Origin: a virus
Length of the DNA stretch: 23,995 nucleotides
IMG/VR virus record: IMGVR_UViG_3300025543_000214
Span: 1-23,995 of that record
Direction: 5' to 3' (one strand)
Part shown: piece after piece, positions 1-23,995 of the stretch
Numbering within the stretch: position 1 is the first letter of the stretch
How the letters are laid out: each line of letters starts with the position of its first letter
The notes under the pieces: model-generated
Database searches by the model: none
What the model saw: the letters and a program-made list of their open reading frames with translations, nothing else
What the model was told of the DNA's origin: nothing
Position numbers and translations under genes: made by a program

Positions 1-114
1 GCCGAATGTACGATTCAAATAAGGACTATCCCCGTCATTAAACCGGATCGACTGATCGATGGTGTAACCAGCACCGCCAGTGTTAGCGAACCATTGTGAG
101 CCAAACATAGTCAT
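1..114 (-). CDS. Partial virion protein, N-terminus only
   Basis: A reading frame starts with ATG at 114 and stays open to the left edge, giving 38 residues beginning MTMFGSQWFANTGGAGYTID. Its start overlaps the TAA of the upstream fibre-like gene by one base (TAATG), as elsewhere in this operon. Position at the distal end of the tail genes suggests a tail or fibre-associated virion protein, but the visible part carries no diagnostic motif. The gene is truncated by the window, not broken. Function is inferred from position only. Confidence 0.6.
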   Translation of the reverse strand, partial: MTMFGSQWFANTGGAGYTIDQSIRFNDGDSPYLNRTFG

Positions 115-1490
115 TAGCTGAACGCCAGTTGCGGTGCGCCAAGTTGGATGCTGCCAGAAGCTTTTACAAAGTACGGAACAACATCCACCGCTGAAGCTGC
201 CGTACTAAGGGTCAAACCAGCGCCCCCAGCCGTCTCGTAGTCAGTGCCAAGGCTAATTGTGCGACCGCCAGTGCCGTCTTGAATAAACACGAACACGCCA
301 GCTTGACCGACAGATTCCGTGGATGGATTAGCCAAAGTCACGTTACCTGTAAGCGTCAGCACGAAGTTCTGATGAGCCGAGAAGTCAATCGTGACGCTGC
401 CAGTGTTCGACGTGTCCGTATCCGTTTCGGCAAGAATGATCGTGCCGCCGTTGATCTGACCCGCTACCGTTACGTTCGTGGTGCCGGTCGGTATCTCAAT
501 TACGTTGGCATCGGCATCATTCTTGATTGTGACATCGTTGGTCGAGCCTTGACCTGTGAGGATGAGGCCCTCCGCAGCGGTGTAACCCATTGCAGCATTA
601 TCACCGGCAGAGGTGTCGCCGTCAGCGTTTATCGTTGCGGCTGTTAAATCGCCCACGATATCGACGCTTGTGCCACCCGTTGCAATAGTAAGAACATCCG
701 CATCTGCGTCGTTCTTAATGGTTACATCGTTGGTGCTTCCCTGGCCGGTTAAAATCAGACCTTCAGCAGAGGTGAAACCTATCGTTGCGTCATCTCCGGC
801 AGCAGTGTCTCCAGCAACACTTAGCTTACCCGCGACAGTTACGTTAGTGGTCCCCGTGGGAATCTCAATAACGTCGGCGTCAGCATCGTTCTTAATCGTA
901 ACGTCGTTCGTGCTGCCCTGGCCGGTCAGAATCAAACCTTCGGCAGCGGTATAACCCATGGCGGCGCTATCACCAGCGGAAGTGTCACCCAAAGCATTAA
1001 ACGTGCCGCTCGAGGTAACGTCCCCAGACGCGGTGAGCGTGGCGAGCTGAAGGTTTTCTACGGCGTCAACAACAGCCGCGCCGGAACCAGCGCCATCGCA
1101 GTAAGCAATCGCGGAGTTTCCGTTTGTGACGGTGATGTTAGCGCCGGAGCCCTGAGAAAGAATGACCGAGTGTCCGCCGCTTGTGGCGTTGATGAAAATA
1201 AAATATGCCGTGGTGGTGTTCGGGGCGATGGTGACCGTGTTGTTTCCGGATAAAGTCCCAGTAAACCGGATCACACGGAACATGCCGTCCTGAAGGTTCT
1301 CTGTACCAGAGTCAGGAGAAGCTTCTCGAACGGTCAACGTGTGAGTAGACCCTGAGATCGCAACCGCCTTAAACGAAGCAATCCGATCAAGGATATCCAA
1401 GTTATGATTGGTGGTGGTTCCCCACGCTCCGGATTGTTCACCGGATCCAATCTTTTCAATACCATAGTTAGTTGTGTAAGAAGAAGCCAT
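114..1490 (-). CDS. Tail-fibre-like protein with three tandem repeats
   Basis: A 458-residue protein, Ala/Gly/Ser/Thr-rich and almost free of Cys, Trp and His. The N-terminus (MASSYTTNYGIEKIGSGEQS, then WGTTTNHNLDILDR at about 23-36) resembles the N-terminal segment of many marine phage tail-fibre or virion proteins. The middle holds three near-identical copies of a block of about 55 residues starting near 168, 227 and 291. Each runs GDT-AGD-A-GYTAAEGLILTGQGSTNDVTIKNDADA and ends in a short beta-rich tail, so an elongated beta-structured shaft is plausible. The C-terminal 110 residues are beta-rich and repeat-free, perhaps a tip or cap. It overlaps the next gene by one base. The fibre assignment rests on repeats, composition and position, not on a named domain. 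Confidence 0.65.
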   Translation of the reverse strand: MASSYTTNYGIEKIGSGEQSGAWGTTTNHNLDILDRIASFKAVAISGSTHTLTVREASPDSGTENLQDGMFRVIRFTGTLSGNNTVTIAPNTTTAYFIFINATSGGHSVILSQGSGANITVTNGNSAIAYCDGAGSGAAVVDAVENLQLATLTASGDVTSSGTFNALGDTSAGDSAAMGYTAAEGLILTGQGSTNDVTIKNDADADVIEIPTGTTNVTVAGKLSVAGDTAAGDDATIGFTSAEGLILTGQGSTNDVTIKNDADADVLTIATGGTSVDIVGDLTAATINADGDTSAGDNAAMGYTAAEGLILTGQGSTNDVTIKNDADANVIEIPTGTTNVTVAGQINGGTIILAETDTDTSNTGSVTIDFSAHQNFVLTLTGNVTLANPSTESVGQAGVFVFIQDGTGGRTISLGTDYETAGGAGLTLSTAASAVDVVPYFVKASGSIQLGAPQLAFS

Positions 1491-1500
1491 GACCGTATTC

Positions 1501-1962
1501 CTATGCCGCTATTTTGACCCAGTTCGGCGTTTGCGCTGCGTCTATGGTTGAATAATTAGGCGTCTGAGACGCATCTACTTCTGTCCAGATGTTAACCGTT
1601 TTCACCAACCCGGCGGCGGACACGCCCTCAACAGAGAACGCAAAGTTAATCTGTACTGAACCGATTTCGCTTGCTGCCGAAACTCCGCTTACCGAAAGTA
1701 TTGAGTTTGTGATTACGGACGGAGATCCAACGGAGCTTGTTGCTGAGACTCCTGTAGGCGTAACCGTTACAGGGACGATAACGGAGGCAGACCCCACCGC
1801 GCTTGCCGCCGAAACTCCGCTGACACTTACCGTTACAGGTAGGCTTACGCTTGCAGACCCTACGGCACTGGCTGCGGACACACCCGTGACTTCGACGGGA
1901 ACGGGACTATTCCACGCTCCGTCGTTCCAGGTGCTTCTATCCCAGCCAGTGATTAAGGCCAT
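1501..1962 (-). CDS. Repeat-containing virion protein (GVSA repeats)
   Basis: A 153-residue protein. The N-terminus is Trp-rich (WDRSTWNDGAWN, residues 8-19). Five beta-strand-like repeats follow, with GVSA at residues 27, 49, 71, 93 and 113. The period is 22 residues, falling to 20 for the last. Each unit reads roughly GVSAASAVGSASV followed by VPVTVSV. The C-terminus has two copies of a D-A-(S/A)-Q-T-P-N motif near 129-147, a type of ending I have seen in phage tail or fibre proteins. The start overlaps the stop of the upstream gene by one base (TGATG or TAATG type). Probably a virion surface or fibre-accessory protein; no enzymatic motif is visible. Confidence 0.6.
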   Translation of the reverse strand: MALITGWDRSTWNDGAWNSPVPVEVTGVSAASAVGSASVSLPVTVSVSGVSAASAVGSASVIVPVTVTPTGVSATSSVGSPSVITNSILSVSGVSAASEIGSVQINFAFSVEGVSAAGLVKTVNIWTEVDASQTPNYSTIDAAQTPNWVKIAA

Positions 1963-2471
1963 TACGAAATCCTGATTATCGCGTTATTAGCGTCGTTAGC
2001 TGGATACTGGATTGTAAAGTCACCCGCACTGGATGATTTGTCTCCACCAAAGTTGATCACTGCTACGGCAGGATCAGCAGCATGATTAGTGGTAGATCCG
2101 GTGCCTGCGGTGCTAAGTGTGCTGTTGTAAATCAAAGCACCTCGTGCATTGCTGATAGTGGATGACGAGAACGTGGTATCTGCAAAATCCAAAAACGCTG
2201 TCGGAACCGAGCTGCTATTGTCCGCAAGGCCCAGAGTCACACTAGCTAGAGCCGCACCACCAGCGGAATAACCCGTGCCGCTGACTTCGTTACTTGTGGT
2301 ATATCCAGTGGTGTCCGCATCGATGGATGCACTGTTGGTAAACAGAGCGATTTTGAACGTATCCGCTGAAATTTCGCTGGATCCCGTCCGCGTATGCGCC
2401 GTCCAAAAATGGATACCCGCGAGTATCTCTCGCTTAAAAGATCCGCACATTGCGGATGAGCCGATAGCCAT
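1962..2471 (-). CDS. Conserved marine-phage virion protein
   Basis: A 169-residue protein of a type I recognise from many marine phage genomes near the tail genes. Hallmarks are the segment DTFKIALFTNSASIDADTTG (about residues 37-56), then NEVSGTGYSAGG, a central ARGALIYN, and a C-terminal AVINFGGDKSSSAGDFTIQYP with a final NAIIRIS. It is predicted mainly beta and has no signal peptide or membrane segment. A good ribosome-binding site (AAGGAG, 6 bases before ATG) precedes it, although its start also touches the stop of the upstream gene. The biochemical role is unknown; a fibre- or baseplate-associated structural protein is the likeliest reading. Confidence 0.65.
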   Translation of the reverse strand: MAIGSSAMCGSFKREILAGIHFWTAHTRTGSSEISADTFKIALFTNSASIDADTTGYTTSNEVSGTGYSAGGAALASVTLGLADNSSSVPTAFLDFADTTFSSSTISNARGALIYNSTLSTAGTGSTTNHAADPAVAVINFGGDKSSSAGDFTIQYPANDANNAIIRIS

Positions 2472-2761
2472 TACAGTCTCCTTATGATCTCCGCCACATC
2501 TTCATGGCCTTGTTTCTTCATCAAAGCCCAGATGGTCGTTCGTTCGCTTTGACACATACGTTTCATATAAAAGACTAGCACGTCTTTCAAACGCTGTCTG
2601 TGGGCATACGCCTGTTCCCGTATGACAGGCGGTGCATTTTCAGAAACCAGCATAATTTTGTTCAGCGCCATTTCAGCCATTTCTTCTGGAGAATGACCTC
2701 TGTCCGTAGTCGTAAAGACTATCGGATCCGCAATTCCGGATTGGCTTTCTGTATCCAGCAT
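2471..2761 (-). CDS. Conserved small phage protein of the tail module
   Basis: A 96-residue, mostly alpha-helical protein. Recognisable segments are TTDRGHSPEEMAEMALNKI (about 18-36), PPVIREQAYAHRQRLKDVLV (about 44-63), and the ending GHEDVAEIIRRL. Proteins with this layout recur in marine phages next to neck and tail genes; I know of no assigned function. Start and stop each overlap the neighbouring gene by one base, so it is probably translated by coupling with the adaptor protein upstream. A small structural or assembly factor is possible. Confidence 0.6.
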   Translation of the reverse strand: MLDTESQSGIADPIVFTTTDRGHSPEEMAEMALNKIMLVSENAPPVIREQAYAHRQRLKDVLVFYMKRMCQSERTTIWALMKKQGHEDVAEIIRRL

Positions 2762-3405
2762 TATGCTGTATCCCTCCGCAAGCGGTCATACCTATACTGA
2801 TCTCGAGTTTGTAATCCTTCGCCCAAGTTTTTCAGCCACTGTAAGGACTCTTGGAACCTAGAGTTATAGAGGCTCATGAGATCCGGCTCACCCTTCAGGA
2901 AAGTGTAGGCCTCCACCAAACTTCCATACAGAAGGGCCAACTCGGCGTTTGTCCCTAGCCAGCTAGTGCCGTCTCCGCTCTCGGTAATCGACGTTGGCCG
3001 ATAAAAATAGTGAAGCTCCACATCATACGATGCATCCGGCGTAGGAGCTATTAGGAAGGAACTTTCATTCCAATCAGCGTAGTATTTAGGCGTTCCCGTT
3101 GTCGCTGGATTTGGCGTGTAGTCTTGAAGAGCCGTAACTTGCTTGTACAGCAGAAACTCTTTGCTTGAATTATTGATTACGCTTAAAGAGTTTTGCGCCA
3201 AAAAGTCCGTAGGCTTTGAAAGATACTGATTTCCAGAAGTAAGATTGCCAGAAACGTTTTTGCGGAAAACATCAAGCTGACATTCTTTAAGAATGCGTTC
3301 TTCCGCGTTTACGATAAAACGAGACAAGTTGCTTACGAACGTGGTTTCAGTGCTTTGTACGTAGTCCTGTATCGCTGTTTTCAGTGTCGTAAATGTATAG
3401 GCCAT
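2761..3405 (-). CDS. Head-tail adaptor (SU10-adaptor-like)
   Basis: A 214-residue protein matching the general pattern of phage adaptor or head-to-tail connector proteins. It has an N-terminal helical part (TFTTLKTAIQDYVQST then FIVNAEERILKECQLD, residues 4-45), a beta-rich centre with P-FLA, the KYYADWNESSFLIAPTPD segment (about 106-123) and a YRP motif, then a C-terminal helical part with LGTNAELALLYGSLVEAYTF. In such proteins the helices pack on the portal ring and form the neck of short-tailed virions. It lies between two other conserved neck proteins, which supports this. Its start lies one base from the next gene. The exact family (SU10 adaptor or tail tubular protein A type) should be confirmed by profile search. 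Confidence 0.7.
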   Translation of the reverse strand: MAYTFTTLKTAIQDYVQSTETTFVSNLSRFIVNAEERILKECQLDVFRKNVSGNLTSGNQYLSKPTDFLAQNSLSVINNSSKEFLLYKQVTALQDYTPNPATTGTPKYYADWNESSFLIAPTPDASYDVELHYFYRPTSITESGDGTSWLGTNAELALLYGSLVEAYTFLKGEPDLMSLYNSRFQESLQWLKNLGEGLQTRDQYRYDRLRRDTA

Positions 3406-3406
3406 A

Positions 3407-3910
3407 TTACGCGCTCACCGTTACCGGGCCTGCGGATGCGAATCCGCCGCCACCTTTTACATTTCCTGTCGTAGCGGTTCCGCTACTAGCGGTGAACGTG
3501 TAGTTGTTATCGTCCACCTTGGTGATGGTGTATCCAGAGGAGCCTTCTAAAACAGCTTCCGTAAATCCATCAAAAGCTTCAACGCTTCTAAAACGCACGA
3601 TGTCTCCGGTGCTGCGGCCATGACTGATCTCATTAACCGTGATGACCGCAGATCCGCTAGATCCAGACTTGAACGAGTTGAAAGGCAGCAGAACTTCTAC
3701 CGCTGGCTCAGTTCGCGCTGATCGGCTAACTCGCAAGGACTGCGGGTCAGCTCGAACTCGCCTGGGCTCCAACTGAGGTTGCTTTGATTCGTACTCATCG
3801 GGGCCTACAAGACTGCCGTTCCATTCGAGAAGCATCGAACGCAACGGATAGGCTCTGCCGGATCTGTCCGAAATCCCTTTTGCGTATTTTCCTGCGGCGT
3901 ATCGAGGCAT
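3407..3910 (-). CDS. Conserved neck/virion structural protein ('MPRY' family)
   Basis: A 167-residue protein. The N-terminus, MPRYAAGKYAKGISDRSGRA, followed by Y-LRSMLLEWNGSLV and the KQPQLEPRR segment (about 43-51), is a widespread signature of structural proteins in marine myo- and podoviruses. The second half (VITVNEISHGRSTGDIVRFR, about 89-108, then VEAFDGFTE) looks like a beta-sandwich domain. The ending is Gly/Thr-rich. It sits between the two connector proteins, so a neck or head-completion role is likely, but I know of no demonstrated function. One base separates it from each neighbour. Confidence 0.65.
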   Translation of the reverse strand: MPRYAAGKYAKGISDRSGRAYPLRSMLLEWNGSLVGPDEYESKQPQLEPRRVRADPQSLRVSRSARTEPAVEVLLPFNSFKSGSSGSAVITVNEISHGRSTGDIVRFRSVEAFDGFTEAVLEGSSGYTITKVDDNNYTFTASSGTATTGNVKGGGGFASAGPVTVSA

Positions 3911-3911
3911 C

Positions 3912-4811
3912 TTACACGCTCACAGAAGAGTAACTGGGAACCAGATACAAGGACGTTCTCTCGGCATCTTCAGATGCGGCTCGGTCGAATTCTTCGTTGT
4001 AAATCGCCTTCATAAGCTGAACTCGGTCGGGCGATCTTTTGATTGAAATATAGTACGCTAACCCAGCCGTCAGGCACGGCAAAAACCGAAACGGAATGTC
4101 TGCTGTGTTAACGCCGGCATCAGCATCCTGTATGCGGCGGACACGATAATATACAAGTTGATCGGTAGAATTCTCCGGAGAAGGCCACATGGTAATCGTG
4201 GGCGTCACCTGTCGATCCACAAAGAATTCTGAAGGTCTTCCCTGATCCGTCTTATCAGGTATATCGATGTAGTCGCCGCGACTAACCCGGCTGATACTTA
4301 TATCTGATCCGTTTCTGCGAATAACGGCCTCTAAAACGTCCACAGAGGATTGAACATCCGACAAGCTTGGGTCAGCACTGATCGTAGTGCTGGCGGCGCT
4401 GCTGGATCCTGTAATCGTCTCTCCGGCGGTAAATGACCCAGAGGGGACAGTTAGCGTGATCGTGGTAGAGGACGGCTTGGTTATGATCGATGCCGTAGTG
4501 CCGCTGGACGCGCCTGTAATCGTTTCTCCGACACTAAGGTTTGTCGATGCGCCAACCGTAGCCGTAATCGTTCCAATCGGGTACGTAGCGACTGACGACG
4601 ATGAAGATAGTCGAGCCAAGGTCTGCGTAATCTGCTCGACCGTCCAAAGATTGAGGCCTCGATTGGCCCACTCCGCAAAGAGGAGATTAAGGGAGCGCCT
4701 GGCCGTTTTAGCATCGTATCCAGTGCGATACTCTAAGCCGCACCTTTCAAAGGCCTCTTCTGTAATTTCGGCCATATCTAGGTTAAAATCAACCGAGCCA
4801 GAAGTTGCCAT
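3912..4811 (-). CDS. Head-tail connector protein with inserted beta repeats
   Basis: A 299-residue protein. Residues 1-65 (DFNLDMAEITEEAFERCGLE, then TARRSLNLLFAEWANRGLNLWTVEQ) and 155-298 (VLEAVIRRNG, DKTDQGRPSEFF, TMWPSPENSTDQLVYYRVRR, FRFLPCLTAGLAYY, then SPDRVQLMKAIYNEEFDRAA) match a connector/neck family I know from marine phages. Between them, residues of about 77-148 form a Thr/Ser/Ile-rich insert with two copies of a GETITG block (95 and 130), which looks like a small duplicated beta domain. Such an insert could project from the neck. The conserved parts fit a portal-proximal adaptor. The frame is intact across the insert. Confidence 0.65.
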   Translation of the reverse strand: MATSGSVDFNLDMAEITEEAFERCGLEYRTGYDAKTARRSLNLLFAEWANRGLNLWTVEQITQTLARLSSSSSVATYPIGTITATVGASTNLSVGETITGASSGTTASIITKPSSTTITLTVPSGSFTAGETITGSSSAASTTISADPSLSDVQSSVDVLEAVIRRNGSDISISRVSRGDYIDIPDKTDQGRPSEFFVDRQVTPTITMWPSPENSTDQLVYYRVRRIQDADAGVNTADIPFRFLPCLTAGLAYYISIKRSPDRVQLMKAIYNEEFDRAASEDAERTSLYLVPSYSSVSV

Positions 4812-4820
4812 TGTTAATTC

Positions 4821-5033
4821 CTATCCAAAAAGAGCCAGACGCACACCAACAGCAAGCTGACCGAGTATCAAAATCCCCACACCCCATAAGATTTTGGTGA
4901 TCCCATCCAAAGATTTTTGGACATGGTGGAGATCGTTTGTTTTTATCGTTTCAATCCTTTCGGAAAGAATCTTTAACTCTCCTTGAATCTTGACAAGTTC
5001 AAGCTCGTTCTTTCTGCCAAGATCCTCTGGCAT
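4821..5033 (-). CDS. XhlA/holin-like small membrane protein
   Basis: A 70-residue protein. Residues 8-45 are an amphipathic, probably coiled-coil helix (ELVKIQGELKILSERIETIK, then NDLHHVQKSLDGITK). Residues 47-68 form one hydrophobic transmembrane helix (ILWGVGILILGQLAVGVRLA). This layout is that of haemolysin XhlA-like proteins, which assist holins in some phages, though any small phage membrane protein could look like this. It lies in the middle of the neck/virion genes and far from the 3TM holin, so lysis is only one option. It is 5 bases from the upstream stop. Confidence 0.55.
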   Translation of the reverse strand: MPEDLGRKNELELVKIQGELKILSERIETIKTNDLHHVQKSLDGITKILWGVGILILGQLAVGVRLALFG

Positions 5034-5037
5034 CGGA

Positions 5038-5442
5038 TCAATACTGTTTCAGGCAGCGAAGAACGATTGAGTACGTGTCCCCACTGGTATGCCCCACTGT
5101 GGTCAACTTAATATCTCCGGTGTTGCCACCGGATGCTGCTACATTCGGAAGACCGCTCATATCCGAGTAGTCTAAAGTATCCGAATAATCCGCAGGAAGT
5201 TGAGCCGCGATAACATCTGTAGTTGCGTCCCAAAGAAGCTTCACGCTCATGCCCACATTTGTAAACGTGATCTTCTTAATTCTAACACCCGTGCAAGCAG
5301 TACCGTCCTGCAAGGACGAAAGAGCCGAAACGTCTACTTTAGTTACAGCGGACTCTCCCGTGCCATCACTGGTGTTGGTGAGGTAGAAGACGGCCTCTCG
5401 AGGGCCATCTTCTACGGTGGTTGCAGTTACTGCATCAGCCAT
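5038..5442 (-). CDS. Conserved marine-phage virion protein
   Basis: A 134-residue protein. It resembles small structural proteins encoded beside the capsid genes of marine phages: an N-terminal MADAVTA, a central LTNTSDGTGESAVTKVDVSA (about 21-40), GVRIKKITFTNVGMSVKLLW (about 52-71), and the C-terminal GDIKLTTVGHTSGDTYSIVL. Predicted fold is beta-rich with no signal peptide or membrane segment. Placement a few genes after the major capsid gene suggests a decoration, head-completion or neck protein. The specific role is unknown. Confidence 0.6.
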   Translation of the reverse strand: MADAVTATTVEDGPREAVFYLTNTSDGTGESAVTKVDVSALSSLQDGTACTGVRIKKITFTNVGMSVKLLWDATTDVIAAQLPADYSDTLDYSDMSGLPNVAASGGNTGDIKLTTVGHTSGDTYSIVLRCLKQY

Positions 5443-5454
5443 CGGGACCTCCGA

Positions 5455-5961
5455 TTACTGATCAGCAAAAGCTGGCGCGGTCGCGCTCGTAACGGTTCCA
5501 AAAATCTGATAATTCGTGGAGTCGATACCGGCAATCGTAACATCGAACCCAGCGGGAACATTGATCTGAATGCTGCTGTTTGAGTTACCATCAGAAAACA
5601 CCGCGCTAATTGCGTTATCAGTGTCAAGGAAAGTCACACCACCGATATAGAAGTTTGAGTTTCCGGGCGTAACAATGATCGCGTCCGTAGCGTCCGCCGC
5701 ACCGCCAGCATAAACAAACCTAAATACAGACCCAGCAACAGGCGCCGGCAGCGTGTAGGTGTTGTCCTGGCCTCCATTCGGAACCAGCAGAACTCGTCCG
5801 CTGTGGGTCGCGTTGGTAAGCGTTACATCCGCGTCAGCCAGCGAAACCGGCGCTCCGCCATAAGTCGAAAGCTCAGTAATCGCGCCCGTCGTAGCGTTCT
5901 TGCTGATGGCCTTGAATCCATCCTCAGAGCGTACCGGGCCGGAAAAAGTCGTATTAGCCAT
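5455..5961 (-). CDS. Small virion protein downstream of the major capsid gene
   Basis: A 168-residue beta-rich protein starting MANTTFSGPVRSEDGFK. The SGPVRSE segment is a recurring N-terminal mark of minor virion proteins in marine phages. Later segments (GRVLLVPNGGQDNTYTLPAP, about 55-74, and FDVTIAGIDSTNYQIFGTVT) suggest a trimeric decoration or spike-like fold, but this is not certain. It has one of the strongest ribosome-binding sites of the window (TAAGGAGG, 8 bases before ATG) and follows a 113-base gap with a hairpin, so it may be translated independently of the capsid gene and at a high level. Function inferred. Confidence 0.6.
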   Translation of the reverse strand: MANTTFSGPVRSEDGFKAISKNATTGAITELSTYGGAPVSLADADVTLTNATHSGRVLLVPNGGQDNTYTLPAPVAGSVFRFVYAGGAADATDAIIVTPGNSNFYIGGVTFLDTDNAISAVFSDGNSNSSIQINVPAGFDVTIAGIDSTNYQIFGTVTSATAPAFADQ

Positions 5962-6046
5962 TTGATGACCTCCTTACAAAGGTTTTGCTCTAGTGTCTTG
6001 TAAGCGTCTGCTGGGTCAGTCTCTAGAGCTGTATGTCCCAGAGGGT

Positions 6047-6068
6047 GGGGGAGAGTTGCCTCTCCCCC
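6047..6068 (-). terminator. Hairpin just after the capsid gene
   Basis: On the minus strand a perfect 9-bp stem GGGGGAGAG / CTCTCCCCC encloses the GNRA-type loop GCAA, 6 bases after the capsid stop codon. No T-run follows, so it is more likely a partial terminator or a 3' mRNA-stabilising hairpin than a full intrinsic terminator. Such a hairpin could raise capsid mRNA relative to downstream genes. Confidence 0.55.
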
Positions 6069-6074
6069 GTACTC

Positions 6075-6983
6075 TTACGCGCCCTTCGATCCGTACACGC
6101 AACGGGGATCAGAGTAACCGAAGCTGTAACGCTCACGGGCTTTGAACCGCACGTTGCCGGTGTCGAAGTCACCTTCCATCTTCGTGGACATCGGCATACG
6201 CTCAAAGTGAACGAAGCCACGAGGTGCGTCCGTCTTAATGAAGAACGCATCCGTGTCCGTCAGATAATGGTTAACGACATAACCCTGCGGAAGCATACCC
6301 ATGTTCCGCATGGCGTTAACGTCATTATCCGCCGTGCCCGGACGGAGAGTGGACTCAAGCAGACGATCCGCAACGAACTGAAGGTTCGGCGGGATAATCA
6401 GCTTCTGACCACGAACCGAAACTTTGAGGCCGCGCTCATCGACAAAAGCTGCAATGTCGATCAGGGCATTCTCAAGGCTGGTTTCGTTGAGATCAGCATC
6501 GGTGCTGGGCTCGTTACGAAGCGTGCCGTTGTTGACGAGCGGATGGTCAGTAGCGCAAAGCTCCTTACCGTCGCCGCCAGCAAAGTTGCTATCGAAAGCG
6601 TTGTTCAGCGTAGCCGCAGCTTTCACCTGTTTGGTGTTAGCCATGCTACGTGCCAGAGCTTTCGTATAGCGGGAGGCAAGGCGGTCATAGAGGTTATCCT
6701 CGATTGCTTCCTCCGTGATGGAGAAGGCAAGCGCGATAGTCTCATGCGTATACCGTGCCGTGTACGCTTCCTGCGCGTCGTCAAAAGTAATGGCAGAACC
6801 TTCCTGCTTAACGGGCGCAGACCCAAAGCCGGAAAGCATCACTTCCTCTTCAAAGGCTCGCTCTGAAGATTCGGTGTCGTAAATTTCCGCCGACTCGTCT
6901 TCATACCGGGCATACTCAAGGCCGAAAAGGGCGTTGAGACCAGGCTCTAGCTCTTTCGCTAGTTGGGCTCTACTGATAGCCAT
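6075..6983 (-). CDS. Major capsid protein (gpT-like, HK97-type fold)
   Basis: A 302-residue protein that builds the icosahedral head. It resembles the Mu gpT-type major head subunit family common in marine phages. Typical segments are the N-terminal arm LAKELEPGLNALFGLEYARY (8-27), FEEEVMLSGFGSAPVKQEGS (about 44-63), YTHETIALAFSITEEAIEDN (about 77-96), SRYTKALARSMANTKQ, ATDHPLVNNGT, the loop PPNLQFVADRLLES, and a C-terminal strand region ending FKARERYSFGYSDPRCVYGS. Its place two genes after the scaffold supports the call. A strong AGGAGG lies 8 bases before ATG. No obvious cleavage site or protease gene is visible. Confidence 0.85.
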   Translation of the reverse strand: MAISRAQLAKELEPGLNALFGLEYARYEDESAEIYDTESSERAFEEEVMLSGFGSAPVKQEGSAITFDDAQEAYTARYTHETIALAFSITEEAIEDNLYDRLASRYTKALARSMANTKQVKAAATLNNAFDSNFAGGDGKELCATDHPLVNNGTLRNEPSTDADLNETSLENALIDIAAFVDERGLKVSVRGQKLIIPPNLQFVADRLLESTLRPGTADNDVNAMRNMGMLPQGYVVNHYLTDTDAFFIKTDAPRGFVHFERMPMSTKMEGDFDTGNVRFKARERYSFGYSDPRCVYGSKGA

Positions 6984-6995
6984 TTTCTAATCCTC

Positions 6996-7640
6996 CTATA
7001 CGCCAGTAGTTGACGGAGTACCGGCTACGATAGCACCGTTATTACTGTTGAAGTGGTTATTCAAACGCACAACCATACCAATGCCTGCCGCTGAGAAGTC
7101 AGCGTTCTCAGGGTCGTCTACCCAACCCATGATCCGCAGATGAAGAGCGGCTGTGGTGGCAATCGTGCTTACGGCCAAGCGGCCAAGCGAGACGCCAGTA
7201 GCATCCGTTCCAGTAGTTGCGGTTGAGAAGTTAGCGTTGGAGAAAACTGCGGCACGCGCCCCAGCTTTGTTGGTCAGCGAAGCATCCGAAGCGATAACAT
7301 AAAGCTGCATCGGATCATCGTTAACATACGCTTTTACGGGGTGATTGCTATCCGCCCCAGATCCCGGCCAGTAGTTACTGAACACGGGTTTTCCAGTGGT
7401 GCTAGAAACATACTCGCAGCCCTGAAACACACCAAGCAGACCAACCGTTCCACCAGCGGCGGCGCCCACAACGTCAATAAACCCTGTCGCGAGGGGAATG
7501 ACGGGCGTTCCGTGGTAAATCTTGTTGGTATTGCCATTGGCAATTTCATAGAACGAGTAGTTGTTAGTACCAGTGGAGTTAGAGCCACTACCCTGCTTCA
7601 TCAGAGGGCGTAGACCAAAGCTTCCATTGCTGTTAGCCAT
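6996..7640 (-). CDS. Conserved capsid-adjacent structural protein
   Basis: A 214-residue protein of a type found directly before the major capsid gene in many marine phages. It starts MANSNGSFGLRPLMKQGSGS; the FGLRP motif near residues 8-12 is the family's most recognisable part. The FQGCEYVSSTTGKPVFSNYW segment (about 72-91) and the DPMQLYVIASD segment (about 109-119) follow. It is beta-rich and has no export signal. It may be a capsid decoration or head-stabilising protein. An AGGAGAT ribosome-binding site precedes the ATG. Function inferred from position. Confidence 0.6.
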   Translation of the reverse strand: MANSNGSFGLRPLMKQGSGSNSTGTNNYSFYEIANGNTNKIYHGTPVIPLATGFIDVVGAAAGGTVGLLGVFQGCEYVSSTTGKPVFSNYWPGSGADSNHPVKAYVNDDPMQLYVIASDASLTNKAGARAAVFSNANFSTATTGTDATGVSLGRLAVSTIATTAALHLRIMGWVDDPENADFSAAGIGMVVRLNNHFNSNNGAIVAGTPSTTGV

Positions 7641-7650
7641 TATCTATCTC

Positions 7651-8142
7651 CTAGTCCTCGCCTTGAGGACCTCCAAAAGTTACACGAGATTGCCTATCAG
7701 GATTGTTGATAGGCATGGCCGGGTGTTGTTGACGAGCAAGCTCGTTATCAACAGCAGCCATCTGATTGCGGGTCATGTTTCGATAATAATCGTTACGCTC
7801 GTCCGCAATCTCTTCGGGAACTCTTGCGAGAAGAAGACCACCAACGCCAATAACTCCAGCGTGTTTACCATCCTCAATGGTCGGCGCTTCAAAGTCTGGG
7901 TATTCGTCGCCACGCACCAGTTCGTATCCCTCTCGAGATCGCGCTGCTACGTTTTTACGGTCGTCAAAACCCATAACTTCTGACCGAATCCACCGATGCT
8001 TGTAACCATCTGGTGCGGGTGGTGCGTCCAACATGGACGGGGGCTTCCAAGGTTCCCTGCGTGCTTGCCTGGCACGAGTTTCATTGGCTCTCGGCGTTCT
8101 CGTAGACTTTTGGCGAGATGTGTTCTCAGTATTCATGGTCAT
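7651..8142 (-). CDS. Conserved head-module protein
   Basis: A 163-residue protein. The first 30 residues are basic and probably disordered. The core PWKPPSMLDAPPAPDGYKHR (31-50), then WIRSEVMGFDDRKNVAARSREGYELV and the Y-DFEAPTIEDGKHAGVIGVGG region, is strongly conserved in marine phages. The ending (PINNPDRQSRVTFGG) is equally typical. No enzymatic motif. Placed between scaffold and capsid genes, it may act in head assembly or portal-capsid joining. I know of no demonstrated function. Confidence 0.6.
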   Translation of the reverse strand: MTMNTENTSRQKSTRTPRANETRARQARREPWKPPSMLDAPPAPDGYKHRWIRSEVMGFDDRKNVAARSREGYELVRGDEYPDFEAPTIEDGKHAGVIGVGGLLLARVPEEIADERNDYYRNMTRNQMAAVDNELARQQHPAMPINNPDRQSRVTFGGPQGED

Positions 8143-8146
8143 TCCC

Positions 8147-9016
8147 TCATTTCACGTATTTAGCATATTCCTCAAGCGGCACGTTCAGCCTCTTGGCTAT
8201 AGCTACCTGAGATGGGGTTAACCGCACAGTTTTCCGTCCACTCTTTTTGCGGGATGCGGAAGATTCAGCCGACGCAACTTTTCTTCCCCCGTTTGATTTA
8301 GCCCTAGAATCGAATTTATTCGGAAACTCGATTCTAAGCCTATTATCAATTTCAGCATAATATTCATCCGATGTCGGGTCAAACCCTTCATCTTCGACCA
8401 TACGGCGATGAATACCAAAAGCGGCGTATGTCATAACTTCGTCTTGACCAAACCACTCGTTTTCTTGCGCCCACTTTTCCGCTTTCGGATCGGGCGCTGG
8501 CGGCGGCGCCGCTCGTGGAGCGGCCTGCGGTGCCGGCGCTGCTTCTCGCTGGACCTGAACAGAAGACTCTTTAGAAGACCTTGCCGTGGTTTTCTGTAGA
8601 GTCAGCTCCGCCAAAACCTCCTGTGCCTCAACGAGCTTGTCTATGTCTCCTGTTTCGTGGGCCTCCTTGAGAACGCGTTTTGCTGTCTCAAGTTCGCTAG
8701 AAACCCGGCTTTCAAACTGCTCAAGATAGTTCTTATCCAGAGCATCCATGCGGCTTTTAAGATCCGCATTTTCTCTCTGAATATTCTTTGCGTATTCAAT
8801 CGCACTCTGTTTCTGCCGCTCTTCCTCACGGAATCGCTTGGTTAACTCGTTAATGCGAGACTTAACGCCAGAACTGTAATCCTCCAGTTCTCCTTCGTCC
8901 GCCGTGTCCGCTTCAGGCGCGGCGTTTGCTTCTTCAGCACTGTCCTCAGAGGACAGATTTACATCAACCGAATCCTCTTCGGTGTCTCCAACGTCAATAT
9001 CAGCTTCAATAGGCAT
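8147..9016 (-). CDS. Capsid scaffolding protein
   Basis: A 289-residue, highly charged protein. The first 48 residues are very acidic (Asp/Glu-rich). Residues of about 50-145 are a long coiled coil (RINELTKRFREEERQKQS, then ADLKSRMDALDKNYLEQ). A Pro/Ala-rich linker spans about 158-175. A conserved acidic-aromatic part follows (WAQENEWFGQDEVMTYAAFG), and the C-terminal 60 residues are basic, ending in LTPSQVAIAKRLNVPLEEYAKYVK. This order (acidic head, coiled coil, basic C-terminal capsid-binding end) is typical of phage scaffolding proteins, which bind capsid subunits during procapsid assembly and then leave. It is located shortly before the capsid gene. No protease domain is seen. Confidence 0.8.
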   Translation of the reverse strand: MPIEADIDVGDTEEDSVDVNLSSEDSAEEANAAPEADTADEGELEDYSSGVKSRINELTKRFREEERQKQSAIEYAKNIQRENADLKSRMDALDKNYLEQFESRVSSELETAKRVLKEAHETGDIDKLVEAQEVLAELTLQKTTARSSKESSVQVQREAAPAPQAAPRAAPPPAPDPKAEKWAQENEWFGQDEVMTYAAFGIHRRMVEDEGFDPTSDEYYAEIDNRLRIEFPNKFDSRAKSNGGRKVASAESSASRKKSGRKTVRLTPSQVAIAKRLNVPLEEYAKYVK

Positions 9017-9045
9017 GGATAATCCCCATGGTCGCTTTCTGCTTT

Positions 9046-9513
9046 CTATACATGTTTGATGTCGTCAGGCTCTAGGATAGTGGCGATCACTTCATCGTCG
9101 TTGATGATACGGACTTCGCCGCCATCAATCTTGAATCGTGACCCTGCGTATCTTCCGATACACACCCAGTCGCCTTCGTTACACCAGTTGCGATCTTCAG
9201 CATCACCAAATTTAGACGGGTCCTGATACGCCAGAGGACCAACCTTCAAGACGTAGGCAACAACCGTCGCCAACGCTTCACGATCTCTGACTGCATCGGG
9301 AATAAGAATACCCCCTTCAGTTGCTGCCTTGCCCATGTAGGGCATCACAAGCAAACGCCAGCCGGTGGGCTGGGGGAGTCGCTCTTTGAGATTTTTAGTA
9401 ACAAGAGAAGGATCGAGAACCTTGTCACTTTTATCTATGTAGGCAGACGCTGCGGATTTCTTTGCTTTCTCGGACTCTACTACGTGGTCTGGAACGTATA
9501 AAGTTTTCGTCAT
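9046..9513 (-). CDS. Phage GroES-like co-chaperonin
   Basis: A 155-residue protein homologous to GroES/Cpn10, the lid of the GroEL folding chamber. Residues 1-43 are a phage-specific extension. The GroES fold follows: PTGWRLLVMPY (49-59), a mobile loop with the GroEL-binding hydrophobic tip GGIL (67-70), then VLKVGPLAYQDP, WCNEGDWVCIGRYAGSRFKI and GEVRIINDDEVIATI at the C-terminus. Bacterial GroES is about 95 residues, so this copy is extended at the N-terminus and in the roof region. Like T4 gp31, it probably works with host GroEL to fold the capsid protein, which fits its place just upstream of the scaffold. It overlaps the previous gene by 4 bases (ATGA). Confidence 0.85.
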   Translation of the reverse strand: MTKTLYVPDHVVESEKAKKSAASAYIDKSDKVLDPSLVTKNLKERLPQPTGWRLLVMPYMGKAATEGGILIPDAVRDREALATVVAYVLKVGPLAYQDPSKFGDAEDRNWCNEGDWVCIGRYAGSRFKIDGGEVRIINDDEVIATILEPDDIKHV

Positions 9514-9704
9514 TCTTCCTCCGACGATTGCAGGAGATCTTTAATCTCCCGTTCTGCGAACTCCAATCCCTGTAATTCTCCCACGAGGTGCCGATAAGAC
9601 TCCATGTCCTTTGGGCTTCCGTGCAGGATTGAGTCCTGGGTTAATTCTATGCGACTCTGTATACTCTTTAGCAGCGAATATGCAAATGTCGTTGGGTCAG
9701 CCAT
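9510..9704 (-). CDS. Small conserved helical protein
   Basis: A 64-residue, probably all-helical protein (TTFAYSLLKSIQSRIELTQD, then SYRHLVGELQGLEFAEREIK and an acidic tail). Similar small proteins occur beside head genes in related phages. Its end overlaps the GroES start by 4 bases, so the two are probably coupled. No motif suggests a function. Confidence 0.6.
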   Translation of the reverse strand: MADPTTFAYSLLKSIQSRIELTQDSILHGSPKDMESYRHLVGELQGLEFAEREIKDLLQSSEEE

Positions 9705-9706
9705 AC

Positions 9707-10069
9707 TTAAAAGATGCCCGTAAAGTTCTTGCCTTTGATTGCTCCGCCAACCGAATACTTAACGGCACCGCGTTTTTCTCGGTCGAGCTTAACGCCTCGT
9801 GTGTAGCCAAGCTCATCGACCATAGCGCCGCCCATGCCGCGCTTGTTGTCTTTTTCAGCGTCACGAAGAGCTTTCTCATAAGCCTTTTTCAAAGCTTCAC
9901 CGGACAAACCAGCGGCAGTGTTCGCACCAATTCCTTGAACATCGACTATGAAGCTACGCTTTTCGTCATCAGACATTGTCGATTCAGCCGTGCCGCTTTC
10001 AGAGCGCATCATTCTTCCCATCGCACGGCGGCGATCCGCGTCAGAAATTGTTCTACCAGACTCTTCCAT
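9707..10069 (-). CDS. Small hypothetical protein of the portal-scaffold interval
   Basis: A 120-residue hydrophilic protein. The N-terminus is highly charged (SDADRRRAMGRMMRSESG, about 9-26). A helical part (LSGEALKKAYEKALRDAEKD, about 55-74) is followed by a C-terminal part with VKYSVGGAIKGKNFTGIF. The KGKNFTGIF ending resembles that of the next gene upstream (GLTYNDNDGKGTF), so the C-termini may be related. One-base overlaps link it to both neighbours. Unknown function; part of a group of small proteins between portal and scaffold. Confidence 0.6.
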   Translation of the reverse strand: MEESGRTISDADRRRAMGRMMRSESGTAESTMSDDEKRSFIVDVQGIGANTAAGLSGEALKKAYEKALRDAEKDNKRGMGGAMVDELGYTRGVKLDREKRGAVKYSVGGAIKGKNFTGIF

Positions 10070-10401
10070 CAGAAAGTCCCCTTTCCATCGTTATCATTGT
10101 AAGTTAGGCCTTTTACTTGGGCAGGCGGAGCGCCTTTGATACGGGCCATTCCGCCATCGGCCATATCCATGACCTCATCCACAGAAACGCCCTTCATTCG
10201 AGCAACGACCTCCGGATTTTTCTCACGCAGAGCCTTCTGGCCCTTGTTTAAACCACCTTCTGCCATGCCCATTTCATAGCCGCCCATGCCCGGACGGTCC
10301 ATGTCGTTCATCATTTTAGCTTCTCGCATAAGACCACCGGCCTCCTTCTTTGTGATGTCCATCTGTTCGGCCATCTGGTTAACCATTCGACTCTTCGCCA
10401 T
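10069..10401 (-). CDS. Small Met/Gly-rich hypothetical protein
   Basis: A 110-residue protein with unusually many Met and Gly residues (MMNDMDRPGMGGYEMGMAEG, about 30-49). A conserved-looking C-terminus contains MADGGMARIKGAPPAQVKGL. I have seen this type of small, Met/Gly/Lys-rich protein between portal and capsid genes in marine phages, but no role is known to me. Charged helices at 1-30 could bind nucleic acid or a partner protein. It overlaps each neighbour by one base. Confidence 0.6.
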   Translation of the reverse strand: MAKSRMVNQMAEQMDITKKEAGGLMREAKMMNDMDRPGMGGYEMGMAEGGLNKGQKALREKNPEVVARMKGVSVDEVMDMADGGMARIKGAPPAQVKGLTYNDNDGKGTF

Positions 10402-10706
10402 CAGAAAATCCTTACCTTCATCATGCCGCCGCGATTTGCGCGTCTCACAGCCTTAACTCTACGAGGCTTGCCAGCGGGTTGCCCCAAACGATTCTTCTGA
10501 GCAATCCTAGATCTTTTCTCAGTCTTTGTTAACTCTCCAGCAGTCTTTGGAGTCTTTTTGGAAATGCGCTTCTTAGGTCTGCAATAAGGCGTGCCTCTCT
10601 TTTCGCCCTTGCGCCTTCCGCACGGCTTACCCGTTTTTACATCGACCCACTCTTCTTTGAACCAACGTTTGAGCGCAGCGCCCTTCTTTGTCTTACGAAC
10701 GGCCAT
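10401..10706 (-). CDS. Small basic protein with paired cysteines
   Basis: The longest frame starts at 10757, but the ATG at 10706 overlaps the stop of the upstream gene by one base (TGATG) and gives a conserved N-terminus, MAVRKTKKGAALKRWFKEEW. I chose it: 101 residues. The motif WVDVKTGKPCGRRKGEKRGT then PYCRPKKRISKKTPKTAGEL belongs to a small conserved family of unknown function in marine phages and some large viruses (I associate it with a DUF such as DUF5872, not certain). About one third of its residues are Lys or Arg, so nucleic-acid binding or virion packaging is plausible. Confidence 0.65.
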   Translation of the reverse strand: MAVRKTKKGAALKRWFKEEWVDVKTGKPCGRRKGEKRGTPYCRPKKRISKKTPKTAGELTKTEKRSRIAQKNRLGQPAGKPRRVKAVRRANRGGMMKVRIF

Positions 10707-10924
10707 CAGTACATCTTGACTTTCCGGCCACCGTGCTTGGGCATCACAGCCCCGCACCCGTTAGTCTTAACTGTATAGCTACCACCAACGGCTCTTTTGG
10801 TCTTGTTGCCCCAGTTCTTAGCGCCAACCTTGCGGCACTTAGCTATCGCTCCGGAAGCATACGCAGACGGAAACACTTTATAGCGAGCCTTAACTTTTCG
10901 ATAACAAGCGTCTTTCGTAGCCAT
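10706..10924 (-). CDS. Small basic Cys-containing protein
   Basis: Start placed at 10924, where ATG overlaps the stop of the upstream gene (TGATG); the frame extends 4 codons further without support. The protein has 72 residues. Its core, MATKDACYRKVKARYKVFPS followed by AYASGAIAKCRKVGAKNWGN, is a family I recognise from phages and giant viruses, function unknown. Two conserved Cys (7 and about 30) and high Lys/Arg content stand out; a Gly-Cys-Gly lies near the C-terminus. Nucleic-acid binding is inferred only from charge. Confidence 0.6.
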   Translation of the reverse strand: MATKDACYRKVKARYKVFPSAYASGAIAKCRKVGAKNWGNKTKRAVGGSYTVKTNGCGAVMPKHGGRKVKMY

Positions 10925-11223
10925 CAGCACTTCCACCTTCTACGAGCCTGCCGAATCCGCGAGTTGGGATCATTACGCGTCTTGGCAGAACTACGTTTGA
11001 GTTGGCCCAAGGAACGAGCGCAGTAACTCTTCCGACGTTTTGCCGCCGCGCTTCCCTTTTTAACCTTTCCAGTGACTGCTGTTTTAAGCTTGGAACCAGG
11101 GTTGGCCTTGCGATAGGCACGAACACCTTTCTTGGTCATACCCGCACCGCTCTTGGTGGGACGGTAGTTTGCGCCCTTACCCTTAGTAGTGCGGCGTATA
11201 GCCTTGGCTCGTGTTCTAGCCAT
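10924..11223 (-). CDS. Highly basic protein directly downstream of the parS-like site
   Basis: A 99-residue protein with very high Arg/Lys content. Conserved-looking segments are KSGAGMTKKGVRAYRKANPG (about 24-43), SKLKTAVTGKVKKGSAAAKR and RRKSYCARSLGQLK, ending RRRWKC. This pattern resembles a small family of unknown function in marine and large viruses (I recall DUF6321, not certain). Its ATG has no Shine-Dalgarno site: the space where one would lie is filled by a 16-bp palindrome identical to the parS consensus. It may bind DNA or be packaged with it. Confidence 0.65.
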   Translation of the reverse strand: MARTRAKAIRRTTKGKGANYRPTKSGAGMTKKGVRAYRKANPGSKLKTAVTGKVKKGSAAAKRRKSYCARSLGQLKRSSAKTRNDPNSRIRQARRRWKC

Positions 11224-11225
11224 TT

Positions 11226-11241
11226 TGTTTCACGTGAAACA
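11226..11241. promoter_or_regulatory. parS-like ParB-binding site, perfect consensus
   Basis: The sequence TGTTTCACGTGAAACA is a perfect 16-bp palindrome identical to the consensus chromosomal parS site bound by ParB (Spo0J) proteins of Caulobacter, Bacillus and many other bacteria. It fills the 18-base gap between the TAA of the 224-residue protein gene and the ATG of the basic protein gene, leaving only two bases. Identity to parS is seen directly; ParB binding is inferred. No parA or parB gene lies in the window, so a host ParB or a phage ParB elsewhere would be needed. Confidence 0.8.
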
Positions 11242-11916
11242 TTACTGTTTCCCACTATACAAATTATCAAACGTCACAGACGGATCCATGTAGCTTCCGT
11301 CAGACTCTGCATTATGTGTCCACTGACTCGGCTTAAAGTCGGGGGCTCCTTCACCTGTCTCCCACAAAGCGGGACTCGTTGCTCTTACCCGGTTATTAGG
11401 TAACGCAACGATATTTCCTGTCCAATCTCCAGCGTCCGTAAGCTCAATCACATGACTTTGCTTATGCTGGGCCGGATCATCAGCAATAGATGATCCGGTA
11501 TAATCAACGGTGAACATATACTTACCTGTATAAAAATCTCCGTCAATCTTACAAATCCAAGGACTAGAACTAGTCCTATCATACTGTATGACCGCGTGAT
11601 CTCGAGAACTACAGTCCCAAGGCTGCGCGTGGTGAGTCACCATTCTTTCTGGCCACTTTTCTAGCGGCGTGTCGGCCACGAGGGCGGTGATAGGCATTCT
11701 GGCCCACATCGCGCCCCCGTGTATGTTTTCCTCGTCCGTATCATCGCTTTCGCAACCCGTAAAGACTAGCTGAAAGCTAAGACATCGATCTGGAATCGTT
11801 GTTACGGCTATCGCCATGGCATGGAGAAACTCTCCATGGTATTGCTCATGATTATGAGTAAATTCTTTTCGCACCCAGCAGTGAAAATGCGGGATGTTGC
11901 TTTGAAGATATGGCAT
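11242..11916 (-). CDS. Conserved phage protein of unknown function
   Basis: A 224-residue, probably globular protein rich in Trp, His and Asp. Segments are NIPHFHCWVRKEFTHNHEQY (7-26), FLHAMAIAVTTIPDRCLSFQ, GAMWARMPITALV (about 68-80), VTHHAQPWDCSSRDHAVIQY and YMFTVDYTGSSIADDP. I recognise the family from other marine phages, where it also lies near the portal, but no function is known to me. Three Cys and many His could bind metal, though no standard motif is formed. Its start overlaps the upstream stop by one base (TAATG). Confidence 0.6.
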   Translation of the reverse strand: MPYLQSNIPHFHCWVRKEFTHNHEQYHGEFLHAMAIAVTTIPDRCLSFQLVFTGCESDDTDEENIHGGAMWARMPITALVADTPLEKWPERMVTHHAQPWDCSSRDHAVIQYDRTSSSPWICKIDGDFYTGKYMFTVDYTGSSIADDPAQHKQSHVIELTDAGDWTGNIVALPNNRVRATSPALWETGEGAPDFKPSQWTHNAESDGSYMDPSVTFDNLYSGKQ

Positions 11917-12059
11917 TACTTGCGTCGAACACCGCCGCGTGCATAACCCTTTTTCTTCATGGCACCGCCACCCATACGTTTGGCCACGCCGCCTGTTTTA
12001 CGCTTGACGCCGCCACCCTTTTTCATTCGGGTGCCGCCTTTTTTCTTCATCATAGCCAC
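11916..12059 (-). CDS. Tiny Lys/Gly-rich basic protein
   Basis: The open frame extends to a GTG at 12113, but the best ribosome-binding site (AGGAGG core 12066-12070) lies 6 bases before an internal GTG at 12059. I chose that start, giving 47 residues beginning MAMMKKKGGTRMKKGGGVKR. Lys, Arg and Gly make up most of the protein; there is no fold-defining motif. Similar short KKGG-type proteins are common in marine phage structural operons. It may neutralise or bind DNA. ATG codons at 12053 and 12050 are alternatives, as is the upstream GTG. Confidence 0.5.
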   Translation of the reverse strand: MAMMKKKGGTRMKKGGGVKRKTGGVAKRMGGGAMKKKGYARGGVRRK

Positions 12060-12112
12060 TTTAGTCCTCCTTCCAGTAAGTTGTTTGGGAGTGTTTGATC
12101 GGGATATAGTCA

Positions 12113-12448
12113 CTAAAAGACCCGTGTCTTGCTGGCCATCCCACCATCGTTACGTTTAACGATTTCTTTTGCCGCTTCCTCGGCCATACGAGAACCCACA
12201 TCAACCTCATCGGGCTCCATCATTCTTCCCACCCGTATGCCCGTTTTAAGAATACCCGCCCTCGGAGACATCATACCCATAGGCCCCTGTCTTGACCTCT
12301 CCGCAACAACGGCGGAAGGTAGAGTGGCTTCAAACCCACGTTTAATCTCCTTACTCGAATAGAAAGGCTTGTCAGGGCTGACCGTCACCTTTTTCTTTTT
12401 CCTAGACCCAGACTGTTGCTGATCCTGTTGAGCTTTTGTGCTTCCCAT
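12113..12448 (-). CDS. Small basic hypothetical protein after the portal
   Basis: The frame is open from 12601, but that part overlaps the portal gene in another frame. The ATG at 12448 lies just after the portal stop and has GAGGAGAG upstream within the portal's 3' end; it gives 111 residues. The N-terminus is Gln/Lys-rich and disordered (STKAQQDQQQSGSRKKKK). The rest includes VTVSPDKPFYSSKEIKRGFE, PRAGILKTGIRVGRMMEPDE and a final GGMASKTRVF. Function unknown. Confidence 0.55.
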   Translation of the reverse strand: MGSTKAQQDQQQSGSRKKKKVTVSPDKPFYSSKEIKRGFEATLPSAVVAERSRQGPMGMMSPRAGILKTGIRVGRMMEPDEVDVGSRMAEEAAKEIVKRNDGGMASKTRVF

Positions 12449-12449
12449 T

Positions 12450-14852
12450 TTACTCTCCTCTTCCTGCTGTACCCTGGCGGATACGCTCACGGTTAACCTC
12501 GGCACGCAACATCGCGATATCTTCTTGCGAGTCGATCTTTTCAGCGGCCATCTCTTCTTTAGCGGCTTCTTTCGCCATGTCGAAGACAAGACGCTGGTCA
12601 AACTCGTTGGTCCTACGCTGCAAGTCCGCTGCTTTGATATCCAACTCCTTGGACCGAAGCTCGACCAAGGGGTCTACTTCGCCCTCTGGCGGGGGCATAA
12701 GCGCCGCCATGACCTCTTCGGTATACTGAGCAATCAACTCTGCAACACGTGCCTCTACATCCACCGGAGGCGGTTGCTGGCCTGCTTGGAGGGACTGCTC
12801 AAGCATTACACGCATCTCCGCATCGGCAACGCCCCTAGCCTTCAAAGCAATATGCTCGCACAAATGCGCTTGCAACAGCGCAAATACGGGCGGAGACGCC
12901 GCCGGAACCGGCGTTTTCATGAAGATAATATGCGCCGTCATGTGCGCGTCATGATCCTGCGTCGGGAACGCCTGCAAGTTTTGCTGAATAATCGCTCGAG
13001 CATTCTCAATCGACGGATCAGTAGGCTGGGGCGGTTGCGGCGTGGGTAAAAGCGCCTCAATGTTATGAACGCCTATTGCCTCGTAGATCCTACGATAAGC
13101 TTCATACAGATTATGCATCTCCGGATTCGTCTGCGCCAACTGAAGCTGCGTTTGTGCGAGCGCCAGCCTTTGTGACATGGAGTAAATGTTCGGATCAGAG
13201 ACAGGTATAACATCGACACGCTCATCAAAATCTGCCTGCTTGATTGTTGCTTCGGCACCGTACACATCATACGGATACATGGGCGGCAGCGATTCCGCAA
13301 AAACGCGAGCCAGCATCCTGAACTCTTGTTTCTGTGCGTAATGAAGCCGCTTGTGGATTGCAGACATCACCTTTGAACCACGCTCAAGAAGAGCAACCGT
13401 CGTTCCAACAGCAGCCTGCTGGTTTCCGTCCCCCACCTGAAGATCTGCAATCGCCGCGAAACGACGACCAGCGTCCACGATAAACCCAAGAAGGGTCATC
13501 AGGGTTTGGCTAGGCTCCTTGTAAGGAAGCGGCATGATGCTTTCTCGTAAAGCACCACCGGGAACATCAATATCACGAAACTCGCCAGGAGACAGAGGCT
13601 CATCAGAGTCACGAATCCTAATACCACGAGCCTTAAAGCCAGCAGGAAGGTTAGCAAGAGTGCCTGCATCGATCAGTTGCCTCAAGATAGATGTTGCAGA
13701 ACGACCCAGCCCACCAATCATGTGTAAAAGACCGAAGCCGTAGAAGCCTAGACCGGGCAAGAACTTGTAGTGCGAGAAGTACTGAATCTTCTTGTAGTAC
13801 TCGTCACCATCTCGCCAGTTTCTCCGGATCGCAAGAACCTTTCCGCTGCCCTCATCAATCGTCACGATGTAAGGAAGCTTGATTCCTGTCTGCTCTCCAT
13901 CAATCGGACTCACATGTTCAAAGCCCGGTAGATCAAGATCCGTATGAATCTCCAGAAGAGTGCAGTCCTGTTCTTCGCCGCCAGCGTGTTCTATGCCTTG
14001 AAGCTCGCGCTCCTTTGAACGAACCTCGTCGTCAGACCCATATGGGGTGATGTCAATCTCACGGAAGAACCCGGCCGCTTGATTCTTTCGCACGTCATTC
14101 GTGTTCATCCGGATCACGTGGGTTACACGCGAAGCAGATGAAAGATCCGTAGCGTTGTACGGAACCAAGAGATCGTCAGCCGGCACAAACTTGGAGACAG
14201 CTCGGTCCAAGATGTCGTCAAAGTAAATTTTCTTGAACGCGCTGCCGGCCAGTGGCAGATAGAACAGCAAACGATCCATCTCGGGATCATACTCGTCCAT
14301 CACATGCGTAATCTGAAAGTTCATAAACTCCTGAACACGCTGCGACTGCATCTCTACGTCCGGAGTGGCCGCGCCAACAACCTGGGTCCGCACGGGACCG
14401 GAACTGGGTAGCAATTCCTTGTAGGCTTGTGCCTGAAACTGTGTGACTGCTTCCGCAATCAGGGGGTGCGTGACGCCGCTAGACCCACGGAAGGGCTCGT
14501 CTCGATGCTCGTACTTGATGCCTAGAAGATCCAGACCCTCGGTGTAAGCGTCCTCCCAATCCTGTCTGCTGCCCTTGTCGTCCTCATAGTAGCCGATAAG
14601 CTCCATGGCGACTTCCATGAGGACGCGCTCGTCAAGCACTTCGGCTAGGTTTGCATCGGGTTCTGCCTGAAGCTCTTCTGCTATGGCGTCTTCAAAGTTG
14701 AAAAGAACGGACCCATCTTCCTCTTCAATGATTTCAATCGGGTCCTCGTTCTCGTCCTCTTCAACCTCAATCTCATCGTCCTCAAGATCTTCAACGGGCA
14801 TCCCTTGAGACGGCATAGACGTGTCGATAAGTGAAATCGGTTCTCTTGCCAT
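12450..14852 (-). CDS. Portal protein (SU10/p19-like)
   Basis: An 800-residue protein that forms the dodecameric ring at the capsid vertex through which DNA enters and leaves. The first 60 residues are very acidic. Conserved portal segments follow: WEDAYTEGLDLLGIKYEHRD, EPFRGSSGVTHPLIAEAVTQ, a FY-PLAGSAFKKIYFD region, then VTHVIRMN, FLPGLGFYGFGLLHMIGGLG with SATSILRQLIDAGTLANLPA, and GNQQAAVGTTVALLERGSKV. The last 230 residues are helical and Gln/Glu/Ala-rich and could form the barrel or crown. The size is at the upper end for portals but usual for this marine family. It overlaps the holin gene stop by one base. Confidence 0.85.
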   Translation of the reverse strand: MAREPISLIDTSMPSQGMPVEDLEDDEIEVEEDENEDPIEIIEEEDGSVLFNFEDAIAEELQAEPDANLAEVLDERVLMEVAMELIGYYEDDKGSRQDWEDAYTEGLDLLGIKYEHRDEPFRGSSGVTHPLIAEAVTQFQAQAYKELLPSSGPVRTQVVGAATPDVEMQSQRVQEFMNFQITHVMDEYDPEMDRLLFYLPLAGSAFKKIYFDDILDRAVSKFVPADDLLVPYNATDLSSASRVTHVIRMNTNDVRKNQAAGFFREIDITPYGSDDEVRSKERELQGIEHAGGEEQDCTLLEIHTDLDLPGFEHVSPIDGEQTGIKLPYIVTIDEGSGKVLAIRRNWRDGDEYYKKIQYFSHYKFLPGLGFYGFGLLHMIGGLGRSATSILRQLIDAGTLANLPAGFKARGIRIRDSDEPLSPGEFRDIDVPGGALRESIMPLPYKEPSQTLMTLLGFIVDAGRRFAAIADLQVGDGNQQAAVGTTVALLERGSKVMSAIHKRLHYAQKQEFRMLARVFAESLPPMYPYDVYGAEATIKQADFDERVDVIPVSDPNIYSMSQRLALAQTQLQLAQTNPEMHNLYEAYRRIYEAIGVHNIEALLPTPQPPQPTDPSIENARAIIQQNLQAFPTQDHDAHMTAHIIFMKTPVPAASPPVFALLQAHLCEHIALKARGVADAEMRVMLEQSLQAGQQPPPVDVEARVAELIAQYTEEVMAALMPPPEGEVDPLVELRSKELDIKAADLQRRTNEFDQRLVFDMAKEAAKEEMAAEKIDSQEDIAMLRAEVNRERIRQGTAGRGE

Positions 14853-15259
14853 TATTTACTCACCTTCTTGATTTTTTCCACGGTTCTGAGCCCGCCTAAT
14901 CCCAACATTCCCATCAAAACAGGCATCATCTGTTCCATGTCCAGTTTGGGCAGCTCAACCAAGTACCCGGTCTGGGCCATCACAAAAGAAGCCAGCGGAA
15001 AAATCAGGAAGTTAAAACACATCGCTAGGCCGCATGACCAGCCGATGAAGGGCCGCCAGCCGGCCACGAAGACAGAACGGTGGCTCGCCTCTGCCTTGTT
15101 GATGTCAAGTTGAGCAAGGTCAATTTTAGCGAGATGCGCGGTCAGTTGCGCTTCAATCTCGCGCTCTGCTTTAGCTTTGGCTTCCTTGTCTTCCGGCAGA
15201 AACCGTCCGATGACATCCGTCACCGCAGGAAGAATACTTGGAAGCAACGCCTGTATCAT
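14852..15259 (-). CDS. Holin of the GTA 3TM type
   Basis: A 135-residue membrane protein. Residues 22-60 are an amphipathic helix (DKEAKAKAEREIEAQLTAHL). The signature SVFVAGWRPFIGWSCGLAMC (62-81) followed by FNFLIFPLASFVMA gives the first membrane segments, and MMPVLMGMLGLGGL (111-124) the last. This matches the '3TM holin for gene-transfer-agent release' family. In GTAs and phages of this kind it permits lysis by opening the inner membrane to the lysin. No lysin gene is visible in the window. Its start overlaps the 30-aa membrane peptide by 4 bases (ATGA), linking the two. Confidence 0.8.
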   Translation of the reverse strand: MIQALLPSILPAVTDVIGRFLPEDKEAKAKAEREIEAQLTAHLAKIDLAQLDINKAEASHRSVFVAGWRPFIGWSCGLAMCFNFLIFPLASFVMAQTGYLVELPKLDMEQMMPVLMGMLGLGGLRTVEKIKKVSK

Positions 15260-15348
15260 TTTTTAAAAGCCAAAAGCAGAAGAACGCCGAGCATAACTAC
15301 GATCAGCATTTCTCCGGATGAAAAAACAAAGCTTGTAACAGGAGGCAT
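15256..15348 (-). CDS. 30-residue single-helix membrane peptide
   Basis: A short frame read directly from the minus strand: MPPVTSFVFSSGEMLIVVML then GVLLLLAFKK and TGA. It has an 8-residue polar N-terminus, one strong hydrophobic helix (about 14-28) and a KK end, so it is likely a type of inner-membrane peptide with the C-terminus inside. The ATG is preceded by GAGGTGTGGAG and lies 9 bases from the previous stop; its own stop overlaps the holin start (ATGA). That tight coupling suggests a holin partner or antiholin, but this is inference. Confidence 0.55.
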   Translation of the reverse strand: MPPVTSFVFSSGEMLIVVMLGVLLLLAFKK

Positions 15349-15357
15349 CTCCACACC

Positions 15358-15669
15358 TCATTTCCCTTTAGCCATGTACGCGGTCATTCCCATGTACGCA
15401 CCAACAACTCCTGCTTGGCCTATGTAGAAAAGCCCAAACAAATCGGACAAAGCCTTAATTCTTGCGTCCGGAAAAATAGGCAAAAACACGGCGGTAGTGA
15501 AAAATAGCATAGAAATCATCGCTACCCAAGCCATTCTGCGCTGGGCATCTGCTTTCTCGTGTTTGTCAAGTGCGTCTGCGGCGGCTAGCTCTGCATCCGA
15601 CACGATTCCGTCTCCGTCAATATCAAGCGCGTTTTTGATGCTGTCTTTCTGTAGCTTCTTTTGAACCAT
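15358..15669 (-). CDS. EF-hand membrane protein
   Basis: A 103-residue protein with one canonical EF-hand loop at residues 16-27 (DIDGDGIVSDAE): acidic residues at loop positions 1, 3, 5 and 12 (Asp16, Asp18, Asp20, Glu27) and Gly21 at position 6. A helix follows (AELAAADALDKHEKADAQRR). Two transmembrane helices are seen at about 47-65 and 74-97. A single EF-hand probably pairs with another copy to bind calcium. It lies beside the holin and a coiled-coil membrane protein, so a calcium-sensing or membrane-remodelling role in lysis is conceivable but unproven. Confidence 0.65.
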   Translation of the reverse strand: MVQKKLQKDSIKNALDIDGDGIVSDAELAAADALDKHEKADAQRRMAWVAMISMLFFTTAVFLPIFPDARIKALSDLFGLFYIGQAGVVGAYMGMTAYMAKGK

Positions 15670-15670
15670 T

Positions 15671-16183
15671 TCACTTCCTCAACAAAGGATTATCTAATGC
15701 CCGCTGTAATTTTTTGTCCTGACTTTTCTCAAATGCGTCTAATTTAGCGTCCACACCATTGATTTTGTTGTCAAATCGGGAAGAGGCGGAGGATATGATG
15801 CTTCTAATCACTGATTCCGCTTGACGCATTGCCGCTCTTGTCTCAGCATCAAGGGTTCGCGACCGTTTCTCCACAGCAGACATGCCCTCGTACAGTTTTG
15901 TCGCGTCGTCACGCACATCTTGGCGCGTATCGCGCACAATTTCCTGTATCTCTTGGCTTCGAGCCCTCAAAGCGTCCATTTTTTCTTCTAAAACGGTCAG
16001 TTTCTTGTCGAAACCGCTCAAATCGGGTGCAGAATAGGACGTAATCTTCTCTTTCATGTCCATGTAGTCTTTGTAGACCTCAAAAGCACCGTATAAGCCA
16101 CCAACTAACGTCGATAACGCCAAAAATACGGCGACCATCTTGCCGCCTTTAAATTTTACGCCTGCAAATTCAATCTCAGCCAT
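15671..16183 (-). CDS. Membrane-anchored coiled-coil protein
   Basis: A 170-residue protein. One transmembrane helix at about 15-35 (KMVAVFLALSTLVGGLYGAF) is followed by a long coiled coil from about 55 to 165 (LTVLEEKMDALRARSQEIQE and later VEKRSRTLDAETRAAMRQAE). This is a signal-anchor topology with the coiled coil probably in the periplasm, as in i-spanin (Rz) proteins, although Rz is usually about 150 residues and paired with an outer-membrane lipoprotein, which I do not see. Alternatives are an anti-receptor or assembly factor. It abuts the exported protein gene with no gap. Confidence 0.6.
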   Translation of the reverse strand: MAEIEFAGVKFKGGKMVAVFLALSTLVGGLYGAFEVYKDYMDMKEKITSYSAPDLSGFDKKLTVLEEKMDALRARSQEIQEIVRDTRQDVRDDATKLYEGMSAVEKRSRTLDAETRAAMRQAESVIRSIISSASSRFDNKINGVDAKLDAFEKSQDKKLQRALDNPLLRK

Positions 16184-17413
16184 CTATTTTCTCCACTCAA
16201 GCCCCAGGAACGCTTCGTGAGCCGCGTTGGAAGCGCCGAATACCTGATAGTCCTGAAGTGGATTAGACAAACTACGGTTATCCGTCAGAGACTCTTTGGG
16301 AAAAAACCCCCGCACATCCTGAATGCTGGGGCCACGTTCTATTTTTGCTCCGAGAAGATTCATAACGACGAGCGTCGTAGTCTGAGACGCCGCATTGTAT
16401 CGCTGACTTGGCGCAATCTTCTTTACAACCTTCTGGGCAGCGACCTTTACCTTCTCTTGGCGCGTCTTTGGCTTTGGTGCGGGAGCCTCGGCTTGCGGAC
16501 CACTGTCCGTTTCCTGTTCAGATGACTCCGCAGTCGTCTCTTCCTGACCTCGAGGTTCGGGTTCTGGACCAGAATCTGCCTCTACCTCGGCCTCAATCTC
16601 GGCTTCTGCCTGTTCCTCCTCGCGCCGCTGCTCCGGTTCCGGTGACGAAGCAGGCTCCACGGTCGGTGGCGGAGGCTCATCTGGTGACGGAGGCGGTCCC
16701 ATGTCACTCTGCTCCGGAGAAGAGGACGGTTCAGAAGAGGATGACGGAGCCACGGGGCCAGGTGGCGGAGGCTCTGGAGAGGGAGCTAGGGCCACCTGAA
16801 CCTCGTGGCGAGCAATCTGGTTCAAGACCTGTTGCTCAACTACATCCTGATACGTAAACGTAAGTGAAGGCTCTGAGAACTTTGGGCCGAAAAATCCAGA
16901 ATGAAACCCGGCATCCACGCCGAATAACTCAAACTCCCCCGTCAGTATGCTAAAGCTGTTTTCCGAAACCGTGTCTTCAAAGCTGAACGTCCGAAGACCA
17001 CCAAAATCCAGTTCAATCTCACGCTCAAACTTCTCAACCACCGTGTTCGTATCATCAAACAACGCTATCGTAACGTTAAAGATGTCCCGGCAGTCGCTGC
17101 TCTGCGTGATGCTGGTACACGTAGCAAGAACCGCGTTCGACGGATGACTGTCCACGGTCACTGAACTGTTCAGCGTAAACCCACGACGCACCTCATCTTC
17201 CGTCAAAGGCACATCAAAACTACTCGTATACGTTCCACCTCCGGCAGTAGCGTTGCCAGTGCAGAACTCTCCTGCCGTACAGCCTGTCGTTGTCGAAGAC
17301 GTGGTGCTTCCGCTTGTCGTGAACGCAGACATGTCCGGAAGAACATTGTCCGTGGTCACTGTTTCAGCAGCCGCCGTCGAACAAAACAGAAGAAACGCTA
17401 CAAGCCAGCGCAT
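16184..17413 (-). CDS. Exported Pro/Glu-rich protein
   Basis: A 409-residue protein with a clear signal peptide (MRWLVAFLLFCSTAAA, cleavage likely after residue 16). Residues 20-205 form a beta-rich domain with four Cys (45, 51, 99, 108) that could form disulfides. Residues 210-315 are low-complexity, rich in Pro, Glu and Ser (PSPEPPPPGPVAPSSSSEPS and similar) and should be extended. The C-terminal 80 residues are conserved-looking (RYNAASQTTTLVVMNLLGAK, GFFPKESLTDNRSL, and a final LGLEWRK). The P/E-rich stretch could span the periplasm or cell wall. Exported proteins are unusual in a late structural operon; function unknown. Confidence 0.65.
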   Translation of the reverse strand: MRWLVAFLLFCSTAAAETVTTDNVLPDMSAFTTSGSTTSSTTTGCTAGEFCTGNATAGGGTYTSSFDVPLTEDEVRRGFTLNSSVTVDSHPSNAVLATCTSITQSSDCRDIFNVTIALFDDTNTVVEKFEREIELDFGGLRTFSFEDTVSENSFSILTGEFELFGVDAGFHSGFFGPKFSEPSLTFTYQDVVEQQVLNQIARHEVQVALAPSPEPPPPGPVAPSSSSEPSSSPEQSDMGPPPSPDEPPPPTVEPASSPEPEQRREEEQAEAEIEAEVEADSGPEPEPRGQEETTAESSEQETDSGPQAEAPAPKPKTRQEKVKVAAQKVVKKIAPSQRYNAASQTTTLVVMNLLGAKIERGPSIQDVRGFFPKESLTDNRSLSNPLQDYQVFGASNAAHEAFLGLEWRK

Positions 17414-17919
17414 CAGTTGTACTCGTTGTATTCAGGGAAAACAGGATCCGGTTCCGGCGTTTTCGCAACACGGATCAAGGCTCCCTGTGGAGCCCTGTCC
17501 GGATTCTCCAGCCACTTCTCCTTGGCCTCGTCACCGATCTTGCCCTCAAACGGACACGGCGTACCAGCCATCCATAACGCGTCCCAGACACGAACTTCTT
17601 GGCACAGCAAACTAACGCCAGCGACCTTCAGGCCCATGCCGTAAACAGCTCGAGCCAGCTTGATCCGCTCACAATTCATGTCACGCGTCGTCGTTCCGCC
17701 AGACACACCAAAGAGGCTCGTCTGCACGGCACCACTAACGCCTGTTTGACAGACATCAGAGTTATTGAGAACTATCGAAGGGCTGGACGCCGTTGGCGGC
17801 GTCTTATCTACTACCGTGGAACTGCTGACCGTGGCAGATGTTACAGTGTCCACGGCTTTAGCCGTTGTTGCGATAGAAAGAACCGCCGCAAACGCAGCAA
17901 GCCCAATCCATCTTAACAT
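17413..17919 (-). CDS. Exported protein, conserved in marine phages
   Basis: A 168-residue protein with a signal peptide (MLRWIGLAAFAAVLSIATTA, cleavage probably after AKA at 20-22). The mature part has VVDKTPPTASSPSIVLNNSD, then DMNCERIKLARAVYGMGLKV (about 80-99), VSLLCQEVRVWDALWMAGTP and CPFEGKIGDEAKEKW. Four Cys (57, 83, 105, 122) could form two disulfides in the periplasm. I know the family from other marine phages. It overlaps the next exported gene by one base and could form a complex with its product. Function unknown. Confidence 0.65.
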   Translation of the reverse strand: MLRWIGLAAFAAVLSIATTAKAVDTVTSATVSSSTVVDKTPPTASSPSIVLNNSDVCQTGVSGAVQTSLFGVSGGTTTRDMNCERIKLARAVYGMGLKVAGVSLLCQEVRVWDALWMAGTPCPFEGKIGDEAKEKWLENPDRAPQGALIRVAKTPEPDPVFPEYNEYN

Positions 17920-17921
17920 CG

Positions 17922-18083
17922 CTAAATGACGCCTTTTTCCTTCAGAATGAACCCGGCAGCGCCGCCCACGATACCAACAACGATAACGATAGGCTGACTT
18001 ACCAAAACGCCAATGCCAACAACCGCTCCGCCAATCGCAGCGTAGCTCGAAGGCTCCTTCATTCGACTAACGATCCAATTCAC
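17922..18083 (-). CDS. 53-residue membrane peptide next to the terminase
   Basis: A short frame with a GTG start at 18083, preceded by AGGAG with 6-base spacing. The protein begins MNWIVSRMKEPSSYAAIGGA and continues VVGIGVLVSQPIVIVVGIVG and GAAGFILKEKGVI. It is a hydrophobic Gly/Val/Ile-rich peptide, probably two helices in a hairpin (14-29 and 31-46) with charged ends. It is 2 bases from the next start and 9 bases from the terminase stop. It could be a small holin-like or assembly membrane protein. Confidence 0.6.
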   Translation of the reverse strand: MNWIVSRMKEPSSYAAIGGAVVGIGVLVSQPIVIVVGIVGGAAGFILKEKGVI

Positions 18084-18092
18084 CGGAATCTC

Positions 18093-19553
18093 CTAATAAT
18101 ACTGTCGGGGATGTACCAAGGGCGAAGGTTCGTCGTCTTCCTCGTCAGTGTCAAGGCGAACAAAGCCGCCCTTACGGTATCTGATAAGCGCCATCGACAT
18201 GCTGTCACAGTAGTCATCGTAGTCGCCATTCGGAAAAGCCGCGCACTCGTCAATCACCTCTTCCGCAAATCTCTTCTCCGGAGCCCACACCCTCCCAGAC
18301 TCAAACATCGGCGCAACCGTATGCATCCGCGTATGCTTGTCATTACCCCTGGACGGCGTGTAATTGATAACCGGAATGCCCATCGCCCGTAACTCGTCCG
18401 TGAGCGGTGTACCACTGGCCTTGGCCTCAATCAAAACCATGTCCGGATCCCAGTACTTGTACTCCTCCATCGCATTCGCCTTCAGTTCCGGAAAGTCCCA
18501 ACGACCTCTCTTCGCGTCCAGCAAAATGATGTTGTCCGGGCCACCGTCCAGGGGCTTGAAAACACCCCACGTCGTAATCGCAGAATAGTCCGCCGTCTCC
18601 TTCTTTGAGAACGCCGTATCATACGACTGCATGATGTAACTAATCTGTGGAACAGAATCCTTCTCCCACTTCTTCCACCACTCCTTCTTGATAATCGCGC
18701 CTTCCTCGGCAACAGGATTCTGCTGCCATTGCGCGTTCCACTTGCCCAAGGACAACGAAGCCTTGACCCTTAATAGCTCATCCTTCTTCCAAAACTCAGG
18801 CCACAAAAGATTGCCGCTCGGCAGAATCGCCGGAAACTCCACAATGTCCCACTGATCAGACATCGCATCAGAAGTCTGCGCCTTGATCAACTTGCCGGTC
18901 AGATCCTTCAAAGACCACCGCGTCATGACCACAACTATCGAACCACCAGGCTGCAAACGCTGACGAGGACCAGACGTATACCACTCATACGCACTCTCCA
19001 TCGCCGTCTCAGACAACGCATCCTGCTCCGAATGCGGATCATCAATAATCAACAAGTCCGCACCACGGCCCGTGATCGCACCACCAACACCAGCCGCGTA
19101 ATACTCACCGCCCTGACCCGTTTCCCAGCGACCAGCAGCCTTCGAGTCCGCACGCAGATCAACCTCCGGAAAGATCTGCTTGTAAACATCCAGCTCCATA
19201 AGGTTCCTGACCTTACGACCAAACCGTACCGCAAGCTCCGCCGTATGCGTCGTCTGAATGATCTTCAATTCCGGATTCTTACCAATCAACCACGCCGGCA
19301 ATAAATAACTCGCGAACTCACTCTTCGTGTGTCGCGGCGGCATATTGACAATGATCCGTGAACCGGGGTTCTGCGACAGCTTCTCAAATTGCTGCGCAAT
19401 TTGCTTATGATGGCTCCCCTCAATGAAACCATCATAAACATGCTTCACAAACGCCATAAAGTCCTCGCGAGCCTTCTCCCGTACAGAAAGCGTCCGCTTC
19501 GCCTGCTCTAAAGCAAGGACTTCGCGCAAAACCTCATCAGAAGCGTTCAACAT
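18093..19553 (-). CDS. terL: Terminase large subunit
   Basis: The ATPase-nuclease that pumps DNA into the procapsid. The frame is open to 19592, but the ATG at 19553 is the more likely start (MLNASDEVLREVLALEQAKR); the 13 extra residues overlap the promoter region of the divergent gene. Length is then 486. The ATPase has a Walker A-like PPRHTKS (72-78), a Walker B LLIIDDP (167-173) and a TRW coupling motif (211-213). The nuclease has SYDTAF with Asp312, LIEAKASG with Glu376, and DYDDYCDS with Asp447 and Asp450. This arrangement is that of an RNaseH-like nuclease. No small-subunit gene is recognisable here. It starts the leftward operon. Confidence 0.9.
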   Translation of the reverse strand: MLNASDEVLREVLALEQAKRTLSVREKAREDFMAFVKHVYDGFIEGSHHKQIAQQFEKLSQNPGSRIIVNMPPRHTKSEFASYLLPAWLIGKNPELKIIQTTHTAELAVRFGRKVRNLMELDVYKQIFPEVDLRADSKAAGRWETGQGGEYYAAGVGGAITGRGADLLIIDDPHSEQDALSETAMESAYEWYTSGPRQRLQPGGSIVVVMTRWSLKDLTGKLIKAQTSDAMSDQWDIVEFPAILPSGNLLWPEFWKKDELLRVKASLSLGKWNAQWQQNPVAEEGAIIKKEWWKKWEKDSVPQISYIMQSYDTAFSKKETADYSAITTWGVFKPLDGGPDNIILLDAKRGRWDFPELKANAMEEYKYWDPDMVLIEAKASGTPLTDELRAMGIPVINYTPSRGNDKHTRMHTVAPMFESGRVWAPEKRFAEEVIDECAAFPNGDYDDYCDSMSMALIRYRKGGFVRLDTDEEDDEPSPLVHPRQYY

Positions 19554-19597
19554 GTGTATTCTATATACTACGAATAAAGCAAAAGGAACCACGAACC

Positions 19598-19774
19598 ATG
19601 GACAACATAGTCGATCTATTTAAATCAGATAACGAACCAGAGCCACTACAATGCAAGGAATGCGGAGGCTTTCGGTTCTTCCTGTATCCAGAAAACGTGG
19701 CCCAATGTGTCGAATGCGAAACGCATCACGGCTTGGTCAGGCTAGGGCCGCTGTATATCCACGAACTCGAATGA
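19598..19774 (+). CDS. Small zinc-ribbon protein
   Basis: A 58-residue protein divergent from the terminase. It has two CxxC pairs (Cys19/22 and Cys37/40) set 14 residues apart, a zinc-ribbon layout: CKECGGFRFFLYPENVAQCV then ECETHHG. The rest is acidic (DLFKSDNEPEPLQ) with a LGPLYIHELE tail. An AAAAGGA ribosome-binding site lies about 11 bases before the ATG. A TATACT at 19564-19569 could be a -10 element, but no -35 is seen. Probably a small regulatory or nucleic-acid-binding protein. Confidence 0.65.
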   Translation: MDNIVDLFKSDNEPEPLQCKECGGFRFFLYPENVAQCVECETHHGLVRLGPLYIHELE

Positions 19775-20001
19775 AAATATATACGCGAAAAATTGTGGGC
19801 GTTTTGCTTTTCAAATGAAGGTGGGGGGTCCGGCTGGCGGAGCGCGGTTCGCGGTTCAATGGAAATTAGGCCTGATTATATTTCCAAAACAGTACTTTAC
19901 TGCTCGCTCTGCTCGCAGTACCCAGCGCCCGACGCGGACCCGTCTCGGTCGGTCGGGCGAGGGTCAATCGACCCTCGCCCTAAGTACCTAGTTACCCGAT
20001 G
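19775..20001. other. Non-coding gap with a strong hairpin
   Basis: This 227-base gap between two genes holds no supported frame. It contains a perfect 11-bp stem GGGCGAGGGTC / GACCCTCGCCC with loop AATC at 19955-19980, lying 21 bases beyond the stop of the leftward gene 20002-20304. There is no T-run on either strand, so it may be a partial terminator or a processing hairpin. A shorter inverted repeat TACTGC / GCAGTA lies near 19898-19920. The GC-rich part resembles the CCCGA-type DNA seen further right. Confidence 0.55.
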
Positions 20002-20304
20002 CTACCATTGCGTTAGTTGTTCGCCATCGTTCAACTGTTCGATGCAAAGCTTGCGCTTGCGATGGCGTGCGAGGTCACAAGTCAAATCGTCCAACACGCG
20101 AGACAATGCTTTAACGTCGGCATCGCTCATGCCATACAAATAATCGGCAGTCATTTGGCGCGATGCGTGCGACGTTTTACAATACCATTTCAGGAAATCG
20201 GCGGCAGTCCAATTCCGCGATTCGTGAAACCGCTTGCGTTGGCTATCGTTCATGCCAAGCTTTTGGAAGAAATCATTCAGGCCTTGTTGCATTAGATCGT
20301 TCAT
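20002..20304 (-). CDS. Hypothetical protein B of the accessory pair
   Basis: The frame is longer, but the upstream part overlaps a hairpin, so I start at ATG 20304 (MNDLMQQGLNDFFQKLGMND). Length is 100 residues. The middle is helical and aromatic (ESRNWTAADFLKWYCKTSHA, about 28-47), followed by DADVKALSRVLDDLTCDLAR and a basic end. It is preceded by AGAAAGCGAGAAA, the same leader as the gene just upstream (20361-20666). Not recognised; the layout suggests a small DNA- or protein-binding helical protein. Confidence 0.5.
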   Translation of the reverse strand: MNDLMQQGLNDFFQKLGMNDSQRKRFHESRNWTAADFLKWYCKTSHASRQMTADYLYGMSDADVKALSRVLDDLTCDLARHRKRKLCIEQLNDGEQLTQW

Positions 20305-20328
20305 TGGTTTCTCGCTTTCTAAGTTAAT

Positions 20329-20353
20329 GGGCGCGGCCACCATGGCCGCGCCC
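20329..20353. terminator. Perfect hairpin between two leftward genes
   Basis: An 11-bp perfect inverted repeat GGGCGCGGCCA / TGGCCGCGCCC with a 3-base loop lies 7 bases beyond the stop of the leftward gene 20361-20666. On the minus strand no T-run follows, whereas on the plus strand a TTTTT lies 4 bases beyond. It could attenuate or stabilise the leftward message, or end an unseen rightward transcript. Confidence 0.5.
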
Positions 20354-20360
20354 TCAGTTT

Positions 20361-20666
20361 TTAAGCTTTCCGCGTGATCGCGGTTGATGCTACGGGTTTG
20401 TAGCAATCGGCGATTTGTTTCTCAGTAGCGCCAAGCTTAACTAGAAGCTCAATTGCCGCGTCCTTGTTGAAACGCTCGGCAGTACGATCTTGCACGTCAA
20501 TGCCATGAACGAACCAATCATATGCGGGATTGTCTTTGATCGCGTTTTTGATGGTGGCTAGATCGGCGGAAACGGTTCGATGTTCTGCATAGACGGAAAC
20601 AAAAGCTTGTGCCAACTGTTTCTCACTGCGAATGGTGGCGCCGTTAATCAGGTTAATCGTTTTCAT
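20361..20666 (-). CDS. Hypothetical protein A of the accessory pair
   Basis: Start placed at ATG 20666 (MKTINLINGATIRSEKQLAQ), not the far-upstream start of the open frame, because that region is low-complexity repeat and holds the promoter. Length is 101 residues. Predicted helical (AFVSVYAEHRTVSADLATIK, about 21-40; ERFNKDAAIELLVKLGATEK, about 64-83), with an Ala/Thr-rich end. No family recognised. The leader ACAGAAAGCGAGAAAGAA shares AGAAAGCGAGAAA with the next gene, so the two are probably co-regulated or duplicated in their control region. Confidence 0.5.
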   Translation of the reverse strand: MKTINLINGATIRSEKQLAQAFVSVYAEHRTVSADLATIKNAIKDNPAYDWFVHGIDVQDRTAERFNKDAAIELLVKLGATEKQIADCYKPVASTAITRKA

Positions 20667-20713
20667 TTCTTTCTCGCTTTCTGTTTTGTGTTTGTGTTCG
20701 CTAGAACACGTAT

Positions 20714-20743
20714 GTTCTACCATGAAATCCCATAGGGCCGCAA
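20714..20743 (-). promoter_or_regulatory. Promoter of the accessory pair, with overlapping palindrome
   Basis: On the minus strand TTGCGG (20738-20743), an 18-base spacer ending TCATGG, and TAGAAC (20714-20719) form a candidate sigma-70 type promoter. The spacer ending and -10 resemble those of the promoter at 23662-23691 (TCATGG then TATACT). The -10 lies in a palindrome TAGAACA / TGTTCTA (20702-20719, centre CGTA), a likely repressor operator. A second inverted pair, GTTC / GAAC, lies at 20696-20707. Confidence 0.45.
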
Positions 20744-20776
20744 GCGAATATATGCATTTTTTTAAAATTATTTTTC

Positions 20777-20825
20777 GGGCGAGCGATCGGGCGAGCTGAT
20801 CGGGCGAGCGATCGGGCGAGCGATC
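20777..20825. repeat. Four tandem GGGCGAGCGATC repeats beside an AT-rich tract
   Basis: Four consecutive copies of GGGCGAGCGATC (the second has one extra base: GGGCGAGCTGATC) occupy 20777-20825. Directly to the left, 20748-20776 is nearly all A/T. Direct iterons beside an AT-rich tract resemble replication origins, but they may only be part of the TCGGG/CCCGA-rich intergenic DNA. No replication gene is near. Confidence 0.7.
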
Positions 20826-20979
20826 GGGCGCGGCCGGGCTGGGGCGGCGCGGCCGGGCTTGAGCTTGGCGCGTTATACTACTAACGCGCCCCAGCGCCGG
20901 GCGGTAGCCTGGCGGCGACCTGGACCGACCCGACCCCGACCCGACCCGAGCCGATCTCGAGCCCGACCCGACCGGGCAC
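20826..20979. repeat. GC-rich mosaic intergenic DNA with hairpin
   Basis: No gene is supported here, although long frames cross it. It contains the inverted repeat GGCGCGTTA / TAACGCGCC (20867-20875 and 20882-20890) with TATACT in its loop region, the 17-mer GCCCCAGCGCCGGGCGG that recurs near 21796, and several CCCGA pentamers (20920-20975). Together with the iterons and the terminator, it makes up the 20667-21034 gene-free stretch. Confidence 0.6.
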
Positions 20980-21005
20980 AAAAAAGGGCGACCCGAAGGT
21001 CGCCC
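20980..21005 (-). terminator. Intrinsic terminator, TTCG loop
   Basis: On the minus strand the stem GGGCGACC / GGTCGCCC closes a TTCG tetraloop and is followed by TTTTTT. It lies 29 bases after the stop of the leftward gene 21035-21313. This is a complete rho-independent terminator. Confidence 0.85.
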
Positions 21006-21034
21006 AAGTTGCGAGAAAGTTTTGCCCGACTATC

Positions 21035-21313
21035 TCATGATTTGAACCCTAACGTCGGGCCGAGAATCTGATTCGCGATCATCTGGCCGCGCTGGATCGC
21101 TTTCGCGTGATTCCATTTTGACGGTTTGATGAAGCCTTCGGGATAATCAGCTTCGGCATCCTCAATGCAATCGTAAACCTCGGTATGCATAACCAAGCCG
21201 GAGCCTTCGCACTCGTGGCAATCGCTTTCCTTAAATTCATCGACGGCTATCTGATGTTCGCGGATTCCGTAACCATCGCATTCGGGGCATTGGGTGTGAA
21301 TTTCGTATTCCAT
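21035..21313 (-). CDS. DnaJ-type zinc protein
   Basis: A 92-residue protein starting at ATG 21313, 7 bases after GGAG of the shared leader. The upstream in-frame ATG at 21325 lies inside that leader and would add four residues. It has two CxxCxGxG motifs, CPECDGYG (9-16) and CHECEGSG (32-39), the repeat type of the DnaJ cysteine-rich domain, which has four. Here only two are present, enough for one zinc ion. The rest is acidic, with KWNHAKAIQRGQMIANQILG at the C-terminus. No J-domain. It could be a protein-binding or nucleic-acid-binding factor, as in many phage small zinc proteins. Confidence 0.65.
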   Translation of the reverse strand: MEYEIHTQCPECDGYGIREHQIAVDEFKESDCHECEGSGLVMHTEVYDCIEDAEADYPEGFIKPSKWNHAKAIQRGQMIANQILGPTLGFKS

Positions 21314-21319
21314 GTTTCG

Positions 21320-21384
21320 CTCCATTGGTTGTTGACTTCTATTTTATATCATGGGATAACATGGGGGTCAACAACACATAGGAG
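21320..21384. promoter_or_regulatory. Divergent overlapping promoters with shared 5' leader (site 1)
   Basis: Rightward: TTGACT (21332-21337), 17-base spacer, GATAAC (21355-21360), predicted start at 21367. Leftward: TTGACC (21366-21371 on the minus strand), 17-base spacer, TATAAA (21343-21348), predicted start at 21336. Both starts fall on the G of a GTCAACAAC leader: rightward GTCAACAACACATAGGAG (21367-21384), leftward GTCAACAACCAATGGAG (21320-21336). The -35 of each promoter is the reverse complement of the first bases of the other's transcript, so polymerases would exclude each other. Confidence 0.7.
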
Positions 21385-21393
21385 AAAATTGAC

Positions 21394-21687
21394 ATGGCAA
21401 ATCCACTAGGCAAAGGCCGCGACATTGAAAACCCATATGCAACGTTTGAGGCGCACCATCCGGATCTCGGACATTGGGAGATCCGGGTTCTGAAAACCCA
21501 TAAGCTTCCCAAAAACGAAAACGAATATTCCGCGTGGTACACAGTCGGAAAATCGGATGCGACATATGGGTCGTGGGAATATGGCGATATGTACAAGTCC
21601 GAAATCCTTCGGATGCGGTTGACTTACGCATCGCCGGAATTCATCGAGGCCTACCGCGACGATCCAGCGGTGCGGGTCGCCGCCTAG
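21394..21687 (+). CDS. Conserved small phage protein
   Basis: A 97-residue protein starting MANPLGKGRDIENPYATFEA. The segments WEIRVLKTHKLPKNENEYSA (about 28-47) and TYGSWEYGDMYKSEILRMRL (about 57-76) recall a family of small proteins in marine phages and bacteria with no known function. Strongly aromatic (Tyr/Trp) with no Cys, so different from its zinc-protein neighbours. AGGAG lies 9 bases before the ATG, at the end of the shared leader. A terminator follows about 20 bases after the stop. Confidence 0.6.
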   Translation: MANPLGKGRDIENPYATFEAHHPDLGHWEIRVLKTHKLPKNENEYSAWYTVGKSDATYGSWEYGDMYKSEILRMRLTYASPEFIEAYRDDPAVRVAA

Positions 21688-21707
21688 ACCATTATTTTCC
21701 AGGAGAT

Positions 21708-21735
21708 GGGGAGGCCTTCGGGTCTCCCCTTTTTT
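21708..21735 (+). terminator. Intrinsic terminator, TTCG loop
   Basis: The stem GGGGAGGC / GTCTCCCC (one G-T pair), extended by C-G, closes a TTCG loop and is followed by TTTTTT (21730-21735). It ends the rightward gene 21394-21687. Confidence 0.85.
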
Positions 21736-21872
21736 GTGCCGGCGGCCAGGCTCGAGCCTGGCTTGAACCTAGTTCGGGCCCGGCTATCGCCCGGCCCCAG
21801 CGCCGGGCGGCGGGGCTCGAGACCGGGTCAGCTCCCGACCCGACCCGACCCGACCCGACCCGACGACTGGGC
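21736..21872. repeat. GC-rich intergenic DNA with six CCCGA repeats
   Basis: No gene supported. It has a second copy of GCCCCAGCGCCGGGCGG (from about 21795) and six uninterrupted CCCGA pentamers at 21834-21863. Several short inverted repeats (for example CCAGGCTCGAGCCTGG near 21746) precede them. It lies between two convergent terminators. Confidence 0.75.
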
Positions 21873-21901
21873 AAAAGAAAAGGGCGACCCGAAGGCCGCC
21901 C
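21873..21901 (-). terminator. Intrinsic terminator, TTCG loop
   Basis: On the minus strand GGGCGGCC / GGTCGCCC (one G-T pair) closes TTCG and is followed by TTTTCTTTT. It lies 23 bases after the stop of the leftward gene 21925-22362, and matches the terminator at 20980-21005 almost base for base. Confidence 0.8.
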
Positions 21902-21924
21902 GATCCCCGACAAGGTTTCCCCCG

Positions 21925-22362
21925 TCATTCCCGATTACTGAATTCCGAAAACGAACCGCAACCCTCATATCCCTCGTGGATATATCCACCTTCAAAATCG
22001 AGGTCTGGCCATTGCTCAAAAAGCGCGGCGATGATCGGGCGGGGAGTGTCCCATGCGGTTTCAAACCGATACGTCGCTTGCTTCATGTTTATGTCTTCGT
22101 AGTCTTGGATTTCAACTGGACCTTCATGATGGCAAGCGTTCCACTTGGTTCCCCAATTTTCAGATTGCCAATCGTACCAGTTCGGGATTCCCTCCGCCGC
22201 GCACCGCTCCTTGTCTTCTTGTGACAAGTTATCGCGGAACATATTTTCGGGAGACGGAATCACCTTCTCAAAATCCATCACCTCACCTATATGCGCGACG
22301 AATTTATCCACGGCCTCCGGTTTGCCGACAACGTTCAAAATATTGCTGGTCCAGTTGGGCAT
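21925..22362 (-). CDS. Api92-like protein
   Basis: A 145-residue protein with ATG at 22362 overlapping the upstream stop by one base (TGATG); a GTG one codon upstream is less likely. The N-terminus MPNWTSNILNVVGKPEAVDK and the internal NWYDWQSENWGTKWNACHHE (about 61-80) are hallmarks of the Api92-like family, named after a Phytophthora-secreted protein and common in phages and plasmids. The family has a ferredoxin-like fold and unknown function. The C-terminal GGYIHEGYEGCGSF also fits. It follows the HHDGYP protein in the same transcript. Confidence 0.75.
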   Translation of the reverse strand: MPNWTSNILNVVGKPEAVDKFVAHIGEVMDFEKVIPSPENMFRDNLSQEDKERCAAEGIPNWYDWQSENWGTKWNACHHEGPVEIQDYEDINMKQATYRFETAWDTPRPIIAALFEQWPDLDFEGGYIHEGYEGCGSFSEFSNRE

Positions 22363-22802
22363 CACGCCACCCCCTTTCTGGCACGTTCAGATGTGAGAAG
22401 CTCAGATAATGCGCCACCCATAATCAATTCGTTTTTGGGTTCATCGCCCCACCAATCAACGCGGTAAACATCGACCCAAACATCCAGCGCGGGAACAGCG
22501 ACCTTTACCTTGTACCAATATTCGGAATCGCCGGAGAAATCCCACGGGTTCGCTTTGTTGATTAAACGACAACCGCCACCGCCTTGTTTGTTTGCCGCTA
22601 CAAACGACGCGGCAAAATCGTCGGCTTCAAAACGGGGGAAATCCCACGCGAATGCTTTCGCGTCGTTTATCCAGACAAGGCCTCCGCCTTCATAGGACTC
22701 GCCTTTATGAACTCCGCCGGTATAGGGATATCCGTCGTGATGTTTGTAAACGTGAAATTCGCCTTGCGAATCGGTGAATGTGTAACATGCTCGTGTGGAC
22801 AT
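22362..22802 (-). CDS. HHDGYP-motif protein of unknown function
   Basis: Start chosen at ATG 22802, five bases after GGAGG; the in-frame ATG at 22814 lies in the shared leader. Length is 146 residues. The N-terminus MSTRACYTFTDSQGEFHVYK then HHDGYPYTGG recalls a small family in phages and plasmids whose members start with (T/S)RA-Y and carry an H-x-DGYP motif; function unknown. Several Trp (WINDAKAFAWDFPRF; WVDVYRVDWWGDE) and a Gly-rich loop (KQGGGG) follow. Its gene is first in a two-gene leftward unit with the Api92-like gene. Confidence 0.6.
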   Translation of the reverse strand: MSTRACYTFTDSQGEFHVYKHHDGYPYTGGVHKGESYEGGGLVWINDAKAFAWDFPRFEADDFAASFVAANKQGGGGCRLINKANPWDFSGDSEYWYKVKVAVPALDVWVDVYRVDWWGDEPKNELIMGGALSELLTSERARKGVA

Positions 22803-22808
22803 ATCGTC

Positions 22809-22872
22809 CTCCATTGGTTGTTGACAGTCAGAATGTCCCATATATAATGGATCACGTCAACAACCAATGGAG
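22809..22872. promoter_or_regulatory. Divergent overlapping promoters with shared 5' leader (site 2)
   Basis: Two perfect 17-base inverted copies of GTCAACAACCAATGGAG (minus strand 22809-22825, plus strand 22856-22872) flank 30 bases. Rightward: TTGACA (22821-22826), 16-base spacer, TATAAT (22843-22848), predicted start at or beside 22856. Leftward: TTGACG (22855-22860 on the minus strand), 17-base spacer and a weak GACATT (22832-22837), predicted start 22825. The rightward promoter is at full consensus, the leftward one is weak, so expression should favour the right. Confidence 0.7.
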
Positions 22873-22879
22873 CATGAAA

Positions 22880-23266
22880 ATGCACAAGCTTATCTTTAAG
22901 AATGACAAGGCCGGAACGCTGGCCAAGATGATGGAACACTCCAACGCGCACAAGCGGCGGATTCCGTACACACAAGACGAGACAACGGACCAAGGCCTTT
23001 GGCTTGTGAAAGATCACGGCATCTATTTGATGTCGCCAACGGCGGAGAATTTCATCATGTCAAACGATGTCAATACCGTGGTTTATGCGCGGGGATACAA
23101 GCCAACGAAAACGAATGAGGAATCGTTGTGGCACAAAACCCACGCGGTGAGCGGCGATGACTTCGCGGAATTCGTTCGCCTTACTCCTAACATGGTTCGC
23201 AATGTGCTGCGCGGGAGCGACATCACCATCGAATTGAGCGAAACGCAGATGGCGGTGACAGCATGA
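22880..23266 (+). CDS. DUF3085-like protein
   Basis: The ATG at 22880 lies 7 bases after GGAG, so I prefer it to ATG 22874 (1 base). Length is 128 residues, starting MHKLIFKNDKAGTLAKMMEH. The segment DQGLWLVKDHGIYLMSPT (about 43-60), then VVYARGYKP, W-KTHAVSGDDFAEF, resembles DUF3085 proteins found in phages and proteobacterial mobile elements; function unknown. The second gene of the unit overlaps its stop by 4 bases (ATGA). Confidence 0.65.
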   Translation: MHKLIFKNDKAGTLAKMMEHSNAHKRRIPYTQDETTDQGLWLVKDHGIYLMSPTAENFIMSNDVNTVVYARGYKPTKTNEESLWHKTHAVSGDDFAEFVRLTPNMVRNVLRGSDITIELSETQMAVTA

Positions 23267-23430
23267 GAAACCACGCTCCAAACTACGGCGACAATACCGT
23301 GTGCGATGTCTGCCACGATGTCTTCGACGTTCGCAATACGCCGCACGATACATTGGGCGACAAGTGGATCTGCGGGGATTGCTTTGCAAACCACGACGAG
23401 GAGGAGCTGCGCGAGCTGCTCCTCCATTGA
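23263..23430 (+). CDS. Small zinc-ribbon protein
   Basis: A 55-residue protein with Cys14/Cys17 and Cys37/Cys40 (CDVCHDVFDV and WICGDCF), a zinc-ribbon pattern with the same Cys37/Cys40 pair position as the 58-residue protein at 19598 but otherwise different sequence. The C-terminus is acidic (NHDEEELRELLLH) and helical. Its start overlaps the previous stop (ATGA), so translation is coupled. The DNA for the C-terminus can itself form an 8-bp hairpin (GGAGGAGC / GCTCCTCC). Confidence 0.65.
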   Translation: MRNHAPNYGDNTVCDVCHDVFDVRNTPHDTLGDKWICGDCFANHDEEELRELLLH

Positions 23431-23561
23431 CATCGGGGGGGCGGCGCGACTATCGTCGCCCCCTTACCTCCCTGCCGGGCGGCCGGGCTCGAGGCCCGGC
23501 GATTCCTCGCCCGGGACTAACGGCCCAGGTGCCCTTGCCTGGGCCGTCTTTTGTTGAATCC
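23431..23561 (+). terminator. Post-gene hairpins, with terminator at 23520-23552
   Basis: At 23520-23547 a perfect 10-bp stem ACGGCCCAGG / CCTGGGCCGT with an 8-base loop is followed by CTTTTGTT, an intrinsic terminator for the rightward unit 22880-23430. Before it, GGGGGCGGCG / CGTCGCCCCC (about 23436-23462, with G-T pairs) gives another hairpin without a T-run. No gene is supported in this stretch. Confidence 0.7.
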
Positions 23562-23660
23562 CCGACCCGAACCCGACCCAGCGCCCGACCCAGCGCCCGA
23601 CCCGACTTGGCCCCGACCCGAACCCGACCCGAACCCGACCCGAACCCGACCCGAACCCGA
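23562..23660. repeat. CCCGA-based tandem array
   Basis: Two copies of the 12-mer CCCGACCCAGCG (23572-23595) are followed by four perfect copies of the 11-mer CCCGACCCGAA (23612-23655) and a last CCCGA. The open frames crossing it on both strands (Arg/Val/Gly or Pro/Asp/Arg) are products of the repeat, not genes. It directly precedes a promoter. Confidence 0.85.
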
Positions 23661-23661
23661 C

Positions 23662-23714
23662 TTGACCTATTCTGGAAAATCATGGTATACTGACCCCGTC
23701 AACAACCAAAGAGG
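23662..23714 (+). promoter_or_regulatory. Promoter and shared leader (site 3)
   Basis: TTGACC (23662-23667), 18-base spacer ending TCATGG, TATACT (23686-23691), predicted start at 23698. The transcript would begin GTCAACAACCAAAGAGG (23698-23714), the same leader as at sites 1 and 2, with AGAGG 6 bases before the ATG of the gp88-like gene. No leftward gene or good leftward -10 is present here. Confidence 0.75.
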
Positions 23715-23720
23715 TTTATC

Positions 23721-23995
23721 ATGCCTAAGTTTACCCATTTCTTTTCCACCGATAGCGCGAAAGCGATCAAAGCCGACAAGTATGGTTGGCTAAACGCAAT
23801 CAACTATATGGCCCCGCACGATACCGCAGGCGTTGGCAATCTCTGCCCGAACGCAAGCGACGGGTGCAAATCCTTATGTCTCGGAATGTACAGCGGCCAA
23901 GCTGCTATGGTTTCGGATCTTGAGAACGGAACCAACGCGGTGCGCGAAAGCCGGATCGCCAAGTCTCAATTTTTTATGAATGAGCGCCAAGCGTT
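23721..23995 (+). CDS. gp88-like protein, N-terminal part
   Basis: The first 91 residues of a protein cut by the right edge. It starts MPKFTHFFSTDSAKAIKADK, then NAINYMAPHDTAGVGNLCPN. The Cys pattern CPNASDGCKSLCLG (Cys42, 49, 53) followed by MYSGQAAM and later RIAKSQFFMNER is the mark of the phage 'gene product 88' family first named in mycobacteriophages. The three Cys suggest a metal or iron-sulfur site. Its biochemical role is not known to me. It has its own promoter and leader. Confidence 0.75.
   Translation, partial: MPKFTHFFSTDSAKAIKADKYGWLNAINYMAPHDTAGVGNLCPNASDGCKSLCLGMYSGQAAMVSDLENGTNAVRESRIAKSQFFMNERQA

Follow-up and report, generated by a model that had tools for sequence, protein, structure and literature searches.

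Introduction

On binding parS, ParB forms a closed, CTP-dependent clamp that slides to the DNA on either side; on chromosomes, the resulting ParB-parS complexes interact with ParA and bring in SMC (PMC7022226, PMC7053999). Centromeres bound by ParB also occur on phage DNA. P1 and extrachromosomal mycobacterial prophages carry ParABS cassettes with their own ParA, ParB and parS, which serve lysogenic maintenance (PMC7157519). In the engineered ParB/parS labels of phage P22 and others, parS on phage DNA is bound by ParB during infection, but these labels are artificial and use a plasmid ParB, and thus differ from a natural capture of a host centromere (PMC4697819). We found no report of a natural chromosomal-type parS on virulent phages in the literature searched, which contained few subscription journals and no preprints.

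Here we describe a parS on the DNA of a marine podovirus. The stretch analysed (the window) is an IMG/VR virus record of 23,995 bases that covers part of a phage genome. Its 16-bp palindrome is identical to that of the chromosomal ParABS systems of the Spo0J-Soj family (B. subtilis, Caulobacter, Pseudomonas). The likeness goes further: some variants fall at positions tolerated in chromosomal sites (5 and 12, and the ends), and several sites often lie within a few kb. In contrast to the chromosomal systems, the phage site is far from any oriC, on a probably virulent phage without parAB, and ParB would be supplied in trans by the host. In contrast to the P1 and mycobacteriophage cassettes, no ParB was found in the phage's family, which is lytic where it has been studied. 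In our view this marine podovirus, which is probably virulent and has no ParB that we could recognise, very probably carries in cis a genuine parS of the chromosomal type that loads the ParB-CTP clamp of the host.

Results

An exact parS between two late genes

The features that concern us are these:

10924..11223, minus strand: late gene downstream of parS, 99 aa (DUF6321/PHROG 10346); its ATG lies two bases past parS
11226..11241, no strand: parS TGTTTCACGTGAAACA, a perfect 16-bp palindrome, the chromosomal ParB-binding consensus
11242..11916, minus strand: late gene upstream of parS, 224 aa (PHROG 3704); its TAA stop abuts parS
12450..14852, minus strand: portal gene, used to assign the phage to the HTVC023P/HTVC027P-type podoviruses
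18093..19592, minus strand: terminase large subunit (TerL) gene; in many relatives parS lies just upstream of TerL instead

An earlier note on this DNA had reported an exact parS consensus between two late genes, and the exact 16-mer is indeed there. TGTTTCACGTGAAACA agrees with the published parS consensus (PMC5450999), and by its sequence the 16-mer at 11226-11241 is a chromosomal-type parS. It is the sole match at three or fewer mismatches in the whole window. The gap between the two minus-strand genes is 18 bases long (11224-11241) and consists of the 16-mer followed by AA and then the ATG, just as the note had described it (16 of the 18 bases between TAA and ATG), and the note was also right that the 99-aa gene has no Shine-Dalgarno-like sequence before its ATG. 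Its chance figure of about 6e-6 per 24 kb is correct if a palindrome is counted only once at each position. Its remark that most genes of the operon overlap went slightly too far: overlaps make up roughly half of the late junctions, and the remainder are short gaps.

Phage records annotate homologues of the 224-aa gene (11242-11916, minus strand) as PurM or ferredoxin. The label looks doubtful, and the window protein has no Pfam domain.

Relatives of the phage and their hosts

Homologues of the portal, TerL, capsid and GroES genes lie in the same order in the window as in the HTVC023P/HTVC027P-type podoviruses, and by these homologues and their order the window phage is a member of this group. 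Its portal protein is 52-53% identical to those of the Pelagibacter phages HTVC027P and HTVC023P over 87-93% of the length, and 36-46% identical to those of the Roseobacter phages CRP-901/902 and Caulobacter RW-type phages. The order TerL-portal-GroES-capsid is common to the window phage and the HTVC027P/HTVC023P-type podoviruses. HTVC027P, described as obligately lytic and as having a latent period of 18 h (PMC12753301), carries a one-mismatch parS, CGTTTCACGTGAAACA, at 16412-16427. This site is also intergenic, but it lies in a 291-base gap between the terminase genes (TerS and TerL) of HTVC027P, whereas the site of the window phage lies within the late operon.

The two phages probably also differ in host. 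SAR11 genomes are A+T-rich, and because the G+C content of the window phage is 52%, its host is probably not SAR11. Portal relatives were found in many MAGs and in single-cell genomes of SAR11 and other alphaproteobacteria, all at 58% identity or less. We dropped a host assignment from these relatives and claim no host for the window phage, because MAG binning is unreliable and no relative is close.

Conservation and mobility of the site

The earlier note had proposed that the site is maintained on purpose and that its absence from close relatives would speak against this. Related phages are non-independent observations. Counts are given here for lineages made non-redundant at 95% portal identity (n = 28), in which a site was scored up to 4 kb downstream of the portal gene: 20 have an exact parS, three have one with one mismatch, one has one with two mismatches and four have none. 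All eight non-redundant lineages with a portal identity of 85% or more keep the exact site. In the closest relatives of the 224-aa gene the 16-mer stands directly 3' of the stop codon. When 20 distinct alleles of this gene were compared, four-fold sites differed by 48% on average and by up to 68%, while none of the 16 parS bases differed; these alleles were chosen for the exact site behind them, and the count over 28 lineages is the unselected figure. Thus, the 16-mer is kept while its surroundings vary, as the note had asked.

The site is also strongly enriched. There are 91 sites at two or fewer mismatches in 151 family sequences. We scored all 840 permutations of the half-site (parS included) as palindromes over 150 family loci (1.25 Mb), where parS has 73 exact copies and each of the other 839 palindromes has at most one. 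A good parS site was not found in the isolates HTVC023P, 023Pt_psg01, DSL-LC04, CRP-901/902 and Caulobacter phage RW.

Additionally, the site changes its neighbours and its place. Among relatives, the gene upstream is the 224-aa gene or one of several unrelated genes, and the gene downstream is g21, a g18-like gene or another; despite this exchange of flanking genes, the palindrome mostly stands right after a stop codon in family sequences. Of 36 sites in the wider family, 14 are no more than 300 bp upstream of TerL; others lie between TerL and the portal gene or after the portal gene. Loci L139 and L240 have three exact copies across about 8 kb, one of them within a coding sequence. In L139 (at 8553) and in the distant relative L008 (at 5103), parS lies within the coding sequence of a putative scaffold gene, a homologue of window 8147-9016, and is translated in the same reading frame as NVSRET. 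This pattern of positions suits a clamp-loading site that can act from many places, and not an operator. Judged from the sequence comparisons, the 16 bases of the window are held by selection as a 16-mer, and the note's proposal is backed by conservation, mobility, enrichment over control palindromes and host-matched variants.

Two further arrangements were seen just upstream of TerL. In four loci (L027, L101, L111 and L306) a second inverted repeat (TTGCCTAATAATTAGGCA-like) adjoins parS, and in L097 a Pseudomonas-type and a canonical parS stand side by side (310-325 and 334-349).

The source of ParB

The ParB_N domain (PF02195) is absent from 43 records that cover the family and more distant relatives and include ten complete genomes; complete HTVC027P is among these records. 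HTH_ParB (PF17762) was not found in 20 records. Searches with host ParB proteins (tblastn) gave no match in the family of the window phage; the only loci with a match were L080 and L401, one of them among about 350 phage loci and the other among 117 variant-site loci. The search for parA/parB elsewhere in the genome that the earlier note had called for was thus extended to complete relatives, and its suggestion that host ParB is used is strongly supported as reliance on a ParB that the phage does not encode.

A matching site is present in SAR11. A SAR11 single-cell genome that contains a phage of the window's family has exactly one parS, an exact one, about 1.5 kb from parB. Across the Pelagibacteraceae, 58 of 99 genomes have a parS at one mismatch or less, nearly always as a single copy. 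Variants that recur are TGTTTCACGTGAAACT and CGTTTCACGTGAAACA, of which the second is the form found in HTVC027P. SAR11, the host of HTVC027P, thus has the same parS, near parB in the genome examined, although HTVC027P is a relative with a portal 52% identical and not the window phage itself. In the scanned DNA of phages within SAR11 and other alphaproteobacterial single cells, there was no site at two or fewer mismatches.

Viral parS sites across collections

In IMG/VR the parS 16-mer occurs in at least 120 stretches, whereas complete scans for two composition-matched control palindromes gave 0 and 5. Among the matches listed, 34 clearly belong to the family of the window phage by portal, TerL or capsid identity. 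In INPHARED (50,697 GenBank phage records), exact parS is present in 286 records and two control palindromes in 0 and 0. We rejected chance or base composition as the source of the site on the basis of the permuted palindromes and these two collection-wide controls. The canonical-site records include virulent Listeria P100-type phages, phages of Lactobacillus, Bacillus, Microbacterium, Arthrobacter and Gordonia, and Roseobacter phage DSS3P8; the 87 Listeria records with parS are largely one lineage.

Some of these phages have several sites. The 5.9-kb inovirus L379 (PQ006149.1, bajarodino virus 6) has six exact copies, at 635, 662, 1414, 2857, 4096 and 5628, all intergenic and often directly behind a stop codon. 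Bacillus phage vB_BcoS-136 (L378) has four in about 1 kb, at 3001, 3835, 3871 and 3991.

The chromosomal parS of Pseudomonas is TGTTCCACGTGGAACA (PMC5450999; sites of P. aeruginosa in PMC4368675). This form occurs in 58 phage records, among which Pseudomonas is the top genus (n = 17), compared with at most six Pseudomonas phages among the 286 canonical-site records (Fisher p ~4e-10, phylogeny ignored). Because the Pseudomonas form is commonest in Pseudomonas phages, the viral variants appear to be matched to their hosts. An exception is formed by the Klebsiella jumbo phages RaK2, K64-1 and Muenster, which have TGTTCCACGTGGAACA inside a baseplate wedge gene. To our knowledge, enterobacteria generally lack a chromosomal ParB. 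Thus, some matches must have arisen by chance or from other causes.

Discussion

The conservation, mobility and enrichment of the site, the host-matched variants and the lack of ParB domains together argue for a selected parS that depends on a foreign ParB. Reliance of the window phage on a ParB encoded elsewhere is strongly supported by these comparisons, and the phage very probably captures the ParB of its host during infection. We infer both that host ParB binds the site and that the phage gains from this. Given the way in which the ParB clamp behaves on parS, a phage genome with parS should become covered with host ParB in any host that uses this sequence. We propose that, after injection, host ParB would load at the phage parS and spread from it across the flanking late genes, so that every phage genome would become a partition complex coated with ParB.

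We considered whether the palindrome could instead be an operator that happens to have the sequence of parS and through which a transcription regulator, encoded by phage or host, controls late genes. The perfect symmetry of the site and its place upstream of genes would fit this, as would the many family members in which parS stands no more than 300 bp upstream of TerL, where a late promoter could plausibly lie. However, the position relative to genes is not kept: the site follows different genes, lies within the operon and, in L139 and L008, within coding sequence. We therefore rejected an operator at a fixed position. The same 16-mer is also present in inoviruses and in unrelated phages that infect Listeria, Bacillus, actinobacteria and roseobacters, the Pseudomonas form goes with phages of Pseudomonas, and HTH_ParB was missing from the records searched, so that we regard an operator of any kind as improbable. 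Selection for an RNA hairpin or a translation or termination signal, in which structure and not sequence would matter, could account for a self-complementary 16-mer just before an ATG that lacks a Shine-Dalgarno sequence, and some relatives do show a second inverted repeat after parS, upstream of TerL. Yet the non-exact variants are one-sided changes that break pairing. The list of variants holds no compensatory pairs, which argues against a conserved RNA hairpin, and we discarded this candidate; none of the 839 other palindromes with this composition is used in this way, and sites also occur within coding sequence. We give this explanation almost no credence.

The earlier note had also raised a phage-plasmid lifestyle, in which the window would hold the centromere of a complete ParABS system of a temperate phage whose parA and parB lie beyond the 24-kb fragment. 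The window is a fragment, and phage-plasmids with their own parABS exist (PMC7157519), but this proposal found no support. The complete genomes among the 43 records lack ParB_N as well, and with no parB found we rejected a ParABS module on the same replicon. L080 and L401 were the only viral loci with parS that showed a match to host-type ParB, and the sequence is that of chromosomal and not of plasmid-type parS. The obligately lytic growth reported for HTVC027P, an isolated relative (PMC12753301), also makes the reading unlikely; we consider it very improbable, and a purely plasmid-like role for parS is unlikely. Finally, parS is common in host DNA and easily transferred, and some lineages lack it, as might be expected if it were a chance occurrence or a recent acquisition without function from a host chromosome. 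Against this, the 16 bases are unchanged next to a gene whose four-fold sites diverge by about 48%, and parS is present repeatedly after gene turnover and at new positions, which leaves this explanation with a negligible probability. Loading of host ParB at a captured parS is the reading that we retain.

How the capture of host ParB would benefit the phage can be stated only tentatively. We rate as likeliest, though with limited confidence, that ParB would position or anchor the replicating phage DNA or organise it through SMC; such SMC-driven organisation would precede packaging. A somewhat weaker candidate is that many phage copies sequester scarce host ParB, so that host segregation and division stall. 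In a SAR11-like host, the one chromosomal parS would be outnumbered by tens of phage copies. Local effects on late transcription or packaging come third and seem rather unlikely. Repression of late genes from this gap, which the earlier note had listed, is weakened because the sites of relatives occupy many different gaps or lie inside coding sequence.

With less confidence than we have in the site itself, we believe that capture of the host centromere is probably a general strategy of virulent bacterial viruses, which would recruit or sequester host ParB during their growth. This proposal would span unrelated phages of alphaproteobacteria, firmicutes, actinobacteria and pseudomonads, and inoviruses of 6 kb, in which the host-matched parS is often intergenic. 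It points to the ParB-CTP clamp as a host factor that virulent phages apparently recruit by means of a 16-base tag, and it raises the question of whether phages place and organise their own genomes in this way or cripple the segregation of the host chromosome. The idea lends itself to direct tests, since phages with a natural parS are known for B. subtilis (the phi29-like Goe1/B103), P. putida (vB_PpuM-Amme-3) and Ruegeria, and a SAR11 isolate exists as well. The variant that a phage carries may also predict which parS its host uses, the canonical or the Pseudomonas-type one.

Elsewhere in the window, G+C-rich tandem repeats with units of 5-12 bases (CCCGA/CCGAC-type, TCGGGCGAGCGA) occur at 20775-20830, 20925-20973, 21834-21864 and 23561-23661. 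They are scattered through the region upstream of TerL and between the plus-strand genes, which are divergent.
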